Positions 1-64,000 of a stretch of DNA of 64,000 nt are shown piece by piece. Both the position numbers and the translations under genes were made by a program. How positions within the stretch are numbered: the stretch's first letter is position 1; each line of letters begins with the position of its first letter. The notes beneath the pieces were generated by a model, which searched no databases, was not told the DNA's origin, and saw nothing but the letters and a program-made list of their open reading frames with translations. The DNA comes from Acidobacteriota bacterium (lineage in GTDB: Bacteria > Acidobacteriota > Vicinamibacteria > Vicinamibacterales > 2-12-FULL-66-21), in NCBI GenBank assembly GCA_016184105.1, contig JACPDI010000057.1, positions 1 to 64,000 on the forward strand. The letters run 5' to 3'.

Positions 1-660
1 ACGTCGCAGCCCGGTGCCGCGCCCGGCGTGCCGCTCGGCCCGCAGGCGGGCGCGGCGGCGCCCGGCGTCCCGCAGGCGGTTCGGCCAACCATTCCGCCCG
101 GCACATCGCCGGTGCCAGGCTTGTTGCCGCCGCCTTCGCAGCAGACCCCGGCGCCCCAGACGGAAACGCCGCCGGCCGCGACGACACCGCCGGCTGAACC
201 CGCCGCGCCGACTGCGCCCGCGCCGGCGCCGGTCGCGGCCGCAGGGCCTGCGCAGCTCATCGTGACGCCCCCCGGAACAGAGTTCCGCGTGGGCGGCGGC
301 CCCTATACCGTGCCGATCTCGATCAACGGCGTCTCGCGCCTTTCGACGATCGCCCTGACGCTCACGTTCAACCCGGCCGTGGTCCGCCCGCGCACCGTGC
401 AGGAAGGCTCGTTCATGCGGCAGGGGGGCGCGAGCCCCGCCTTCACGCCGCGCACCGACCCGGGCGCCGACCGCGTGGACATCGTCATTGCCCGCACCAG
501 CGATGCGACCGGCGCGTCAGGCTCCGGCCTGCTGGCGGCGGTGCTGTTCGACGCGGTGGCGGCCGGCAACGTGACGTTCACGCTGAGCGGCACGGCCACG
601 ACGCCGGAAGGAAATGTGATCCCGGTGAGCGTCTCGCCCGTCACCGTCACGGTGCGATGA
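1..660 (+). CDS. Cohesin-domain protein, probably C-terminus of a type II secretion secretin (5' truncated)
   Basis: The reading frame is open from the first base, so the start lies outside the window; 219 residues are visible. The first 75 or so are a Pro/Ala-rich low-complexity linker. The rest is a beta-rich domain with the cohesin pattern: a repeated 'V.L.FNP.VV....V..GSFM' theme, then a glycine-rich 'GSGLLAAVLF' strand and a closing strand. In Acidobacteria such a cohesin-like domain often sits at the C-terminus of GspD-like secretins. The two pseudopilin genes that follow, the first overlapping this stop by ATGA, support a secretion or pilus role. The secretin assignment is inference because no secretin core is visible; a stand-alone surface protein is possible. 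Confidence 0.6.
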   Translation, partial: TSQPGAAPGVPLGPQAGAAAPGVPQAVRPTIPPGTSPVPGLLPPPSQQTPAPQTETPPAATTPPAEPAAPTAPAPAPVAAAGPAQLIVTPPGTEFRVGGGPYTVPISINGVSRLSTIALTLTFNPAVVRPRTVQEGSFMRQGGASPAFTPRTDPGADRVDIVIARTSDATGASGSGLLAAVLFDAVAAGNVTFTLSGTATTPEGNVIPVSVSPVTVTVR

Positions 661-1124
661 TGAAGTCCTCGGGTTATACGTTCGTCGAGCTGCTGGTCGT
701 GACGGCGCTCCTGCTCGTGATCGCGTCCGCGGCGCTGCCGCTCGCGCGCGTCACCGTGCAGCGCCAGCGCGAAGGGGAGCTTCGGCGCGCGCTGCGCGAC
801 GTACGTACGGCGATCGACAAGTTCAAGGACGCGGTGGACGCCGGCGCGATCGCGACCATCGACGTGGGCGGCGGAAGCGAAGGGTATCCCAAGGACCTCG
901 ACGTCCTCGTCGAGGGAGTCCGCCCCGCCAACGACGCCAGCGGGCGCAAGCTGAAGTTCCTGCGCCGCATCCCCCTCGATCCGATGACCGGCAGGGCGGA
1001 GTGGGGCAGGCGCGCCTACCAGGACGATGCCGGCTCGACCTCCTGGGGGGGCCAGAACGTGTACGACGTCTACTCGCTGTCGGAGGGCACCGCGCTCGAC
1101 GGCACGAAGTACAGAGACTGGTAA
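657..1124 (+). CDS. Type II secretion pseudopilin (GspG-like)
   Basis: This is a 155-residue protein with a class III prepilin leader: a short leader, then Gly-Tyr-Thr-Phe-Val-Glu-Leu-Leu, with the conserved Glu at mature position 5 and a hydrophobic helix of about 20 residues. A 'PLDPMTG' segment and the C-terminal 'YDVYSLSEGTALDGTKYRDW' theme match GspG major pseudopilins, where this part binds calcium. The start overlaps the upstream stop by four bases and the stop overlaps the next start (TAATG), so the three genes look translationally coupled. Function: a pilin-like subunit of the periplasmic pseudopilus, processed by prepilin peptidase, which is not in this window. Confidence 0.85.
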   Translation: MMKSSGYTFVELLVVTALLLVIASAALPLARVTVQRQREGELRRALRDVRTAIDKFKDAVDAGAIATIDVGGGSEGYPKDLDVLVEGVRPANDASGRKLKFLRRIPLDPMTGRAEWGRRAYQDDAGSTSWGGQNVYDVYSLSEGTALDGTKYRDW

Positions 1125-1522
1125 TGCTCAGATTTCGTACGGACGGCGGCTGGACGCTCATCGAGCTGCTCGTGGTCATCGCGCTGATCACGATCCTGGC
1201 GGGCGTCGGCGTGGCGAACTACCGCAACTCGGTCACCTCCTCGCGCGAGGCGGTGCTCAAGACGGATCTCTTCCGCATGCGCGACGCCATCGACCAGTAC
1301 TACGCCGACAAGGCGAAGTATCCCGCCTCGCTCGAGGCCCTCGTCAGCGAAGGCTACCTGCGCAAGATCCCCGAAGATCCGATCACGCGCTCGGCAGACA
1401 CGTGGCAGACAATCCCGGCCGAGCCCGATCCGGCCAACCCCTCCGCGGAGCCGGGCATCTACGACGTGAAGAGCGGGGCGGAAGGGACGGCGCTCGACGG
1501 GACGGCGTACTCTGACTGGTGA
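1124..1522 (+). CDS. Type II secretion pseudopilin (GspG-like)
   Basis: This 132-residue protein has the leader MLRFRTDGG followed by a WTLIELLVVIALITIL-type transmembrane N-terminus. Processing is expected after Gly, with Glu at mature position 5. Further on it has 'KYPASLEALVSEGYLRKIPEDPIT' and the end 'YDVKSGAEGTALDGTAYSDW', very close to the end of the preceding protein. The pair probably arose by tandem duplication of a GspG-type gene. A longer reading from 1001 is possible, but it would overlap the upstream gene and delay the leader, so the ATG overlapping the previous stop was chosen. It ends a three-gene co-oriented unit. Confidence 0.87.
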   Translation: MLRFRTDGGWTLIELLVVIALITILAGVGVANYRNSVTSSREAVLKTDLFRMRDAIDQYYADKAKYPASLEALVSEGYLRKIPEDPITRSADTWQTIPAEPDPANPSAEPGIYDVKSGAEGTALDGTAYSDW

Positions 1523-1549
1523 ATGTGGTGATTCGGTAATTTGGTAATC
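1523..1549. repeat. Short intergenic heptamer-like repeat
   Basis: The spacer between two convergent genes carries three near-copies of GGTRATT (GGTGATT, CGGTAATT, TGGTAATC) at 7-8 base spacing. It looks like a small member of the heptamer-period repeat family seen in other spacers of this window. Confidence 0.4.
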
Positions 1550-2152
1550 TCAGCCGGCGAGCGGGGAGCGGAAGAACGAGGAGACTTCGCCGCCGAGCGG
1601 GCCGAGCAGCGGAGACACGATCGCGTCGTCGCCGGCCGCCTGCTGCACGAGCCTGAACATCTCTCCTCCCAACGAGAAGACCTCGACGCGTTCTGATTCC
1701 GGATCGGCGATCCAGTATTCGCGCACGCCGTAGCGCGCGAACATCCGCATCTTCCGCCCGCGATCGTTCGACGCCGTGCCCGGCGAGATCACCTCGATGG
1801 CGAGATCCGGCGCCACGCGGGTGACGCGCCTGTTCGAGAGCAGCGGGAGCCGCTCCGGCTCGAAATACAACAGGTCCGGCTGGACGACGTCGTACTCGGA
1901 GAAGGCGACGTCGAGCGGCGCCAGCAGCGTCAGCCCGCTTCGCGTGCGCGGATGATGACGCAGCCAGTCCTCGATGTTCATCGCGACAATCTGGTGCAGG
2001 GGCAGCGGAGACGGGACCACGAACACCTCGCCGTCATACAGTTCGTAACGGCGGCCGTCCTCCGGCTGCTGGCACAAGTCGCTGTAACTCACCCTGGGCC
2101 GCACAACCCTTTCCACGAGCGCCATTGTAACGTCGTCTGTAGCGAAATGCAT
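1550..2152 (-). CDS. Uma2 family endonuclease (DUF820)
   Basis: This 200-residue protein shows the Uma2/DUF820 PD-(D/E)XK nuclease pattern: a 'YELYDGEVFVV' N-terminal strand, 'VQPDLLYFEPER', then 'APDLAIEVISPGTASNDRGRKM..FARYGVREYWIADPE'. The last stretch contains the conserved Asp, Glu and Lys. The family occurs in many copies in cyanobacteria, Acidobacteria and Planctomycetes. Its biological role is not established; a restriction-like or mobile DNA function is usually presumed. A second in-frame ATG nine codons inside (at 2125) is a plausible alternative start. The gene sits alone between the pseudopilins and a lipoprotein gene and is not obviously connected to them. Confidence 0.85.
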   Translation of the reverse strand: MHFATDDVTMALVERVVRPRVSYSDLCQQPEDGRRYELYDGEVFVVPSPLPLHQIVAMNIEDWLRHHPRTRSGLTLLAPLDVAFSEYDVVQPDLLYFEPERLPLLSNRRVTRVAPDLAIEVISPGTASNDRGRKMRMFARYGVREYWIADPESERVEVFSLGGEMFRLVQQAAGDDAIVSPLLGPLGGEVSSFFRSPLAG

Positions 2153-2265
2153 GCCCGGCTGTTTCCCTGCGATTGGCGGGGTAGTGCGTGAGGCCTGTGG
2201 AAGAAAGTGCGATGCGAACGGCGCCGCGGGGCGGCAGTTTCTGCCGCCCCGCGAAGCGTTCGCGC

Positions 2266-3540
2266 CTAGATGGAGACGACGACGGTGGTACTGTTCTGAC
2301 CTGACGGCCCGCTCGATTGAACAGCGGTAACTGTGACCGTAAAAGTGCCCGCCGCACCGTAGGTATGGCTCGTCTGATTTCCGGTCGTCGTCTTCGTTGT
2401 GCCGTCACCGAAATCCCATTCGTACCGCAGGATCGTGGACGTCGCACCGCTGACCGTTGCGGTGAAGTTGACCTGCTGGCCAACCTGGGGAGTCGTGTCG
2501 GATACTGCGAGGAGCACACCGGGTGGCTGCTGCGGCAGCACGCTCACGCCGCTCGCTACCGTCTCTGTGTTGCCACTAGCATCGAAGGCGGTCACCGTGA
2601 TGGTGTAATCGCCGTCGTTGGTATACCGATGCGGCACAGTGACGCTACCACTGATTGCGCCCAAATCCTGAACGCTGCCATCGCCCCAGTTCACACGGAC
2701 GTTCTGCACGTTCGCATTCGCCCCAACAGCGATCGTGTAATTGGCCGAAATTCCCGCGGTCGGCGGCGTTGCTGGCGGTGTGATGGTGACGTTGACGCGC
2801 GGGTTCAGCCGGACCGTCATCTCAGCTTTCACATCTCCCGTCACCGTCGCCGTGACCTTCGTCTCGCGGCTGGTTGTCAGCGATGTTGTCGCCACACCGG
2901 ACGCATCGGTGAGGACAGTCGAATTGGAGAGCGTGCCGTTGTCCGCGGTGAACGTGACCGGGACGCCCGCGAGGTTGGTGCCGTTCACGTCGACGACGCG
3001 CGCGGAGATCTGCGCGGTGCCCCCCGCGGAGCTCAACGTCTGTGGCGTCGAGCTGAGGAACACCGTCTTTGCCGCCGCCGCGCCCACATTCAGCTTCAGC
3101 TCGTTCGAGGCCGCGCCGCCGGAGAACGCACGCACGGTCGCGACGCCCGACGCGCCGCCGGCGAACAGCCGGACCGTCACCTGCCCGTTGTGCGTGCGCG
3201 CCTCCTGAGGCTCAATCCGCCCCAGCGTCGTCGTAAACGTGAGGACCGTGCCGTTGTGCACCGGTGTGCCCTGCGCCGCGGTGGCGCCGGCGCTCGTGGA
3301 CGTTCCCGTGCCGGTACCCGTGCCCGTGCCCGTGCCCGTCGAGGGGGCCGAGCCCGCCTCAATCGCGATCGCGGTGATCTCGATCGAGCCGTCGATCGGC
3401 AGCACCGTGTTGTTCGCAAAGAGCGTGATCACCGTGCCGGTCGGCGCGACCAGCGGCATCTTGTCGCAGGCCGAAGCGGCCAACGCCGCGGCGCCGAAGA
3501 CAAGCACCAACGACGCGCGCCGAAGGGGTCGTGTTAGCAT
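2266..3540 (-). CDS. Lipoprotein with Ig-like and PKD domains
   Basis: A 424-residue secreted lipoprotein. From the ATG at 3540 the N-terminus is a textbook lipoprotein signal: LTRPLRR, a hydrophobic stretch, then lipobox LAASAC. The ATG at 3567 would add nine residues before the charged region and is less likely. A Thr-Gly repeat follows (about residues 68-80). After it come a bacterial Ig-like (Big_1 type) domain with 'TLSSAGGTAQISARVVDVNGTNLAGVPVTF', and two PKD-like domains with 'VNWGDGS' and 'YEWDFGDGTTKT' motifs. Such domains mediate adhesion or spacing at the cell surface. No catalytic domain is seen. It is divergent from the pilin-like gene at 3566. Confidence 0.8.
   Translation of the reverse strand: MLTRPLRRASLVLVFGAAALAASACDKMPLVAPTGTVITLFANNTVLPIDGSIEITAIAIEAGSAPSTGTGTGTGTGTGTSTSAGATAAQGTPVHNGTVLTFTTTLGRIEPQEARTHNGQVTVRLFAGGASGVATVRAFSGGAASNELKLNVGAAAAKTVFLSSTPQTLSSAGGTAQISARVVDVNGTNLAGVPVTFTADNGTLSNSTVLTDASGVATTSLTTSRETKVTATVTGDVKAEMTVRLNPRVNVTITPPATPPTAGISANYTIAVGANANVQNVRVNWGDGSVQDLGAISGSVTVPHRYTNDGDYTITVTAFDASGNTETVASGVSVLPQQPPGVLLAVSDTTPQVGQQVNFTATVSGATSTILRYEWDFGDGTTKTTTGNQTSHTYGAAGTFTVTVTAVQSSGPSGQNSTTVVVSI
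3303..3340. repeat. Hexamer microsatellite inside the PKD lipoprotein gene
   Basis: Near-perfect TGCCCG hexamers (three exact at 3321-3338, with degenerate flanks) encode a Thr-Gly dipeptide repeat on the minus strand. Because the unit is six bases, changes in copy number would keep the frame, so the linker length may vary between strains. Confidence 0.7.
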
Positions 3541-3565
3541 GGTGGCAGCTAAAGATAGTAATCTC

Positions 3566-4276
3566 ATGCACTTACGGGGTCAAGAACTGTCGCGTGCCGC
3601 ACGTCGCACCCGGCACGTCGCACGTGGCACGTGGCACGTCGCACGTGAAGGGGGCTACGCCATGGCGGCCCTCTTGACGATGCTGGCCGTCATGTCGGTT
3701 CTGCTGTCGGCCGTGCTGCCCGTCTGGCAGCATCAGATGCGCCGTGAACGGGAAGCGGAACTCGTCTTCCGCGGCGAGCAGTACGTCCGCGCGATCGGCC
3801 TGTTCAACCGGAAGTTCCAGAGCTTCCCGCCGAACGTGGACGTGCTGGTGCAGCAGAAATTCCTCCGCAAGAAGTACAAGGACCCCATCACCGGCAAGGA
3901 CTTCCGTCCGGTTTACGCCGGACAGGTCGCCCAGGCGCAGCAGCAGGCCATCCAGCAGCAGCCTGGCCGCACGCAGTTGGGTCAGCAGCCGGCGAGCTCG
4001 CCGATGGGCGGCCTGATGGGGGTCGCAAGCCAGAGCGAGGAGACCTCCATCCGCATCTACAAGGGGCGCAGCAAGTACAGCCAGTGGCCGTTCATCTTCG
4101 CCCAGGCTGCGTCGGGCCCCGGTGGTCCCGCAGGCCGGCCGCGGCCTGGCGGCACCGGTGGGCCTGGCGGTGCCGGCGATCGGGTGCGGCCAGGCGAAGG
4201 GCCTGGCGGGCCCGACCAGCGCGGCCCTCGCAGGCCGTTTCGCCCCGGCGGGCAGCGTCCCCCCGGCGGAAGTTAA
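3566..4276 (+). CDS. Pilin-like (pseudopilin) protein with Gly/Pro-rich tail
   Basis: Read from the ATG at 3566 the protein has 236 residues. After a long basic leader comes 'EGGYAMAALLTMLAVMSVLL', a prepilin-type cleavage site and hydrophobic helix, though the usual Glu at mature position 5 is replaced. Then comes 'RREREAELVFRGEQYVRAIGLFNRKF', typical of a pilin-like family found in Acidobacteria. The last 60 residues are Gly/Pro/Arg-rich and probably disordered. An alternative ATG at 3662 removes the cleavage site and is less likely. The leader is encoded by the heptamer repeat at 3596-3644, so the true start is uncertain. It probably belongs with the pseudopilin genes at 657-1522. Confidence 0.65.
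   Translation: MHLRGQELSRAARRTRHVARGTWHVAREGGYAMAALLTMLAVMSVLLSAVLPVWQHQMRREREAELVFRGEQYVRAIGLFNRKFQSFPPNVDVLVQQKFLRKKYKDPITGKDFRPVYAGQVAQAQQQAIQQQPGRTQLGQQPASSPMGGLMGVASQSEETSIRIYKGRSKYSQWPFIFAQAASGPGGPAGRPRPGGTGGPGGAGDRVRPGEGPGGPDQRGPRRPFRPGGQRPPGGS
3596..3644. repeat. Seven tandem heptamers of GTSGCAC type
   Basis: Seven consecutive 7-base units (GCCGCAC, GTCGCAC, CCGGCAC, GTCGCAC, GTGGCAC, GTGGCAC, GTCGCAC) lie between the divergent lipoprotein and pilin-like genes. The array may be translated as part of the pilin leader. It belongs to the heptamer-repeat family seen in other spacers. Confidence 0.8.
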
Positions 4277-4312
4277 GACGTCATCGAGCGGCCGATGGCT
4301 CGGCGCCCGGCG

Positions 4313-6094
4313 TCAGTTCGCCCATCCGCTTCTGGCCAGGTTGCGCGAGACGGCAATGCCGGACACGATGGCGAGGAGGAACGACCAGGCCACGTTGAAC
4401 CCGCTACCGAAGAAGACCTCGCCCAGGCCGTAGAGAACGCTGTACACCATCACGATTCCCATCATCCAGTTGATGATGTTCGGCGCAATCGGATCCGGCG
4501 ACACGATGCCCGTCCGCCGTGACACGGCGCCCCAGCCCGGGCCGGCGGGCGTGACCCGCCGGTAGAACGCATCCAGCACGGGCTCCGGTTCCGGGGCGGT
4601 CAGGAACGTGGCGGCAAGCCAGACGATCGTCGTGACGCCCACCGTCACGAGCAGCGTCTGCGCGAATCCCAGCGGCGAGCTGTCGAACACCTGCAGCGAG
4701 GTCAGCGCGAGCGACACGACGAGCGCGGCCGTCATCGCGGCGATCTCGGACCACGCGTTCACGCGCCACCAGTACCAGCGCAGGATGTACACAAGCCCGG
4801 TACCGGCGCCGATGGTGAGCAGCAGCTCCCATCCCTGCGTGATGCGGTTCATGAAATAGGTCACGACGAGCGAGAGCAGCACGGTGACCAGCGTCGCCAT
4901 GCGCGAGACGAACACGAAGTGCTTCTCGGTGCCGTCCTGCCGCACGAAGCGTCGATAGAAATCGTTGACCAGGTAGCTCGCGCCCCAGTTCATCTGGGTG
5001 GCGATCGTGCTCATGTAGGCGGCGGCGAACGACGCGAGCAGGAGGCCGCGGAAGCCCACCGGCAGGAAATCCGTCATGACCTTGATGTAGCCGAAGGCGG
5101 GATCGGCCTGGCCTGTCTCGGGATTCACGGCGCCGTCCGGGTAGAGCGCCACCGAGCAGAGCGCGACGAGGATCCAGGGCCACGGGCGCAGGGCGTAGTG
5201 CGCGACGTTGAACCAGAGCGTCGCCAGCAGGCCGTGACGCTCGTTGCGCGTGGAGAAGATCCGCTGCGCGACGTACCCGCCGCCGCCCGGCTCGGCACCG
5301 GGGTACCACGACGCCCACCAGTTCACGCAGAGATACACGGCGAGCGTCAGGAGCGGCAGCATCCAGACGGCGCTGCCATCGGGGAAGAGGCTCACCGCCG
5401 CGCCACCGAACGGCTCGCTGCTGCCCGCGGGCGTGACGGCCGCCAGCTTCGTCTGCAGCGCGTCGAGTCCGCCCACCGCACGAATGCCGAACCAGGCCAG
5501 CGCGATCGATCCGGTCATCGCGATCACGAACTGGATCGCGTCGGTGACGACGACGCCCCAGAGACCGGAGAGGATGGAGTAGAGGAACGTGATCCCGAGG
5601 CAGAAGGTGAGGGCCTCCCACTTGCCGATGCCGAGCGTGCCGCTCAGGATCTTCGCCATCCCGAGGTTCACCCAGCCCATGATGATCAGGTTGACGCCGA
5701 GGCCCAGATAGACGGCCCGGAAGCCGCGCAGAAACGCGGCGGGCCGGCCGGAGTAGCGCAGCTCGACGAACTCGACGTCGGTCATGACCTCCGCCCGCCG
5801 CCAGAGGCGCGCGAAGAAGAAGACGGTCAGCATGCCGCTCGGCAGCATGGCCCACCACAGCCAGTTGCCCGCGACGCCGTTTCTCGCCACCATCTCGGTG
5901 ACCGCGAGCGGCGTGTCCGCGGCAAAGGTTGTCGCGACCATCGACGTGCCCGCCAGCCACCACGGCAGGTCGCGGCCGGAGAGGAAGTACTCGCTGATGT
6001 TGCTGCCCGCCCGCCGCGCGTAGTACAAGCCGACGGCGAGGGAGAGGAGGAAGTAGAGGGCAACAACGGACCAATCGAGTGCAGAGAGTGTCAT
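4313..6094 (-). CDS. Sodium:solute symporter (SSS family)
   Basis: A 593-residue polytopic inner-membrane protein, longer than the typical 500 of the family, with about 13-14 hydrophobic segments. It opens with 'LDWSVVALYFLLSLAVGLYYARRAGSNISEYFLSGRDLPWWLAGTSMVATTFAADTPLAVTEM', the SSS N-terminal signature; in this subgroup Thr-Phe-Ala-Ala-Asp-Thr-Pro lines the Na+ site. The family couples Na+ entry to uptake of sugars, amino acids, sialic acid or vitamins. The substrate cannot be read from sequence. Nearby nagB, murQ and a sugar kinase suggest an amino sugar or anhydro-sugar. It is separated from the other salvage genes by a 229-bp spacer with a strong hairpin, so it is probably transcribed separately. 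Confidence 0.9.
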   Translation of the reverse strand: MTLSALDWSVVALYFLLSLAVGLYYARRAGSNISEYFLSGRDLPWWLAGTSMVATTFAADTPLAVTEMVARNGVAGNWLWWAMLPSGMLTVFFFARLWRRAEVMTDVEFVELRYSGRPAAFLRGFRAVYLGLGVNLIIMGWVNLGMAKILSGTLGIGKWEALTFCLGITFLYSILSGLWGVVVTDAIQFVIAMTGSIALAWFGIRAVGGLDALQTKLAAVTPAGSSEPFGGAAVSLFPDGSAVWMLPLLTLAVYLCVNWWASWYPGAEPGGGGYVAQRIFSTRNERHGLLATLWFNVAHYALRPWPWILVALCSVALYPDGAVNPETGQADPAFGYIKVMTDFLPVGFRGLLLASFAAAYMSTIATQMNWGASYLVNDFYRRFVRQDGTEKHFVFVSRMATLVTVLLSLVVTYFMNRITQGWELLLTIGAGTGLVYILRWYWWRVNAWSEIAAMTAALVVSLALTSLQVFDSSPLGFAQTLLVTVGVTTIVWLAATFLTAPEPEPVLDAFYRRVTPAGPGWGAVSRRTGIVSPDPIAPNIINWMMGIVMVYSVLYGLGEVFFGSGFNVAWSFLLAIVSGIAVSRNLARSGWAN

Positions 6095-6323
6095 CGGGAG
6101 GACGGCTCCGAGGGCAGAGTCTATACCAACGCGTGGGACACGACGTGCGAGGTGGATCTTGCAGATCCGCCGCGGGATCGGGCGCGCGAAGTGCCGGCGG
6201 GTGCGAGCGGGCCTTGGGCTTCGGCCGGCACTTCGCGCGCGACATCATGCCGGATGTGCGCGCCGGGGCGCGCTGAAAAGAGCCGCCCGCAGTTCGCGCG
6301 ACACCCGCGCGCCTGCCAGCCAC
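6095..6323. other. Intergenic spacer with two hairpins
   Basis: No gene is supported in these 229 bases. A small hairpin (GGTGGATC, loop TTGCA, GATCCGCC) lies near 6151-6171. A long perfect inverted repeat follows at 6182-6240. Both could end transcription of the serine hydrolase gene, which points toward them, and insulate the downstream symporter gene. Confidence 0.6.
6182..6240. terminator. 17-bp perfect inverted repeat, terminator-like
   Basis: Left arm 6182-6198 (GCGCGCGAAGTGCCGGC) and right arm 6224-6240 are exact reverse complements, with a 25-base loop. There is no T-run, so a rho-independent terminator of classical form is not shown. It could be a REP-like palindrome that blocks readthrough in either direction. 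Confidence 0.6.
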
Positions 6324-7382
6324 TCAGGAGCCCAGGATGCCGGAGAGGACCGCGTCGTGGATTTTCCCGCGCAGCTCCTTGAGCCGGTTGTTCTCGCGCG
6401 TCGGGTGGACGCGATTGGTGAGCAGCACGATGTAGAGATCCTGCTCCGGGTCGATCCACAGCGACGTGCCGGTGAATCCGGTGTGGCCGATCGCGCGCGC
6501 GGAGAGCTTCGTGCCGCATGACGAGGTGGGGAGCATCGTGTCCCACCCGAGCGCGCGCGAGCTGTCCGGCACATCGATCGTCCTGCGTGCGAACAGCTCC
6601 ATCGTCGTCCGGCGGGCGAGCGCCGTGTCGCGGCGGAACGCCTCGAGGACCGTACGGGCGAAGGTTCCGACGGCCGCGGCAGTGCCGAACAGGCCGGCGT
6701 GGCCGGCCGCGCCGCCGAGCGCCCAGCAATTCTCGTCGTGCACCTCGCCCGCGAGCAGCCGTCCGCGCCAGGGATCCACCTCGGTCGGGGCCGTGCGCGG
6801 CCGAAGCGCCGCGGGCGGGTTGAAGCCGATCGGGCCGGTCGCGATCGCGCGCGCGAGTTCATCAAAGCAGCTTGCCAGGCTGCGGCCGAACAGATCCTCG
6901 AGGATGAAGCCGAGCAGCATGAACCCCAGGTCGCTGTAGATCGACCGCGTGCGCGGCGCGTACTCCAGCGGCAGCGCGCAGATGGCGCGCTCGAACTCCG
7001 CGCGCCCGCTGTAGTCGCGGAAGAAAGGCAGGTAAGCCGTGAGGCCGGACGAGTGGGCCAGCAGATCCCGAATGGTCACGTCGTCTCGATCGGTGCCGCG
7101 CCAGTGGGGCAGGTATCCGCGCACCGGATCGCCCAGGCGGAGTTGTCCCCGGTCCACGGCACGCATCACGAGGGGGGCGGTTGCGAGCACCTTGGTGAGC
7201 GATGCGAGATCGAAGAAGGTGTCGTCGGCCGTGGCGGGCGCCTCGGCGTCGTACGTGAGGCGACCGAAGGGGGCGCGCCAGAGGGTACCCGTCGCGCGGC
7301 CCACCTCAGCGACGGCCGCGGGGGTCACGCCTGACGCCACGGCGCCAGCGATCAGCCCCGCCGCGTGATCGAAGCGGTTCAC
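6324..7382 (-). CDS. Serine hydrolase, beta-lactamase fold (AmiE/YbbE-like)
   Basis: A 352-residue enzyme of the class C beta-lactamase/PBP family. The catalytic SxxK is S61-L-T-K64; Y149-S-D151 replaces the usual YxN, and H300-T-G302 replaces KTG. The stretch '[22 protein letters not shown]' (211-232) resembles the muropeptide amidase/esterase subgroup that includes Bacillus YbbE (AmiE) rather than true beta-lactamases. The GTG at 7382 was chosen because it overlaps the upstream symporter stop (GTGA); the longer reading to 7511 only adds antisense-like residues. No signal peptide is evident from that start, so it is probably cytoplasmic. Likely role: removing peptide stems from imported muropeptides, inferred from context. 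Confidence 0.8.
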
Positions 7383-8887
7383 GGCTCTGGCGCGCCGGAG
7401 GGCGCCGCCGACGGCACCGTCAGGCTGGCCAGCACGCCGACCGCGAACGTCGTGGTGGCGCCCACGAGCACGTACCACTGCCAGCTCACCGCCGTGAACA
7501 GCTTCAGCCACAACATCACGCCCGCCCCGACCAGGATGCCGGCGAACGCCGCCGTCTGGCCCACGCGCCGCGTGAGTGTGCCGAGCAGGAATACCCCGAG
7601 GATGATGCCGTTGGTGAACGACGCGATCCCGAGCACTTCATCGACGACGCGCGACGAGAGCGAAATCGCCGCGATCGCCACCACGATCTGCAGCACGCCC
7701 CAGACGAGCGTGGCGATTCGCGACACCCGCAAGTAGTGCGCGTCGCTGCGGCGGCCGCCGGTTGCGGGGATATAGAAGTCGGCCAGCGCGGCGGCCGACG
7801 AGGAATTCAGCGACGAAGACAGCGTCGACATGGCCGCCGCGAAAATCGCCGCGAGGACGAGTCCCACGGCGCCGGTCGGCAGGTGGTGCACGATGAACGT
7901 CGGAAAGATGCGGTCGCTCTGGATGCGCCCCTCGCGCATGAAGGCCGCGGCTTCCTGGGGTGCGTAGCCGGAGTAGTAGACGTAGAGCATCGCGCCGATC
8001 AGCAGGAACAGCGCGAACTGCGCGAAGACCGCCACGCCGCTCCACAGCAGGGCTTTGCGCGCGTCCCCCGCCGACTTCGCGCAGAAGTACCGCTGCACCA
8101 TGAGCTGGTCGGTGCCATGCGTGGCCGTGGTCAGGAACGCGCCGCCGACGACCCCCGACCAGAACGTGTAGCCGCGCGTGAGGTCGAACGTGAAGTCGAA
8201 CACCCGGAGCCTGCCGCCGGAGGTCGCCGTTGCGGTGATCTCGGCCCAGCCGCCCGGGATCCGCAGGATGAGGATGTACGCGGCCAGGAACGCGCCGACC
8301 AGGTACACGACGAGCTGGATGACGTCGGTCCAGATCACCGCGGTCATGCCGCCGTGGTACGTGTAGATGATCGTGGCGATCCCCATGATGAGGACCGACG
8401 CGACGAGAATCGCGTGCGTCGAATAGCCCGACAGCGCCGGCGTGGCGCCGAGCAGCGCCGCCAGCACGAGCCCGGTCGCGAAGAGACGGAAGCCGTCGGC
8501 AAGCGTCCGCGTAGCCAGGAACACCGACGAGGCGAGGCGTTTCACCGGCGTGCCGAAGCGGGTCCCGAGCAGCTGGTACACGGTGATGATCTCGCCGCGG
8601 AAGTACGCGGGGATGAACAGCAGGCTCACCGCGAGCCGGCCGATCATGTAGCCCATCACCAGCTGCAGGAAGGTGAAGTTCGTCGTGTAGGCGTAGCCGG
8701 GAACGCTGATGAAGGTGACGGTGCTCGTCTCGGTGGCGACGATCGATCCCATGATCGCCCACCACGGCACGGCGCCGCCGCTGACGAAGTAGTCGCGGAC
8801 GTCGCGATGCGATTTCGAGAACCACGACCCGAACGCGACGATCCCCGCGAGGTAGGCCGCGAGGACGGCGAAGTCGATCCAGCTCAC
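7379..8887 (-). CDS. Sodium:solute symporter (SSS family)
   Basis: A 502-residue SSS transporter with about 13 hydrophobic segments and the family signature '[36 protein letters not shown]' near the N-terminus. The GTG start lies four bases after the GHL10 gene stop, and its stop overlaps the serine hydrolase start, so glycosidase, symporter and hydrolase form a tight three-gene operon. That arrangement suggests the symporter imports the product released by the glycosidase. The sequence is only distantly similar to the other symporter at 4313-6094, so the two are not a recent duplication. Confidence 0.92.
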
Positions 8888-8891
8888 GGGC

Positions 8892-10190
8892 TCAGCGCGC
8901 CCCGCCGGCGGCAGCCGCCCCGCTCAAGTGGAAGGCCGTGCGCGCGATCTCGTCCAGGTAGTCGGGGCGGGCCTGCGCGGGACCCGTGAGGCTGTCGTAG
9001 GAGAAGAGCACGAGGCCCGACGCGCCGGCCCTGCGCGCCAGCGCGATGTGCTCGAGGGTCTGCGCCGGGCTCAGGCGCCACGCGCCGATGCCCGCCCAGA
9101 CGCTCCGCGATCCGGCCACCGCGCGCGCCCCCGCGATCTGCTGCGCGAAGGTCGCCGCATCCGTCGTGTAGGCCATCGGGCACACGGCATCGAGGATGCC
9201 GGACTCGAGCCACGTGCGCCAGTCCTGCAGGCGATCACTGTAGGCCTCGGCCACGTCGGGCACCACCGCGGCCGTGACGACGGCCGACGGGCGGGAGCGC
9301 TTGACGGCGCTCCGCAGGCGCATGGCGAGAGAACTCAGGCGCGTCCGCCGGAACTGCGACCATTCGGCGGGCAGCCCGTCCGGGTACGCAAACGGGTCGA
9401 TCTCGGCGCGGCGATCGAGCGCCGCGCGTGCCGCCGGCGCGAGCGACGGCGCGACCTCCTCGCGGAACGCCGCGACCGCGTAGCGGCTGTAGTCGAACTC
9501 GTCGTTCGGATACCGCAGGTAATCCAGGTGCACGCCGTCCACGTCGTAGCGCGCCGCGAGCTCCGCCACGACCGATTCCGTGTAGGTGGCCGCCTCGGGC
9601 ACCATGGGGGACAGGTACAGTCCCTCGACGCGGCCGTTCACCGTCCGCGTCCACCGCGACAGCTTGCCCGAGTACGCCGGACTGTGCCCGTCAATGGCGG
9701 CCAGCTCCTGGACGATCGCCCGCGGCACCATCAACCAGTCCGGGTGCCGGTAAACGACGTGCCCGCGGTCGTCGGGCAGATCCGCCGCGCTGGCGACGAG
9801 GTTGACGTTGACCCAGGCGTGCACGCGCAGGCCGGCGGCGCGCGCGGCGTCGATCACCTTCGCGAGCGGGTCGAATGCCGCGGGTTGCCCCGCCAGGTCG
9901 CTCGCGCGCGGATCGATTGCCGACGAGTAAAACGCCTCGCCGCGGCCGCGCACCTGGACGAACAGCGTGTTGAACCCGCTCGCGCGCGCCGTGCGGACGA
10001 GGCTGGTGATTGAGGAAGCCGAGGTGAGCGACGAGCGAAGCACCCACAGGCCGCGCACTTCGAGAGGCTCGGTGCGCGGGGCGGGGAGATCGTCACCTTT
10101 CAGCGGGATTGCGCAGAGCAGCGCCAGCGCGGCCGCGGCCGCGGGGACTGCGAGGCGCGGCCATCGCAGCCGCGCCATTGAAATCGACAT
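8892..10190 (-). CDS. GHL10 family glycoside hydrolase-like protein (DUF187)
   Basis: A 432-residue exported protein. It has an N-terminal signal sequence (hydrophobic residues 14-30), then the GHL10 (DUF187) TIM-barrel: 'EVRGLWV' (44-50), '[18 protein letters not shown]' (73-90), '[10 protein letters not shown]' (121-130) and the hallmark '[12 protein letters not shown]' (217-228). The family is annotated as glycosidases; a bacterial homologue, YngK, is linked to cell-wall sugar processing, and the E. coli member DigH cleaves denuded glycan strands. This gives a plausible periplasmic role in peptidoglycan breakdown. It is first in the operon with a symporter and a serine hydrolase, and divergent from the TonB-type receptor gene. 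Confidence 0.85.
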
Positions 10191-10321
10191 AAAGTGGCCA
10201 AAATTAACAGGTTAAGGCTCAGCCTGTCAATCCTCGGCCGGCCGTGAGCGAGTGGTGTCATAGGCCGATTTGCAGTAGGCTGTGGCCGCACGAACAGTTC
10301 ACGGCACAAAGGAGAGTCGGA
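10191..10321. promoter_or_regulatory. Divergent intergenic region between GHL10 gene and receptor gene
   Basis: The 131-bp region must hold promoters for both directions. It contains an AT-richer stretch (AAAATTAACAGG near 10200), a small hairpin ACAGG...CCTGT around 10209-10228, and a strong ribosome-binding site AAAGGAG at 10308-10314, eight bases before the receptor ATG. The sites for RNA polymerase cannot be assigned with confidence. Confidence 0.45.
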
Positions 10322-13300
10322 ATGCGAGTCTGCTTGCGGTTGCTTACGGCGTTGGCGCTGTCGGTAGCCCTGGTCGGCGGCGCGGCGACGCCGGTCGCGG
10401 CGCAGGAAACAACCGGCACGATCACCGGCGTGGTCACCGATGAGACCGGCGCGGTGCTGCCGGGGGTGGCGGTGGTGGTCAAGAACGTCGAGACCGGACG
10501 CACGTGGGATTTGGTCAGCACAGAAACCGGCACCTATGCGGCTCCGCTTCTTCCTGTTGGCACGTACGAAGTCAGCGCGGAGCTGAGCGGCTTCCGCAAG
10601 ACGGTTCGGAGCGGCATCGAGCTTCACGTCAACGACCGCCTCAGAATTGACGTCACGCTGCGGGCCGGAAACGTCGCCGAGACGGTGGAAGTGGTGGCTG
10701 AAACCCCCATCGTCAAGACGGAGAGCTCCGAGGTCAGCACGCTCATCAACAACACCCAGGTCATGCAGATGCCGCTGAACGGTCGGAACCTCGTTCAGCT
10801 CGTGGCGATGCAGCCGGGTGTTTCGACCACCCTGGGCAGCCAGATGTTCGTGGGGCTGGGGAATCTGACGAGCGTGTTCGTGAACGGGAACCGCGCCAGC
10901 CAGAACAACTGGATGATCGACGGGGCCGACAACAACGACGTCGGGTCCAACCTCGCGCTGATCAACTACGTCAGCGTCGACTCGGTGAGCGAGGTGAAGA
11001 TCCTCCGCTCGAACTACAGCGCCGAGTTCGGGCGCAGCGGCGGTGGCCAGGTGAACGTCGTGACGAAGTCGGGCACGAACGAGCTGCATGGCTCGGTGTA
11101 CGAGTTCTACCGCGACGACAAATTTGACGCGATCAATTATTTCAGCACGCTCGATTTCGATCGCGACGGTCAGCGTGATCCGGCGCCCCTGCAGTACCAC
11201 AACTACGGCGGCACGATCGGCGGGCCAGTCATGAAGAACAGGCTGTTCTTCTTCTGGGGCCAGGAGTTCAGGAACATTGAGCAGGTCCGCGGTGGCGGCG
11301 TCGCCAACACCCGCGTCGCGACCGCCCGCCAGCGCAGTGGTGATTTCTCCGAGTTTTCCACGGTCATCGTGGACCCAACCACGGGGCTCCCGTTTCCAAA
11401 CAACCAGATTCCGGCCAGCCGGATCGATCCGTTCGCGAAGGCGTTGCTCGACCGGTTCCCGACTCCGAACGCGGATCCGGCCGTGCTCGGCGGCAATCGC
11501 AATTTCAGCGCCGCGACGCCCCAGGTGCGCGACTTCCGCGAGGAGCTCGTTCGCGTCGATTACCAGTTTTCGCCGAACCACCTCGTGTATGGGCGGTTCA
11601 TCCACGACTCGATCCCGTCCGAAGAACCGTTCGGCGAGATCTTCGGCAGCTTCAACGCGGCCTTTCCCGGCATCGCCAACACCAAGACGAACAACCCCGG
11701 CCGCAGCTTCGTCGGCACGTGGAACTGGATCGTCGGGCCGAACCTCCTGAACGAGGCGTCGTACAACTATAGCCGCGGCGCGATCGTCAGCGAGATCACG
11801 TCGAACCTGTCGAAGCGCGATGTCTCGATCCCGAAGGTGTTCACCGGCGCTCCGGGCGACGCGGTCCTGCCAGGCGTGAGCTTCGGGAGCGGGGGCTATG
11901 GAGGCTGGAACTTCTTCGGCCCATACGACAACACGTACGGCTCGCACCGGATCAAGGACACGCTGACGCTCATGGTCGGCGATCACTCGATCAAGGGCGG
12001 CGTGCTCCTCTCGTGGGAGTTCAAGAACGAGAACGCGGCCAGCGGGACCAACGGGGCCTTCGTGTTTCCGGGCACTTCTTCGGCCGCCTTCCGATCGACC
12101 GGAGACGCCTTTGCGGACTTCCTGCTCGGCCGCGCGTCCTCGTACAGCGAGACGAACATCGATATCGCCTCGCACCTGCGCTTCCAGATGTACGAAGCGT
12201 TCCTCCAGGACGACTGGAAAGTGCGGCCGAATCTGGCGCTCAACCTGGGTGTCCGCTGGTCCGCGATCGTGCAGCCGTATGACACGGAAGACCTGTTGAC
12301 CAACTTCGATCCGGCCGCATTCGACCCGTCGAAGGCATACCAGATCAGCTCCGCCAACGTCCGCGTCCCCGGCACGGGGGACCCGCTGAACGGCATCATT
12401 GTCGCGGGACAGAACTCCCCCTACGGGCGTCGCGTAACGGAGACGCGGTGGTTCAACTTCGGCCCGCGGGCCGGCTTCGCCTGGGATCCGCGCGGTGACG
12501 GCTCGACGGCAATTCGCGGCGGGTACGGCATGTACTTCGACCGGACCCTCGTCGGGATTGCGCTGCAGAATGCCTTCGTCAATCCGCCGTTCGCCTCGAG
12601 CGCGGTGTTCAGCGCGACGGGCGGTTCAGGGCCGACGCTGCAGAGCCCGACGGCTGGCGCGCAGCGGAACAACGAGGTGATCATTCCGAACCTGATCGCG
12701 ATGAGCCCCGACTTCAAGATCCCGACCACGCACCAGTGGAGCATCGGGATGCAGCGCGAGCTGCCGTACAGGTTCAATCTCGACATCGCGTACGTCGGCA
12801 GCGCCGGGCGCAACTTGCTGCGCGCGTACGACGTCAATCAGACGCCTCCGGGGACGACTGGCGCGAGCAACGCTGCGCGGCCGTACCGCGGATGGGGCAA
12901 CATCACGCTGAGGGCGACCGACGCCACCTCCATCTACAATTCGTTGCAGGTGGCGGTGCAGCGGCGCTGGCAGCAGGGGCTCCAGATCAACGTGAACTAC
13001 ACGTTGTCGAAGGCCGAGTCTGACTCGTCATCAGACCGGTCTGACCTCGTGCAGGACATTAGCAACCTGGATGCGGAGCGGGCGGTGACGAATTACGACC
13101 GCACGCATATCTTCGGCGCCAATTACGTGTACGCGTTGCCGTTCTTCAACGATCGCTCCGACCGGGTGAAATACAACCTGCTGGGGGGGTGGGAGATCAG
13201 CGGCGCGACACAGCTGGCGAGCGGCACTCCGTTGACGATCACGACGTCGGCGAATACCTCGAACTCGTTCGGCAACGTCACCCGCCGTCCGGACCTTATC

Positions 13301-13618
13301 GGCGAGCCTGAGGGGCCGAAGACCGTCGAACAGTGGTTCAACACGGCCGCCTTTGCTAACGCGGCGCCGAACACGTTCGGAAACGCGCCGCGCAGCGTCG
13401 TGCGCGGGCCGTGGAGGCACTGGACGGACCTCGCGCTCTTCAAGAACTTCGTCGTCACCGACCGTGTGAGGATGCAGTTCAGGCTCGAGGCGTTCAACGT
13501 GTTCAACGAAACCAACTTCACCGGCGTGGGGACGGTTCTCGGGACACCTACGTTCGGGCGGCTGACGTCGGCGGGCGATCCCCGCATGATTCAGATGGGC
13601 GTCAAGCTGACGTTCTAG
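10322..13618 (+). CDS. TonB-dependent receptor with carboxypeptidase-regulatory-like domain (Oar-like)
   Basis: A 1098-residue outer-membrane protein. The ATG at 10322 follows AAAGGAG at proper spacing and gives a signal peptide ending near VAA-QE (residues 25-29). A carboxypeptidase-regulatory-like beta-sandwich comes next (about 30-110, 'TGTITGVVTDETGAVLPGV'). After it lie a plug domain with 'QMPLNGRNLVQLVAMQPGV' and 'FVNGNRASQNNWMIDGADNND', and a large beta-barrel ending in Phe as outer-membrane proteins do. This architecture is greatly expanded in Acidobacteria and Myxococcus (Oar). The substrate is unknown. Its position between the GHL10 operon and the sugar kinase/nagB genes suggests uptake of an oligosaccharide or muropeptide. 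Confidence 0.92.
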   Translation: MRVCLRLLTALALSVALVGGAATPVAAQETTGTITGVVTDETGAVLPGVAVVVKNVETGRTWDLVSTETGTYAAPLLPVGTYEVSAELSGFRKTVRSGIELHVNDRLRIDVTLRAGNVAETVEVVAETPIVKTESSEVSTLINNTQVMQMPLNGRNLVQLVAMQPGVSTTLGSQMFVGLGNLTSVFVNGNRASQNNWMIDGADNNDVGSNLALINYVSVDSVSEVKILRSNYSAEFGRSGGGQVNVVTKSGTNELHGSVYEFYRDDKFDAINYFSTLDFDRDGQRDPAPLQYHNYGGTIGGPVMKNRLFFFWGQEFRNIEQVRGGGVANTRVATARQRSGDFSEFSTVIVDPTTGLPFPNNQIPASRIDPFAKALLDRFPTPNADPAVLGGNRNFSAATPQVRDFREELVRVDYQFSPNHLVYGRFIHDSIPSEEPFGEIFGSFNAAFPGIANTKTNNPGRSFVGTWNWIVGPNLLNEASYNYSRGAIVSEITSNLSKRDVSIPKVFTGAPGDAVLPGVSFGSGGYGGWNFFGPYDNTYGSHRIKDTLTLMVGDHSIKGGVLLSWEFKNENAASGTNGAFVFPGTSSAAFRSTGDAFADFLLGRASSYSETNIDIASHLRFQMYEAFLQDDWKVRPNLALNLGVRWSAIVQPYDTEDLLTNFDPAAFDPSKAYQISSANVRVPGTGDPLNGIIVAGQNSPYGRRVTETRWFNFGPRAGFAWDPRGDGSTAIRGGYGMYFDRTLVGIALQNAFVNPPFASSAVFSATGGSGPTLQSPTAGAQRNNEVIIPNLIAMSPDFKIPTTHQWSIGMQRELPYRFNLDIAYVGSAGRNLLRAYDVNQTPPGTTGASNAARPYRGWGNITLRATDATSIYNSLQVAVQRRWQQGLQINVNYTLSKAESDSSSDRSDLVQDISNLDAERAVTNYDRTHIFGANYVYALPFFNDRSDRVKYNLLGGWEISGATQLASGTPLTITTSANTSNSFGNVTRRPDLIGEPEGPKTVEQWFNTAAFANAAPNTFGNAPRSVVRGPWRHWTDLALFKNFVVTDRVRMQFRLEAFNVFNETNFTGVGTVLGTPTFGRLTSAGDPRMIQMGVKLTF

Positions 13619-13699
13619 ACAGGCTTCAGGCGTCAGGCTTCGGGAGATTCTTCCCGAACCCTGGCGCCTGCCTTCTGTCTTCTGACTCCTGACCTTGCC
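13619..13699. repeat. Heptamer repeats folding into a long hairpin after the receptor gene
   Basis: The spacer is built from 7-base units: CAGGCTT, CAGGCGT, CAGGCTT on the left, and CCTTCTG, TCTTCTG, ACTCCTG on the right. Arms 13627-13645 and 13652-13670 pair with only two mismatches in 19 positions around a six-base loop. It is a likely transcription terminator or mRNA 3' end for the receptor gene, built from the repeat family. Confidence 0.75.
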
Positions 13700-14647
13700 A
13701 TGCACGTCATCGGCATAGACGCTGGCGGCACGAAGACCGTGTGCCAGCTCGCGGACGACCACGGGCGCCTCGTCACCGAAACGCGGGGGCCGGGCGCCAA
13801 CCTCCAGGCGGCCGGCGAGCTCCAGGTCGAAAAGGTCCTTCACGAGGTCATGGAGCGCGCGCTCGAGACGGTCGCGCGCCGCGCCATGCCGGCGGCGATC
13901 TGCCTCGGCATGGCGGGCGTCGATCGCGAGGACGATTCGCGCGTGGTCTGGAGCATCATGCGGCGGATCGGCTACAAGGCGCGGCTCGTCGTCGTCAACG
14001 ACGCGTTGATTGCGCTGCAGGCCGGCACCGGCGAGGGCCCCGGCATCGTCGTGATTTCCGGGACGGGATCGATCGCGTACGGCCGCAACGTCGAAGGGCA
14101 GGCGGCGCGCGCCGGCGGCTGGGGCTACGTCCTCGGCGACGAGGGCAGCGGATACTGGATCGGCCGCGCGGCGATTCGTGCCGTGCTCCGCGAGCAGGAT
14201 CGACGCGGAGCCCATACGCTGCTCACCGACCTGCTGCTCAAGCACTTCGAGGTCAGGCGGCCGCAGGACCTGCTGCACGCCGTCTACTACCGCGGCGTGA
14301 AGCCGCCCGAGATCGCGGCGCTCGCGCCCTACGTCCAGCACGCGTTCGAGCGGGGCGACGAGGTGGCGGCCGGGATCATGGACGGCACGGCGCGCGAGCT
14401 CGCCGGCTACGTGATCTCGGTGGCACGGCGGCTCCACATGGTGGACGAGGCGTTCACGCTCCTGTTGTCGGGCGGCATCTTCCGCGGGCTGCACTGGCTC
14501 GTGAGCGAACTGCCGGCGCGCGTTCGCGACGACGCGCCGAACGTCACCGCGCGTCAGCTCGATCGCGAGCCTGCCGAAGGGGCGGTCCGGCTCGCGCTGG
14601 CCGAGGCGAAGGGGGGCGCGAGGATTCCCGCCTACATTCATGACTAG
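13700..14647 (+). CDS. BadF/BadG/BcrA/BcrD-type sugar kinase (N-acetylglucosamine or MurNAc kinase)
   Basis: A 315-residue ASKHA-fold protein. The N-terminal 'IGIDAGGTKTVCQLAD' is the phosphate-1 loop; 'GMAGVDREDD', 'VVNDALIALQAG' and 'GIVVISGTGSIAYGRN' (phosphate-2) follow, with 'LLLSGGIFRG' near the C-terminus as the adenosine motif. The family includes mammalian NAGK and Clostridium MurK, which phosphorylate GlcNAc and/or MurNAc at O6. Immediate linkage to nagB and murQ, which consume GlcN-6-P and MurNAc-6-P, makes an amino-sugar kinase the best reading. The exact sugar specificity cannot be told. It is co-directional with nagB across a 60-bp heptamer-repeat spacer. Confidence 0.85.
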   Translation: MHVIGIDAGGTKTVCQLADDHGRLVTETRGPGANLQAAGELQVEKVLHEVMERALETVARRAMPAAICLGMAGVDREDDSRVVWSIMRRIGYKARLVVVNDALIALQAGTGEGPGIVVISGTGSIAYGRNVEGQAARAGGWGYVLGDEGSGYWIGRAAIRAVLREQDRRGAHTLLTDLLLKHFEVRRPQDLLHAVYYRGVKPPEIAALAPYVQHAFERGDEVAAGIMDGTARELAGYVISVARRLHMVDEAFTLLLSGGIFRGLHWLVSELPARVRDDAPNVTARQLDREPAEGAVRLALAEAKGGARIPAYIHD

Positions 14648-14673
14648 AGGTCAGAGGTCAGAGGTGAGAGGCC
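14646..14673. repeat. Four tandem heptamers AGAGGTC-type
   Basis: AGAGGTC, AGAGGTC, AGAGGTG and AGAGGCC lie head to tail in the kinase-nagB spacer, beginning inside the kinase stop codon. They belong to the same 7-base-period family as the other spacers here. Confidence 0.85.
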
Positions 14674-14707
14674 AGGTTTCAGGGATCGGGACGATCGTGG
14701 CCGCTGC

Positions 14708-15442
14708 ATGAAGATCTCCGTCTATCCCTCCGAGAGAGCCGCGGCGGCGGCCGTCGCGCGGCAGATCGCGTCGCGGATTGCCGGGAAGCCCGATGCGACG
14801 CTCGGGCTCCCGACCGGGCGCACCCCGGTTCCCCTCTATCGGCAGCTGGTCGCGCTCTTCAAGGCCGGCGAAGTCGATTTCGCCCGCGTCACCACCTTCA
14901 ATCTCGACGAGTTCTACGGCATCGCCGGCGACCATCCCGGCTCGTACCGGCAGTTCATGCGCGAGCACCTGTTCGGGCACATCAACGTGCCGCCGGACCG
15001 CATGAACTTCCTCGATGGGCTCGCGGACAACGCCGAAGCGGAGTGCGCTCGGTACGAGCGCGCGATCGCCGCATCCGGCGGCATCGATCTGGTGCTGCTC
15101 GGGATCGGGACCAATGGCCACGTGGGGTTCAACGAGCCGGCGCGGGAGCTGCACGCGCGGACGCACCGCGTGGCGCTGCACCAGTCCACGCGTCGCGCGA
15201 ACGCAACGCTGTTCGGGCACGACGTGGAGGCCGTGCCACGCTCCGCGCTGTCGATGGGGATGGCGACGATCCTGAACGCGCGGGACCTCACGCTCCTCGC
15301 GATGGGCAAGAGCAAGGCGGGGTGCATCGAACGGGTGGTGAACGGGCCGATCACGACGCGGGTGCCCGCGTCATTCCTGCAGCTTCACCCGCGCGTGGAG
15401 CTGGTCCTGGACGAAGGGGCGGCGTCCAGGTTGAGCAGCTGA
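14708..15442 (+). CDS. nagB: Glucosamine-6-phosphate deaminase
   Basis: A 244-residue NagB enzyme, the usual bacterial length. It converts GlcN-6-P to Fru-6-P and ammonia in the cytosol. Motifs seen: 'LGLPTGRTP' (phosphate binding), 'TFNLDEFYG' with the catalytic Asp, and 'LGIGTNGHVGFNEP' carrying the His-Glu part of the catalytic triad. The Asn in TNGH replaces the E. coli Asp but is common in Gram-positive NagB, for example in Bacillus. No C-terminal allosteric extension is seen. The last 58 bases overlap the convergent murQ gene. No nagA deacetylase is visible in the window, so the deacetylation step must come from elsewhere. Confidence 0.95.
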   Translation: MKISVYPSERAAAAAVARQIASRIAGKPDATLGLPTGRTPVPLYRQLVALFKAGEVDFARVTTFNLDEFYGIAGDHPGSYRQFMREHLFGHINVPPDRMNFLDGLADNAEAECARYERAIAASGGIDLVLLGIGTNGHVGFNEPARELHARTHRVALHQSTRRANATLFGHDVEAVPRSALSMGMATILNARDLTLLAMGKSKAGCIERVVNGPITTRVPASFLQLHPRVELVLDEGAASRLSS

Positions 15443-16365
15443 CGCAGCCGCGGCTCGATGTCCTCGCCGATCGCGTCGCGGATCGACTGGTCCGCCTTGC
15501 GCAGCCGCTTCAGGGCTTCGCTGTACGACACGGCGCCCTTCTGCATGACAATCGCGACCTTGACGTTCCAGCGCGAGCGGCGCAGCAGCCTGTCGGCTTC
15601 GTCGTACTCGAGCCCGGTGACGATCATGATGATGCGCCGCGCGCGGTCCTTCAGCTTCTCGGACCCGGTGCGCACGTCCACCATCAGGTTGCCATAGGTC
15701 TTGCCCACCTTCACCATCGAGATGGTGGTCAGCATGTTGAGGACCATCTTCGTGGCGGTGCCCGCCTTGAGGCGGGTCGAGCCGGCGATGATCTCGGGGC
15801 CGACCGCCGGGGCGATCAGCAGGTCGACGAAGGTCTTCAGCTCGGAACCCGGCCAGCAGGTGACGAAGATGATCTTCGCGCCCGCCTTGCGCGCGCGCGT
15901 GAGCGCGCCGCGCACGAAGGGGGTCACGCCGCTCGCCGACACGCCGATGACCACGTCCTTCTTGCCCATGCGCAGCCGCGCGATCGCACGCGACCCTTCC
16001 TCGTAGTTGTCCTCGACGCCTTCCTTGGCCTGGAACACCGCCGGCTGCCCGCCGGCCATGATGGCCTGGACCAGATCGGCCGACGTCCCGAAGGTGGGAG
16101 GCATCTCCGCCGCCTCGACGACGCCGAGGCGCCCCGACGTGCCGGCGCCGACAAACACGAGGCGCCCACCCTTGCGCAGCGCCTTGGTGATGATCTCGAT
16201 CCCGTGGGCGATCGCCTCTTTTTCCTTCTGCACGGCCGCCACGACCCGGCGGTCCTCGTTGACGACGAGGTCGATGATGTCAGGGACGGGTGTCTTGTCG
16301 AGCGCGAGGGTGTTCGGGTTGATCGCTTCGGTTGGCAGGTACTGCCACTTCGATTGGCTGGGCAT
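15385..16365 (-). CDS. murQ: N-acetylmuramic acid 6-phosphate etherase
   Basis: A 326-residue SIS-domain enzyme that cleaves the D-lactyl ether of MurNAc-6-P to give GlcNAc-6-P in cell-wall recycling. The signature 'GGRLVFVGAGTSGRLGVVEAAEMPPTFG' includes the catalytic Glu84, and 'AKEGVEDNYEEG' holds the second Glu at 115; both match the E. coli residues. The ATG at 16365 gives the usual N-terminus (TEAINPNTLALD follows). The longer reading to 16398 adds eleven atypical residues. The last 17 or so residues are encoded in the overlap with nagB. It is divergent from xerD, with an 84-bp spacer. Confidence 0.95.
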   Translation of the reverse strand: MPSQSKWQYLPTEAINPNTLALDKTPVPDIIDLVVNEDRRVVAAVQKEKEAIAHGIEIITKALRKGGRLVFVGAGTSGRLGVVEAAEMPPTFGTSADLVQAIMAGGQPAVFQAKEGVEDNYEEGSRAIARLRMGKKDVVIGVSASGVTPFVRGALTRARKAGAKIIFVTCWPGSELKTFVDLLIAPAVGPEIIAGSTRLKAGTATKMVLNMLTTISMVKVGKTYGNLMVDVRTGSEKLKDRARRIIMIVTGLEYDEADRLLRRSRWNVKVAIVMQKGAVSYSEALKRLRKADQSIRDAIGEDIEPRLRQLLNLDAAPSSRTSSTRG

Positions 16366-16449
16366 CGGGGCTAACGAAACGGAACAGGCGGAGTACACTA
16401 CTCCTCGGGGCGGGGGGTGTCAATGCGCGCGCGTGGAGCACAGCCGCCA
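16366..16449. promoter_or_regulatory. Divergent murQ-xerD spacer
   Basis: A TACACT hexamer at 16393-16398 resembles a -10 element for xerD. Read on the other strand the same area (AGTGTA) is partly symmetrical. A G-run before the xerD start is the only ribosome-binding-like feature. No operator is recognisable. Confidence 0.35.
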
Positions 16450-17334
16450 ATGTCCGATCCGATCGACGCGTATCTCGACCACCTGCGCGTGTCGCGGCGG
16501 CTCGCCGGGAACACGCTGGAGAGCTACGCGCGCGACCTGGCGATGCTGGCCCGCTTCGCGCACGAGACCGGGCGCGCGCCCGCCTCGCTCGGACGGCAGG
16601 ATCTCGAGGCGTTCGTCCGCGGCCTGCTGACCGGCGGCCTGGCGCCGCGATCGGTGGCGCGTGCCGTGGCGTGCGTGCGGGGGTTCTACAAGTTCCTCGT
16701 CCTCGACCGGCTGATCGCCGTGGATCCGGCCGCCGACCTCACGGGACCCCGCGCGTGGGCCGCGCTCCCGCGGTACCTCACTGCCGAGGAAGTGGACCGC
16801 CTGATCGCGCAGCCGGACGTGGCCGAGCCGCGGGGATTGCGCGACCGCGCGCTGATCGAAGTGCTGTACGCGACCGGGCTGCGCGTGTCCGAGCTCGTCG
16901 CGCTGCGCGTGCCGGATCTCCATCTCGACGCCGGGTACCTCACCTGCACGGGCAAAGGCAGCAAGCAGCGCGTCGTCCCGCTGGGAGACGAGGCGGTATC
17001 ATGGGTGAGGCGCTATGTCGCTGAAGGGCGGCCGGTGCTGCTCCGGCAGAAGCCCGCCCCCTGGCTGTTCGCCAACGCGCGCGGCGGTCGGCTCACGCGC
17101 GTCGGGTTCTGGAAGATCCTCAAGGCCTACGGCCGCGGCGCGGGCGTCAGCCGCGACCTGAGCCCGCACGTGCTGCGGCATTCCTTTGCGACGCACCTGC
17201 TCGCGCGCGGCGCCGACCTGCGCGCGATTCAGATGATGCTGGGCCACGCCGATCTGTCCACGACGCAGATCTACACGCACGTCCTCGAAGAGCGGCTGCG
17301 GGCCGTCTACGAAAAGTTTCACCCGCGCGCCTGA
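16450..17334 (+). CDS. xerD: Tyrosine recombinase XerC/XerD family
   Basis: A 294-residue Xer recombinase, the usual length. The N-terminal core-binding SAM-like domain (1-95) begins '[26 protein letters not shown]'. The catalytic domain has all six active-site residues: R145 (ATGLRVSE), K169 (GKGSKQR), H240 and R243 ([14 protein letters not shown]), H266 ([12 protein letters not shown]) and the nucleophile Y275. It cuts and rejoins DNA at dif to resolve chromosome dimers. XerD is favoured over XerC by overall pattern, but the two are hard to separate by eye. An upstream start at 16417 is possible. A candidate dif site lies about 5.5 kb away at 22802-22829. Confidence 0.9.
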
Positions 17335-17377
17335 ATTTGCTACAGTGAACTGTTTGTTTTCATCCACAAGGAGCGCT

Positions 17378-18529
17378 ATGGGCCGTACGGGCCGTCACCT
17401 GTTCACCTCCGAGTCGGTCACCGAGGGACACCCCGACAAGATCGCCGACCAGATTTCCGACAGCATCCTCGACGCGATTCTCGCGCAGGACCCGGTCGGC
17501 CGCGTGGCGTGCGAGACCCTGGTGACCACCGGCCTGGCCATCATCGCCGGCGAGATCACCACCAGCTGCTACGTCGATTTTCCGGAGATCGTGCGGGACA
17601 CGATCCGGGATGTCGGTTACACCCGCGCGAAGTACGGGTTCGATTACGAGACCTGCGCCGTGCTCTCGTCCATCCACGCCCAGTCGCCCGACATCGCGAT
17701 GGGCGTCGATACGGGGGGCGCCGGCGACCAGGGACTCATGTTCGGGTACGCGTGCACCGAGACCGAGGAGCTCATGCCGCTGCCGATCATGCTCGCCCAC
17801 AAGCTGTGCCGCGGCCTGTCCGAGTCGCGCCGCAAGGGAGAGCTCGAGTACCTGCGCCCCGACGGCAAGTCGCAGGTGACGATTGAGTACAACGGCGACA
17901 AGCCGGTTCGGGTCGACGCGGTGGTCGTCTCGACGCAGCACAGCCCCGCCGTGTCGAACGAGACGCTGCGCGAGGACATCATCGAGAAGATCGTGCACAA
18001 GGTCGTGCCCGCGTCGATGATGGACAAGAACACGAAGTTCTACATCAACCCGACCGGCCGCTTCGTGATCGGCGGCCCGCAGGGAGACGCCGGCGTGACC
18101 GGGCGCAAGATCATCGTGGACACCTACGGCGGGGCCGCGCCGCACGGCGGGGGAGCGTTCTCGGGCAAGGACCCCACGAAGGTGGACCGGTCGGCGTGCT
18201 ACATGGCGCGGTATGTCGCGAAAAACATCGTCGCGGCCGGGCTCGCCGAGCGGGCGACCGTGCAGCTGGCGTACGCGATCGGCGTGGCTGACCCGGTCTC
18301 CGTCCTGGTGGACACCCACGGCACCGGCCGCGCGAACGATCTGAAGATCGGCGAGATCGTGCGCGCGCATTTCAAGCTGACGCCGCGCGGGATCATGGAG
18401 ACGCTCAACCTTCGCCGCCCGATCTACAAGAAGACGGCGGCCTTCGGGCACTTCGGCCGTCAGGAGCCGGAGTTCACCTGGGAGCGCACCGACAAGGCGA
18501 ACGCGCTGCGCGCAGACGCCGGGCTGTAG
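17378..18529 (+). CDS. metK: S-adenosylmethionine synthetase
   Basis: A 383-residue enzyme making SAM from methionine and ATP. The ATG at 17378 is preceded by AAGGAG (17368-17373) at ideal spacing and begins '[31 protein letters not shown]', the canonical N-terminus. Other signatures are '[12 protein letters not shown]', the methionine/ATP loop, '[24 protein letters not shown]', and '[18 protein letters not shown]', the phosphate-binding P-loop-like segment. No SAM riboswitch fits in the 43-bp spacer. A PHP-type hydrolase gene starts five bases after the stop and is probably co-transcribed. Confidence 0.98.
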
Positions 18530-18534
18530 GAGCC

Positions 18535-20199
18535 TTGACGGCGCGAATCCTCGTGAGACGCACAGCGGCGGCCCTCGTGGCCGCCGTTGTTGTTTTGATC
18601 GCGCTGGCGCTCCCCCCATCCCCGCGGGCCGTCACGCATTCGGCGGCTGTCGATCCCCTCACGCTCAAGGGCGCGCTCCACGTTCACACGGTCAAGTCCG
18701 ACGGCGGCGGCACCATGGACGAGGTCGCGGCGGCCGCTGCGGCGGCCGGGTTGACGTTCCTCGTCATCACCGATCACGGCGACGGCCGTGGTCTCCAGCC
18801 TCCGTCCTATCGCCGGGGCGTGCTCTGCATCGACGGAGCCGAGATCAGCACGGACCAGGGGCACGTGGTCGCCATCGGCCTGAAGGAGGCGGAGTATCCG
18901 CTGGCCGGCGAGGCGCGCGACGTGGTGGAGGATGTCCAGCGCCTGGGGGGCATGGCTGTCGCCGCGCACCCCGCGTCGCCGAAAGAGGCGCTCGCGTGGT
19001 CCGCCTGGGAAGCGCCCATCGACGGCATCGAATGGCTGAACGCGGACAGCGAGTGGCGCGACGAGAGCGGCGCGTCGCTGGCGCGCGCGGTGCTGGGCTA
19101 CTGGCTCAGGCCCGCGGCGGCAATCGCGCGAACGTTTGACGGGCCATCATCGGCGCTGGCCCGCGCCGATGAGTTGGCGGCGCGCCGGGCGCTCGCGTAT
19201 GTCGCCGGACACGACGCGCACGGCAGGATCGCTCGGGGAGGCCCGGAGGACTACGGCCGCCGGGGGATCCCACTGCCGACCTACCGCGCTCTGTTCGAGA
19301 CCTTCGCCGTGCACGTCGCGCTTGACCGGGCGCTGACGGGGGACGCGGAGGCTGATGCACCGGTGCTCGTGCGGGCGCTGAAGCGCGGCCGCGTGTTCAC
19401 CGGCATCGACGGTGTCGCCCGGCCGGCGCGGCTGATGTTCCGCGCAACGAGCGGGTCGGCGAGCGCGGCCATCGGGGATCGGCTGATTCCGGCAGGGCCG
19501 GTTGATTTCGAGGTGCAGGCCGGCGGGCCGCCCGGCGCGACGATCGTTCTGCTGCACAACGGCGCCGAGCGCGCGCGCGCGCCGGCGCCCGGTCTGGCCA
19601 GCCGGATGGTCGCCGCTCCGGGCGCCTACCGCGTCGAGGTCCACGTTCCCGGCGCGCCCGGCACCCCGCCAGTGCCGTGGATCGTGTCCAGCCCAATCTA
19701 TGTCGGCGTTGCGCCCGTTGGTCCGCTCGAGCCCCAGCCGGGCGCGGCGACCGCCCCGGTCGGCAACGACTGGAGCATGGAGCATGCGGAAGGAAGTGGC
19801 GGCGCGGTCAGCGTGTCGCCCGAAGGCGTGGAGTTCGACTACCACCTCGGACCGATCGGAACCAGCCCGTACGCGGCACTGGTTCACGCCGTCGCGGTGC
19901 CAGCCGCAGCCAGGTGGCTGTCCTTCGGTGCCCGCGCGGATCGGCCGATGCGCATCTCCGTGCAGTTGCGCTCGCCGGCCGGCGGCGGGGCAGGGCAGCG
20001 GTGGCGCCGGTCGATCTTCGTCGGGCCGGCCGGGCGGCGGATCGCGATCCGGCTCGAGGAGTTCCGCGCCATTCGAGGTGCTGCGCCGGCAGTCGATCGG
20101 GCTGGCGCCGATTCGCTGCTGTTTGTCGCCGACACCGTGAACGCAGACCCGGGATCCTCGGGCCGGCTCGCGCTGAGAGACGTCGAGTGGAGGGAATAA
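18535..20199 (+). CDS. CehA/McbA-like PHP-domain metallohydrolase, exported
   Basis: A 554-residue protein. The TTG start is supported by GGAG four bases upstream and an N-terminal signal-like segment (hydrophobic residues 10-27). The PHP domain has metal-binding motifs 'LHVHTVKSDGGGT', 'VITDHGDG', 'VAAHPASP' and 'AGHDAHGR'. The second half is a beta-rich region of unknown type, perhaps substrate binding. CehA/McbA are aryl-ester or carbaryl hydrolases, but most relatives are uncharacterised, so only a metal-dependent hydrolase is claimed. It follows metK closely and its stop codon lies within the left arm of the 27-bp inverted repeat. Confidence 0.8.
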   Translation: MTARILVRRTAAALVAAVVVLIALALPPSPRAVTHSAAVDPLTLKGALHVHTVKSDGGGTMDEVAAAAAAAGLTFLVITDHGDGRGLQPPSYRRGVLCIDGAEISTDQGHVVAIGLKEAEYPLAGEARDVVEDVQRLGGMAVAAHPASPKEALAWSAWEAPIDGIEWLNADSEWRDESGASLARAVLGYWLRPAAAIARTFDGPSSALARADELAARRALAYVAGHDAHGRIARGGPEDYGRRGIPLPTYRALFETFAVHVALDRALTGDAEADAPVLVRALKRGRVFTGIDGVARPARLMFRATSGSASAAIGDRLIPAGPVDFEVQAGGPPGATIVLLHNGAERARAPAPGLASRMVAAPGAYRVEVHVPGAPGTPPVPWIVSSPIYVGVAPVGPLEPQPGAATAPVGNDWSMEHAEGSGGAVSVSPEGVEFDYHLGPIGTSPYAALVHAVAVPAAARWLSFGARADRPMRISVQLRSPAGGGAGQRWRRSIFVGPAGRRIAIRLEEFRAIRGAAPAVDRAGADSLLFVADTVNADPGSSGRLALRDVEWRE

Positions 20200-20274
20200 G
20201 TGGGACAGTCACACTTTTCCTCCGGAACCTGACGGAAAAGTGTGACTGTCCCACTTATTCTGTCCCACTTATTC
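20194..20274. repeat. 27-bp perfect inverted repeat with partial third copy
   Basis: Arms 20194-20220 and 20234-20260 are exact reverse complements, with a 13-base loop. The left arm begins GAATAAGTGGGACAGTCACA. The 14 bases TGTCCCACTTATTC that end the right arm are repeated directly at 20261-20274. It fills the space between two convergent genes and contributes the stop codon of each. It resembles a REP-type palindrome and probably acts as a bidirectional terminator. Confidence 0.85.
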
Positions 20275-22609
20275 ACGTTCGGACGGTCAGCAGCAGGTAG
20301 ACGGCCCCGGCGCCGAAGAGGAGATTGGGCGCCCACGCGGCGAGCGCGGCCGGCAGCATGCCCGCGCTGCCAATCGCGGCAAAGACGCTCAGCAGCACCC
20401 AGTACAGCATCGCCAGCGCGATCGCGAGCCCGACTCCGTACAGCGCGCCTCGCCGGCCCGTCGTCGCGCCGAACGGGACGGCGATCAGCGTCATCACGAC
20501 CGTGACGAGCGGAAACGCGATCTTCCGTTGCAGCGCCACCAGCAGCGGGACGACGTTGAAGCCGCTGGCGCGGAGATCGCGGACGTGCCGTTGCAGCTCG
20601 GAGTACGTCATCAGCTCGGCGTCCGGCTGCTCGGCCTCGAAGTACTCCGGCGGCTCCACGTTCAGCGCCCGCTCAGCGAACGGCTGCCAGGGCGCGCGCC
20701 CCCCGCCGGGAAACGTCACGTCCCAGCCCGCGCGGCCGGTCCAGTTGCCCCCCGAGAACGCGGCGCGCTCCACGAAGACGTGGCGGGCGAGCCGCCACTG
20801 CTTCTCGTCGAGCGTGTAGAGCGAGAGAGCGAGCAGCTCGCGGCGGTTCGGATCGAAGAGCGCGTAATGGTACACGCGGTTGCCGCGGCCGGCGACCCAC
20901 TGGCGGTTGAGCGCGTTGAAGGTGCGCGGCGTGAAGCCGCGGATGCGCGCGTTCAGCGCGTGCGCGCGGCGGTTGGCGTGCGCCAGCACCCGCTCCTCGA
21001 GCGAGAAGAGCGCCAGGCTGCCGGCCATCGCGACGGCCACAAGCGGCAGCGCGATGCGATAGATCGAGATGCCGCAGGCCTTCATCACGGTCAATTCGCT
21101 CGTCCTGGTGAGCAGCCCGATCGTGACGAGCGCGCCCAGGAGCACCGACAGCGGCACGACGTAGTAGATGTACTGCGGCGTCGAGTACCAGAAGAACTCG
21201 AGGAGCATCGCGCCGGTCGCCTGCTTCTTGAACAGCTTGTCGGACAGGTCAATGAAGGTCGCGATGTAGAAGATGCCCATCATGGCGGCAAAGGCGAGCC
21301 CCGCGACGCGGATGTACATGCGCGCCACGTAGCCGTCGAGCAGGGTGGGCCGCGGATACCAGACCCGGGGAATCTTCAGCACGATGACCACGCGGCCGCG
21401 GCGGGGCTGCGCCGGCGCCGCGGCCGCGAGGGGCGTCTCGCCCGTCTCAGTCTCCGGCGCCGCGGGCGCGCCGCGCAGCCAGGGGATCGAGAGCCCGGCG
21501 TCGGCCCACCGCGCGCGCCAGACGAGGGCCATGATCGCCAGCGGCGCGAGGAGAAGGTTGGGCACCCAGCGCGCGATCGCCGCGGGGAGCATGTGTCCCT
21601 TGGCCATCGACTCGGCCAGGTACATGAGGACGTAGTAGCCGAAGATGACGCCGATTCCGATCACGAACCCCGCGAGCTTGCCGTCCTTGCGCGCGGTCAC
21701 CCCCAGCGCGATCCCGAGCACGCCGAAGATCAGGCACGCGAACGGGATCGAGAACTTCTGCTGGATCTGCATGATCTCGTTGTGCGGCGACAGCCCCTGG
21801 CGCTGCTTGAGCGCAATCTGCTCGCGCAACTCCGCGATGCGCAGCTCGGTGATCCCCTTGGGAGGCGTCGTGGTGGGGAAGACGCTGTTCGGATCGAGCG
21901 AGATGATGAGGTCTCGGCCGTTGAACCGGTACACCTCGTACTCCCCAGGCTTCTCCCCAGGCGCGTAGCGGGCGCCGTCGTGCAGGACGAGTTCGACCCG
22001 GCGGGCGGCGCGATCCAACAGCAGGCGCCCCCTGGAGGCCAGGAAGATCACCGGTCGTCCCGGCGTCGACGTATCGGCCAGGAAAACCTTGCGCCACCCG
22101 GGCTCGGGGGCCGCGCTGTCACGGACGTAGAGCACGCGGTTCGGGAAATCCTCGAAGAACACCCGCGGCTTGACGTCGTTTTCCACGCGCGCCGTAACGA
22201 TGTCGAACGTGATCTCGCGGAACGTCTGGTTCGCGTCCGGGATGCCGACGATGAGCACCCACATCGTGACGCCGGCGGCAACGCCCGATAGCAGCATGAC
22301 CGGCAGCAGGAACCGGTAGAGGCTGACGCCACACGCCAGGACGGCCACCATCTCGCGGTCGCCCGAGAGCCGCCCGAAGGCAATGAGCAGCCCGACGAGC
22401 AGCGCCATCGGAATCGTCAACCCCAGCGCCTGCGGCAGGAGCAGCGCAAGGAGCCGGCCGACCGTCATCCACGGCACCCCCTTGGCGATGAGGCTCTCGG
22501 CCTGGTCCATGATCGGCGGGATCTGGAGGATGAAGGTGAAGACCAGGAGGGCGAGGAAGAACGGGGGCAGGATCTCGCGGATGAGATAGCGGTCGAGGGT
22601 GCGGAACAT
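20273..22609 (-). CDS. Fused LptF-LptG LPS export permease
   Basis: A 778-residue protein made of two YjgP/YjgQ permease units. Unit 1 (1-365) starts 'MFRTLDRYLIREILPPFFLALLVFTFIL', has six membrane helices and a beta-jellyroll periplasmic domain, and closes with 'KDGKLAGFVIGIGVIFGYYVLMYLAESMAKGHMLPAAIARWVPN'. A linker (366-425) with a Pro/Ala/Glu-rich part joins unit 2 (426-778), which repeats the plan from 'LLDGYVARMYIRVAGLAFAAMMGIFYIATFIDLSDKLF' to 'SAGMLPAALAAWAPNLLFGAGAVYLLL'. In E. coli LptF and LptG are separate proteins of about 360 residues that pair with LptB2. The fusion gives a one-chain permease. LptB lies at 40445-41170 and LptC/A at 41171-43290. Confidence 0.93.
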   Translation of the reverse strand: MFRTLDRYLIREILPPFFLALLVFTFILQIPPIMDQAESLIAKGVPWMTVGRLLALLLPQALGLTIPMALLVGLLIAFGRLSGDREMVAVLACGVSLYRFLLPVMLLSGVAAGVTMWVLIVGIPDANQTFREITFDIVTARVENDVKPRVFFEDFPNRVLYVRDSAAPEPGWRKVFLADTSTPGRPVIFLASRGRLLLDRAARRVELVLHDGARYAPGEKPGEYEVYRFNGRDLIISLDPNSVFPTTTPPKGITELRIAELREQIALKQRQGLSPHNEIMQIQQKFSIPFACLIFGVLGIALGVTARKDGKLAGFVIGIGVIFGYYVLMYLAESMAKGHMLPAAIARWVPNLLLAPLAIMALVWRARWADAGLSIPWLRGAPAAPETETGETPLAAAAPAQPRRGRVVIVLKIPRVWYPRPTLLDGYVARMYIRVAGLAFAAMMGIFYIATFIDLSDKLFKKQATGAMLLEFFWYSTPQYIYYVVPLSVLLGALVTIGLLTRTSELTVMKACGISIYRIALPLVAVAMAGSLALFSLEERVLAHANRRAHALNARIRGFTPRTFNALNRQWVAGRGNRVYHYALFDPNRRELLALSLYTLDEKQWRLARHVFVERAAFSGGNWTGRAGWDVTFPGGGRAPWQPFAERALNVEPPEYFEAEQPDAELMTYSELQRHVRDLRASGFNVVPLLVALQRKIAFPLVTVVMTLIAVPFGATTGRRGALYGVGLAIALAMLYWVLLSVFAAIGSAGMLPAALAAWAPNLLFGAGAVYLLLTVRT

Positions 22610-22621
22610 GCGGGACGTGGG

Positions 22622-22740
22622 TTGAGATTAGCACGAAGGGTTCTGCACGGTGGTTCCGCACGAGAGGTTCTGCGCGGTGGTTCTGCGGGAGAGTTCAGCC
22701 GGGGGTTCGGCCGAGAGGGTCTGGCGACGGGTTATGGGGC
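22622..22740. repeat. G-rich direct repeats, 13-14 base period
   Basis: Units of the form GGTTCTGCACGGT, GGTTCCGCACGAGA, GGTTCTGCGCGGT and GGTTCTGCGGGAGA occur in a row, then decay (GTTCAGCCGGG, GGTTCGGCCGAGA, GGGTCTGGCGAC). The period is about twice seven, so the array may be a degenerate form of the heptamer repeats in other spacers. Confidence 0.7.
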
Positions 22741-22801
22741 GGGCGCCTTAGAAAACCACGCACAAAGCTTCCACAGGGCGGTTTATCTAGGCATTTCAAG
22801 T

Positions 22802-22829
22802 GAGTCTGATAAGATATGTTATGTTAACT
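22802..22829. other. Candidate dif site (XerC/XerD recombination site)
   Basis: The 28-base stretch splits into an 11-base left arm GAGTCTGATAA, a six-base centre GATATG, and an 11-base right arm TTATGTTAACT. The right arm differs at one position from the E. coli XerD arm (TTATGTTAAAT) and at one position from the Bacillus arm (TTATGTAAACT). The left arm keeps the inner ATAA but is otherwise divergent. The site is AT-rich inside a GC-rich genome and intergenic. A Xer recombinase is encoded at 16450-17334. Function is inferred from sequence only. Confidence 0.65.
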
Positions 22830-22909
22830 TATAAGGAGGAAGCGGGGCCGCCGCAGCAGCGCAAAGGCATTCCGCGCGCCCGGTGGCTTCGGAGGTTTGG
22901 CAGCGAGAC

Positions 22910-23740
22910 CTACTGCTTGGACGTCCTGAGCTCTTCGATGATCGCGAGCAGCGTGGCGATGACCTCCTCGCGCTCGACCTGGGACTTCTTGAACTGCAGC
23001 TTCAGATTGAAATCCTTCGACGGAGCCCGGTAGTTGAATACGTAGCTGCGCGGCCGGCCCGGCTTGGCTTTCGCGGGCGTGGCAGCCTTTCGGAGTTCCT
23101 CGCGGGTGCTGAGTCCGTCGCGCGTCATCCTTTCTATCAGCGCGACCATTTTCTTGGGATCCGATTGCCTAACTATCTGTAATAGCAATGATTTAGAGTT
23201 GATGTCGGCCAGCCGACAAAGGTTTTTCACCTCGTCGGGCATGTGGTTCAGCGCGAGCGACTCGGTGACCGACGTGCGGGACTTCCCCAGCTTGCGCGCC
23301 AGGTCCTCGTGCGTGTAGCCGCACTTTTCCGCGCGCGCGTGGAGCGCCTCCGCCTCTTCAAACGGCGTGAGGTCCTTGCGCTGGAGGTTCTCGACCAGCG
23401 CAAGCTCGATCACCTCGGTGTCGTCCACGTCGCGCACGACGACGGGCAGTTCGCGCAGGCCGACCTGGATCGCCGCCTGGTAGCGGCGCTCACCCGCAAT
23501 GATCTGGTAGCGACCGCGACGCTGGCGCACGACCAGCGGCTCGATGACTCCCTTCTCGGCGATGGAGGCCATCAGCTCCGACAGATCCCCCATGACCTGC
23601 CGCGGCTGGTGCGGGTTTGGGTCGATCTGGTCGATCGGCGCCATGCGCCCGACCGGCGAGCCCGAGGAGAACGACAGCGCCTCCACGTAGTGCTCGTCGT
23701 GGCGCATTTTCACCGTCGCCGGCAGACCTCGCTTAGGCAC
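22910..23740 (-). CDS. parB: ParB/Spo0J family partition protein
   Basis: A 276-residue protein. It contains the ParB/Srx nucleotide-binding domain with 'IDQIDPNPHQPRQ', 'ELMASIAEKGVIEPLVVRQ' and the CTP-binding 'IIAGERRYQAA' motif. A helix-turn-helix region follows ('GYTHEDLARKLGKSRTSVTESLALNHMPDEV') with a short C-terminal part. The GTG at 23740 was chosen because it overlaps parA by eight bases; the reading to 23800 lies inside parA. Together with ParA it forms a segregation or positioning system. No parS-like TGTTTCACGTGAAACA was spotted nearby, and the neighbours are not those of the origin-linked parAB, so it may position another cargo. A codon-biased AT-rich patch lies at 23160-23205. 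Confidence 0.88.
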   Translation of the reverse strand: MPKRGLPATVKMRHDEHYVEALSFSSGSPVGRMAPIDQIDPNPHQPRQVMGDLSELMASIAEKGVIEPLVVRQRRGRYQIIAGERRYQAAIQVGLRELPVVVRDVDDTEVIELALVENLQRKDLTPFEEAEALHARAEKCGYTHEDLARKLGKSRTSVTESLALNHMPDEVKNLCRLADINSKSLLLQIVRQSDPKKMVALIERMTRDGLSTREELRKAATPAKAKPGRPRSYVFNYRAPSKDFNLKLQFKKSQVEREEVIATLLAIIEELRTSKQ

Positions 23741-24488
23741 GATCCATGACCTCCTCGCACAGCCGGTAATACTCGGTCGCCCCTGACGATTCGGGAGCAA
23801 AACTGAAGATTGATTCCTTGTACGCCGGACTCTCCTCGAGCCGTACGCTCTTGGTGATCACGGTCTTGAACACCTTGCCGCCGAACACCTTGTCGATCTG
23901 CGCTCGGATATCGCGCGCGAGCGCGGTCCGCTTGTCGTGCATCGTGATGACCACTCCGAGGATGCGCAGGCCCGGGTTGGCGCGGGCGCGGACCTTTTCG
24001 ACGGTCTCGAGAAGGTCGTCGGTCCCCTCGAGCGCGAAGTAGGACGACTGGATCGGAATCAACAGATGCGTGGCCGCCACAAGCGCGTTGACGGTCAGCA
24101 GCCCCAGCGCCGGCGGGCAATCAATGACGATGTAAGGGAACTTCTGCCGGATTGGCGCCAGGCGGTCCTTCAAGCGGAAGTGCGCGTCGATCTCCCCCAC
24201 CAGCTTGCTCTCGAGCTTCGCGAGCGCGATCCGAGACGGCGCGATCCACAGGTTGTCCTGCGTGGACCGGTGCATCACGTCGGCGAAGCTGACCTTGTCG
24301 TCCGTGATCGCGTCGTACACGCTCTTGCCGACGACGGCAACGTCGAGGTACGACATCGTGCTGTTGGACTGAGGATCGAGGTCGATGAGCAGCGTCGGCT
24401 TGCCGCGCATGGCCAGGGCCGCCGCAAGGTTGATGGCCGTCGTGGTCTTCCCGACGCCACCTTTCTGGTTGGCAATCGCGACAATCAT
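23733..24488 (-). CDS. parA: ParA family ATPase
   Basis: A 251-residue MinD/ParA ATPase with the deviant Walker A 'KGGVGKTTT' (residues 9-17), Walker A' 'LLIDLDPQSNST' and Walker B 'YIVIDCPPALG'. It binds DNA non-specifically as an ATP dimer and is released by its ParB partner, encoded by the overlapping downstream gene. The length is typical of chromosomal, small ParA proteins without an N-terminal DNA-binding domain. A good sigma-70-type promoter lies upstream at 24564-24591. Confidence 0.93.
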   Translation of the reverse strand: MIVAIANQKGGVGKTTTAINLAAALAMRGKPTLLIDLDPQSNSTMSYLDVAVVGKSVYDAITDDKVSFADVMHRSTQDNLWIAPSRIALAKLESKLVGEIDAHFRLKDRLAPIRQKFPYIVIDCPPALGLLTVNALVAATHLLIPIQSSYFALEGTDDLLETVEKVRARANPGLRILGVVITMHDKRTALARDIRAQIDKVFGGKVFKTVITKSVRLEESPAYKESIFSFAPESSGATEYYRLCEEVMDRA

Positions 24489-24563
24489 CGTTGCTGGCGG
24501 TCGCGACGGCGGCCGCGCCCGGAAACCTCGTCTGTGGGAGCCAGGTAGGTCGGAATCGCTGCC

Positions 24564-24591
24564 ATTCTAGCAGCGGTGTGCCGCGTGTCAA
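24564..24591 (-). promoter_or_regulatory. Sigma-70-type promoter for parA-parB
   Basis: On the minus strand TTGACA (24591-24586) is followed after 16 bases by TAGAAT (24569-24564), 75 bases before the parA ATG. It is the clearest -35/-10 pair in the window. It also lies just upstream of the 3' end of the DUF151 gene, so parAB need not depend on readthrough from miaB. Confidence 0.7.
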
Positions 24592-24597
24592 GGACAG

Positions 24598-25086
24598 CTA
24601 CATCTTGTACTTGCCCAGGTCATCCGGATCGAGGCTTTCGAGCCAGCGCTGAAGCCGTTCCGTGTCCGATTTGTCGGGGGCGATCTCCTGGGTCTTCGCG
24701 TTGTCGATGACCGCCTCCTCGACAAAAATCGGGGCCTTGGTCCTGAGCGCCAGCGCGATCGCATCGCTCGGGCGGGCGTCCACCGCGACGATGCCCTCGG
24801 CGCCGGCCTCGAGGTAAATCAGCGCGTAGAAAGTGTTCTCCTTCAGCTCCGACACGACGATCTTCCGGACGGTGGCCTTCAGGTCCTCGATGACGTTCTT
24901 CAGAAGGTCGTGGGTCATTGGCCGCGGCGTCGTCACGTTCTCGATTTGCAGCGCGATCGCGTTCGCCTCGAACACTCCCACCCAGATAGGCAGGACGCGC
25001 TGCCCGTCCTTGTCGCGCAGGATGATGATCGGCATGTTGGTGATGGGATCGACCATCAGCCCCTTGATCGACATGTCAATCTGCAT
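24598..25086 (-). CDS. Bifunctional nuclease domain protein (DUF151)
   Basis: A 162-residue protein of the DUF151/bifunctional nuclease family. Visible motifs are 'PIIILRDKDGQRVLPIWVGVFEANAIALQIEN', 'RPMTHDLLKNVIEDL' and 'VDARPSDAIALALRTKAPIFVEEAVID', which make up the conserved core. Plant and bacterial relatives show DNase/RNase activity or act in stress responses; the role here is unknown. The start overlaps the end of miaB by 11 bases, so translation is probably coupled. Confidence 0.88.
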   Translation of the reverse strand: MQIDMSIKGLMVDPITNMPIIILRDKDGQRVLPIWVGVFEANAIALQIENVTTPRPMTHDLLKNVIEDLKATVRKIVVSELKENTFYALIYLEAGAEGIVAVDARPSDAIALALRTKAPIFVEEAVIDNAKTQEIAPDKSDTERLQRWLESLDPDDLGKYKM

Positions 25087-26470
25087 GAGAACCTGCCTGA
25101 CCGCGTAGGCTGTTCGGCCCCGCCTCCGTGATGGTCACCTGCACCGTCCGCCCGACCCACTCGGCCGGTTCGGTGGCCGGCGCGGGCAGCGGGAAATTAA
25201 CAACCGTGTTCCCCGTCGTCCGGCCGGAAAGCTCCCAGCGGCGCTTGCGGCTCGTCGCGTCGACCAGTACCTCGAAGGACCGTCCAACCGCAGCCTCGTG
25301 CAGCTCGATCTGGATCCGTTTCTGGAGCCCCTGGAGGATCGACAGCCGTTCGCTCTTGGTGCTCTCGCTGACGTCATCGGGCAACCGCTTCTCCGCCAGC
25401 GTGTTCGGCCGCGACGAGTACTTGAACGAGAACATGCTGTGGAAGCGCACCGCCTCGACGAGCGAAAGCGTTTCCGCAAAGTCCGGCCCGGTTTCACCCG
25501 GGAACCCGACGATCATATCGGTCGAAAGCGCGATGTCCGGCACCGCCTCCCTGACGCGGCGAACCAGGTCCAGGTAGCTGTCGCGCGTATAGCGACGCCG
25601 CATGGCTTTCAGAATCGACGAAGAGCCTGACTGCACCGGCAGGTGCAGGTGCTTGCAGACCTGCGGGATGTCGCGTACTGCTTCGATGAGACGCGGCCCG
25701 ACATGCCGCGGATGCGGGCTCGCAAACCGGATGCGCTCGACCCCGGGCACCCGGCTCACACGTTCCAGGAGCTCGGCGAAATCGCACGCGGCATCGTCCG
25801 GCGCCTGGTAGTGGTTCACGATCTGTCCGAGCAGCTGGATTTCCTTCCGCCCCGAGTCCGCCGCCTCCCGGACCTCCGCGACGATTTCCGCAACGGGTCG
25901 CATGCGCTCGTGCCCCCGCGTGTACGGCACCACGCAGAAGGCGCAGAAGTCGTTGCACCCTTCGACGATCGTCACGTACGCCTTTACCGGGTCTCCCCGG
26001 CGCGTGAGGCCCAGCGGAAACGAGACGTCCTCGTGGGGGTTGATGTCGATGTAAAAGGGGTCGGGAGCCTTTTTCGCCGATGCAGGCCCGAAAAAGGCTC
26101 CCGACCCCTTTTTCTCGGCCCGCTCCACCAGCATGGGAAGCATCTTCAGGCTTTGCGTGCCCACGATAACGTCGATGTCGCGCGAGCGCTTGCGAAGCGC
26201 GGGCCCTTCCTGCTGCGCCACGCAGCCGGTGACCGCCAGCACGGGCCTGCGCCCCACTTCGGCGGCCTTCACGCGCAGTTCCCCCAGGCGCGAATAGAGC
26301 TTGTCCTCGGCGCGCTCGCGCACGCTGCAGGTGTTGAGCACGACCAGATCTGCTTCCTGCGACTCCTCCGTCGCTTCGTAGCCCGCCTGCTCCAACAGGC
26401 CGGCCATACGCTCGGAGTCGTGGAAGTTCATCTGGCAGCCGAACGTCTCGATCAGGTATTTCTTGGTCAA
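25076..26470 (-). CDS. miaB: tRNA-2-methylthio-N6-dimethylallyladenosine synthase
   Basis: A 464-residue radical-SAM methylthiotransferase that modifies A37 of tRNAs reading UNN codons. The N-terminal UPF0004 domain has cluster cysteines C12, C48 and C83. The radical-SAM CxxxCxxC is C172-C176-C179 (GCNDFCAFCVVPYTRG). A TRAM domain ends the protein. The usual LLGQNVNSY motif reads LLGQIVNHY here. Residues 120-140, between the two catalytic domains, are encoded by a 60-bp palindrome (26053-26112) that adds about 20 residues relative to what I expect of relatives. The reading frame is kept, so the enzyme may still work. It overlaps the DUF151 gene downstream. Confidence 0.95.
   Translation of the reverse strand: MTKKYLIETFGCQMNFHDSERMAGLLEQAGYEATEESQEADLVVLNTCSVRERAEDKLYSRLGELRVKAAEVGRRPVLAVTGCVAQQEGPALRKRSRDIDVIVGTQSLKMLPMLVERAEKKGSGAFFGPASAKKAPDPFYIDINPHEDVSFPLGLTRRGDPVKAYVTIVEGCNDFCAFCVVPYTRGHERMRPVAEIVAEVREAADSGRKEIQLLGQIVNHYQAPDDAACDFAELLERVSRVPGVERIRFASPHPRHVGPRLIEAVRDIPQVCKHLHLPVQSGSSSILKAMRRRYTRDSYLDLVRRVREAVPDIALSTDMIVGFPGETGPDFAETLSLVEAVRFHSMFSFKYSSRPNTLAEKRLPDDVSESTKSERLSILQGLQKRIQIELHEAAVGRSFEVLVDATSRKRRWELSGRTTGNTVVNFPLPAPATEPAEWVGRTVQVTITEAGPNSLRGQAGSHAD
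26053..26112. repeat. 60-bp palindromic element inserted in frame in miaB
   Basis: Arms 26053-26076 and 26089-26112 are exact 24-base reverse complements around the 12-base loop CCGATGCAGGCC. The left arm starts AAAAGGGGTCGGGAGCCTTT. Sixty bases equal 20 codons, so the miaB frame is preserved. It resembles REP-type or Rickettsia-palindromic-element-like inserts rather than coding sequence. Confidence 0.85.
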
Positions 26471-26497
26471 AATCGTATAAATTCGTCTAAAGTCGAC

Positions 26498-28153
26498 TTA
26501 CCGGTTCTTTCGCCTGGGTGCGCCGGCGTCCTGGCGCGCGCTGAGCAGCGCCTTCGCCGAGGCGAGGACCGCCGATCCAATGTCGGTGCCGCCAATCATT
26601 CGCGCAAGCTCTGCCTCGCGATCCGGCCCGCTGACTTCCTCGACGGTGGTGATTGTACGGCCGCTCTTCACGCCTTTTTCAATCACGTAATGGGACGTGC
26701 CGTAGGCGGCAATCTGGGGCAGGTGCGTGATGCACAGCACCTGGTAGCGGTCGGCGAGCCCGCGCAGCCTCGCGCCCACGATATCCGCCACTGCCCCGCC
26801 GATCCCCGCGTCCACCTCGTCGAAGACGAGGGTCTTGCCGGGGGCATCGGTCGCCGCCAGGTTCTTCAGCGCGAGCATGACGCGTGACAGCTCGCCGCCG
26901 GATGCGATGCGCGCGAGCGGCCTGACGTCCTCGCCGGGATTCGGCGACAGGTAGAACTCGCCGCTGTCGAAGCCGCGCTCCGTCCACGCCTCTTCCGACT
27001 GGCTCGCGTTCAGCCGCAGCTCGCAGCGCGTGCGCGGCATCGCGAGCTCCCCCAGCGCCTTTTCGATCGCGCGGCAGAGCCGTTCGCCGTGAGCGTGCCG
27101 CGCGCGCGACAGCGTGGTGGCCGCGGTCACGTAGCGCTCGCGCGCGGCGGCCAGCTCCGCCTCGAGCGTCGCCGCGCGGTCTGCGGATGTTTCCATCAGC
27201 TCCCGTTCGCGGGCGAGCGCGCGCCTCCTCTCGATGACTTCCTGGAGCGATCCGCCGTGCTTCTTCTTCAGGCGCTCGAGCGTGGCGAGGCGATCCTCGA
27301 CCTCCTGGAGGCGTTCCGGCGAGGCATCGATGTCCGCCGAGTACGACCGCAGGAAGTACGCGAGATCCTCCAGCTGCGACTTGATCCCGTCACGCGCGTC
27401 GACGTAGGGCTGGAACGTCGGATCGAGCGCGGCGAGTTCGGCCACCTTCTTCCATGCCGCCGCGAGCGCTGCGAGCGCCGCGTGCTCCCCTTCGTACAGC
27501 GCGTCGTACGCGTCGGCGCACAAGCGGCTCAACCTGTCGGCGTTGGCGAGCACGTGGCGGGCGGCGGCCAGCTGCTCGTCTTCGCCTGGCAGCGGGGCGA
27601 CCTTCTCGATCTCGCCGAGCTGGAACGTGATGAGGTCCAGCCTCGACGCCTTGTCCCGTTCCGCGCGCCGCAGTTCCTCCACCAGGCCGCGCACGCGCGT
27701 CCACCCCGCGAACGCGTCGGCGACAGCCGCGCGCTCGATGTGCAGCTTCGCGTGCTCGTCCACGACCTCGAGGTGCGTGGCCGGATCGAGCAGGCGCTGG
27801 TGCTCGTGCTGGCCGTGGAGATCGACGAGACCGCCGCACTGCTCGCGCAGCGCCGCCGTCGTGCAGAGCGCATCGTCGATGAACGCGCGGCTGCGTCCCT
27901 GGGCCGAGATCTCGCGGCGCACGACGAGCTCCCTGCCGTCGCCGGGCTCGAACACCGCCTGGATCGTGGCGGTCTCTTCGCCGGTGCGCACCAGGTCAGG
28001 CGACGCCCGGCCGCCAATCAGCAGTCCGACGGCTTCGACGAGCATGGACTTGCCCGCGCCCGTCTCGCCTGTCAGGACGTTGAAGCCGGAGCCGAATTCC
28101 ACTTCGAGGGCGTCGATGACGGCCAGCCGGCGGATGGCCAGGAACCGCAGCAT
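26498..28153 (-). CDS. recN: DNA repair protein RecN
   Basis: A 551-residue SMC-like ATPase involved in double-strand-break repair. Walker A 'GETGAGKS' is at 29-36. Long coiled-coil arms fill the centre. The C-terminal half has the ABC-type signature 'ASGGELSRVMLALK' and Walker B 'LVFDEVDAGIGG', followed by 'VLCITHLPQIAAYG'. Length and motif order match RecN closely. The start is the ATG at 28153; the gene is divergent from tolQ, with a 74-bp spacer, and 27 bp separate it from miaB. Confidence 0.96.
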   Translation of the reverse strand: MLRFLAIRRLAVIDALEVEFGSGFNVLTGETGAGKSMLVEAVGLLIGGRASPDLVRTGEETATIQAVFEPGDGRELVVRREISAQGRSRAFIDDALCTTAALREQCGGLVDLHGQHEHQRLLDPATHLEVVDEHAKLHIERAAVADAFAGWTRVRGLVEELRRAERDKASRLDLITFQLGEIEKVAPLPGEDEQLAAARHVLANADRLSRLCADAYDALYEGEHAALAALAAAWKKVAELAALDPTFQPYVDARDGIKSQLEDLAYFLRSYSADIDASPERLQEVEDRLATLERLKKKHGGSLQEVIERRRALARERELMETSADRAATLEAELAAARERYVTAATTLSRARHAHGERLCRAIEKALGELAMPRTRCELRLNASQSEEAWTERGFDSGEFYLSPNPGEDVRPLARIASGGELSRVMLALKNLAATDAPGKTLVFDEVDAGIGGAVADIVGARLRGLADRYQVLCITHLPQIAAYGTSHYVIEKGVKSGRTITTVEEVSGPDREAELARMIGGTDIGSAVLASAKALLSARQDAGAPRRKNR

Positions 28154-28227
28154 GAGGGGCTAAACCCATGATACACTTACCCATTCGCGCTGTCCCAGCG
28201 GCGCAGGTCTAATGTGCGGAGGAGCGT
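28154..28227. promoter_or_regulatory. Divergent recN-tolQ promoter region
   Basis: On the plus strand TACACT at 28173-28178 could be a -10 box for the tol genes, with GGAGGAG before the TTG start of tolQ. On the minus strand TATCAT (28174-28169) could serve recN. The two candidates overlap. No -35 box is convincing for either. Confidence 0.4.
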
Positions 28228-29007
28228 TTGCGCACGGTTGGATACTACGCCTTTGCGCTGCAGGCGGCAGGCAGCGGCTTGTCTCAGACTCCTGAAGAGC
28301 TCTCGACCGACATCCTTGGCCTCGTCCTCCGGTCCAGCCCCCTCGCCAAGGTCGTTCTGATCAGCCTCTTCGTTTTCTCGGCCCTGTCGTGGGCCATTGT
28401 CCTCTACAAGTACTGGCAGTACCGGCGGGCGGATCGGCACTCGTCGAGTTTCCTGGACATCTTCCGCAAGAGCGCGAAGTTCTCCGAGGTGCAGGCGGTC
28501 TGCCGGACGCTCAACGACAGCCCGCTCGTGGGGCTGTTCCAGGCGGGCTACGCGGAGCTGAACCTGCAACTGCGCCAGCAGTCGCACGGCGCGGGCGCGG
28601 GCCATGACGTCCGGCCGCAGCCCGCCGCGGCGCGTCCTACACTCAAGAGCCTGGACGCGGTCGACCGCGCGCTGCTGCGCGCGTCGGCCATCGAGCTCGA
28701 AAAGCTGGAGCGTCGCGTTCCGTTCCTCGCGACGACGGCAAGCATCACGCCGTTCATCGGGCTGTTCGGCACGGTGTGGGGCATCATGACCGCGTTCCAG
28801 CGCATCGGCGCGGCGGGCGCGACGAGCCTCGGCGTGGTGGCGCCCGGCATCGCCGAAGCGCTGATTGCCACGGCGGCGGGGCTGGCGGCGGCGATCCCTG
28901 CCGTCTACTTCTACAACGCCTTTACGAACCGGGTGAAGAAGTTCGCCACCGAGATGGACGACTTCGCCCTCGAGTTCCTGAACATCGCCGAGCGGAACTT
29001 CACGTAG
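28228..29007 (+). CDS. tolQ: TolQ proton channel subunit (MotA/TolQ/ExbB family)
   Basis: A 259-residue inner-membrane protein with three transmembrane segments. The first is at about 31-55 ('KVVLISLFVFSALSWAIVLYKYWQYRRA'); the other two frame 'TPFIGLFGTVWGIMTAFQ' and 'PGIAEALIATAAGLAAAIPAVYFYNAF', the ExbB/TolQ signature. It forms the proton channel that powers Tol-Pal with TolR. The start is TTG, chosen for the GGAGGAG site just upstream. It heads the operon tolQ-tolR-tolA-tolB-pal-cpoB. Confidence 0.93.
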   Translation: MRTVGYYAFALQAAGSGLSQTPEELSTDILGLVLRSSPLAKVVLISLFVFSALSWAIVLYKYWQYRRADRHSSSFLDIFRKSAKFSEVQAVCRTLNDSPLVGLFQAGYAELNLQLRQQSHGAGAGHDVRPQPAAARPTLKSLDAVDRALLRASAIELEKLERRVPFLATTASITPFIGLFGTVWGIMTAFQRIGAAGATSLGVVAPGIAEALIATAAGLAAAIPAVYFYNAFTNRVKKFATEMDDFALEFLNIAERNFT

Positions 29008-29010
29008 GCC

Positions 29011-29472
<462 letters not shown>

Positions 29473-29547
29473 AAGTTGTAGCGGACAGCGATCGGTGGTC
29501 AGTAGGTTCTGTCTGGCCACCGACCACTGGCCACCGACCACTGTGAT
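29473..29547. repeat. Heptamer repeats with self-complementary arm in the tolR-tolA spacer
   Basis: CCACCGACCACTGG is directly repeated (29517-29530, 29531-29543), which is 14 bases or twice seven. An approximate inverted copy (CGGTGGTCAGTAGG, near 29493) can fold onto it. The array lies in mid-operon, so it may shape mRNA processing rather than end transcription. Confidence 0.8.
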
Positions 29548-30330
29548 ATGCACGAACTCGTCACCGACATCCTCGTCCAGCGGGCGCGCCAGGGGGACGG
29601 CCTCGCGCGGGCGCTGCCCGTGTCGATCGCCGCGCACGTCGCGGTGCTCGTCGCGCTGGCGCTGATGCCGCGGGACTGGCACGAGCCGGCGCGCCAGGCC
29701 GCGCCGATGATGATCTCGCTCGGCGGCACTCCCGGCCCGCGCACCGGCGGGATGACCGCGATCGGCGGCCGCGCGGTGCAGGAGGTCGCGCCGCCGCAGG
29801 CGAAGCCGCAGCCGCCGGCGCCCCCTGCGCCGAAGGCGCCCGAGATGGTGCTGCCGCAGCAGAAGCCGGCCGCCCGCACGACGCCGCCTCCAACGGTCGC
29901 GGCCGGTTCCGACCAGGCGAAGGCGCGGCGTCCCGCGTTCGGCACCGAGATCCAGGAAGGGAGCGCGAGGGTCGAGACCGGCGGGAGGGGCAACAATTTC
30001 GGGCTGACCACGGGCGGCGGATCCGGCACCGGCGGATACCTGGATGTCGGCAACTTCTGCTGCCCCGAGTACCTGCAGACGATGCTGCAGTTGATCCAGG
30101 CGAACTGGAACGGCAAGCAGGAGGTGTCGGGCCAGTCGCAGGTGAAGTTCACGATCCTGCGGGACGGCACGCTCACGCAGGTCGAGCTCGAGAAGCCGAG
30201 CGGCTATTTCGCGCTCGATCGCGAGGCCCAGCGGTCCGTGCTCGTCACGAAGCGGCTGCCGCCGCTGCCGCGCCAGTTCACGGAGAATCACCTGACGGTG
30301 CATCTCATTTTTCAGTATCAGCGCCGATGA
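29548..30330 (+). CDS. TolA/TonB-like energy-transducing protein
   Basis: A 260-residue protein. A cytoplasmic N-terminus precedes one membrane helix (about 24-40, 'LPVSIAAHVAVLVALALM'). A long Pro/Ala-rich periplasmic linker with 'PPQAKPQPPAPPAPKAP' follows, then a C-terminal TonB/TolA fold ('YLQTMLQLIQANWNGKQ', 'VKFTILRDGTLTQVELEKPSG'). Position between tolR and tolB indicates TolA, but fold and linker also fit TonB, so the receptor at 10322 could be a client. The start is ATG after the repeat-filled spacer. Confidence 0.88.
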   Translation: MHELVTDILVQRARQGDGLARALPVSIAAHVAVLVALALMPRDWHEPARQAAPMMISLGGTPGPRTGGMTAIGGRAVQEVAPPQAKPQPPAPPAPKAPEMVLPQQKPAARTTPPPTVAAGSDQAKARRPAFGTEIQEGSARVETGGRGNNFGLTTGGGSGTGGYLDVGNFCCPEYLQTMLQLIQANWNGKQEVSGQSQVKFTILRDGTLTQVELEKPSGYFALDREAQRSVLVTKRLPPLPRQFTENHLTVHLIFQYQRR

Positions 30331-31703
30331 AACTTCGAATCCTCCTCTCGACCGTGCTGGCGGCCGCGGCGGGCGTGGCCGCCCACCAGGTGCAGCCGCC
30401 GCAGCCCGTGCCTCCGCCCCCGCCGCCGCAGCAGACCGAAGTGCAGCTCGTGATCTCCGGCCCGACCGGCGGCCCGCCGAAGTACGGCGTGCCGGAATTC
30501 CTGGCGCTGTCCTCCGACCGCGAAACGGTGGAGGCCGCGCGGACGGTCGCCGACGTGCTCTTCAAGGACCTGGAGTTCGAGCGCGAGTTCTACCTGATCC
30601 CGCGGGACACGTACCGCTCGATTCCGGCGGCCGCCTCGATCGACACGCCGCCGTTCGACCGGTGGCTGGAGCTCGGCGCGGACGCGCTGGTGCTCGGCTC
30701 GGTGCAGCGCAGCGCCAGCGGCGGCCTGCAGGTGCGCGTGAAGCTGTACAACGTGCGCACGCGGCAGTCGGTGCTGGCGCGCGAGTACAGCGGGAGCGCC
30801 GCCAACCCTCGGCAGTACGCGCACACCGTCGCGGACGAGATCCACCAGCACCAGCGCGCGCTGCGCGGCGTGGCGCGCACGAAGCTGACCTTCTCGTCGG
30901 ACCGCGACGGCGAGCGGCTCGGCGGGCCGATCGAGAATCGATCGATCCAGGAGATCTACATCGCCGACTACGACGGCGCGAACCAGCGCCGGGTCACGGT
31001 GAACCGGACGCTCAACATCACCCCGGTGTGGTCGCCGGACGGCCGCGCGATCGCGTACACCTCTTACCGCCGCGGGTTCCCCGACGTGTTCGTGTCGTTC
31101 ATCTACCAGGGCAAGCTCGAGCGCCCGGCCAACGGCACCGATCGCATCCACAACTTCCTGCCGGCGTGGTCGCCCGACGGGGCGCGGCTCGCCTTCACGT
31201 CGAACCGCGACGGCAACTCCGAGATCTACGTCGCGAACGCGGACGGCTCGGGCCTCCGCCGCCTGACCAACCACCCGGCGATCGACAGCACGCCGACCTG
31301 GTCCCCCACGGCGCAGCAGGTCGCGTTTACGTCGGACCGCAGCGGCTCGCCGCAGATCTACATCGTCGGCGTCGACGGGGTCGGGTTGCGCCGGATTACC
31401 GCCGAGTCGTACTGCGACCGCGCGACGTGGTCGGTTGCGCCGTTCAACGAGATCGCGTACACCTGCCGGTCGGGCGGCGGATACGACATCAAGGTGTACG
31501 ACGTGGCGACCGGGACCTCCAGGCAGATCACGTTCGGCGAGGGATCCAACGAGAGCCCCGCGTTCGCCCCCAACGGCCGCCACCTGGCGTTCACCTCCAC
31601 GCGCAACGGCAAGACCCAGGTGTTCACGATCGCGCGCGACGGCCGCGACCTGAGGCAGATCACAAACTCGGGAAACAACCGGTTCCCCGGCTGGTCACAA
31701 TAG
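30327..31703 (+). CDS. tolB: Tol-Pal system protein TolB
   Basis: A 458-residue periplasmic protein. The signal peptide spans about 1-19 (MKLRILLSTVLAAAAGVAA). A TolB N-terminal domain follows ('DVLFKDLEFEREFYLIPRDTY', 'ALVLGSVQRSASGGLQVRVKLY'), and then a C-terminal six-bladed beta-propeller with repeated PD40 motifs such as 'TPVWSPDGRAIAYTSYRRGFPDVF' and 'LPAWSPDGARLAFTSNRDG'. TolB links TolA with Pal during outer-membrane constriction. It overlaps the upstream stop by ATGA and precedes pal by nine bases. Confidence 0.96.
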   Translation: MKLRILLSTVLAAAAGVAAHQVQPPQPVPPPPPPQQTEVQLVISGPTGGPPKYGVPEFLALSSDRETVEAARTVADVLFKDLEFEREFYLIPRDTYRSIPAAASIDTPPFDRWLELGADALVLGSVQRSASGGLQVRVKLYNVRTRQSVLAREYSGSAANPRQYAHTVADEIHQHQRALRGVARTKLTFSSDRDGERLGGPIENRSIQEIYIADYDGANQRRVTVNRTLNITPVWSPDGRAIAYTSYRRGFPDVFVSFIYQGKLERPANGTDRIHNFLPAWSPDGARLAFTSNRDGNSEIYVANADGSGLRRLTNHPAIDSTPTWSPTAQQVAFTSDRSGSPQIYIVGVDGVGLRRITAESYCDRATWSVAPFNEIAYTCRSGGGYDIKVYDVATGTSRQITFGEGSNESPAFAPNGRHLAFTSTRNGKTQVFTIARDGRDLRQITNSGNNRFPGWSQ

Positions 31704-31712
31704 GAGATCGCA

Positions 31713-32288
31713 ATGCGAGTGAAAGCGCTGCTGTTCCTAGTGCTGGTCGTCGTCCTGGCGGGCGGCGTCGCGTGCCGCGGCAAGAAGCAGCCGCCGGTCG
31801 CGCGGCCGACACCGCCGCCGCCGTCCGAGCCGGCGACGGCTCCCCCGCCGCCGGCTCCGCCGGCGCCGACCCAGGAGCCGACGATTCCCCCCGAGCCGTC
31901 GGTGGACGAGACCGATCTGAACACGAAGGACCTGGACACGCTCAACCGCGAGTCGCCGTTCCAGCCGGTGTTCTTTGGTTTCGACAGCTCGGAGATCGAC
32001 TCGGGCGCGCAGGCGACCCTCAACCAGAATGCCGAGCTGCTGAAGAAGTACGCGAGCTGGACCATCACGATCGAAGGGCACGCCGACGAGCGGGGCACGG
32101 CGGAGTACAACCTGGCGCTTGGCGAGCGCCGGGCGCTCTCGGCCCGCAATTACCTCGTCTCGCTGGGGATCACGGCCGACCGGCTGCGCACGATCAGTTA
32201 TGGCAAGGAATTCCCCTTCGATCCGGGGCACAATGAAGAGGCCTGGGCGAAGAACCGCCGGGCGCACTTCGTCGTCACGGCGAAGTGA
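31713..32288 (+). CDS. pal: Peptidoglycan-associated lipoprotein Pal
   Basis: A 191-residue OmpA-family lipoprotein. The lipobox Ala-Gly-Gly-Val-Ala-Cys ends the signal at residue 21. A Pro-rich linker (28-60) follows, then the OmpA domain with '[28 protein letters not shown]', '[22 protein letters not shown]' and '[27 protein letters not shown]'. These carry the peptidoglycan-binding Asp and Arg. It anchors the outer membrane to the wall and contacts TolA and TolB. cpoB begins 12 bases after the stop. Confidence 0.97.
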
Positions 32289-32299
32289 GGGAGAGAGCC

Positions 32300-33109
32300 A
32301 TGCAGCGGACCCTCGCAGGTGTCGTCGCGTGCGTCCTGGCCTGGTCGGCCGCGACCCCGCTGTTCGCGGCCGATCGCGAGCACCGGATCATCATGGCGGA
32401 GCTCCGGATGCTCCAGGAACAGACGCAGCAGCTCCAGCAGGCGCTCAACGGCCTGAACGATACGCTCAAGGCCCTGAACGCGAAGATCGATGAGCAGTCG
32501 GGCGTGACGCGCAAGGCGTTCGCCGACCAGCGGCTCGTCATCGACACGCTCGGCGAGAACGTGCGGATCGTGCGCGAGAAGGCGGACGAGACCAACGTGC
32601 GGATCGCCACTCTCTCGCAGGAAGTCGAGAGCCTGCGCACGACGGCCCTGAGCCAGCCGGCGCCCGCGCCGGCCGCCGACCCGCTGGCCCCGGTCGATCC
32701 CAACGCGCCGCCCGCAACGGGGACGACGCCGAAACAGCTGTTCGACCTGGCGTTCGGCGACTACACGGCCGGCCAGTGGGATCTCGCCATTCAGGGGTTC
32801 CAGACGTATCTGAAGGCGTACCCCAAGTCGCCGATGTCGCCGCAGGCCGCGTTCTACATCGGCCAGGCGCATTACGCGGCGGGCCGCTTCAAGGACGCCA
32901 TTGCGGCATACGATCAGCTGATCGCGGCCTATCCGGGGACCGAGAGCGTGGCGGAGGCGTACTACAAGCGGGGGCTCGCGTTCGAGCGGCTCGGGCAGGC
33001 GGATCGCGCCCGGCAATCGCTCGAGTACGTCATCAAGAACTTCCCGGACTCCAACACGGCGACGCTCGCCAGGCAGGCGCTCGAGCGCCTGAGCAAGCCG
33101 GGCGCGTAA
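32300..33109 (+). CDS. cpoB: Tol-Pal system protein CpoB (YbgF)
   Basis: A 269-residue periplasmic protein. The ATG at 32300, preceded by GGGAGAG, gives a clear signal peptide ([23 protein letters not shown]); the GTG at 32285 overlapping pal is less likely. A coiled coil with heptads of Leu/Ile runs from about 28 to 117 ('[30 protein letters not shown]'). A Pro/Ala linker then leads to TPR-like repeats ('[32 protein letters not shown]'). In E. coli it coordinates wall synthesis with outer-membrane constriction via TolA. It closes the tol operon. Confidence 0.93.
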
Positions 33110-33135
33110 CCAGAGGTCAGAAGGCAGGACAGACA
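33110..33135. repeat. Heptamer repeats before ssb
   Basis: CAGAGGT, CAGAAGG and CAGGACA-type units separate cpoB from ssb, again with 7-base spacing. They include the ribosome-binding region of ssb (AGGACAGACA before ATG), so the repeat may influence ssb translation. Confidence 0.65.
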
Positions 33136-33570
33136 ATGGGTAGTGTGAACAAGGTGATCCTCGTCGGCAATCTCGGGCGCGACGCGGAGCTGCGCTACAC
33201 GCCGGGTGGCGCGCCGGTCGCGACGATCAACATGGCCACGACCGAGGTCTGGAACGACAAGAGCGGCCAGAAGCAGGAAAAGACCGAGTGGCACCGCGTG
33301 GTGCTCTGGGGCAAGACCGCCGAATCGCTGTCGGAATACCTCACGAAGGGAAAGCAGATCTACGTCGAGGGGCGGCTGCAGACGCGCAAGTGGACCGACA
33401 AGGAAGGCAAGGAGCGCTACAGCACCGACATCCGCGGCGACCGCGTCGTCCTGCTCGGCGGAGGCGCCGGGCGCGGCGGGTATGCGCGGAGCGAGCCGGC
33501 CGACCTCAGCGAAGGGGCCCAGCACGAGGCACCCGCCGCGGAGCTCAGCGAGGACGACATTCCGTTCTGA
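33136..33570 (+). CDS. ssb: Single-stranded DNA-binding protein
   Basis: A 144-residue SSB. The OB-fold (1-108) has '[31 protein letters not shown]', '[39 protein letters not shown]' and '[12 protein letters not shown]'. A short linker leads to the acidic tip DDIPF that binds partner proteins. It is shorter than many SSBs because the Gly-rich linker is reduced. It lies downstream of the tol genes and may be partly co-transcribed with them. Confidence 0.96.
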
Positions 33571-33649
33571 GCAGGCAGAAGGCACAAGGCACAGGGCACG
33601 AGGAAGGCACGAGATGCGGGTGCCGGGAATTTCCCTCGTGCCTCGTGCC
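33571..33649. repeat. Heptamer GGCACRA repeats with terminator-like hairpin
   Basis: GGCAGAA, GGCACAA, GGCACAG and GGCACGA units in tandem are followed, after 21 bases, by CTCGTGCC units on the other strand sense. AAGGCACGAG (33604-33613) pairs with CTCGTGCCTT (33642-33651). The hairpin lies between the convergent ssb and cupin genes and includes part of the cupin stop codon. Confidence 0.8.
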
Positions 33650-34006
33650 TTACTTCGTTTCCCTCCCGTACCGATCCTCCAGCCTCACCACATCGTGCAG
33701 TTCCGGCGTGGACACCTCGAAGATGTCGCTGTCTTCGATCGCGGTCATGCGGTGGATCGTCCTGGGCGTGATGTGGACGCTCTCGCCGGGCCGCATCTCG
33801 CGCTTGGTGAGGGTGTCCCCCTGCTGGATCTCGAACAGCAGGCGCCCTGACGAGAGATAGATCGTCTCGTCCTTCAGGTTGTGGTACTGGAGGCTGAGCG
33901 CATGGCCGGCATTCACGTGAATCAGCTTGCCGACGTAGCGGTCGGTTTTCGCCCAGTGCAGCTCGTAACCCCAGGGTTTGTCGACTCGTGTGATCTGTTC
34001 GCTCAT
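33650..34006 (-). CDS. Small cupin protein (mannose-6-phosphate isomerase type II-like)
   Basis: A 118-residue single cupin. It begins 'TRVDKPWGYELHWAKTDRYVGKLIHVNAGHALSLQYH', the pattern of the C-terminal domain of type II phosphomannose isomerase/GDP-mannose pyrophosphorylase. Metal ligands are probably the His in LQYH, a Glu in 'KDETIYLSSG' and the His in 'GESVHITPRTIH'. It lacks the pyrophosphorylase half, so either a small isomerase or a sugar-binding sensor is possible. The ATG overlaps the ptsI stop (ATGA), which ties it to the PTS genes and the mannose-type EIIA. Confidence 0.85.
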   Translation of the reverse strand: MSEQITRVDKPWGYELHWAKTDRYVGKLIHVNAGHALSLQYHNLKDETIYLSSGRLLFEIQQGDTLTKREMRPGESVHITPRTIHRMTAIEDSDIFEVSTPELHDVVRLEDRYGRETK

Positions 34007-35733
34007 TTTGGCGTGGCCTGTCTCGTGTGTGCCAGGAAGGTGTCGAGCAGCCGCTCGACCTCGCGCGCCGTCGCGCACGCGATCGCGCGCGCCGCGAGGG
34101 TCCGGGCCTCGTCCGCGCGGACCGACCTGATCATCTGTTTGGCCTGCGGGATCGCCGCCGGCCGCATACTGATCTCCCGGATCCCGAGGCCGATGAGCAG
34201 CGGCAGCATCCGCTGGTCGGCCCCCATCTCGCCGCAGAGCGCCAGCGATCGCCGGTGGCGCCGCGCGACGCGCACGGCAAACCGCAGCATCCGCAGCACC
34301 GCGGGGTGCAGCGGCTCGTACAGGTACGAGGCGCGCCCGTCGATCCGGTCCGCGGCAAGGCAGTACTGGATCAGGTCGTTGGTGCCGATGCTCAGGAAGT
34401 GGCACTCGCGCGCCAGGAGATCCGCTGTGAGCGCCGCTGACGGCACCTCGACCATCGCGCCGATCGGGACGTCCGGCGGGTCTTCGCCGCGCAGCCGCAG
34501 CTCGCCCGCCGCCTGATCGAGCTGGGCGATCGCCTGGCGCAATTCCTCCACGCCCGTGACGAACGGGAACATGATCCGGAGCGACCCGTGTCTCGCGGCG
34601 CGCAGCAGGGCGCGGAGCTGGGTGCGAAACACCTCCGGCTCGCGCAGGCTCATGCGAACGCCGCGCACGCCGGCGGCGGCGGCCGCCGCGTCCAGCGGCA
34701 GCTCCGACGCCTGCCGCTCGGAGGCATCGAAGGTGCGAATCGTGACGCGCCCGCCGTTCATTTCCTCGAGCACCGCTCGATACGTCGCGTACTGCTGGTC
34801 TTCTTCCGGGAGGCCGCCGCCCAGGAGATATTCCGTGCGATAGAGGCCGATCCCCTCGGCGCCGGACCCGCGCACGCCGGCGGCGTCCTCGACGCGCTCG
34901 ATGTTGGCGTCGATGACGATCCGCACGCCGTCCATGGTCACGGCGGGCAGGTGGCGGAACTCCCGCAGCGAATCCGTCTCGGCGGCGCGCCTGGCGCGCT
35001 GCCGCTCCGCCTCGGTGAGGTCTTCCGGCTGCGGATCGACGAGCACGTCTCCCGTCGCGCCGTCCACGATGATCGTCGAGCCCGGCGCGATCCGCGTGGT
35101 CGCGTCGCGGAGGCCGGCCACGCCAGGGACGCCCAGCGAGCGCGCGAGGATCGCGGTGTGATAGGTCCAGCTGCCGGCGTCCGTCACGAACCCGCTGACG
35201 CGTTTCCAGTCGATCTGCGCCGCGATCGACGCCGGCAGCTCGTCGGCGACGATGACAATCGGGCCGGGCACGTCGTCGAGGACGTCGGCCGGGTTCCGAT
35301 TGGTCGCCCGCAGGTTCATGCCGATCCGGCCGACCACGTCCGCGAGATCGCCGCTGCGCTCGCGCAGGTAGGGATCGTCGGCGCTCTCGATGATCGACAC
35401 GAGCTCGTCTGACGCGCGGTGCATCGCCCATTCCGCGTTCAGCCCGTCCGAGCGGATGAGCGAGGCGGCGCGATCCACGAGCATCGCGTCGTCCAGCATC
35501 AGGAGCTGCGCGTCGAACAGGTAGGCGTGCTCCGCGCCGGCGAGGCGGCTGATGTGCGTCTTGATGTCGGTGAGCTGCGAGCGCGAAACCCGCCGCGCCT
35601 GCTCCAGGCGTTCAAGCTCGTGCCCGACCGCCGCCTCCGGCACGCGAAAGCGGAGCTCGAGGGCGCCCCGCGTGAGCAGCAGCGCGCGCCCGGTTGCCGT
35701 GCCTGGCGAAACCCCGATTCCGGTCAGACGCAT
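34003..35733 (-). CDS. ptsI: Phosphoenolpyruvate-protein phosphotransferase (EI)
   Basis: A 576-residue EI, the usual length, that autophosphorylates from PEP and passes phosphate to HPr. The N-terminus has 'GIGVSPGTATGRALLL'. The active-site His is H192, in 'DAGSWTYHTAILARSLGVPGV'; this differs from the common GGRTSHAAI context. The PEP-binding C-domain has 'GIGLYRTEYLL', 'FPFVTGVEELRQA', 'VPIGAMVEVPSAALTADLLARECHFLSIGTNDLIQYCLAADR' and the Cys of 'LALCGEMGAD'. The start was placed at 35733, overlapping ptsH by ten bases; longer readings are out-of-family. Confidence 0.96.
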   Translation of the reverse strand: MRLTGIGVSPGTATGRALLLTRGALELRFRVPEAAVGHELERLEQARRVSRSQLTDIKTHISRLAGAEHAYLFDAQLLMLDDAMLVDRAASLIRSDGLNAEWAMHRASDELVSIIESADDPYLRERSGDLADVVGRIGMNLRATNRNPADVLDDVPGPIVIVADELPASIAAQIDWKRVSGFVTDAGSWTYHTAILARSLGVPGVAGLRDATTRIAPGSTIIVDGATGDVLVDPQPEDLTEAERQRARRAAETDSLREFRHLPAVTMDGVRIVIDANIERVEDAAGVRGSGAEGIGLYRTEYLLGGGLPEEDQQYATYRAVLEEMNGGRVTIRTFDASERQASELPLDAAAAAAGVRGVRMSLREPEVFRTQLRALLRAARHGSLRIMFPFVTGVEELRQAIAQLDQAAGELRLRGEDPPDVPIGAMVEVPSAALTADLLARECHFLSIGTNDLIQYCLAADRIDGRASYLYEPLHPAVLRMLRFAVRVARRHRRSLALCGEMGADQRMLPLLIGLGIREISMRPAAIPQAKQMIRSVRADEARTLAARAIACATAREVERLLDTFLAHTRQATPK

Positions 35734-35996
35734 GGCTCGCCGAACCCTTCTTCCACCAGGCGCACGAGCGATTCCATCGCGCCGGCCTCGTCGGGACCAT
35801 CGGTGGTAATCGTGAGTACCGCGCCGCGGCCGGCCGCGAGCAGGAGCAGGCCGAGGATGCTCTTGCCGTCCATCTCGCGCCCGTCGCGCGAGACCCGCAC
35901 GCGCGCGGCAAACGTCCCCGCAGTGTGCACGAACCGCGCGGCGGCCCGGGCGTGGAGGCCGAGCACGTTGCCCACCGTCACCTGGCGCGACAGCAT
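35724..35996 (-). CDS. ptsH: Phosphocarrier protein HPr
   Basis: A 90-residue HPr. H15 lies in 'LGLHARAAARFV', the EI phosphorylation site. S46 in 'MDGKSILGLLLLAAGRG' is the regulatory site used by HPr kinase, whose gene (hprK) is three genes upstream. Both sites are intact. The ATG shares one base with the EIIA stop and the stop is overlapped by ptsI, so the three are coupled. Confidence 0.96.
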   Translation of the reverse strand: MLSRQVTVGNVLGLHARAAARFVHTAGTFAARVRVSRDGREMDGKSILGLLLLAAGRGAVLTITTDGPDEAGAMESLVRLVEEGFGEPCV

Positions 35997-36406
35997 CAGG
36001 GTGTCCTCGTCTCGAGCAGGTCAGTCGCCACCCAGATGGCGTTGCGGCCGTGCTCCCGCATATCGCGGGCGACCTCAAGGAGCCCGCCCGTCTTCTGCAC
36101 GCGAGCCAGCTTGATGAGCATCGGCAGGTTGACGCCGGTAATCACTTCCACCTTGTCGGGCTCGAGGAATGTCACCCCGAGGTTCGCCGGCGTGCCGCCA
36201 AACATGTCGGTGAGGATCAGCACGCCGTCCTGGCTGCGCACGCGCCCCAGGGCGCGTGCGATCGCCTCCCGCGCGACCTCCACGTCGTCGTGCCAGCCGA
36301 TGGACACGGCGACGAATTGCGGGAGATCGCCGACGATCATTTCCGCGGCGTTCAGCAACTCGGTGGCGAGCTGCCCGTGGGTGACGACGACGACGCCTAT
36401 GGACAT
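35996..36406 (-). CDS. PTS mannose-family EIIA component
   Basis: A 136-residue EIIA-Man domain. H10 in 'IGVVVVTHGQLATELLNAAEMIVG' is the phosphorylation site. Further family motifs are 'DGVLILTDMFGGTPANLGVTF', 'VEVITGVNLPMLIKLA' and a C-terminal helix. The start at 36406 follows the inverted-repeat spacer; the longer reading to 36430 would run into the repeats. No EIIB or EIIC-Man gene is present here, so it is probably regulatory, as in delta-proteobacterial rpoN clusters. Confidence 0.94.
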   Translation of the reverse strand: MSIGVVVVTHGQLATELLNAAEMIVGDLPQFVAVSIGWHDDVEVAREAIARALGRVRSQDGVLILTDMFGGTPANLGVTFLEPDKVEVITGVNLPMLIKLARVQKTGGLLEVARDMREHGRNAIWVATDLLETRTP

Positions 36407-36487
36407 AAGCAGGCACAAGGCACGGGGCACGAGGCACGAGCCAAGGCTGTGCGATCGGCCTTGTGCCCCGTGCCTCGTGCCTGACGC
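36407..36487. repeat. Heptamer repeats forming a long hairpin in the rapZ-EIIA spacer
   Basis: Left arm 36411-36434 and right arm 36459-36482 are reverse complements at 22 of 24 positions. Each is built from heptamers GGCACAA, GGCACGG, GGCACGA. The hairpin sits within a co-directional gene series, so it may attenuate or process the mRNA between rapZ and the PTS genes. Confidence 0.85.
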
Positions 36488-37429
36488 CTATTCATTGTTG
36501 ATATCCCGGTGCCTCACGCGCACCTTCACGTGTTCGAGCTTCGACAGGCTCTTCCGCAGGGCTTCGGCGATCGCGACGGAGCGATGGCGCCCGCCGGTGC
36601 ATCCGATTCCGATCGTCAGATACGACTTCCCCTCGCTGATGTACTGCGGCAGCAGGAAGGCCAGGAGGTTCGTCGTGCGATCGAGAAACTCGTGGGTGCC
36701 TTCGGCCTGCTCCAAAAACCGCATCACCGGGCGGTCCTTGCCCGAGTAGGGGCGCAGCCCCGGCACGAAGTGCGGGTTCGGCAGGAACCGCACGTCGAAC
36801 AGCAAATCGGAATCGACCGGGATGCCGTGCTTGAAGCCGAAGCTGAGGATCGTGACCACGAGCGGCGCCTGGGCCGAGCCTTCCCGGGACAGGCCGAGGA
36901 ACGCGCGGCGCAGATCGTGGACCGTCATCGCGCTGGTGTCGAGAATCTGGTCCGCCATGCGGCGGATCTGCTGCAGGCGCCGGCGCTCCTCGCGGATGCC
37001 TTCCGCGGCGGACCGGTCGGGCGCGAGCGGATGCGGGCGGCGTGTCTCGCTGAAGCGCCGGACGAGCGCCGCGTCGGTGGCCTCGAGGAAGATCAACCGC
37101 GGGTTCAGCCCCGGCGTGTCCTGCAGCCGGCTGTAGATGCGCGGGAACTGCGAGAGCAGCGTGCGCTCGCGGATGTCGACGACCACCGCGGCTTTCGCGA
37201 TGTCGCTGCCGGCGCGCAGCGTGAACTGCGCGAGGGTAGGTATCAGCGTGATCGGCAGGTTGTCCACGCAGAAGTAGCCGAGGTCCTCGAGCGCGCGGAT
37301 CGCCTGCGACTTGCCCGCGCCAGACAGGCCCGTGATCACGACGAAGCGGTTCGCGAGGCGGCCGCGGCGCCGCTCGCCTCGCCGCTCGCCGGCCGCCGGC
37401 GTTCCCCGTTCGAGCTGCGCGCGCTTCAC
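36488..37429 (-). CDS. rapZ: RNase adapter protein RapZ
   Basis: A 313-residue P-loop protein. Walker A 'GLSGAGKS' is at 34-41, 'GYFCVDNLP' follows, and the C-terminal half has 'VTILSFGFKHGIPVDSDLLFDVRFLPNPHFV' and 'YLTIGIGCTGGRHRSVAIAEAL', which are the RapZ/YvcJ signature. In E. coli RapZ senses GlcN-6-P and directs RNase E to GlmZ. The window also contains NagB, which consumes the same metabolite. The role here is inferred from family only. The start overlaps the hprK stop (ATGA). Confidence 0.96.
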   Translation of the reverse strand: MKRAQLERGTPAAGERRGERRRGRLANRFVVITGLSGAGKSQAIRALEDLGYFCVDNLPITLIPTLAQFTLRAGSDIAKAAVVVDIRERTLLSQFPRIYSRLQDTPGLNPRLIFLEATDAALVRRFSETRRPHPLAPDRSAAEGIREERRRLQQIRRMADQILDTSAMTVHDLRRAFLGLSREGSAQAPLVVTILSFGFKHGIPVDSDLLFDVRFLPNPHFVPGLRPYSGKDRPVMRFLEQAEGTHEFLDRTTNLLAFLLPQYISEGKSYLTIGIGCTGGRHRSVAIAEALRKSLSKLEHVKVRVRHRDINNE

Positions 37430-38430
37430 CCGCCGTTCCCCCGCTCAGGATCGTCCTCGCCGTGCTCCTCCTCGACCGCCGCCGGCCGTTCCAGCTCGCG
37501 GGCGAGCCGCTCGGCCAGCTCGCGCGCCGCATGGTGACCGCGCGCGCGCAGGAGCTGGTTCCGCGCCGCGACCTCCACCAGGATCGCGAGGTTCCGTCCG
37601 GGCGCGACGGGCATGCGGATCATCGGCACCGACACCCCGAGCACGTCGTGGCGCTCGTCGTCGAGCCCGAGGCGGTCGTACTCCCGCACGGGATCCCATC
37701 GTTCGAGGTGCACGACCAGCTCCACCCGCTTCGACGAACGCGTGGCGGCCACGCCGAACAGGTCGCGGATGTTGATCACGCCCAGGCCGCGGATCTCCAT
37801 GTGGTAGCGCGTCAGATCGGGGCAGCTGCCGAGCACGACCCCTTCGCCGCGCCGGCGGAGCTCGACCGTGTCGTCGGCGACGAGGCGATGCCCGCGCACG
37901 ATCAGATCGAGCGCGCACTCGCTCTTTCCGATGCCGCTCTCCCCCATCACCAGGACGCCCAGGCCGAGGACGTCCATGAGGACGCCGTGCACCATGCCGC
38001 GCACGGCCAGGTGGCTTTCGAGCCTGGCCGTCAGCTTCGCGATCGCGGTCGGCGTCGGCAGCGGCGTCTGGATCAGCGGCACGCCGGCGCGCGCGGCTTC
38101 CTCGCTGAGCTCCCGGGCCGGCTCGAAGCCGCCGGTGATCACCACGCACGGGATGTCGCGGGCCAGCACGCGCGCGGCCACCTCGTGACGCGCCGCCGGT
38201 GGCAGCGCCTCGAGGTACCGCAGCTCGCTCTCGCCGAAGATCAGCACGCGCCCCGGGCGCAGGAACTGCTCGAAGCCCGCGAGCGCGAGACCGGTTTTCT
38301 GGATGTGCGGACTGCTGACCGGGCGCGACAGGCCGGCGGCGCCGGCCAGGAGAGTCAGGTCGATATCGGGGCCATCCCCGCGTTCGCTGAGCACCGCCCC
38401 GACCGTCACGCCTGCGGGATGTGCGCTCAA
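37426..38430 (-). CDS. hprK: HPr kinase/phosphorylase
   Basis: A 334-residue bifunctional enzyme acting on HPr Ser46. An N-terminal domain (1-130) has 'FLRPGRVLIFGESELRYLEALPP'. The catalytic domain has 'RGMVHGVLMDVLGLGVLVMGESGIGKSECALDLIVRGHRLVADDTVE', with the P-loop at 163-170, and 'EIRGLGVINIRDLFG', the HprK signature. The start is uncertain: TTG at 38430 (with GGAAG upstream) or GTG at 38409. Upstream residues in the long frame lie in hpf. The C-terminal Glu-rich tail is unusual but short. Confidence 0.92.
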   Translation of the reverse strand: MSAHPAGVTVGAVLSERGDGPDIDLTLLAGAAGLSRPVSSPHIQKTGLALAGFEQFLRPGRVLIFGESELRYLEALPPAARHEVAARVLARDIPCVVITGGFEPARELSEEAARAGVPLIQTPLPTPTAIAKLTARLESHLAVRGMVHGVLMDVLGLGVLVMGESGIGKSECALDLIVRGHRLVADDTVELRRRGEGVVLGSCPDLTRYHMEIRGLGVINIRDLFGVAATRSSKRVELVVHLERWDPVREYDRLGLDDERHDVLGVSVPMIRMPVAPGRNLAILVEVAARNQLLRARGHHAARELAERLARELERPAAVEEEHGEDDPERGNGG

Positions 38431-38435
38431 CGCAG

Positions 38436-38978
38436 CTAGGCTTCCGGCTCGATCAGGCCGAAGCGCCCGTCCTTCCGTCGGTACATGACGTTGAGTTCGT
38501 CCGAGTCGTTGTTGCGGAACACGAGGAAGCCGTCGGTCGTGTCGTTCAGCCGCTGCGCCGCGTCGTGCACCGAGAGCGACGGCACGGCGTAGCTGGCGGC
38601 GCGGACCACGCGCGGCGGCACGTCGGCGCGGCTCACGCCGGTGATCTCGGCGGCGGCGAGCTTTCGCGCGCCGATCGCGTGCCGCTTGCGCTCCTTCCAG
38701 CGGTCCTTGAGGTCGCGCGCCTGCTTTTCGACCTTCTCCGCGGCCTGTTTCATCGCCGCCTGCCACGTCGATCCCTGCCCCTGCCCGTGGAGCATGTGAT
38801 CCGCGCGCGCGTGGATGGTCATCTCGATCACGCGCCGGTACTTGTCCGCCTTGCAGACGACGTGCGCCGAGAGGGCTGCGCTGTTCAGCATCCGCTCGAA
38901 CTTGGCGACGCGCCGCTCGACCAGCTGGCGAAGCGGCGGCGTGATGTCCACGTGATGTCCGGTGAGCTCGAGTCGCAT
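38436..38978 (-). CDS. hpf: Ribosome hibernation promoting factor, long form
   Basis: A 180-residue long HPF. The N-terminal S30AE domain (1-95) includes 'MRLELTGHHVDITPPLRQLVERRVAKFERML' and 'RRVIEMTIHARADHML'. A linker leads to the C-terminal dimerisation domain with 'SVHDAAQRLNDTTDGFLVFRNNDSDELNVMYRRKDGRFGLIEP'. Long HPF alone makes 100S ribosome dimers. It lies between rpoN and hprK, as in many bacteria. Confidence 0.95.
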   Translation of the reverse strand: MRLELTGHHVDITPPLRQLVERRVAKFERMLNSAALSAHVVCKADKYRRVIEMTIHARADHMLHGQGQGSTWQAAMKQAAEKVEKQARDLKDRWKERKRHAIGARKLAAAEITGVSRADVPPRVVRAASYAVPSLSVHDAAQRLNDTTDGFLVFRNNDSDELNVMYRRKDGRFGLIEPEA

Positions 38979-39000
38979 GATTCGTCGCGCTCCGAGTGCG

Positions 39001-40428
39001 TCAGTACAGCAGCTTCCTCTGGTTCGAGGTCGGGATCTTCAGCTCCTCGCGATACTTCGCGATCGTGCGGCGGGCCAGGATGAGCCCTTCCTTCTGGAGG
39101 ATGCTGACGATCTTCGAGTCGCTGAGCGGCTTGCGCGGATCCTCGTTCTCGATGATCTTCCGGATCCGCTGCTTGATCGTCACCGATGACACGCTCTCGC
39201 CGTAGGAACTGCTGATGCCGCTGTGGAAGAAAAACTTCATCTCGAACACGCCCTGGGGCGTGTGCATGTACTTGTTGTTCACGACGCGGCTCACCGTCGA
39301 TTCGTGCATGCCGATGTCGTTCGCCACGTCGCGCAACACGAGAGGACGCAGGTACTCGATGCCGTGATCGAGGAACTCCTTCTGGAAATTGACGATGCTG
39401 GTCGCGACCTTGTGAATCGTCTTCTGCCGCTGGTCCACCGACTTGATCAGCCACAGCGCGGACCGGAACTTGTCCTTCACGTACGCCCGCGTCTCGGCGC
39501 TGTTGTCGCTGTTCTTGTCGAGCAGCCGGCGGTAGACGGGACTGATCCGGAGCTGCGGCAGCCCTTCCTCGTTCAGGAACACCTCGTAATGGTCTTCGAC
39601 CTTCACGACGTAGACGTCCGGGATGACGTACTGCGACTGCGTCGGGTTGTAGCGGCTTCCGGGCTTCGGGTCGAGGTTGCGTACGACCTCGATGTGCTCT
39701 TTCAGCTCGTCGACCGTCACGCCCAGCCTTCGTGCGATCTCGGGCACCTGGTGGTTCTGCAGGAGCTTCAGGTGGTCGGTGACGATCTTCTCCGTGATCG
39801 TGCCGCCCAGCCCGAGGTGCCGCAGCTGCAGCGTCAGGCACTCCTGCAGGTCGCGCGCGGCAACGCCGATCGGATCGAACGTCTGCACGTGCTGCAGGGC
39901 GCGCTCCACGTCCGCGACGCTCCACTCCCCCATCGCCGCGATCTCGTCCACCGACGCCACCAGGTAGCCGTCGTCGTCGAGATTGCCGACGATCGCCTCG
40001 CCGATCTGCTTGAGCAGCAGGTCGTCGGTCTGGAGCGAGAGCTGCCATTCCAGGTGGTCGGCGAGCGACGCCGCGGTCGAGAGCGTGTTCTCGATCGGCG
40101 GCAGTTCCTTGACTTCGGTCGGCGTGCGCGGGCGGTACCCTTCGTCGAGATAATCGCCGAAAAAGTAGTCGTAGTCGGCGTCATCCCAGACGTCGCCCTT
40201 TTCGGTTTGCGGCTTTTCTTCGGCCTGCGCCTTCTCCTGGGTCTGTTCGGCGGGCTGGAGATCCTCGGTCGGCACTTCCTCGAGCAGCGGATTCTCGACC
40301 ATCTCCTGGTTCAGCAGATCAGCGAGCTCGAGCGTCGACATCGGCAGCAGCTTGATCGCCTGCTGCAGCGACGGCGTCAGGATGAGCTTCTGAACGAGCT
40401 TCGTGTGCAGTTTCTGCTGAATCGCCAT
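39001..40428 (-). CDS. rpoN: RNA polymerase sigma-54 factor
   Basis: A 475-residue sigma-54. Region I starts 'AIQQKLHTKLVQKLILTPSLQQAIKLLPMSTLELADLL', with the typical Gln/Leu pattern. An acidic region II is followed by the core-binding domain. HTH and RpoN box are seen at the end: 'ARRTIAKYREELKIPTSNQRKLLY' occupies 452-475, and the RpoN box is 452-461. It needs an AAA+ activator; none is encoded in the window, though the NtrY-like kinase at 54552 belongs to such systems. Confidence 0.97.
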   Translation of the reverse strand: MAIQQKLHTKLVQKLILTPSLQQAIKLLPMSTLELADLLNQEMVENPLLEEVPTEDLQPAEQTQEKAQAEEKPQTEKGDVWDDADYDYFFGDYLDEGYRPRTPTEVKELPPIENTLSTAASLADHLEWQLSLQTDDLLLKQIGEAIVGNLDDDGYLVASVDEIAAMGEWSVADVERALQHVQTFDPIGVAARDLQECLTLQLRHLGLGGTITEKIVTDHLKLLQNHQVPEIARRLGVTVDELKEHIEVVRNLDPKPGSRYNPTQSQYVIPDVYVVKVEDHYEVFLNEEGLPQLRISPVYRRLLDKNSDNSAETRAYVKDKFRSALWLIKSVDQRQKTIHKVATSIVNFQKEFLDHGIEYLRPLVLRDVANDIGMHESTVSRVVNNKYMHTPQGVFEMKFFFHSGISSSYGESVSSVTIKQRIRKIIENEDPRKPLSDSKIVSILQKEGLILARRTIAKYREELKIPTSNQRKLLY

Positions 40429-40444
40429 GAGCCCCTTGGGTCAG

Positions 40445-41170
40445 TCAGTCCAACCGGAAATCCGCGCCCAGATAGATGCGTTTCACGTCCTCGTCGGCCG
40501 CCAGCGAATCCGGCGTGCCGCTCCTGAAAATCGCTCCGTCATGCACGATATATGCCCTGTCGGTAATCTTCAAGGTCTCCCGCACGTTGTGGTCTGTAAT
40601 CAGTACCCCGATTCCGCGCGCTTTCAAATGAAAAATGATCTTCTGGATATCCGCGACGGCGATGGGATCGATGCCCGCAAAGGGCTCGTCGAGCAGGATG
40701 AACTGCGGCGAGATCACCAGGGCCCTCGTGATCTCCACGCGACGACGCTCGCCCCCTGAGAGCGTGTACGCGCGTGCCCTGGCGAGCGGCGTGAGGTTCA
40801 ACTCGGCCAGCAGCTCGCGCAGCCGCGCGCGGCGTGAGGAACCGTCGAGATCGAGGGTCTCGAGGATCGCGAGGATGTTCTGCTCGACCGTCAGGCCGCG
40901 AAAGACCGACGGTTCCTGCGGAAGGTAGCCGATCCCCTTCCGCGCCCTCACGTACATCGGGTCGCCGGTGACGTCCGCGCCGTTCAGCGTCACGCGTCCC
41001 GAGTCGGGCGCCGTCAGCCCGACGACCATCGAAAACGTCGTCGTCTTACCCGCGCCGTTCGGACCGAGCAACCCGACGACTTCACCGGACGCCACCTCGA
41101 GGCCCACGCCTCGAACCACCGTGCGTCCGCCGTACGACTTCGTCAGATCCTGTGCGCGAAGCGTCGCCAT
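40445..41170 (-). CDS. lptB: LPS export ABC transporter ATP-binding protein
   Basis: A 241-residue ABC ATPase. Walker A is GPNGAGKT (36-43), signature '[15 protein letters not shown]' and Walker B '[16 protein letters not shown]', followed by '[15 protein letters not shown]', all typical of LptB. It powers LPS extraction with the LptF-LptG permease, here fused at 20273-22609. It begins one base before the lptA-part stop, directly upstream of rpoN with a 16-bp gap. Confidence 0.96.
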
Positions 41171-41893
41171 TCAGCGTTCCGCGCAACGTCCTGGCATCGT
41201 CCGGCTGCGATTTCCCTCGGTTCCGACGACGCTGATCGTATCAGTCGATCTGACGAAAGTCAAAGCCGCGCCGAGCGTTTCGCGGCATCCGCCCTCGACG
41301 GTTTCGAGGATTTTCACCGGCGTTCCAGTCATCACGTAACGTCCGTCTCCGCTGAAATACGTGAGCCGTGTGCCGGACGCGCGCTGCCCTCCCTCGAGCC
41401 GCGCAACCACCTCGTCGTACGCGTCGGCGCGGTCGAGCGTCCGGCCATCGGCGTCGAGCAACAGCTCGATCTTCTTCGCGGTGATGTCTCCCTGCGGGCC
41501 GGTCAGGTGCGCGGCGCCCGTGTACGTGGCCCGTCGCGCCGCGTCCTCGTACGCGAACTCGTCGGAGGACCCGATCGACTCGATCGGCTTCTTCTCCCTG
41601 GTCTTGTCGTCCACCTGCTCCAGCATCATGCGCGTGCGCACCCGCTTGCTCGCCGAGAGGTTGCCGGCCTTGTCGTCGAGGACGAGCGTGTCCCCCTGGA
41701 GCGTCGTGTCCGCCTGCCAGAGGCGCGCAGTGCCGGTGTAGGTGCCGCGCGACGCGTCCGCGTCATACTGAAGCTCCTGCGCCGTGACGTTGATCGGATC
41801 GCTGTCGTTGAGCATCGCCGGGCGGCGGCGCGCGTTCTCGGCGTCTTGCCTGTTCCCCTTCTCCTTGTGCCCTGATGAAATAATGCTCCGCAC
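41171..41893 (-). CDS. LptA/OstA-domain ORF, probably the C-terminal half of a frameshifted lptC-lptA gene
   Basis: The ORF encodes an OstA/LptA beta-jellyroll region ('INVTAQELQYDADASRGTYTGTARLWQADTTLQGDTLVLDDKAGNLSASKRV', 'YTGAAHLTGPQGDITAKKIELLLDADG'). It begins at a GTG without a signal peptide, which LptA normally has. In-frame codons upstream of that GTG continue as a plausible protein (GLAPRRLHAKGDVRS), consistent with joining to the LptC ORF. It is therefore probably part of one long protein, broken by a shift near 41905-41930. A free-standing short LptA cannot be excluded. Confidence 0.7.
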   Translation of the reverse strand: MRSIISSGHKEKGNRQDAENARRRPAMLNDSDPINVTAQELQYDADASRGTYTGTARLWQADTTLQGDTLVLDDKAGNLSASKRVRTRMMLEQVDDKTREKKPIESIGSSDEFAYEDAARRATYTGAAHLTGPQGDITAKKIELLLDADGRTLDRADAYDEVVARLEGGQRASGTRLTYFSGDGRYVMTGTPVKILETVEGGCRETLGAALTFVRSTDTISVVGTEGNRSRTMPGRCAER

Positions 41894-43290
41894 ATCACCC
41901 TTCGCGTGCAGCCTGCGCGGCGCGAGACCTGATCGTCGGCCACCCGCGGCGCGGGTCCGGGGATCCCCGCGGGCGTTTCCAGTGTCATCAGATTGCGGCC
42001 GGGCGCGTAGTCAGCCACGCCGGCTTCGCCGGTCGTCTGCCCGTCGCGAATCGCCGCGCGCCCGCGGAAGATCGCGTGCTCGGGTGCGCCAAAGCCGGGT
42101 TTCAGCGTCGCGTCCAGCCGATCGGAGCGCGCCGTGCGATCGACGGCGGCCGTCCTGCCGCGTGCGGCGCGCGACTCGTGGTACTCGACGGATCCGATGA
42201 ACGTGACGTTTCGAAGCCCGCCCGTGTCTCCCGCTCCGCTGAGCGAGCGGGATCGGATGCGGCGGGCGGGTGCGTCGTCCTCCTGCGGAAGGTCGAGCTG
42301 CACGCGCTCGCTCGCGGTGAGCTGCTGCAGCGTCCGGCCGTCGGCGCCAAGATCCGCATCGATGGTCTCCGCCGCAAGGCGCCGGCCGGCCCCACCGCTT
42401 CCCGCAAGCTCCAGGACGGACTGCCCGCGCAGCTCGGCGCGCTGGACGGTCCGGCCGTCAGGTGCGTAGGCCAGGTTGATGTCGCGCGCTTCCATGGCGC
42501 GCAGCCCGCCGGCGGCCGCGCTCTCATCGCGCACGCGCGATCCGCCGCGCAGTTCCACCCGCGTCAGGCGCTCGTCATCGCCGGTCAGGTAGGCGACGAG
42601 CGTCTCCGCCTCGGTCGTCTGCGTCCCGGCGAGCACGGTCGCGTGCTGCTCGAACCTGACCAGGTGCTGCGTGCGATCCATGGTCGCCGAGCCCGCTGCG
42701 ATCTCCATCGCATCGCTGCCGTCCGCGTCCGGCTCGATCTTCATCCGCGCGTCCTGCCTCACGACGAAGACGGCCGCGTTCTGATCGTAGGTCGCGCCGG
42801 TGCCGCTGCCGCTGGTGCGCGCCCGCGTGAAGGTGAAGGCCCCCGGGATGCGGAGGATGCGATCCTGCTCGGAGTACGTCGCGTCCCGGCTGTTGAGCGT
42901 CAGCCCGTCGCTCGACCTGAGGACGACGTTGCCGCGGAGCACGACGCTTCGCGGCTGCCCCGGAGCGTTGCGCACTTCCGCGTCAGTGGCGCTCACCGAG
43001 ACGGTGCGGCCGCCGCGATCCGGGATGCGGACGTCGGCCCCGCTGAACACCGACCGGCCGTCCGGATACGTGAGCGCGCGCTGGAACGTGAGGGTGAAGA
43101 CTTCACGCCCCTTCTCGGTCCAGACGATGTCGGCCCCTTGCGGGAGTTCGACCGCGGCGCTCGGATCGATTCGCTTGACGGTGTCTACCGCGGGCTGGGG
43201 CGCGCGCCGGCGCATCGTGAGCGCCACGACGAGCACGAGCGCCACGAGAAACAGGCCGAGGGCCGTCCGGAGCCACCGCTGCCAAGACAT
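41626..43290 (-). CDS. LptC-type protein with OstA repeats (first half of a frameshifted fusion)
   Basis: The real protein spans about 43290 to 41920 (roughly 455 residues). A membrane anchor (5-25, 'RWLRTALGLFLVALVLVVALTMRRR') opens it. Then comes an LptC-like domain ('EVFTLTFQRALTYPDGRSVFSGADVRI'), then several OstA-like strands ('ALAYTGDDERL...' type, 'AMEARDINLAYAPDG'). Past about 41930 the residues become Arg-rich and unlike any family, which marks a lost frame. Long LptC proteins with extra OstA domains are typical of Acidobacteria. It delivers LPS from the permease to LptA. Confidence 0.75.
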   Translation of the reverse strand: MSWQRWLRTALGLFLVALVLVVALTMRRRAPQPAVDTVKRIDPSAAVELPQGADIVWTEKGREVFTLTFQRALTYPDGRSVFSGADVRIPDRGGRTVSVSATDAEVRNAPGQPRSVVLRGNVVLRSSDGLTLNSRDATYSEQDRILRIPGAFTFTRARTSGSGTGATYDQNAAVFVVRQDARMKIEPDADGSDAMEIAAGSATMDRTQHLVRFEQHATVLAGTQTTEAETLVAYLTGDDERLTRVELRGGSRVRDESAAAGGLRAMEARDINLAYAPDGRTVQRAELRGQSVLELAGSGGAGRRLAAETIDADLGADGRTLQQLTASERVQLDLPQEDDAPARRIRSRSLSGAGDTGGLRNVTFIGSVEYHESRAARGRTAAVDRTARSDRLDATLKPGFGAPEHAIFRGRAAIRDGQTTGEAGVADYAPGRNLMTLETPAGIPGPAPRVADDQVSRRAGCTRRVMCGALFHQGTRRRGTGKTPRTRAAARRCSTTAIRSTSRRRSFSMTRTRRAAPTPALRASGRRTRRSRGTRSSSTTRPATSRRASGCARA

Positions 43291-43343
43291 TGGATTATCA
43301 GCGAATTATCGCACGCCGACCGGCGTCACCCGTGGGGCGAGCC
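43291..43343. other. Spacer between recJ and lptC, start of tandem hairpins
   Basis: The 53 bases between the recJ stop and the lptC start hold the first part of a tandem hairpin element (43335-43380). No promoter for lptC is obvious. Confidence 0.5.
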
Positions 43344-43380
43344 CTACGGGTTCGCCCGCGCGAGCCCGCAGGGCTCGCGC
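43335..43380. repeat. Two tandem 23-base hairpins at the recJ 3' end
   Basis: Hairpin 1 (43335-43357) pairs GGGCGAGCCC with GGGTTCGCCC around TAC, with one wobble. Hairpin 2 (43358-43380) pairs GCGCGAGCCC with GGGCTCGCGC perfectly around GCA. The recJ stop codon lies in hairpin 1, and the last dozen codons of recJ are encoded by the pair. This resembles a REP doublet. Confidence 0.8.
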
Positions 43381-45113
43381 CACTGGAGCGCTTCCATCGG
43401 CCGGATGTCGCAGACGGTCAGCTGGACGTACGTCTCGCCCTGGTACTCGTTGCGATCGAGCGAGAAGGCCAGCGCGAGGTTCTGACGGTGCTCCTGGAGC
43501 AGCGCGGCTCGCTCGGCCGCACGCCACGCGACGGCACGAAAGACCCGTCCGTCCTGCCGGACCGTCATGCTGAGATGCCGTTCCTTCATGATCCGCGGCG
43601 CGTCGGCCAGCTCCACCGGCGCGGCCGAGAACACCGGCCGCGCGTTGCACAGCCCGAACGGCTCCATCGCCTGCAGGCCGTCCAGCAATTCCTTCCCGAT
43701 GGCCTTGAGCGACAGCGGCGCGTCGATGCGCAGCCGCGGCACCAGATCGCCGGGCTCGAGCCGCTGGTCGGCGATGGCGTTGATGCGCGATCGGAACTCC
43801 GCGACGCGCCCGGCTTCCATCGTGAGCCCTGCGGCCTGGCGGTGCCCGCCGAACCGGACGAACACGTCGTGCACCTGCTCCAGCGCGCCGAGCATGTTGA
43901 ATGCGGGAATGCTCCGGCACGACCCGTGCGCCACCTCGCCCTCCACCGAGAGCACGATGGCCGGTTTGCTGAACGTCTCCACCAGCTTCGACGCGACGAT
44001 CCCGATGACGCCGCGATGCCACCCCTCGCCGGCGACGACCAGCACGTTGTGCGCGCCGATCGCCGGATCGCTCTCGATCGCCTTGCGCGCCTCGGCGACG
44101 ATGGACGCTTCTTCCTGCTGCCGCCGCTGGTTTTCCGACTCCAGCTGCGCGGCCAGGTCCCGGGCCTCGGCGGCGAGACTCTCGTCGGTGGCCAGGAGCA
44201 GGCGCGTGGCGATCTCGGCCGTGCTCATGCGTCCCGCGGCGTTGATGCGCGGCGCGAGCACGAAGCCGACGTGAAAGCTGTCCAGCCGCTTGCCGGTCAG
44301 GCCGGCCGCCTCGAGGAGCGCGCGAATGCCTACCGTGTGCGGCCCGCGCGTGAGGCCGTCCAGGCCGACGCGCGCGATGACGCGGTTCTCGCCGGTGAGC
44401 GGCACGACGTCGGCGAGCGTGCCGAGCGCCGCGATCTTCACGAACGCGGGAAGCCAGCGTCCGCGTCCCGCCCGCTCGCAGAGCGCCTGCACCAGCTTGA
44501 GCGCCACGCCGACGCCCGCCAGGTCCTTGTACGGATACGCGCAGTCGTGGCGCTTGGGATTGACGACCGCGAGGGCATCCGGCAGCGCATCCTCCGGCTC
44601 GTGATGATCGGTGATGATCAGGTCCACGCCCAGCTCGCGCGCGCGCCGCGCGGCGTCCGCGCCGCGGATGCCGCAATCCACCGACAGGACGACGCGAACC
44701 CCCTCGGCGGCAAGCCGCTCGATGGCGTCCGCCTGCAGCCCGTAGCCGTGCTTCATTCGCTCGGGGATGAAATGGGTGACGCGGCCGCCCAGCAGCTCCA
44801 GCGCGCGACGCACGATCACGGTGGCGGTGATGCCGTCGACGTCGTAGTCGCCGTGAATCGCGATCGGCTCCTTCCGCGCGACCGCCTCTTCGAGCCGGGC
44901 GACCGCCGCCGGGAGTCCCGCGAGCAGCATCGGATCGTGCAGGTCGGCGAGCGTGGGCTGGAGGAAGTGCGCGGCGGCGTCCGGGTCAGCGAGCCCGCGA
45001 GCGCACAGCAGGCGCGCGATGACGGGATGCACTCCCAGCGCGGCGGCGAGCCGCGCGCTGCGTGCCGCGTCGTGCGGGTGCTGCTCCCAGATCAGCGGCT
45101 TGGCGGCGGCCAC
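43344..45113 (-). CDS. recJ: Single-stranded-DNA-specific exonuclease RecJ
   Basis: A 589-residue DHH-family 5'-3' exonuclease. Motif I is 'IAIHGDYDVDGITATVIV'; then 'VLSVDCGIRGADAA', the DHH motif 'LIITDHHEPEDALP', 'AGVGVALKLVQAL' and the DHHA1 motif 'FGGHRQAAGLTM'. The start is GTG 45113, just after the accA stop; the longer reading to 45458 is accA antisense-like. The last 11 residues (REPCGLARANP) come from a hairpin element and are probably not ancestral. It works in RecF and mismatch repair. Confidence 0.95.
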   Translation of the reverse strand: MAAAKPLIWEQHPHDAARSARLAAALGVHPVIARLLCARGLADPDAAAHFLQPTLADLHDPMLLAGLPAAVARLEEAVARKEPIAIHGDYDVDGITATVIVRRALELLGGRVTHFIPERMKHGYGLQADAIERLAAEGVRVVLSVDCGIRGADAARRARELGVDLIITDHHEPEDALPDALAVVNPKRHDCAYPYKDLAGVGVALKLVQALCERAGRGRWLPAFVKIAALGTLADVVPLTGENRVIARVGLDGLTRGPHTVGIRALLEAAGLTGKRLDSFHVGFVLAPRINAAGRMSTAEIATRLLLATDESLAAEARDLAAQLESENQRRQQEEASIVAEARKAIESDPAIGAHNVLVVAGEGWHRGVIGIVASKLVETFSKPAIVLSVEGEVAHGSCRSIPAFNMLGALEQVHDVFVRFGGHRQAAGLTMEAGRVAEFRSRINAIADQRLEPGDLVPRLRIDAPLSLKAIGKELLDGLQAMEPFGLCNARPVFSAAPVELADAPRIMKERHLSMTVRQDGRVFRAVAWRAAERAALLQEHRQNLALAFSLDRNEYQGETYVQLTVCDIRPMEALQWREPCGLARANP

Positions 45114-45114
45114 G

Positions 45115-46113
45115 CTACTCCGCGCCGGCCGGCTCGCCGGCCGACTCGTCCGCGAACGCCTGGCCGAGGCGTCCCATGCGGCGGAATTTCTGGTACCGCT
45201 GCTCCACGCAGACCTCAACCGGGGTCTCGCGAAGCTCGCGCAGAGTGCGCTCGAGCGAGCTGTCGAGCAGCGCCGCCGCCGCCCCGGCATCGAGATGGGC
45301 GCCGCCCACCGGCTCGGGGACGATCTCGTCGATGATGTCGAGCTGCAACAGGTCGGGCGCCGTGATCTTGAGCGCCTCGGCGGCCTCGATCTTCCGGTTC
45401 GCGTCGCGCCACAAGATCGCCGCGCATCCCTCCGGCGGGATGACGCTGTAGACGGCAAACTCCTGCATCAGGACGCGGTCTCCGATCGCGATGCCGAGCG
45501 CGCCCCCGCTGCCCCCCTCACCCGAGACGATGATGACGATCGGCGTCTGCAGCACCGCCATCTCGCGCAGGTTGAAAGCGATGGCTTCCGCCACGCCGCG
45601 CTCCTCGGACTCGATGCCCGGATACGCGGCGGGCGTATCCACGAAAACGATGATGGGACGCTTGAATTTTTCGGCGAACTTCATGACGCGGAGCGCCTTG
45701 CGATAGCCCTCCGGGCGCGAGTAGCCGAAGTTCCGGTAGATCTTCTGTTTCGTGTCGGCGCTCCCCTTCTGGTGGCCGATCACGCAGACCGGCTGCCCCT
45801 TGTAGCGGGCGAGGCCGGCCACCATCGCGTGGTCGTCGGCGAACCGGCGGTCGCCGTGCAGCTCGAGCCAGTCGGTGAACAGCAGCTCGACGTAATCCAG
45901 CGTGTTCGGGCGGTTCGGATGGCGCGCCACGAGCACGCGCTGCCACGGCGTCAGGTTCGCGTAAATTTCGCCGCGGATGGACTGGGCGCGCGCGCGCAGG
46001 CTCTCGATCGAGCGGTCGCGCTCCGGCGTCCGCGGCAGCATGGTGAGCGCCTCGATCTCCTTGTGGAGCACCGCCACGGGCTCTTCGAACTCGAGGAACA
46101 GGTCTGTAGGCAT
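45115..46113 (-). CDS. accA: Acetyl-CoA carboxylase carboxyltransferase subunit alpha
   Basis: A 332-residue AccA. N-terminal 'LEFEEPVAVLHKEIEAL', then 'YANLTPWQRVLVARHPNRPNTLDYVELLFTDWLELHGDRRFADD', 'PAAYPGIESEERGVAEAIAFNLREMAVLQTPIVIIVSGEGGSGGALGIAIGDRVLMQEFAVYSVIPPEGCAAILW'. These are the carboxyltransferase core. It pairs with AccD (zinc finger subunit), which is not in this window. It starts two bases after the dnaE stop. Confidence 0.97.
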   Translation of the reverse strand: MPTDLFLEFEEPVAVLHKEIEALTMLPRTPERDRSIESLRARAQSIRGEIYANLTPWQRVLVARHPNRPNTLDYVELLFTDWLELHGDRRFADDHAMVAGLARYKGQPVCVIGHQKGSADTKQKIYRNFGYSRPEGYRKALRVMKFAEKFKRPIIVFVDTPAAYPGIESEERGVAEAIAFNLREMAVLQTPIVIIVSGEGGSGGALGIAIGDRVLMQEFAVYSVIPPEGCAAILWRDANRKIEAAEALKITAPDLLQLDIIDEIVPEPVGGAHLDAGAAAALLDSSLERTLRELRETPVEVCVEQRYQKFRRMGRLGQAFADESAGEPAGAE

Positions 46114-46115
46114 GA

Positions 46116-49100
46116 TCAGCGCAAGGTGATGCTACCACTGCCGCAGAGCCGCTCGACATCGGCCACCAGGCGCTCGGACGGCCGCACCCGCATCTGACCC
46201 ACGTCGGCGCGGACGCGCAGCGCCCGGCCGCCGCCGTTCTTCATCTCCAGCTCGATGCTGACCCGCCGGTCCCCGCGGTGCCTCGCGAGCACCTCGGCGA
46301 GCGCTTCGAGCGTGTCGCGGCCGTGCGGGGGCATCGACACGCGAATGGCCACCTCGCGGGCCACGCGCTCCTTGAGCGCGGCAATCGGCAGGATTTCGGT
46401 CGCCACCAGCCGCGCCGATTCATCGTCCTTTTCGAACTTGCCGCGAACGACCAGCATCGCGTCGGCCTCCGCCAGGTGGCCGAACCGGGAGAACGTTTCC
46501 GGAAAGACGACCGTCTCGAGCGACCCCGCGATGTCTTCGAGCATGAAGACGCACATCCGGTCTCCCTTTCGGGTCTTCAGCGGACGCAAGCCGGACACGA
46601 TGCCGCCGACCCAGACGTCGGCTTCCGACGCCGTCATCTCGGCGATCGGCTTCGCGCCGAACTCGCGGAGGTCTTCGGCGTGGCGCTCGATGGGGTGGCC
46701 GCTCATGTAGAAGCCGAGCGATTCCTTTTCACCCGCCAGCTGCTGGATGTCGTTCCACGACGCGACGTCCGGCAGCGGAATCTGCTCGGCGGGCCCCTCG
46801 CCCGCCGCGCCGGCGCCGAACAGATCCGACTGCCCCTTGTCGCGGTCCCTCTGGCGGCGGTTGCCGTGCTCGAGCGCGCGGTCGACGGCGCCGAACAGCC
46901 GCGCGCGAGTTGCTGGTCTTGCCAAACCCGGCCCCGCGCCCGGCTCGACGAGCGAATCCAGCGCGCCTGCCTTGACGAGGCTCTCGAGCACGCGCTTGTT
47001 GACCAGCCGCAGGTCCACATGCTCGCACAGCGTGAAGATCGACTCGATGCGCCCCAGCTCGCGCCGGACGCCGAGGATCGATTCGATCGCCCCTTCCCCG
47101 ACGTTCCTCACCGCCATCAGCCCGTAGCGGACCCCTTCGGGCGTGACCGTGAACGCCAGCTCGCTCGCGTTCACGTCGGGCTGCAGCATCGGCACGCCCA
47201 GCTCGCGGCACTCCGCGAGGTACATCGCGAGCTTGTCCGTGTTCTGCGCCTCGATGGTGAGCAGCGCTGCCATGAAGTGCCGGGGATAGTTCGCCTTCAG
47301 ATACGCGGTCTGGTATGCCAGGTACGCGTAGGTCGTCGAGTGCGACTTGTTGAAGCCGTACCCGGCGAAGTACTCCATCAGGTCGAAGAGCTTCGTGGCC
47401 TTCTTCGTGTTGACGCCACGCGCCTGCGCCCCGTCGACGAAACGCTGGCGCTGCGCCTGCATGACCGCGGCGTTCTTCTTGCCCATCGCCTTGCGCAGCA
47501 TGTCGGCTTCGCCCATGGTGAAGCCCGCCACGTCGCTGGCGATCCGCATGACCTGTTCCTGGTACGCGATGACGCCGTAGGTGTCCTTGAGGATCGGCTC
47601 GAGCTTCGGCAGCTCGTACTTGATTTCGACGCGACCGTGCTTGCGCGCGATGTAGTCGTCCACGACCCCGCCGCGGAGCGGGCCAGGCCGGTAGAGCGCG
47701 TTCAGCGCGATGAGGTCCTCCAGGCACTGCGGCTTCGCCTTCCGCAGCGTGTCTTTCATCCCCGAGCTCTCGAACTGGAACACGCCGTTCGTGAGCCCTT
47801 CACAGAACAGCTGGTACGTCTTCTCGTCGTCGAGCGGAATATCCTCGAGCGCCAGCTCCTGGCCGGTGGTGCGCTTGATTTCCGCCACCGCGTCGAAGAG
47901 CAGCGTGAGCGTGCTCAGCCCCAGGAAGTCCATCTTGAGGAGGCCGACGCGCTCGACCTCCTTCATGGCCCACTGGGTGGTGATTTCATCCTTCTGGCTC
48001 TTGTAGAGCGGCGCGAACTCGACGATCGGCCTGGGCGCAATCACCACTCCCGCCGCGTGGACCGACGCGTGGCGCGTCATCCCCTCGAGGCGCTTCGCCG
48101 CCTCGAGCAGGCTCCCGACGCGCTCGTCCTTCTGCGACAGCTCCTTGAGCGCCGCGGTTTCCTCGAGCGCCTTGTCCAGCGTCATGTCGAGCGCCGGCGG
48201 AATGAGCTTCGCGATCTTGTCCACGTCCGCGAACGGCATGTCGAGGGCGCGGCCCACGTCGCGCACCACCGCCCTCGCCTTCATCGTCCCGAACGTGATG
48301 ATCTGCGCCACGTTCTCGCGGCCGTACTTCCGCGTGACGTACTCGATCACCTCGCCGCGGCGCCGCTCGCAGAAGTCGATGTCGATGTCGGGCAGCGACA
48401 CGCGCTCGGGGTTCAGGAAGCGCTCGAAGATGAGGTCGTACTCGAGGGGGTCGACGTCGGTGATGCGCAGGCAGTACGCGACGAGGCTTCCCGCGGCCGA
48501 GCCCCGCCCGGGCCCCACGGGGATGCCGCGCTCGCGCGCGTAGCGGATGAAATCCCAGACGATCAGGAAGTACCCGGGGTACTTCATCTTCTTGATCATC
48601 TCGATCTCGTACGTGAGGCGCGCTTCGTACTCGTCGATCGTGTGTCGCAGGACGCCGCGCTGCGCGCGCGCGCGCAGCCGCGGCAGGCGCTCGGCGAACC
48701 CCTGGCGCGTCATGTGCTCGAAATAATCATCCAGCGTGAAAGGAGCCGGCACGTCGAAGTTCGGGAGGAAGTTCTCGCCGCTCGGCAGCGTCACGTCGCA
48801 CCGCTCGGCGATGCGCACGGTGTTTCTCAACGCCTCTGGATAGTCTCCGAAGACCTGCCACATCTCCGCGGGCGTCTTCAGGAAGAACTGGTCGCCGTGG
48901 TACCGCAGCCGCTCCGTGTCATTGACGACTTTGCCCGTGCCGATGCAGAGCAGGATGTCGTGGGGCGTGTGGTCCGTCCGCTTCAGGTAGTGAACGTCGT
49001 TGGTCACCACCAGCGGCATGTCGAGGTCCGCCGCGATCGGCAACAGCCCGTTGTTGACGACCCGCTGCTCCTCGATCCCCTGGAACTGCATCTCGAGGAA

Positions 49101-49613
49101 GAAGTTCCCCGGGCCGAGAATGTCGCGATACGTGGCCGCGGCACGGATCGCGCGGTCCATCTTCTCCGTCCGGATTCCGGTGGCGACCTCCCCCTTCAGG
49201 CAGCTCGAAAGCCCGATGAGGCCCCGGGCGTGCCGCGCGAGCAGATCCTTGTCAATCCGCGGTTTGTAGTAGAAGCCCTCGGTGTAGCCGGCGGAGACCA
49301 GCTTGATGAGGTTGTGATACCCCTCCAGCGTTTCCGCGAGCAGCACCAGGTGGCTGGCGGTCTCCCCGGGGGTGCCGCTCTTCGTCAGGCGGCTCTCCGG
49401 CGCGACGTAGACCTCGCAGCCGAGGATGGGTTTCACCCCGCGCTTCCGTGCGGCATCGTGAAACACGACCGACGAGAACATGTTCCCGTGCTCGGTGACG
49501 GCGAGCGCCGGCATCTTCAGGTCCGCCGCGCGGTCGAGCAGTTCCTCGATCCGGCACGCGCCGTCGAGCAGCGAGTACTCGGTGTGGAGGTGAAGGTGGA
49601 CGAATTCAGACAT
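46116..49613 (-). CDS. dnaE: DNA polymerase III subunit alpha
   Basis: A 1165-residue replicative polymerase of the DnaE1 type. The N-terminal PHP domain starts 'FVHLHLHTEYSLLDGACRI'. Catalytic region: 'GPGRGSAAGSLVAYCLRITDVDPL', 'VSLPDIDIDFCERRRGEVIEYV', with the three catalytic Asp, and 'GFNKSHSTTYAYLAYQTAYLK'. It has an HhH and OB-fold ('VWVGGIVSGLRPLKTRKGDRMCVFMLEDIAGSLETVVFPETF'). Length is typical. It follows guaA with an 11-bp gap. Confidence 0.97.
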   Translation of the reverse strand: MSEFVHLHLHTEYSLLDGACRIEELLDRAADLKMPALAVTEHGNMFSSVVFHDAARKRGVKPILGCEVYVAPESRLTKSGTPGETASHLVLLAETLEGYHNLIKLVSAGYTEGFYYKPRIDKDLLARHARGLIGLSSCLKGEVATGIRTEKMDRAIRAAATYRDILGPGNFFLEMQFQGIEEQRVVNNGLLPIAADLDMPLVVTNDVHYLKRTDHTPHDILLCIGTGKVVNDTERLRYHGDQFFLKTPAEMWQVFGDYPEALRNTVRIAERCDVTLPSGENFLPNFDVPAPFTLDDYFEHMTRQGFAERLPRLRARAQRGVLRHTIDEYEARLTYEIEMIKKMKYPGYFLIVWDFIRYARERGIPVGPGRGSAAGSLVAYCLRITDVDPLEYDLIFERFLNPERVSLPDIDIDFCERRRGEVIEYVTRKYGRENVAQIITFGTMKARAVVRDVGRALDMPFADVDKIAKLIPPALDMTLDKALEETAALKELSQKDERVGSLLEAAKRLEGMTRHASVHAAGVVIAPRPIVEFAPLYKSQKDEITTQWAMKEVERVGLLKMDFLGLSTLTLLFDAVAEIKRTTGQELALEDIPLDDEKTYQLFCEGLTNGVFQFESSGMKDTLRKAKPQCLEDLIALNALYRPGPLRGGVVDDYIARKHGRVEIKYELPKLEPILKDTYGVIAYQEQVMRIASDVAGFTMGEADMLRKAMGKKNAAVMQAQRQRFVDGAQARGVNTKKATKLFDLMEYFAGYGFNKSHSTTYAYLAYQTAYLKANYPRHFMAALLTIEAQNTDKLAMYLAECRELGVPMLQPDVNASELAFTVTPEGVRYGLMAVRNVGEGAIESILGVRRELGRIESIFTLCEHVDLRLVNKRVLESLVKAGALDSLVEPGAGPGLARPATRARLFGAVDRALEHGNRRQRDRDKGQSDLFGAGAAGEGPAEQIPLPDVASWNDIQQLAGEKESLGFYMSGHPIERHAEDLREFGAKPIAEMTASEADVWVGGIVSGLRPLKTRKGDRMCVFMLEDIAGSLETVVFPETFSRFGHLAEADAMLVVRGKFEKDDESARLVATEILPIAALKERVAREVAIRVSMPPHGRDTLEALAEVLARHRGDRRVSIELEMKNGGGRALRVRADVGQMRVRPSERLVADVERLCGSGSITLR

Positions 49614-49624
49614 GAATCAGGCCG

Positions 49625-51163
49625 CTATTCCCATTCGATGGTCGCCGGCGGCTTCGAGCTGATGTCGAACACGACGCGGTTGATTCCCTTGACCTCGTTG
49701 ACGATGCGCGAGGAGATCGTGGCGAGCAGGTCGTGCGGCAGCCGCGCCCAGTCGGCCGTCATGCCGTCGCGGCTCTCGACCGCGCGAACCGCCACGGTGA
49801 ACTCGTAGGTCCGCGCGTCGCCCATTACGCCGACGCTCTGGACCGGCAGCAGCACGGCGAACGACTGCCACAGGCGGCGGTACCAGCCCGCGCGCCGCAC
49901 CTCGTCGGCGATGATGGCGTCCGCGCGGCGCACCAGATCGAGCCGCTCCTCGGTGAGGTCGCCGAGCACGCGCACCGCCAGGCCGGGCCCGGGAAACGGC
50001 TGGCGCCAGACGAACTCGTCGTCGAGCCCGAGTTCCTTGCCAAGCAGGCGAACTTCATCCTTGAACAGCTGGCGCAACGGCTCGACGAGCGTGAACTGCA
50101 TTCGCTCGGGAAGGCCGCCGACGTTGTGGTGGCTCTTGATGACGTGCGACGGGCCGACGACCGACACGCTCTCGATGACATCCGGGTACAGCGTTCCCTG
50201 CGCCAGGTAGTCGAAGCGCCCGAGCTCGCGCGCCTTGCGCTCGAACACGTCGATGAAGGTGGCGCCGATGATCTTGCGCTTCTTCTCGGGATCGGCGACG
50301 CCGGCAAGCCTGCCCAGAAATTCCCTCCCGGCATCGACGAAGACCACCGGCAGCCGGAGACGCTCGAAGCGCTGCAGCACCTGCTTCGCCTCGTCCAGCC
50401 GCAGAACGCCGTTGTCCACGAACACGCACGTCAGGCGGTCACCGATGGCGCGATGGAGGATGATCGCGGCGACGGTCGAGTCCACGCCGCCGCTCAACGC
50501 GCAGATGACGCTCCCCTGCCCCACCTCGGCGCGGATCCGCCCGATCGCCTCGTCCACGAAGGACGTCATCGTCCAGTCGCCGCGGCATCCGCACACGTGG
50601 TACACGAAGTTGCGGAGGATCTCCGTCCCGCTCTCGGTGTGGGCGACCTCGGGGTGAAACAACAGCGCGTAGAGGCCCCGCGAGGCGTCCTGCATCGCGG
50701 CGACGGGCGCGTTGGCGCTGGTCGCAATCACGGTGAAGCCCGACGGCGCGGTCGTCACGTAGTCGCCGTGGCTCGCCCACACCTTCAGCTCGTCGGGCAC
50801 GGCGGCAAACAGCGCGGCGTCCGCCGCGTTCACCTGGATCGTGGCGTGACCGAACTCCCTGTGCGGCGCCGAGGCCACGCCGCCGCCGAGGGTCGACGTC
50901 ATCAGCTGCATCCCGTAGCAGATTCCGAGCACCGGCACGCCAGCGTCGAGGACCCTCGCGTCGCATTTCGGCGCGCCGGGCTCCGATACGCTCTTGGGGC
51001 CGCCGGACAGGATGATCCCGGCGGGTTTCCTCGCACGGATGACGTCGAGCGGCGTGTCGTACGGAAGGATTTCCGAATACACGGACAGCTCGCGCAGGCG
51101 CCGGGCGATGAGCTGGGTGTACTGCGAGCCGAAATCGAGAACGACGATCGTTTGATGGGACAC
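49625..51163 (-). CDS. guaA: GMP synthase (glutamine-hydrolysing)
   Basis: A 512-residue enzyme making GMP from XMP. The N-terminal glutamine amidotransferase has nucleophile C82 ([11 protein letters not shown]) and the His-Glu of '[11 protein letters not shown]'. The synthetase domain has P-loop '[15 protein letters not shown]'; the C-terminal dimerisation domain ends '[20 protein letters not shown]'. It heads the long minus-strand series, with a -10-like TATAAT at 51196-51191 before its ATG. Confidence 0.97.
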
Positions 51164-51190
51164 TGGGCTGGGACCGAACGGTATCCCGTT

Positions 51191-51196
51191 ATTATA
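51191..51196 (-). promoter_or_regulatory. -10 box (TATAAT) upstream of guaA
   Basis: A perfect TATAAT on the minus strand lies 28 bases before the guaA start. A weak -35 (TTCGGC) is about 17-18 bases further upstream, inside the divergent PQQ-propeller gene. It may drive guaA-dnaE-accA-recJ and beyond. Confidence 0.5.
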
Positions 51197-51200
51197 AGGT

Positions 51201-52367
51201 GTGCTGCGCTACGGCCGAACCACAATATGTGGGGCGGCGATCGTTTTGCTGACCGCATTGCCGCTTGCCGCCCAGGGTGGCAGCGACTTCCTCTCGCTTG
51301 GCATTGGATGGTCGGCGCGACTCGCCAGCCCGTTGCTCGCCGCGCCTGCCGCCGACTCGCTCCGCGTCTATCTCCCGCTGCGCGCCGGCCGCGTTCTCGC
51401 GCTCTCCCTCGCTGACGGGCAGGAACTGTGGTCCGCCCTGCTGCCGCTCACCCGCGGCGTCTCGGTGGACGCCGGGCGCGTGTTTACCGCGACCGCCGAC
51501 GAAGTGCTCGCGCTGGACGCGACCACCGGCCGGGTGATCTGGCGAGTGTTCGCGCGAGACGTCGTGGCGATCCCCTCGGCGCGCGCCGGCTGGGTCGTGG
51601 CCGCCGCCGGTCCCGACGTCCTGGCGTTGCGCGCGTCGGATGGGCGCGTCGTGTGGCGCCGCACCTTGCCCGCCGCGCCCCGCGCCCCGTTCAGCATCGA
51701 CGGCGATCGCGCGTACGCGCCGCTCGTCGACGGCTCGATCGTCGCGCTGGACATCCGCGACGGCACGATCGCCTGGCGCGTCACGCTTCCGGCCGCCTGC
51801 GGCCCCATCACCGCGGTCGCAGACCGCCTGTTTGCCGGGTGCGTGGACAATTTCTTGTATTCGCTCGACGCGCGCGATGGTGACCGACGCTGGAGATGGC
51901 GCACGAACGCCGACGTGATGTCGCCGGCCGTGCAGGACGGCTCGCGCGTCTACTTCGCCTCGCTCGACAACATCGTCCGGGCGCTCGACCTGGGTTCGGG
52001 CGTGCAGCGATGGCGGCACCCGATGGAGACGCGGCCGCTGCGCGGCCCCGTGCTGGATCAGGATCTGCTCGTGGTGTCGGCGAGCAACGAACTGCGCGCC
52101 GTGCGCCCGCGTGACGGCACGCTGGCGGGGCGCTTCACGGCCCCGGCGGAGCTGGCCGCGCCCGCGGTTTTCGCGCCGGCCGATTCGGGCGCGCGCGCCG
52201 TCATCGTCACCGGCGCGACGACCGGCGACTGGCGGGTCTACGGCCTGATGCGACTGCCCGAGCCGGCGCCGGTGCCGCTCACGGAAATACCCGGCCGGCC
52301 GCTGTCTCCCGACGCTCCGCCATTTCCTCCCGGATCGCCGTTGCCAGGCGCTTCACGCCTTCCCTGA
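51201..52367 (+). CDS. PQQ-binding-like beta-propeller repeat protein
   Basis: A 388-residue exported protein. GTG start with a signal sequence ([21 protein letters not shown]). The body is a chain of PQQ-like repeats, each with a pattern '[13 protein letters not shown]', '[14 protein letters not shown]', '[17 protein letters not shown]', '[16 protein letters not shown]', which form a propeller. BamB is similar in fold but the sequence is not clearly BamB. Its function may be scaffold or sensor; no catalytic residues are seen. The 3' end overlaps the convergent aminotransferase gene by 89 bases. Confidence 0.8.
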
Positions 52368-53535
52368 TCCGGTCGTGTGTCGGCGCGGAGAACGACAGCC
52401 GGACGGTCTCCGCCCCCGCGCCGTCGACGTAGAACGCCGCGCCCGCCACGTAGATCACGCCGTGCTGCACGCATCGGTGCAGCAGCAGGTCGGCGTCCAT
52501 CTGGTTCGGGAGCGTCAGCCAGAGGAAGAATCCACCCTGGGGATCCGGCCACGTGACGGCGCCGGCCAGCTCGCTGCGCAGGGCCTCCGCCATGACGTCG
52601 TGCTTCTGGCGATAGTGCGCGCGCAACACCGGAATCTGCCGCTGGAGGATGCCGCGCTTCCACGTTTCGAACACGATGCGCTGATCCAGCCCGCCCGTGC
52701 AGAGGTCCGCCGCCTGCTTCGCGATCTCCAGCCGGGCCGCGATCGCAGGGGGCGCGGTGATCCACGCCACGCGGAATCCGGGCGCGAGCGTTTTTGAGAA
52801 GCTGCTCAGGTAAATCACGCGGCCGTCGGTGTCGTCCGCCTTGATTGGACGAATGACGCCGTCTCCGGCGCTCTGGTTGAAGAAGATCTCCCGGTACGGA
52901 TCGTCCTCCACGATGAGCATGTTTTCGCGGGCGGCCCATTCGAGCAGCTGACGCCGCTTGGCCGGGGCCATGAGCAGCCCGGTCGGGTTCTGGAAGTTCG
53001 GCACGACGTACAGGAATCGCACGCGCCGGCCTGCCGAGCGGAGCCGGTGCAGGACGGCGGCGAGATCCTCGAGGTCGATGCCGTCATCCTGCTGCTTGAC
53101 CCCCACGAGCTCTGCCTGCATGTTGCGGAACGCGGTGATCGCTCCCGTGTAGGCCGGCAGTTCCACGAGGGCCACGTCGCCCGGGTCGAGCAGCACGCGC
53201 GCGACCAGGTCCAGGCCCTGCTGCGAACCGGTCGTGACGAGCAGCGTCTCGATGCTGGTCGTGATGCTCCGCGTCGCGAGGATCTCGATGAGGGCCTCCA
53301 GCAGCGGCTTGTGCCCGCGCGTCGGCCCGTACTGCAGCACGCTGCCGTCCCTGCCGCTGAGCAACTCGGCGTTGATGGCGCGGAATTCCTCCCACGCGAA
53401 GACGGCCGGATCCGGATAGCCCGGCGCGAACGAGATGATGTCGCGCGCCTGCGCCAGCACGGTGCCCATCTTGCGGATCGCGGACTCCCTCATGCCCAGG
53501 GAGGCACGCGACAGGAACGTGTCGTAGTCAATCAT
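52279..53535 (-). CDS. PLP-dependent aminotransferase (class I/II, MocR/LysN-like)
   Basis: A 418-residue fold-type I aminotransferase. 'ISFAPGYPDPAVFAWEEFRAI', 'LQYGPTRGHKPLLEALIEIL', 'TTGSQQGLDLVARVLLDPGDVALVELPAYTGAI', 'YVVPNFQNPTGLLM', and the lysine site 'YLSSFSKTLAPGFRVAWITAP' are visible. It lacks the GntR domain of MocR regulators. Relatives act on 2-aminoadipate or aromatic/branched amino acids; the substrate is not deducible. The ATG at 53535 overlaps the upstream membrane protein stop (ATGA). Confidence 0.92.
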   Translation of the reverse strand: MIDYDTFLSRASLGMRESAIRKMGTVLAQARDIISFAPGYPDPAVFAWEEFRAINAELLSGRDGSVLQYGPTRGHKPLLEALIEILATRSITTSIETLLVTTGSQQGLDLVARVLLDPGDVALVELPAYTGAITAFRNMQAELVGVKQQDDGIDLEDLAAVLHRLRSAGRRVRFLYVVPNFQNPTGLLMAPAKRRQLLEWAARENMLIVEDDPYREIFFNQSAGDGVIRPIKADDTDGRVIYLSSFSKTLAPGFRVAWITAPPAIAARLEIAKQAADLCTGGLDQRIVFETWKRGILQRQIPVLRAHYRQKHDVMAEALRSELAGAVTWPDPQGGFFLWLTLPNQMDADLLLHRCVQHGVIYVAGAAFYVDGAGAETVRLSFSAPTHDRIREGVKRLATAIREEMAERRETAAGRVFP

Positions 53536-54518
53536 GCGGTTCGGATCCACTGTGGGTGGGCCGGCGCGTGGCCCGCGAAGCGGCGATACCGTGTGAGGTA
53601 GGCGCCGAGAGCGGTCAGCCCGATGAACTCGAAGATGAGACCGCGCAGCAGCCACGCGACGAGCTGCAGCGGGACGACGATGACGCTGGCAAACGGCACG
53701 AACGCGATGAGACCAAGCCCCGCGGCCGCGACGATCGAGACGGCGGTCGCGGCCAGCACCAGCAGGAGGACGACACCGAACACGCCCGCGACCTCGCGGA
53801 ACGCGCCGCCGAGGAAATGGATGACGCGGCCGAACGCGGTCCGGACGCTGACATCATCGACGGCGATGATCATCTGCAGCAGCAGGTAAAAGAGATTGAC
53901 GATCGTGATCCAGACCAGCAGCGCGCCGGAAAACAGCGTCGCGACGACCGTCCAGCCCACGAACATCCCCGGATTGCCTGCGAAGCGGTACCCGCCGAGC
54001 ACGACGAGGAGGTACGCGCCGCCGGTCACGCCGTACACCACGATCAGCGACAGCCCCAGCCGGAAGTACCGGCGGAACAACCGCTCGCACCCTTCGATGA
54101 ACCGTTCGATGCTGAAGCGGCGCGCGCGGGCCACCAGGTCCAGGTCGACCGTCCCGTCCTCGATCGGCCCGGCCCCGCGCTCCGCGAGCGCGAGCACGGT
54201 GACCGTGCCTCCCTTCACCAGGAATACCAGCGCTGAGCCGCCAATCAGGACCACGCCGAACGCCAGCAGGAAGAGCACGAGCGCGACGGGCGTGGCGAGC
54301 AGTTCGGCGGCCACGCCGGTGACGCGCTCGCGGAGATCGCCCGCCATCAGGTCCGAGACGTCCCCGCCGAGCATCAGCCCGACCATCAGGACGCCGCCGA
54401 TGACGGGAACGGCGAGCGCGATCTTGAAGATCGAGTCGGCGATGAACTGGACGATGATGAGCGGCCAGTTTGCCGCTGCGAGCAGCGCGCCGCGCTTGAG
54501 CGTAGGCTTCAGACCCAG
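53532..54518 (-). CDS. Conserved multi-pass membrane protein, start codon uncertain
   Basis: About 328 residues with six or more hydrophobic segments. 'LGLKPTLKRGALLAAANWPLIIVQFIADSIFKIALAVPVIGGVLMV' begins it, and charged 'RYRRFAGHAPAHPQWIRTA' closes it. I do not recognise a characterised family; similar proteins occur in Acidobacteria without known function. No ATG, GTG or TTG lies in frame at the expected place: the best candidate is CTG at 54518, and the frame is open far upstream as antisense of the kinase. It shares a four-base overlap with the aminotransferase gene. Confidence 0.6.
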   Translation of the reverse strand: MGLKPTLKRGALLAAANWPLIIVQFIADSIFKIALAVPVIGGVLMVGLMLGGDVSDLMAGDLRERVTGVAAELLATPVALVLFLLAFGVVLIGGSALVFLVKGGTVTVLALAERGAGPIEDGTVDLDLVARARRFSIERFIEGCERLFRRYFRLGLSLIVVYGVTGGAYLLVVLGGYRFAGNPGMFVGWTVVATLFSGALLVWITIVNLFYLLLQMIIAVDDVSVRTAFGRVIHFLGGAFREVAGVFGVVLLLVLAATAVSIVAAAGLGLIAFVPFASVIVVPLQLVAWLLRGLIFEFIGLTALGAYLTRYRRFAGHAPAHPQWIRTA

Positions 54519-54526
54519 ACAAGCCA

Positions 54527-54532
54527 GTATAC
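54527..54532 (+). promoter_or_regulatory. -10-like TATACT between divergent membrane protein and kinase genes
   Basis: TATACT on the plus strand is 20 bases before the kinase GTG; the minus strand reads AGTATA. A very short or absent leader would follow in either direction. No convincing -35 box was seen. Confidence 0.35.
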
Positions 54533-54551
54533 TCGGAGTATCGAGCTTCCA

Positions 54552-57500
54552 GTGACGCGGACCGCCGTTCCGCCTGCGCGCCGCACGGCTGCGCGCGGCG
54601 CGTTCATCGCGCTTGTCGCCGTCGTACTCGCCTCGACGCTCGCCGCCGGGGTGCGCCCGCTCGTCGTGGCGGGCCGGACGCCGGACACGCGCTGGCACCG
54701 CATCGAGCGCGACGTCCGCGCGCGGCTCGGCGCGGCCTTTTCCGCGACGTCGGAAGCGGCGGCCGCGCTCGCGCGCCGTGGCGACGTCGCCCGCGGGCTG
54801 CTCGTGCGCGCGGAGGAGCCGCAGGAACTGTTTCGGGCGATCGAGCAGCGCGTCTATCACCCCGCTCCCTCGCTCGCCATCACCATCCTCGACGCCTCCG
54901 GCGCCGCGCGCGCCTGGCACGGCCGTGCCTCGGAGCTGGGCGCGGTTGCCACGATCTCCCCCGCCGGCACGGCGGCCACCGCGACCGCCCTTGGCTTCCG
55001 CATCGTCCGGTTCGAACCGATCGTCGACGCGGCCACGCGCCGCCGTCTCGGAACGGTGGTCGTCGAGCAGGTCATCTCCGACTCGCGCGTCGGCAGTCTC
55101 GTCTCCGATGCCTTCCGCTTCTCGACTCCCGCCGGCGACGTCACGCTGCGCCCGGCGCGGCCCGCCCACGCGGAGGTCGGGGATCTGTCCTTCACGGTGG
55201 CGAACCCCGACGGCGAGCCGCTGATCGTCGCATCGGCGAGCCGGCAGGATCTCGCCCGCGCCATCGCGGCCGACACGCGCGCGGCATGGGGCACGTTGCT
55301 CGTCGTCATGGCCGCCGTCCTGGTGCTTGCGACCGGCCGGCTGGCCGACGCGCTCGCGCTCGCCCGGACGCGGCGCGCCGCGGTGACCTCGGCCCTCGCG
55401 GCTGCCGGCGTGCTCGTGCTTGCCCGGCTCCTTCTGTGGCCGGCCCTGCCTCGGCTGGAGACCGGTACGACGACCGTCGAAGGCGCGTTCGCGCTCGTTC
55501 TGCGGTCGCCGCTGGATCTCTGGCTGACGGCCGCGCTCCTGCTCGCCATCGCCGCGCTCGCCGGAAGCCTTGCCGGCCGGGCTCGCACGGCATTTCGCCC
55601 GGCGCGGCGGAGCCCGGCGGAGTGGCGCGGCCGGTTCGCGCTCCAGCAGGTGGCGGCCGGTGCCGTGGCGGCGGGGGTGCTGGCGGCGTGCGACACGCTG
55701 CTGGCCCGCAGCGTCGTGCTGACCGGCATCGACTCTCTGAGCCTGTCCCTGCATCCGTGGTCCGGCGAGCGATTCGTGTCGCTCTTCGGCGTGATTCTCC
55801 TGCAGACCGCGGCGCTCTGGCTGGCCGCGGTGACCCTCGCGCTGTCGCTCGCGCCGTGGCGTGTTGCCCGCCGCTCGCGGCCGGCGTTGGTGCCGATCGC
55901 CTTGTGGCTCGCAGCTGCGATCGCCGTCGCCTTGTTCGCGCTTCAGGAGGGCGCGCGCCTGTCCCTGTCGTTCTTCCTGAGCCTCGCGATTGCCGGCCTC
56001 GCAGGCCTGCTCGCACCCCGCGTGACCACCCGGTACCGCCGCGCCGGGCCGTCCGCACGCCTGCTCGCCTTTGCGCCGGCGTTCCTCGTGCCGGCGCTGG
56101 TCGTCTATCCCGCGCTGCTCGACAGCTCGCAGGCGATGACGCGGAAGCTCGTGGAGACGCAATATTCGCTGGAGGCGCTGCGCCACCGCGAGGCGCTGCT
56201 CGGCACGCTCGAGCAAGCGGAGCGCGAGATCGATCGCATCCCGAACCTGCCGGGGCTCGTCCGCGCGGACGTGCCGGGCGTGAGCACCGAGCCCGCGTTC
56301 GTCGTCTGGAGCGAGACCGCGCTCGCGCGGCGGCGCCTCACGTCGTCGGTGGAGCTGTACGCCGCGGACGGCCGCCTTGTGAGCCGCTTCGCGCTCAACT
56401 TCCCCGAGTACGAGGCCAGCGCGCAGACGACGCGGAGCGAGAGCTGCACCTGGCGCCTGTTCGGCGAGGCGCGGCCGTTTGGCGCGGAGGAGCGGGCCGC
56501 CCTGCATGCGGAACGTGCGCTCTGCGATGCCGGCGGGAAGGCTGCCGGCGCCATTGTCCTCCACGTGATGCTGGACTACAGCGCGTTGCCGTTCATCTCG
56601 CCCGAGAGCCCGTATCGCGCGGTCTTCCGGGCGGAGCGGCCGTCACGCGAGCCCGGGCATCCGCGGCAGATCGCACTCGTGATCTACGGCTGGAGCCTGT
56701 TGCCGGTCTATACCTCCGGGGTCCAGGTCTGGGCCCTGGACGACGCGCTGTTCGAGCGATCGTACCGGTCGCGCGCGGGCTTCTGGGCGAGCCTGGGGGG
56801 GCGCGACGAGACGTGGCACGTGTACTTCGCCAACGATCGGTCGGGCATTTACGCCGTCGGGTACCCGGCGCTCAGTTCCTTCGATCACCTGGTGCACCTC
56901 GCCGAGCTGGCGATGCTGGCCGCGGCGTTCTACCTGCTGGGGCTGGCGGCGATGGGGGTGTTCAACCGCGTCGCGCGCGGCCGCGCGTGGACGCGACGCG
57001 CGCTGCTGCGCGACATCCGCGCAAGCTTCTATCGCAAGCTGCTGATCGCGTTCGTGGCCGCGTCGGTCATCCCCGTTCTCTCGCTCGCGCTCGTGATCCG
57101 CACGTATTTCGCGACCCGGCTCCGCGTGGACGTCAACGCGGAGGCGGCGCGGACGGCGACCATCGCGCAGCACGCGCTCGAGGAGCTGGCCGCGCTGCTG
57201 CGCCTGGCCGGGCTGTCGGCTCCACCCATCAACGACGACCTGATGGTCGAGGTGAGCCAGATGATCGGGCGCGACGTCAACGTGTTCGAAGGGGCGTCGC
57301 TGCTGGCCACCAGCCAGCGCGATCTCTTCGCCTCAGGCCTGCTGCCCACGCGCACGCCGGAGGACGTGTACCGCGAACTCGTCCTCCAGCGCCGCCCCAC
57401 GTTCGTGGGCGAGGATACCGTGGGCGATCTGCGGTACCTGGTGGCGGCGGCGCCCGTCCGCGCCACGGGACGCGACGCCGTCGTGACGGTGCCGCTGGCG

Positions 57501-58457
57501 TCGCGCCAGCAGGAGATCGAGCGCGAGATCGAAGAGCTCGATCGGGGCCTGCTGCTCGCGGTGCTGGTCTTCATCATCGTCGGGGCGGCCATCGGCCTGC
57601 CGACGGCCGAGCGCATCGCCGATCCGATCCGCCGGCTGACGCGCGCCGCCCACCGGATCGCGAGGGGGGATTTCGACACCCGCGTGGCCGTGAGATCGAT
57701 CGACGAGCTTCGGCGGCTGGTGGACGCGTTCAACCAGATGGCGGCCGAGCTCAAGACGCATCAGCAGCAACTCGAGCGCACGCACCGTTTGGAAGCCTGG
57801 GCCGAGATGGCACGGCAGGTTGCGCACGAAATCAAGAACCCGCTGACGCCGATCCAGCTCTCGGCCGAGCACCTCCGGCGCGTCCACGCGGATCGGGGCG
57901 AACCGCTCTCGCCCGTCCTCGACAGCTGCGTCGATTCGATCCTGGGGCAGGTGCGCCTGCTGCGGCAGATCGCCGGCGAGTTCTCCAGCTTCGCCTCGTC
58001 GCCGACCGCGCGGCCGGCGCCGGCCGGCGTCCGTGCGCTGCTCGATGAAGTCGTCGCGCCCTATCGGACGGGCCTGGATGGCCGCATCGATGTGCACGTC
58101 GACTGCCCGCCGTCCGTCCCGGACGTGATGGCCGACAAGGGCCTCGTCGCTCGGGCCCTGACGAACATCATCGAGAACGCGCTGCACGCCATGCCCGGCC
58201 GCGGCGCCCTGCACATCAGCGTCGGCGTCGAAGCCGAGCACGTCGCGATTGCGGTGCGGGACACCGGCGTCGGCATGGACGAAGACGCGTTCGCGCGGGT
58301 CTTTGAACCGTACTTTTCCACGAAGGCGACCGGCACAGGGCTGGGCCTCACGATCGCAAGCAGGAACGTGGAGTTGAGCGGCGGCACGATTGCCGTCGCG
58401 AGCCGCAAGGGTGAAGGGACGACGGTGACTATTCGCCTGCGGATCGCGGGGCGCTGA
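54552..58457 (+). CDS. Very large NtrY-like sensor histidine kinase
   Basis: A 1301-residue membrane kinase, far longer than the usual 730-750 of NtrY. Residues 1-45: anchor and start of an extracytoplasmic domain to about 240. About eight hydrophobic segments follow (240-535), then a second extracytoplasmic region (545-790), a membrane helix (795-815), another periplasmic loop, and the HAMP region ('ADPIRRLTRAAHRIARGDFDTRVAVRSIDELRRLVDAFNQMA'). The H-box is 'QVAHEIKNPLTPIQLSAEHLRR' with phospho-acceptor His1092; N-box 'NIIENALHAMP' and G-boxes 'DTGVGMDEDAF', 'GTGLGLTIASRNV' are intact. No response regulator adjoins. The NtrY H-box suggests a sigma-54 activator as partner. Confidence 0.88.
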   Translation: MTRTAVPPARRTAARGAFIALVAVVLASTLAAGVRPLVVAGRTPDTRWHRIERDVRARLGAAFSATSEAAAALARRGDVARGLLVRAEEPQELFRAIEQRVYHPAPSLAITILDASGAARAWHGRASELGAVATISPAGTAATATALGFRIVRFEPIVDAATRRRLGTVVVEQVISDSRVGSLVSDAFRFSTPAGDVTLRPARPAHAEVGDLSFTVANPDGEPLIVASASRQDLARAIAADTRAAWGTLLVVMAAVLVLATGRLADALALARTRRAAVTSALAAAGVLVLARLLLWPALPRLETGTTTVEGAFALVLRSPLDLWLTAALLLAIAALAGSLAGRARTAFRPARRSPAEWRGRFALQQVAAGAVAAGVLAACDTLLARSVVLTGIDSLSLSLHPWSGERFVSLFGVILLQTAALWLAAVTLALSLAPWRVARRSRPALVPIALWLAAAIAVALFALQEGARLSLSFFLSLAIAGLAGLLAPRVTTRYRRAGPSARLLAFAPAFLVPALVVYPALLDSSQAMTRKLVETQYSLEALRHREALLGTLEQAEREIDRIPNLPGLVRADVPGVSTEPAFVVWSETALARRRLTSSVELYAADGRLVSRFALNFPEYEASAQTTRSESCTWRLFGEARPFGAEERAALHAERALCDAGGKAAGAIVLHVMLDYSALPFISPESPYRAVFRAERPSREPGHPRQIALVIYGWSLLPVYTSGVQVWALDDALFERSYRSRAGFWASLGGRDETWHVYFANDRSGIYAVGYPALSSFDHLVHLAELAMLAAAFYLLGLAAMGVFNRVARGRAWTRRALLRDIRASFYRKLLIAFVAASVIPVLSLALVIRTYFATRLRVDVNAEAARTATIAQHALEELAALLRLAGLSAPPINDDLMVEVSQMIGRDVNVFEGASLLATSQRDLFASGLLPTRTPEDVYRELVLQRRPTFVGEDTVGDLRYLVAAAPVRATGRDAVVTVPLASRQQEIEREIEELDRGLLLAVLVFIIVGAAIGLPTAERIADPIRRLTRAAHRIARGDFDTRVAVRSIDELRRLVDAFNQMAAELKTHQQQLERTHRLEAWAEMARQVAHEIKNPLTPIQLSAEHLRRVHADRGEPLSPVLDSCVDSILGQVRLLRQIAGEFSSFASSPTARPAPAGVRALLDEVVAPYRTGLDGRIDVHVDCPPSVPDVMADKGLVARALTNIIENALHAMPGRGALHISVGVEAEHVAIAVRDTGVGMDEDAFARVFEPYFSTKATGTGLGLTIASRNVELSGGTIAVASRKGEGTTVTIRLRIAGR

Positions 58458-59217
58458 CGGGTTCGGTGCCGCGGCGTCGAACCCGCATCCACGCGTAGCC
58501 CACGAACGCGGACACGAGGTAGGTATACGCCAGGGCGACGAGCGCGATCCGCGGAGAGGAGGCAATGGCCGCAATCACGACCGCGCCCATGAACAGGGCC
58601 AGGTACGAGCGCTGCCACCCGAGATGGATCGTCTTGATGCTCCGGAACCGCATCGTGCTGACCATCAACACGGCGGGAACCAGCACCATGGCCAGCGCCG
58701 GCAACGCCTCGCGATAATCGAACAGCCCGTACGGATAGAGATACACCGTCGACGCGGTGATCGCCGCGGCCGCCGGGCTGGGCATCCCGACGAAATAGCG
58801 CTTGTCCGTCGTGCCGGCGCTCTGGATGTTGAAGCGCGCGAGCCGCATGGCGGCGGCGGTCACGTACAGAAAGCCCGCCGCCCATCCGAGACGCTTCAGC
58901 GGCCACAGTCCCCACGAGAACGCCAGGATGGCCGGGGCGAGACCGAACGAGATGACGTCGGCCAGCGAATCGAACTCGAGCCCGAACGCCGTCGACGAGT
59001 TCGTGAGCCGCGCGATGAAGCCGTCCAGGGTGTCGAGGACCATCGCGATGCCGATAAACAGCGCCGCGGTGTCGAAGTCGCGCCGCATCGCGTGCACGAT
59101 GCACGCATAGCCGCAGAACAGGTTGGCCAGCGTGAAAAGGCTGGGCAGCAGGAAGACGCCACGGCGAAAATGCCGGTCCCGGCCGTCGCGCGTGCCGAGC
59201 GATCCAAGAACGTTCAC
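58429..59217 (-). CDS. pssA: CDP-diacylglycerol-serine O-phosphatidyltransferase
   Basis: A 262-residue multi-pass enzyme that makes phosphatidylserine. The CDP-alcohol phosphotransferase motif DGxxAR-x8-GxxxDxxxD is complete: 'DTLDGFIARLTNSSTAFGLEFDSLADVISFG'. Start GTG 59217 overlaps the psd stop (GTGA). The last 29 bases overlap the end of the kinase gene on the opposite strand. It feeds Psd for phosphatidylethanolamine synthesis. Confidence 0.94.
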   Translation of the reverse strand: MNVLGSLGTRDGRDRHFRRGVFLLPSLFTLANLFCGYACIVHAMRRDFDTAALFIGIAMVLDTLDGFIARLTNSSTAFGLEFDSLADVISFGLAPAILAFSWGLWPLKRLGWAAGFLYVTAAAMRLARFNIQSAGTTDKRYFVGMPSPAAAAITASTVYLYPYGLFDYREALPALAMVLVPAVLMVSTMRFRSIKTIHLGWQRSYLALFMGAVVIAAIASSPRIALVALAYTYLVSAFVGYAWMRVRRRGTEPVSAPRSAGE

Positions 59218-59831
59218 AACTCTGCCAACACCGTTTCTCCGCCGCGCGCGCGGTCGCCTGCCCTGACACGCAGGCGGGCCGAGAGCGGCAGGAAGACATC
59301 CATTCTTGATCCGAACTTCATCAGGCCGAAGCGTTGACCTGTCGTCACCGTGTCTCCCTGGCGGACGCGGCACACGACGCGGCGCGCGAGGACACCCACG
59401 ACCTGGCGCACCACAATGGTCTGCCCGCCGTGATCGATCCACAACTCCGTGCGTTCGTTCAGGCAGGACTCGCGCTTGTACGCCGGCAGAAAGGTCCCCG
59501 GGCAGTAGTCCACGCGCGTCACCGTGCCTGAGGCCGGCATCCGGTTGATGTGCACGTCCAGCGGCGAGAGGAAGATCGTGACCTGCTGCCACGATCCGGG
59601 GGGCGCGCTCTGCGGATCCGCCGCCCCCGCAGCCATCACCTTCCCGTCAGCGGGCGACACAACCAGCTCCCCGGCAGGCACCGTGCGCTCCGGGTCGCGG
59701 AAGAAGAACGCCAGGAACGCCGCCACCGCGAGGCACAGCGTGCCGGCCACGACGAAGCCGACCGCGTACAGCACGAGCGCGGGAACGAGAAAGGCGGCGA
59801 CAAACGGAAACCCCGCCCGATCGATGATCAT
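59214..59831 (-). CDS. psd: Phosphatidylserine decarboxylase
   Basis: A 205-residue short-type Psd (as in the archaeal/Gram-positive type). Two N-terminal membrane helices precede 'FFRDPERTVPAGELVVSPADGKV', 'IFLSPLDVHINRMPASGTV' and the self-cleavage site 'GLMKFGSRMDVFLP', where Gly-Ser forms the pyruvoyl group. It produces phosphatidylethanolamine from the PssA product. It is coupled to pssA. Confidence 0.95.
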   Translation of the reverse strand: MIIDRAGFPFVAAFLVPALVLYAVGFVVAGTLCLAVAAFLAFFFRDPERTVPAGELVVSPADGKVMAAGAADPQSAPPGSWQQVTIFLSPLDVHINRMPASGTVTRVDYCPGTFLPAYKRESCLNERTELWIDHGGQTIVVRQVVGVLARRVVCRVRQGDTVTTGQRFGLMKFGSRMDVFLPLSARLRVRAGDRARGGETVLAEL

Positions 59832-59906
59832 CTGGCCTGTAAGGATAATCCGAAGCGGGTGCGGACCGGGGCCGGGCCGACCACGGGCCCAGCCCCCGAT
59901 CGAAAG

Positions 59907-60173
59907 TCAGGCGTGCGGCGAATGCTGCGCGGCCGGCGTCTCACTGGGCGCGTAGACGCTCCGCTCGCGCCGCAGGATTTCCTCCATCCGGTCTTTCAGG
60001 TGCAGCTTCTTCTTCTTCAGGGTGACTTCTTCCAACTGTTCGGTGTCCGAGAGGTATGACTTGCTACTGAGATTTTGCAGGCGCTCTTCCAGCTCGTGAT
60101 GCTGCGTGGCGAGGGTCCGGAATTCCTCGTCGGACTGCAGCAAGTAGGTCTTCAGCTCTGACGCGTCTGGCAT
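59907..60173 (-). CDS. DUF465 (YdcH-like) small coiled-coil protein
   Basis: An 88-residue helical protein. 'QSDEEFRTLATQHHELEERLQNLSSKSYLSDTEQLEEVTLKKKKLHLKDRMEEIL' matches the DUF465/YdcH pattern, with two helices and the basic 'KKKKLHLKDRM' motif. The function is unknown. A GGGG-containing ribosome-binding region (AGGAAAGGGGGCAGG) precedes the ATG at 60173. The gene stands alone between psd and rimI. Confidence 0.85.
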   Translation of the reverse strand: MPDASELKTYLLQSDEEFRTLATQHHELEERLQNLSSKSYLSDTEQLEEVTLKKKKLHLKDRMEEILRRERSVYAPSETPAAQHSPHA

Positions 60174-60321
60174 AGCCTGCCCCCTTTCCTGCAAGAACTG
60201 CCGTGGAGCAATGGTGGAATCGAACGATTGGGAAGGAACCGGGATCGGTCGGACCGGACCGCGGTCATAGCGGCACCTTACCATCAATTCGGAGGGGCAG
60301 CAAGGCCATCGGCGACGTATA
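60174..60321. other. Spacer between DUF465 gene and rimI
   Basis: The 148 bases contain no convincing gene. A weak symmetric stretch CGGTCGGACCGGACCG (about 60246-60261) could form a hairpin and act as the rimI terminator. The minus strand also supplies the ribosome-binding site for the DUF465 gene. Confidence 0.4.
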
Positions 60322-60780
60322 TCAGAGCGTGCGCACGAGCACGAGCGCGTCTTCCGGCGGATTTGGATAGTAGCCGGCGCGGACTGATTCGGTCGAAAAC
60401 CCCATGTTCTCGTAAAGCCTGAGTGCGGCCGCGTTTGAGCGCCGGACCTCGAGCAGAGCGCGCGCGGCGCCCCGGCTTGCCGCGTCGCGCAGCACGTGGT
60501 CGAGCAGCAGCCGCGCCAGGCCCCGGCGCCGCAGCTCGGGCCGGACCGCGATCGTGTTGATGTGCAGCTCATCGATGACGAGCCAGCACGTGCAGAACGC
60601 CGCCACCGGATACTCATGGGTTCGCAGCACGTAGCTGCGCGTCAGCGGCTGTTGCGACAGCTCCTGCGCGAACATGTCACGCGACCACGGATTCGGGAAC
60701 GACTCGCGCGCGATCGCCGCAATGGCGTCGAGATCCCGATCGAGGGACACCGGCTCGATCTGCACCGTCATGTCGGTCAT
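60322..60780 (-). CDS. rimI: Ribosomal protein S18-alanine N-acetyltransferase
   Basis: A 152-residue GNAT enzyme. 'AIARESFPNPWSRDMFAQEL' and 'ELHINTIAVRPELRRRGLARLLLDHVL' (acetyl-CoA loop Arg-Arg-Gly-Leu-Ala) with 'LEVRRSNAAALRLYENMGFSTESVRAGYYPNPPEDALVL' give the RimI signature. It overlaps tsaB by four bases (ATGA), the usual pairing. Confidence 0.93.
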   Translation of the reverse strand: MTDMTVQIEPVSLDRDLDAIAAIARESFPNPWSRDMFAQELSQQPLTRSYVLRTHEYPVAAFCTCWLVIDELHINTIAVRPELRRRGLARLLLDHVLRDAASRGAARALLEVRRSNAAALRLYENMGFSTESVRAGYYPNPPEDALVLVRTL

Positions 60781-61511
60781 GCCCGCGGCGACCGCGGGGC
60801 GTCGCGGGCGATCTCCGCGTCGGACGGGCGGACGTAGATCGGCACGATCGCGTGCGGCGCCACGGCAAGGCCGGGCCGCGCCGCGGCGATCGCCGCGGCA
60901 ATCGGCGCCAGCGGCGGCGCCGGAGTGATGACGCGCGCGTCGGGCCATGCGGATCGGGCGCGCTCCCCGTACAGGTCAATCCCGTCGCCGATCAGGGTCC
61001 CGATCCGCACCGCGTCGCGCTGCCACGCCTCGACGACGGCATCGGGGCGCCAGGAGACGGCGGGAGCGGCAGGCACGATCCGGCCGTCGCGCTTGTCGTA
61101 CAGCGCGGCGAACACCTGCTGGCGCTGTGCATCCATCCAGACACCTACGCGCCCGTCTCCGACGAGGGTCGAGGCCGCGAAGGCGTCGAGCGCGGGAACC
61201 GGCACCACGTTCCTGCCGAGCGCCATCGCGAGCCCCTGGATCGCGGCAATGCCCACCCGCAAACCGGTGAACGACCCGGGACCGTTCACGACGGCGAAAA
61301 GCGTGATGTCCGACACGCGAACCCCGGCGCGGTCGAGCAGGTCCGAGATATCACCGGGCAGCCGTTCGCCGTGCGAACGGGTTGGATCGCCGACCGACAC
61401 GCCGTCGATCCTGCCGCGGCAGTACACCGCGAGGCTCCCGGCGCGCGTCGTCGTGTCGAGCGCGAGGATCACGAGGTCCGCGGCAGAGGACGCGGGGTCC
61501 GTTCGGGACAT
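60777..61511 (-). CDS. tsaB: tRNA threonylcarbamoyladenosine biosynthesis protein TsaB
   Basis: A 244-residue ASKHA-fold protein. 'VILALDTTTRAGSLAV', 'GERLPGDISDLLDRAGV', 'LFAVVNGPGSFTGLRVGIAAIQGLAMAL' and 'VWMDAQRQQVFAALY' are typical. It is the scaffold partner of TsaD for t6A synthesis. The gene is divergent from mutS with only 31 bp between start codons. Confidence 0.94.
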   Translation of the reverse strand: MSRTDPASSAADLVILALDTTTRAGSLAVYCRGRIDGVSVGDPTRSHGERLPGDISDLLDRAGVRVSDITLFAVVNGPGSFTGLRVGIAAIQGLAMALGRNVVPVPALDAFAASTLVGDGRVGVWMDAQRQQVFAALYDKRDGRIVPAAPAVSWRPDAVVEAWQRDAVRIGTLIGDGIDLYGERARSAWPDARVITPAPPLAPIAAAIAAARPGLAVAPHAIVPIYVRPSDAEIARDAPRSPRA

Positions 61512-61542
61512 TCCTACCTGTTATACTCGATACCCCGCCCGC
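61512..61542. promoter_or_regulatory. 31-bp divergent spacer between tsaB and mutS
   Basis: The plus strand contains TATACT (61522-61527), 15 bases before the mutS ATG; the minus strand contains TATAAC (61525-61520). With such spacing the transcripts would be nearly leaderless. A -35 for either direction would have to lie inside the neighbouring gene. Confidence 0.4.
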
Positions 61543-64000
61543 ATGAGTGCTCCGTCTGACACGACGAACGTCACGCCGGCCATGCGCCAGTACCTGGATG
61601 CGAAGCGCCAGTATCGCGACGCGATCCTCTTTTTCCGCATGGGCGACTTCTACGAGATGTTCTACGAGGACGCGCTGGTGGCGGCGCGCGCTCTCGAATT
61701 GACGCTCACCTCGCGGTCGAAGGACAGCCAGGGGGGCGCGATCCCGATGTGCGGCGTGCCCCACCACGCGGCCGACGGGTACGTCGCGCGCCTCGTGCGC
61801 AAGGGCTTTCGCGTCGCGATCTGCGAGCAGGTCGAAGATCCGCGCAAGGCGAAGGGGGTCGTCCGGCGCGAGGTGGTTCGCGTGGTTTCCCCCGGCACGC
61901 TGACCGACGCGGCGTACCTGGACGCGCGCGAGCCCGCGTTCATCATGTCGATCGCGGGCGGAGAGGGCCCGGCACCGATCGGTGTCGCGCTGATGGACGT
62001 CTCGACCGGCGAGTTCATCGCCACGGAGTATCCCGGCGATGCGGGACGCCAGTCGCTCGCCGACGATCTCGGGCTTCTTCGGCCGCGCGAGGTGGTGCTC
62101 GCCGCGGGCGCCCCGCCGCCGGTCGCGTTCGGCCCGGCGGGCACCGGCCCCCGCGTGACGGAGGCCGACGCGTGGACGTTCGAGTTCGAGTCCGCGCGAC
62201 GCGCCCTGCTCGATCAGCTCCGCGCGAAGAGCCTCGCCGGCTTCGGCCTGGACGGGCAGGCGGCGGCCGTGTCGGCGGCCGGCGCGCTCGTGCAGTACCT
62301 GCGTGACACGCAGAAGGTCGATCTCGCGCACGTGCGCGAGCTGTCGTTCCGGCGCGGCGGCGACGCGCTCATCATCGATCCGACGACGCTGCGCCACCTG
62401 GAGATCGTGGAAGGCGCCGGCGGCGGCCGCGCGGGGTCGCTGCTCGAGGAGATCGATCGAACGGTGACGCCCACCGGAGGGCGGCTGCTGCGCTCCTGGC
62501 TCCTCCGCCCGCTGCTCTCGATCGAGCGCATCCAGGATCGCCTGGACGCGGTCGAGGAGTTCGCGTTCCGGTCCACGGAGCGCGCGAAGCTGCGCGAGAC
62601 GCTCAAGACGGTCCACGACATGGAACGCCTGGTCGCGCGTGCCGCGCTCGGCACCGCCGGCCCGCGCGATCTCGTCTCGCTGCGCCAGTCGCTGGCGGCC
62701 ATTCCCCGCGTGCGGCTGGTGCTCGAGGATCTCCAGGCGCCGCTGACGCGCAGCATCATTTCGGAAATGGAGGAGGTCGCGGACGTCCGCGACGCGATTG
62801 CCGCGACCGTGGTCGATGAGCCGCCGGCGCTCGCGCGCGAGGGCAACTGCGTACGGGACGGCGTGGACCCCGAGCTGGATGACCTGCGGCGGGTGAGCCG
62901 CTCCGGCAGGCTGCTGATCGCCGAGATGGAAGACGCGGAGCGGAAGCGCACCGGGATCGCGTCGCTCAAGATTCGCTACAACCGGGTGTTCGGGTACTAC
63001 ATCGAGATCTCGAAGTCGAACCTCGGCGCCGTGCCCGCCGACTACCACCGCAAGCAGACGATTGCGGGCGGCGAGCGGTTCATCACGCCCGCGCTGAAGG
63101 AGTACGAGGAGAAAGTCCTCGGGGCCGACGAACGGATCCTGGAGCGCGAGGCGGAGATCTTCGAGCGGCTGCGCGCGAGCGTGGCGGCCGAATCGCCCCG
63201 CATCCAGGACGCGGCGCGCACGCTCGCGACGCTCGACGTGCTGGCGGCCCTCGCCGATACGGCCGCCCTCGGCGACTACACCAAGCCGCACGTGCACGAT
63301 GGCGACGAGCTCGTGGCCGTCGATGCCAGGCATCCGGTCGTCGAACGGCATTCGGCCGACCCGTTCGTGCCGAACGACATTACGCTGGACGGCGCGTCGA
63401 ACCAGCTCGTGATTCTCACCGGGCCCAACATGGGGGGCAAGTCCACCTACCTGCGGCAGACGGCGCTGCTCGTCATCCTGGCGCAGGCGGGTTCCTTCGT
63501 GCCGGCAAGGAGCGCCAAGCTGGCGATCGTGGACCGCGTGTTCGCCCGCGTGGGCGCGTCCGACAACATCGCACGCGGACAGTCCACGTTCATGGTCGAG
63601 ATGCAGGAGACCGCCAACATCATGCATTCCGCTTCATCGCGGAGCCTGGTGATCCTCGACGAGATCGGCCGGGGCACCGCGACCTTCGACGGCCTGAGCC
63701 TGGCGTGGGCGGTCGCGGAGCACCTTGCGAGCAACCCGAAGGCGCGCCCGAAGACGATCTTCGCAACCCACTACCACGAGCTGACGGACCTGGCGGACGC
63801 CGTCCCCGGCGTGGCCAACTTCCACGTCATCGTCCGGGAGTGGCAGGACGAGATCGTCTTCCTGCACAAGATCGTGCCGGGGCGATCGGACCGCAGCTAC
63901 GGCATCCAGGTGGCGCGGCTCGCCGGGCTGCCGCCGCGCGTGCTGGCGCGGGCGCGGGAGATCCTCGCCGGGCTGGAGCGCGATGAGCTGAGCCGAGGCG
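61543..64000 (+). CDS. mutS: DNA mismatch repair protein MutS (3' truncated by window end)
   Basis: Open from ATG 61543 to the last base; 819 codons are seen of an expected 850-900. Mismatch-reading Phe-x-Glu is F36-Y37-E38 in 'FFRMGDFYEMFYEDA'. The connector, lever and clamp regions follow. The ATPase has Walker A 'TGPNMGGKST' (627-634 core), 'RVGASDNIARGQSTFMVEMQETANIM', Walker B and signature 'LVILDEIGRGTATFDGLSLAWAVAEHL', and 'FATHYHELT'. It recognises base mismatches with MutL. Divergent from tsaB; no other gene follows in the window. Confidence 0.97.
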   Translation, partial: MSAPSDTTNVTPAMRQYLDAKRQYRDAILFFRMGDFYEMFYEDALVAARALELTLTSRSKDSQGGAIPMCGVPHHAADGYVARLVRKGFRVAICEQVEDPRKAKGVVRREVVRVVSPGTLTDAAYLDAREPAFIMSIAGGEGPAPIGVALMDVSTGEFIATEYPGDAGRQSLADDLGLLRPREVVLAAGAPPPVAFGPAGTGPRVTEADAWTFEFESARRALLDQLRAKSLAGFGLDGQAAAVSAAGALVQYLRDTQKVDLAHVRELSFRRGGDALIIDPTTLRHLEIVEGAGGGRAGSLLEEIDRTVTPTGGRLLRSWLLRPLLSIERIQDRLDAVEEFAFRSTERAKLRETLKTVHDMERLVARAALGTAGPRDLVSLRQSLAAIPRVRLVLEDLQAPLTRSIISEMEEVADVRDAIAATVVDEPPALAREGNCVRDGVDPELDDLRRVSRSGRLLIAEMEDAERKRTGIASLKIRYNRVFGYYIEISKSNLGAVPADYHRKQTIAGGERFITPALKEYEEKVLGADERILEREAEIFERLRASVAAESPRIQDAARTLATLDVLAALADTAALGDYTKPHVHDGDELVAVDARHPVVERHSADPFVPNDITLDGASNQLVILTGPNMGGKSTYLRQTALLVILAQAGSFVPARSAKLAIVDRVFARVGASDNIARGQSTFMVEMQETANIMHSASSRSLVILDEIGRGTATFDGLSLAWAVAEHLASNPKARPKTIFATHYHELTDLADAVPGVANFHVIVREWQDEIVFLHKIVPGRSDRSYGIQVARLAGLPPRVLARAREILAGLERDELSRG

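Follow-up and report, generated by a model that had tools for sequence, protein, structure and literature searches.

A probable dif site beside a second parA-parB pair and a conserved palindrome in Vicinamibacterales

The dif-like site and its surroundings

The DNA analysed is a stretch of 64 kb (the window) from an acidobacterium of the order Vicinamibacterales. On the forward strand, between parB (end at 22910, minus strand) and an ORF for fused LptF and LptG (start at 22609, minus strand), it contains the 28-mer GAGTCTGATAAGATATGTTATGTTAACT (Table 1). The 28-mer has the layout of a XerCD dif site, i.e., 28 bp divided into 11+6+11 with conserved arms, including the inner ATAA/TTAT symmetry. 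It is the sole match at up to three mismatches in the window (expectation from shuffling, 0) and also in the whole 4.24-Mb assembly, as demanded of a single-copy site. For comparison, generally known consensus sequences were used for E. coli dif, KOPS and parS. The coordinates, the arms and the inner symmetry had already been given in a preliminary description of the window, and all three held.

Table 1. Positions of the features around the predicted dif site, in window coordinates
Feature	Position	Strand	Remarks
Predicted dif	22802..22829	+	single in genome; order-wide consensus; near-invariant ATAA and TTATG; skew switch
XerC arm of dif	22802-22812	+	
Central 6 bp of dif	22813-22818	+	
XerD arm of dif	22819-22829	+	
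Accessory box CRCARnnnnnTnMACAGG	22761..22777	+	XerC side of dif, at fixed distance
Terminus parB	22910..23707 (open frame to 23800)	-	probable ATG start 23707; ParB_N, HTH_ParB, TIGR00180; specificity residues R-S-H-K
Palindrome TGTCGGCCAGCCGACA	23203..23218		inside parB, 373 bp from dif; candidate parS
Terminus parA	23733..24488	-	Soj-type ATPase; AAA_31 6e-55
Bifunctional nuclease domain protein, miaB, recN	24598..28153	-	upstream of parA
lptF-lptG fusion ORF	20273..22609	-	other side of dif from parB; TIGR04407, TIGR04408
xerD	16450..17334	+	TIGR02225, 358 bits (cut-off 330); about 5.5 kb from dif

Next to dif, an alignment of 75 distinct sites revealed a further conserved stretch (columns -41 to -24 relative to dif), the T.MACAG of which lies 32 bp from the left end of dif. 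The offset between this box and dif is 31-32 in most loci of the order, and the box is nearly missing from background DNA (2 matches per 2.16 million strand-bases). A possible reading is that an accessory factor, still unidentified, acts here on dif; E. coli dif is known to need no such factor. Two other readings of the box were discarded. That it serves lptF was rejected because its spacing to dif is constant whereas the distance from dif to lptF varies from 78 to 564 bp, and the reading of CCACAGG as a DnaA box was not adopted, since the first two T are unconserved and CATCAACAGG variants break the consensus. An Rfam search of window positions 22400-23000 gave no match.

Conservation of the probable dif site and its place on the chromosome

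The consensus of the site in the order is GNGTCYGATAA-N6-TTATGTTAACT. The consensus of the arms, GTCYGATAA-N6-TTATGTTAACT, was matched at up to three mismatches in 56 of 60 relatives, and the dif consensus was found at up to two mismatches in 122 of 162 Vicinamibacterales genomes, mostly as one copy per genome; a reversed-pattern control had no match in any of the 162. About a quarter of the order genomes thus have no site at this threshold, and many of the assemblies are incomplete. Among the 75 aligned sites ATAA and TTATG are nearly invariant, positions T4, C5, A8, A10, A11, T18, T19, T21 and G22 (numbered from 1) are fully so, and the central six bases are variable. The XerD arm has diverged in part of one lineage (f11). 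In other classes of Acidobacteriota the left arm is often GTCGCATAA, and dif is closer to the E. coli version.

The cumulative GC skew of the window climbs to a maximum at 22-25 kb and then drops, a switch from positive to negative that is typical of a terminus. The assembly consists of 69 contigs, and therefore the terminus position was shown on the chromosomes of relatives. In the complete genomes G014 (7,480,314 bp) and G027 (6,468,984 bp) the skew was taken from 20-kb samples, not continuously, and it is weak (about 0.01); it is mostly positive before dif and mostly negative after it. The sampled interval that best marks the change is 4237001-4257001 in G014 (dif at 4257083) and 3100001-3120001 in G027, the one next to dif at 3131171. 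The switch lies between 1.82 and 2.0 Mb in G262 (dif at 1.914 Mb) and between 1.37 and 1.44 Mb in G313, where the orthologue of the dif-side parB is at 1.483 Mb. In G216 it is found at 620-750 kb, within about 70-200 kb of dif (816 kb), and the switch in the other direction is at 3.6-4.0 Mb. In the complete genomes sampled, dif is thus located at or near the switch from positive to negative skew, as a terminus site should be.

The machinery that would act on such a site is also encoded. The Xer gene of the window scores above the cut-off of TIGR02225 and below that of TIGR02224, and it is thus xerD; its orthologues are likewise about 5.5 kb from dif in G014 (4251390) and G027 (3125641). A second Xer is encoded elsewhere in the genome, away from dif, and was taken as XerC by similarity only. 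The FtsK_gamma domain was present in all five genomes tested, so that XerC, XerD and FtsK-gamma are all accounted for. An unbiased search for octamers that might act as KOPS gave mostly codon-like words, and the KOPS-like octamer GGGNAGGG was then tested directly. In sampled stretches of G014 and G027 it points toward dif 106 times and away from it 53 times, and its polarity ranks 7 among 8189 gapped octamers. As far as samples of two genomes can tell, polar KOPS-like motifs converge on dif.

By sequence, the 28-mer is almost certainly dif, and taken as a whole it is very probably the chromosomal dif site; Xer binding and recombination are inferred. The preliminary description had proposed it as the dimer resolution site, with the terminus placed here, and had named uniqueness, conservation in relatives and a position at the GC-skew switch as checks. 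All three checks were passed, the first in window and assembly, the second at the frequencies given above, the third in the window and in the sampled relatives, so that the proposal is supported as far as sequence comparison reaches. The Xer recombinase noted at a distance of 5.5 kb held as well and is XerD. The weakness of the left arm, the main doubt raised, no longer counts, because G-N-GTC-Y-G-ATAA is conserved across the lineage, and the left arm is thus its normal XerC arm.

A second parA-parB pair and an associated palindrome

One operon at dif encodes a ParA ATPase and a ParB that has ParB_N and HTH domains, the gene content that defines ParABS. Two kinds of ParB coexist in these genomes, an origin-type protein and the dif-side protein (ter-ParB). 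In G000 the origin parB (C12:82241) is found beside parA and an rsmG-like gene and is accompanied by a parS with one mismatch, and in G014, G027 and G050 perfect canonical parS sites occur near the origin parB only. At up to three mismatches canonical parS is absent from the 64-kb window. The dif-side pair does not fulfil the definition of a canonical origin-linked ParABS and is a distinct, terminus-linked pair. The parA-parB pair that had been noted beside dif, with the remark that such pairs are usually origin-linked in other bacteria, is confirmed; it has to be added as a correction that this is not the usual pair in a displaced position, the origin pair being separate.

Orthologues of ter-ParB were found in 112 of 199 sampled genomes of the phylum (E<=1e-50); the gene is not universal, as nearly half of these genomes lack it at this threshold. 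Within the order, dif lies 3' of one orthologous parB. Outside the order, 105 genomes have a dif-like site and 63 of them have both this site and ter-parB; dif is within 2 kb of the 3' end of ter-parB in 53 of the 63, and on its 3' side in all 58 pairs that share a contig. The remaining 42 of the 105 have a dif-like site without a ter-parB match, which shows that dif is independent of ter-parB. It is very likely that an old terminus module couples dif with a second parA-parB pair across Acidobacteriota. In the family f55 (G244, G262, G270, G286 and G308), dif adjoins parB in the opposite relative orientation.

The roles of the residues at the specificity positions of ParB have been described, and parS-binding ParBs have G at position 201 (PMC7383237). 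This position, which was mapped by eye from a pairwise alignment, is K or R in 84 of 84 ter-ParBs and G in the origin ParB of the window's genome; R173 is retained in ter-ParBs. The replacement of G by K/R at a position that governs parS specificity fits an altered DNA specificity of ter-ParB.

A candidate for the corresponding site is the palindrome within parB, the full form of which, at 23203-23218, is TGTCGGCnnGCCGACA. A search for enriched palindromes recovered its 12-bp core TGTCGG-N4-CCGACA in 47 of 59 ter-parB loci, compared with 0.19 expected. Twelve genomes were searched for exact copies, which were present in ten genomes of the order and in G216, all within about 5.2 kb of dif, and absent from G262. 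In the phylum an exact copy occurs in 85 of 199 genomes and the reversed control in 3. Outside the order 75 exact copies were listed, 53 of them within 2 kb of ter-parB (20 inside parB and 33 beyond the limits of the parB match); ter-parB is present in 57 of the 59 genomes with a listed copy. A second copy stands beside xerD in G027.

Inside parB the palindrome is under constraint at synonymous sites: its five codons TGT CGG CTG GCC GAC are the most conserved 5-codon window of 262 at the level of codons. The Arg codon of the palindrome is CGG in 98%, while at the other conserved Arg columns the most frequent codon reaches 31-60%, and the Cys codon is TGT in 93%. The palindrome codons are lost in G026 and G031, and these genomes have exact copies outside the parB match (C3:30799 and C18:726361, respectively).

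The association of the palindrome with ter-parB is strong, and it is proposed to serve a terminus-specific ParABS as its parS; that ParB binds it is an inference, there being no binding data. Loci of the family f44 carry two to four copies over tens of kb around ter-parB, resembling a parS cluster (G251, C1 1260076-1313240; G220, C60 54923-103174; G209, C116). In the family f55 the palindrome is not near dif-parB, and this lineage may possibly have changed its palindrome site.

Alternative explanations, a proposed terminus module and related systems

The 28-mer stands beside parB across the phylum, so it could serve the adjacent parAB as centromere or operator and not be a Xer site. This is very unlikely: only 63 of the 105 non-order genomes with the site have a ter-parB match, the 28-mer has the anatomy and arms of dif and is not a simple palindrome, it marks the skew switch, and the separate palindrome suits a ParB site much better. 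A mobile element or phage that uses Xer could also have left the 28-mer as an attachment site or relic, with the true dif elsewhere, but this is very unlikely as well. Viral contigs contain the exact consensus in at least 120 stretches, and a few relatives have multi-copy dif-like repeats, both of which would fit this view. Against it, the site is single-copy, its neighbour is the same parB in nearly all genomes, and the window contains no duplicated flanking copy of the 28-mer.

The palindrome, for its part, could regulate parAB or neighbouring genes as a local operator, in which case the pair would be no more than a regulated operon of the ordinary sort, situated at the terminus. Several AT-rich lineages have the palindrome about 870-1000 bp upstream of parB, which would agree with the promoter region of parA. 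Nevertheless, the operator reading is unlikely, because the place of the palindrome varies from inside parB to just downstream, upstream of parA and, with several copies in f44, up to about 40 kb away; the extra copy by xerD in G027 also argues against a local operator, and the 16-bp TGT...ACA layout together with K/R201 fits a ParB site. It could also be conserved merely because the protein sequence CRLADI is conserved, as it falls in the CRLADI codon run in most genomes of the order. This explanation is all but excluded: its codon choice is the most constrained of the 262 windows, the two loci with changed codons (L109 and L111 of G026 and G031) are matched by an exact copy outside the parB match, and 33 non-order copies are within 2 kb yet outside the parB match.

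The explanation that very probably accounts for these observations is thus that the 28-mer is dif within a terminus module that includes the second parA-parB pair and the palindrome. The site, its position, its partners, its conservation, the palindrome and the association of the palindrome with ParB are established by the sequences compared. In this view, XerC would bind the left arm of dif and XerD the right arm, and FtsK, led by KOPS-like octamers, would activate XerD at division, so that chromosome dimers would be turned into monomers. A dedicated 16-bp centromere, the palindrome, would stand at a distance from dif of between a few hundred bases and a few kb; ter-ParB would load there as a CTP clamp, spread over the dif neighbourhood and, with ParA and perhaps SMC, position or separate the sister termini at the place of Xer and FtsK action. 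Recombination by Xer, the binding and spreading of ParB and its role at the terminus are all inferred, in the absence of binding or recombination data.

A bolder reading, which we favour only by a small margin, is that Acidobacteriota chromosomes have two ParABS systems with different centromeres, one for the origin and one for the terminus, and that the latter, with TGTCGGCnnGCCGACA as its parS and in physical coupling to dif, positions or separates sister termini for resolution by XerCD-FtsK. To our knowledge, no chromosomal ParABS is known to have this role. Chromosomal ParABS systems have been described as machines for origin segregation; if the reading is true, partition systems are not confined to the origin but can also serve the terminus, and dimer resolution would be linked to the active positioning of DNA in a phylum that is among the most abundant in soil. 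With dif and the palindrome, the analysis provides two DNA sites that can be tested directly, and ter-ParB would represent a natural case of a change of ParB specificity at a known residue.

Sites of the dif type have been predicted across bacteria, three Acidobacteria included (PMC3025954). A literature search, confined to open-licence papers, found none that describes a dif site adjacent to parAB or a ParABS specific to the terminus. With the XerCD-dif system of the E. coli type the present one shares the 28 bp in 11+6+11 layout, the TTATGT core of the XerD arm, the ATAA/TTAT symmetry, the skew switch, XerC, XerD and FtsK-gamma; it differs in the XerC arm (GTCYG-ATAA), in the fixed neighbour parB and, in this order, in the extra box at constant offset on the XerC side. 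The parA-parB pair, the ParB_N and HTH_ParB domains and a 16-bp TGT...ACA palindrome in or near parB are shared with chromosomal ParABS (Spo0J-Soj-parS), for which the canonical parS is known to be TGTTCCACGTGGAACA. In contrast to that system, the pair described here lies at the terminus and not at the origin and coexists with an ordinary origin ParABS, its proposed site is TGTCGGCnnGCCGACA in place of TGTTYCACGTGRAACA, and position 201 is K/R.

Noc-NBS of Bacillus is similar in that a ParB paralogue with a basic residue at 201 has its own 16-bp site. However, ter-ParB does not meet the NCBIfam model of Noc (TIGR04285, 154.8 bits with a cut-off of 315), it keeps Arg at 173 where Noc has Gln, and it is paired with ParA and located at dif. 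MatP-matS of Enterobacteria is known as a system dedicated to the terminus, as the present one would be, but MatP is an unrelated protein and matS is spread over hundreds of kb, in contrast to the one to few sites near dif found here.

Multi-copy dif-like sequences, which do not occur in the window's own genome, were observed in G032, G057 and G019, in direct orientation and at spacings of 1.6-7.7 kb, with a conserved stretch after each copy. Those of G032 are at 2773 and 6276 of L098, 2240 and 6553 of L099, and 56 and 7714 of L100; the others are on L101 (G057) and on L102 and L103 (G019). The conserved stretch of G032 ends in a partial inverted repeat, GTCTGATAGGGCGTATTATGTCAACCgaacacccacgtaatacggactatcggc, which is present in 12 copies. 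Mobile palindromic elements are one possible identity of these repeats, Xer/integron-like modules another. The viral stretches with the exact dif consensus are from IMG/VR contigs (e.g., L264-L343), their number of 120 being a lower bound, and their carriers might be phages that integrate by means of the host Xer.

Follow-up and report, generated by a model that had tools for sequence, protein, structure and literature searches.

A palindrome in frame within miaB of an Acidobacteriota bacterium shares its arms with the ends of a resident Y1 transposase gene and is probably a miniature mobile element

The window analyzed here, a 64,000-nt stretch of genomic DNA from an Acidobacteriota bacterium, carries on its reverse strand the gene for the tRNA methylthiotransferase MiaB, and within this gene lies a 60-nt palindrome. 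The features of the locus, in window coordinates, are as follows.

25076..26470, reverse strand: miaB, tRNA methylthiotransferase, the host gene (464 aa), open across the element
26159..26461, reverse strand: UPF0004 domain of MiaB, residues 4 to 104
25460..25972, reverse strand: radical-SAM domain of MiaB, residues 167 to 337
26053..26112, no strand: 60-nt palindrome, a putative two-armed TIR/REP-like miniature element, in frame within miaB
26053..26076, forward strand: left arm AAAAGGGGTCGGGAGCCTTTTTCG, with the core common to 25 two-armed copies and the flank of a Y1 transposase
26077..26088, no strand: 12-nt loop between the two 24-nt arms
26089..26114, reverse strand: right arm, the 25-nt unit GAAAAAGGGGTCGGGAGCCTTTTTC plus one stem base

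The exact 24-nt inverted arms and the 12-nt loop described in an earlier sequence-only reading were recovered, with 100% complementarity between 26053 to 26076 and 26089 to 26112. That reading set the limits of the element at the ends of the palindrome, which are exact as such, but the conserved arm unit is 25 nt long (GAAAAAGGGGTCGGGAGCCTTTTTC), and the miaB copy thus runs 2 nt further on one side, to 26114. By inspection, the unit itself forms an 8-bp stem about a 9-nt center. Folded as single-stranded DNA, the palindrome reached −31.7 kcal/mol, compared with an average of −13.3 for shuffled sequences (z −7.5), a value equaled by none of 200 shuffles. Further near matches to the arm were absent from the 64,000-nt window, with 0 expected from shuffles. 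The arm contains no stop codon in any of the six frames, and most copies of the element are open in five or six. The near-symmetric peptide pointed out previously is present (KKGSGAFF and KKAPDPF), but it is merely one arm read on both strands.

The host gene is a normal miaB on either side of the element, as had been proposed: the open reading frame scored 454 bits against the MiaB model TIGR01574 (cut-off 355) and matched the solved MiaB structure 7mjv over its length. The foreign peptide corresponds to residues 119 to 140, in the linker that joins the UPF0004 domain to the radical-SAM domain, where the earlier reading had placed it. This linker comprises 22 residues here, compared with a mode of 7 among the sequences of 26 relatives (7 residues in 13 of the 26, and 8 to 30 in the remaining 13). 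The foreign peptide was found in the MiaB of none of the 26 relatives, and the alignment that had been suggested as a check therefore indicates that the palindrome is an insertion, as judged at the protein level against other genera (∼70% protein identity). The estimate of about 20 added residues holds insofar as the linker is lengthened, but, measured against the usual linker of 7 residues, the net gain is about 15. Excising exactly 60 nt would leave a linker of 2 residues, below the relatives' minimum of 7, so either the insertion was not clean or the linker changed afterwards. The insertion may have cost the linker some five of its native codons; alternatively, the linker may have been unusually short to begin with.

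The arm is dispersed across the genome (4.24 Mb in 69 contigs), as had been anticipated. In total, 30 arm sites were identified, comprising 25 two-armed palindromes and 5 single sites, the latter being 3 solo arms and 2 arms around one gene; a reversed control pattern yielded 0 matches in the same genome. Together with the relatives that lack the insert, this dispersal supports the earlier proposal that a copied palindrome entered a tolerant linker of miaB with the frame kept; of the two outcomes named beforehand as refuting it, conservation of the residues in relatives and an arm present only once, neither was observed. The loops differ in each copy, save for one identical pair (L051 and L054), and unrelated loops are not predicted by simple copying of a master element. 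In 11 elements (flanks of L043 to L070), a small hairpin with the sequence TTACG-N5-CGTAA is found next to one arm or makes up the loop. The possibility that it is an independent target repeat was dismissed, since 11 of its 13 sites are next to or within arm elements.

Genic status was assigned from our own gene calls, which combined Pfam with a codon-usage model built from known genes. Seven of the 25 two-armed copies of this first family lie inside genes, all of them in frame: in miaB, ybeY, mazG, a VWA-domain gene, an AddA-like UvrD helicase gene, a zinc-ribbon gene, and a seventh gene that has no Pfam match and resembles a membrane protein. Further copies touch gene ends with an open frame (the tails of nuoM and of a GAF protein gene, the start of truB, and possible signal-peptide starts), and the remaining copies are intergenic. 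No gene disruption was seen among the first-family copies read. The insert is absent from the YbeY, MazG, and VWA proteins of relatives, which are variable in length at that point. The lack of stop codons in all six frames of the arm helps explain the survival of the genic copies. The lengths of first-family elements fall into no single class, and their boundaries vary or have decayed. The truB gene seems to draw its ATG start from the loop of an element (L057, about 1568 to 1629). In one relative (G004), the miaB, VWA, and ybeY linkers (L077, L231, and L178) hold other palindromes or repeats that are dispersed in that genome; repeat-derived linkers thus recur in this order.

A hairpin of this stability could act in the miaB mRNA, through folding, pausing, or message stability, or the encoded peptide could tune MiaB, in which case the insertion would be kept by selection. 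The arms also stay complementary within copies, copy-specific inner stem bases included, and these bases are more complementary within copies than between them (permutation p 0.0002, for a small set and a test chosen post hoc). However, within-copy complementarity probably reflects templated correction of near-palindromes, from which it is also expected, or inverted duplication. Copies of the element are furthermore found on both strands, within unrelated genes as well as in intergenic DNA, no relative examined keeps it, and the length of the linker is free to vary. A selected function in miaB is therefore unlikely.

The same arms occur 735 nt apart on contig 21 (L042, 2044 and 2779), in the purN/purM interval, where they surround an open reading frame for a transposase of the IS200-like/RAYT type that matches the Y1_Tnp family (PF01797; 59.5 bits) and, weakly, the REP_Tyr_transpos model (NF047646; 61 bits, below the cut-off of 80). 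The HUH motif and the catalytic tyrosine are present in its Y1 domain (NHWH and YVERN), where the usual class 2 Y---NP reads Y---NA. A C-terminal extension is present, but a search for a C-terminal HTH/DnaA_C-like domain gave no Pfam match at E 0.1. Only one transposase copy bearing these TIRs exists in the genome. A third, diverged transposase homologue is encoded elsewhere in the same genome (G000 C17:40908-41366; 35% identity).

Transposase homologues were found in 50 of 80 relatives. The closest one in the order (52% identity) is flanked by TIRs GGGGTCGGGAGCCTTTT with the same arm core, other homologues have TIRs of variant sequence (for example, GGGGTCGGGAGTATTTT and GGGGACACTCATCTTT), and many of those fetched have related flanking TIRs. 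The 16-nt arm, sought in 59 relatives with the organism's own genome excluded, was detected once, in one genome. Four distant genomes contain the exact 21-mer (two Planctomycetota-type MAGs, one Rhodopirellula, and one Syntrophobacter), and in the Phycisphaerae (L131) and Syntrophobacter (L134) sequences it directly follows the transposase C-terminus. The association of arm and transposase holds in three lineages. In the Rhodopirellula MAG (L132, 4849 to 4945), the stem built on the same arm is extended by 13 copy-specific nt.

We infer from the common arms, their dispersal, the in-frame genic copies, the absence from relatives, and the association with a transposase that the element is mobile. 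The 60-mer is, with considerable confidence, a miniature nonautonomous mobile element, a TIR pair that was probably moved in trans by the resident HUH-Y1 transposase. The mobile unit would be the inverted pair of 25-nt TIR units, on which the transposase of the purM/purN interval, flanked by the same TIRs, would act by cutting and pasting the element as a single-stranded DNA hairpin. In miaB, the element would have landed in a length-tolerant interdomain linker with a multiple of three bases, leaving the gene open, while insertions elsewhere in genes were presumably purged. Its persistence there would follow from the tolerant linker, the multiple of three bases, and the stop-free arms. The resulting linker extension of 15 to 20 residues would be neutral and most likely has no function for MiaB.

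Two published themes meet in this element. Intragenic REPs, frequently dimers that encode 20 to 30 residues and possibly lie in flexible linkers, were reported by Di Nocera et al. (2013; PMC3733652), who separately described TIR-flanked tyrosine transposases (TIRYTs) with dispersed TIR dimers, an Acidobacteria group included, and left open whether TIRYTs generate TIR families. Most TIRYTs belong to subclass 2.1 of TnpA-Y1, and in-frame REPs inside transposase genes themselves have also been reported (Quentin et al., 2018; PMC6006769). Because the arms match the TIRs of a resident Y1 transposase, the TIR/TIRYT systems (TIRtrons) are the right comparison. As in those systems, a Y1 transposase gene lies between inverted repeats without a GTAG foot, and TIR copies are dispersed, here as 25 dimers and 3 solo arms. 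The sequence GGGGWSAS is common to many, not all, published TIRs; the TIRs of several relatives fit it, and the arm studied here, GGGGTCGG, differs at one position. The differences are that Pfam did not detect the C-terminal HTH, and we do not claim membership in subclass 2.1, and that the in-frame genic share is large here, whereas the main text of PMC3733652 lists intragenic elements for the GTAG and CGTC families.

Those intragenic REP dimers (for example, in O. terrae and R. conorii; PMC3733652) resemble the present element in their open frame, their length of 20 to 30 residues, and the proposed location in flexible linkers, and UvrD-type helicases and TruB are hit there as well, but the present element lacks a GTAG or CGTC tag and its cognate transposase bears TIRs. 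REPINs likewise consist of an inverted doublet and a spacer that form a hairpin and are RAYT linked, yet they are almost wholly extragenic (in SBW25, an overlap with genes was reported for 14 of 1,067 REP 16-mers; Bertels and Rainey, 2011; PMC3116915), and the arm here is TIR-like. Rickettsia palindromic elements are palindromic and in frame in many unrelated genes, encoding family-specific peptides, but are ∼150 bp long as described in the works cited by PMC10969869 (Ogata 2000, 2002), whereas the present element measures 60 nt and shares its ends with a resident transposase gene. A strict GTAG-type REP or REPIN, or a Rickettsia palindromic element, would account for a dispersed, transposase-linked hairpin doublet in frame in genes. 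Nevertheless, when the flanks of all copies were read, no GT[AG]G or CGTC foot was found at the arm edges, and with the arms matching the TIRs of the Y1 transposase, either identity is very unlikely; the parallel with Rickettsia palindromic elements and REPs drawn in the sequence-only reading is less apt than that with TIR/TIRYT systems. The flanks also displayed no consistent direct repeat, by eye, of the kind left by target-site duplication in MITEs. On its sequence features, the element is best classified as a miniature dimer, TIR/REP-like in kind, that belongs to a tyrosine transposase flanked by TIRs.

A second, unrelated TIR family is present in the same genome. Contig 18 encodes another Y1 transposase, with different TIRs (AAGTGGGACAGTCACACTT), and the AAGTGGGACAGTCACACTT pattern has 57 forward and 57 reverse matches, some sites being counted twice as the pattern is partly self-complementary. 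Of 40 loci read, 8 hold copies in frame inside genes, namely, those for ferrochelatase, a PLP enzyme, an ABC transporter, hydroxyacyl-CoA dehydrogenase, thiolase, Obg, pyruvate:ferredoxin oxidoreductase, and UbiE. The two-armed genic copies all have a length of 1 mod 3 (6/6), compared with 9, 9, and 7 copies across the classes outside genes (hypergeometric p 0.007, for a small set and a test chosen after seeing the data), which indicates that the surviving copies of this family were filtered for frame. One AAGTGGGACAGTCACACTT inverted pair lies within the window, at 20189 to 20265, near the 3′ end of a neighboring open reading frame.

Perfect fold-backs are known artefacts, and this is a draft assembly of 69 contigs. 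A metagenome-assembly or library-hairpin origin is nonetheless extremely improbable, given that the copies lie well within contigs and have individual loops and flanks, that frames are open through them, and that two families each match the flanks of a resident transposase.

Intragenic REP dimers and TIRYTs have both been published, but a genome in which TIR dimers are in frame this often appears to be unreported, none having been found in the main texts of the open-access literature, where we also found no account of palindromes in miaB. It is conceivable, though we put it forward tentatively, that the two families, each with its own Y1 transposase, have together entered 15 or more conserved genes in frame (about one-fifth to one-quarter of their copies, the intragenic share being 20 to 28%) and that such TIR dimers, largely free of stop codons, would keep supplying core proteins of the whole order with linker insertions. 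In relatives, other repeats occupy the corresponding linkers of MiaB, YbeY, and the VWA protein. TIR-type tyrosine-transposase elements, usually considered intergenic, are seen here to lengthen conserved proteins repeatedly without breakage, and the sites of surviving insertions provide a natural map of linker insertions in core enzymes. Arm recognition is directly testable, given how many transposases occur with their cognate arms within one order.

Two further observations concern the repeats themselves. In 27 to 30 of 31 second-family copies (L292 to L331), the 4 nt next to each arm on the outside form mutual inverted repeats that are specific to the copy; they could arise from insertion at the tips of hairpins or from templated correction that spreads outward. 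In addition, two related inverted repeats of the GGCACGAGG type, at 36410 to 36483 and 33586 to 33651 of the window, suggest a third repeat family.
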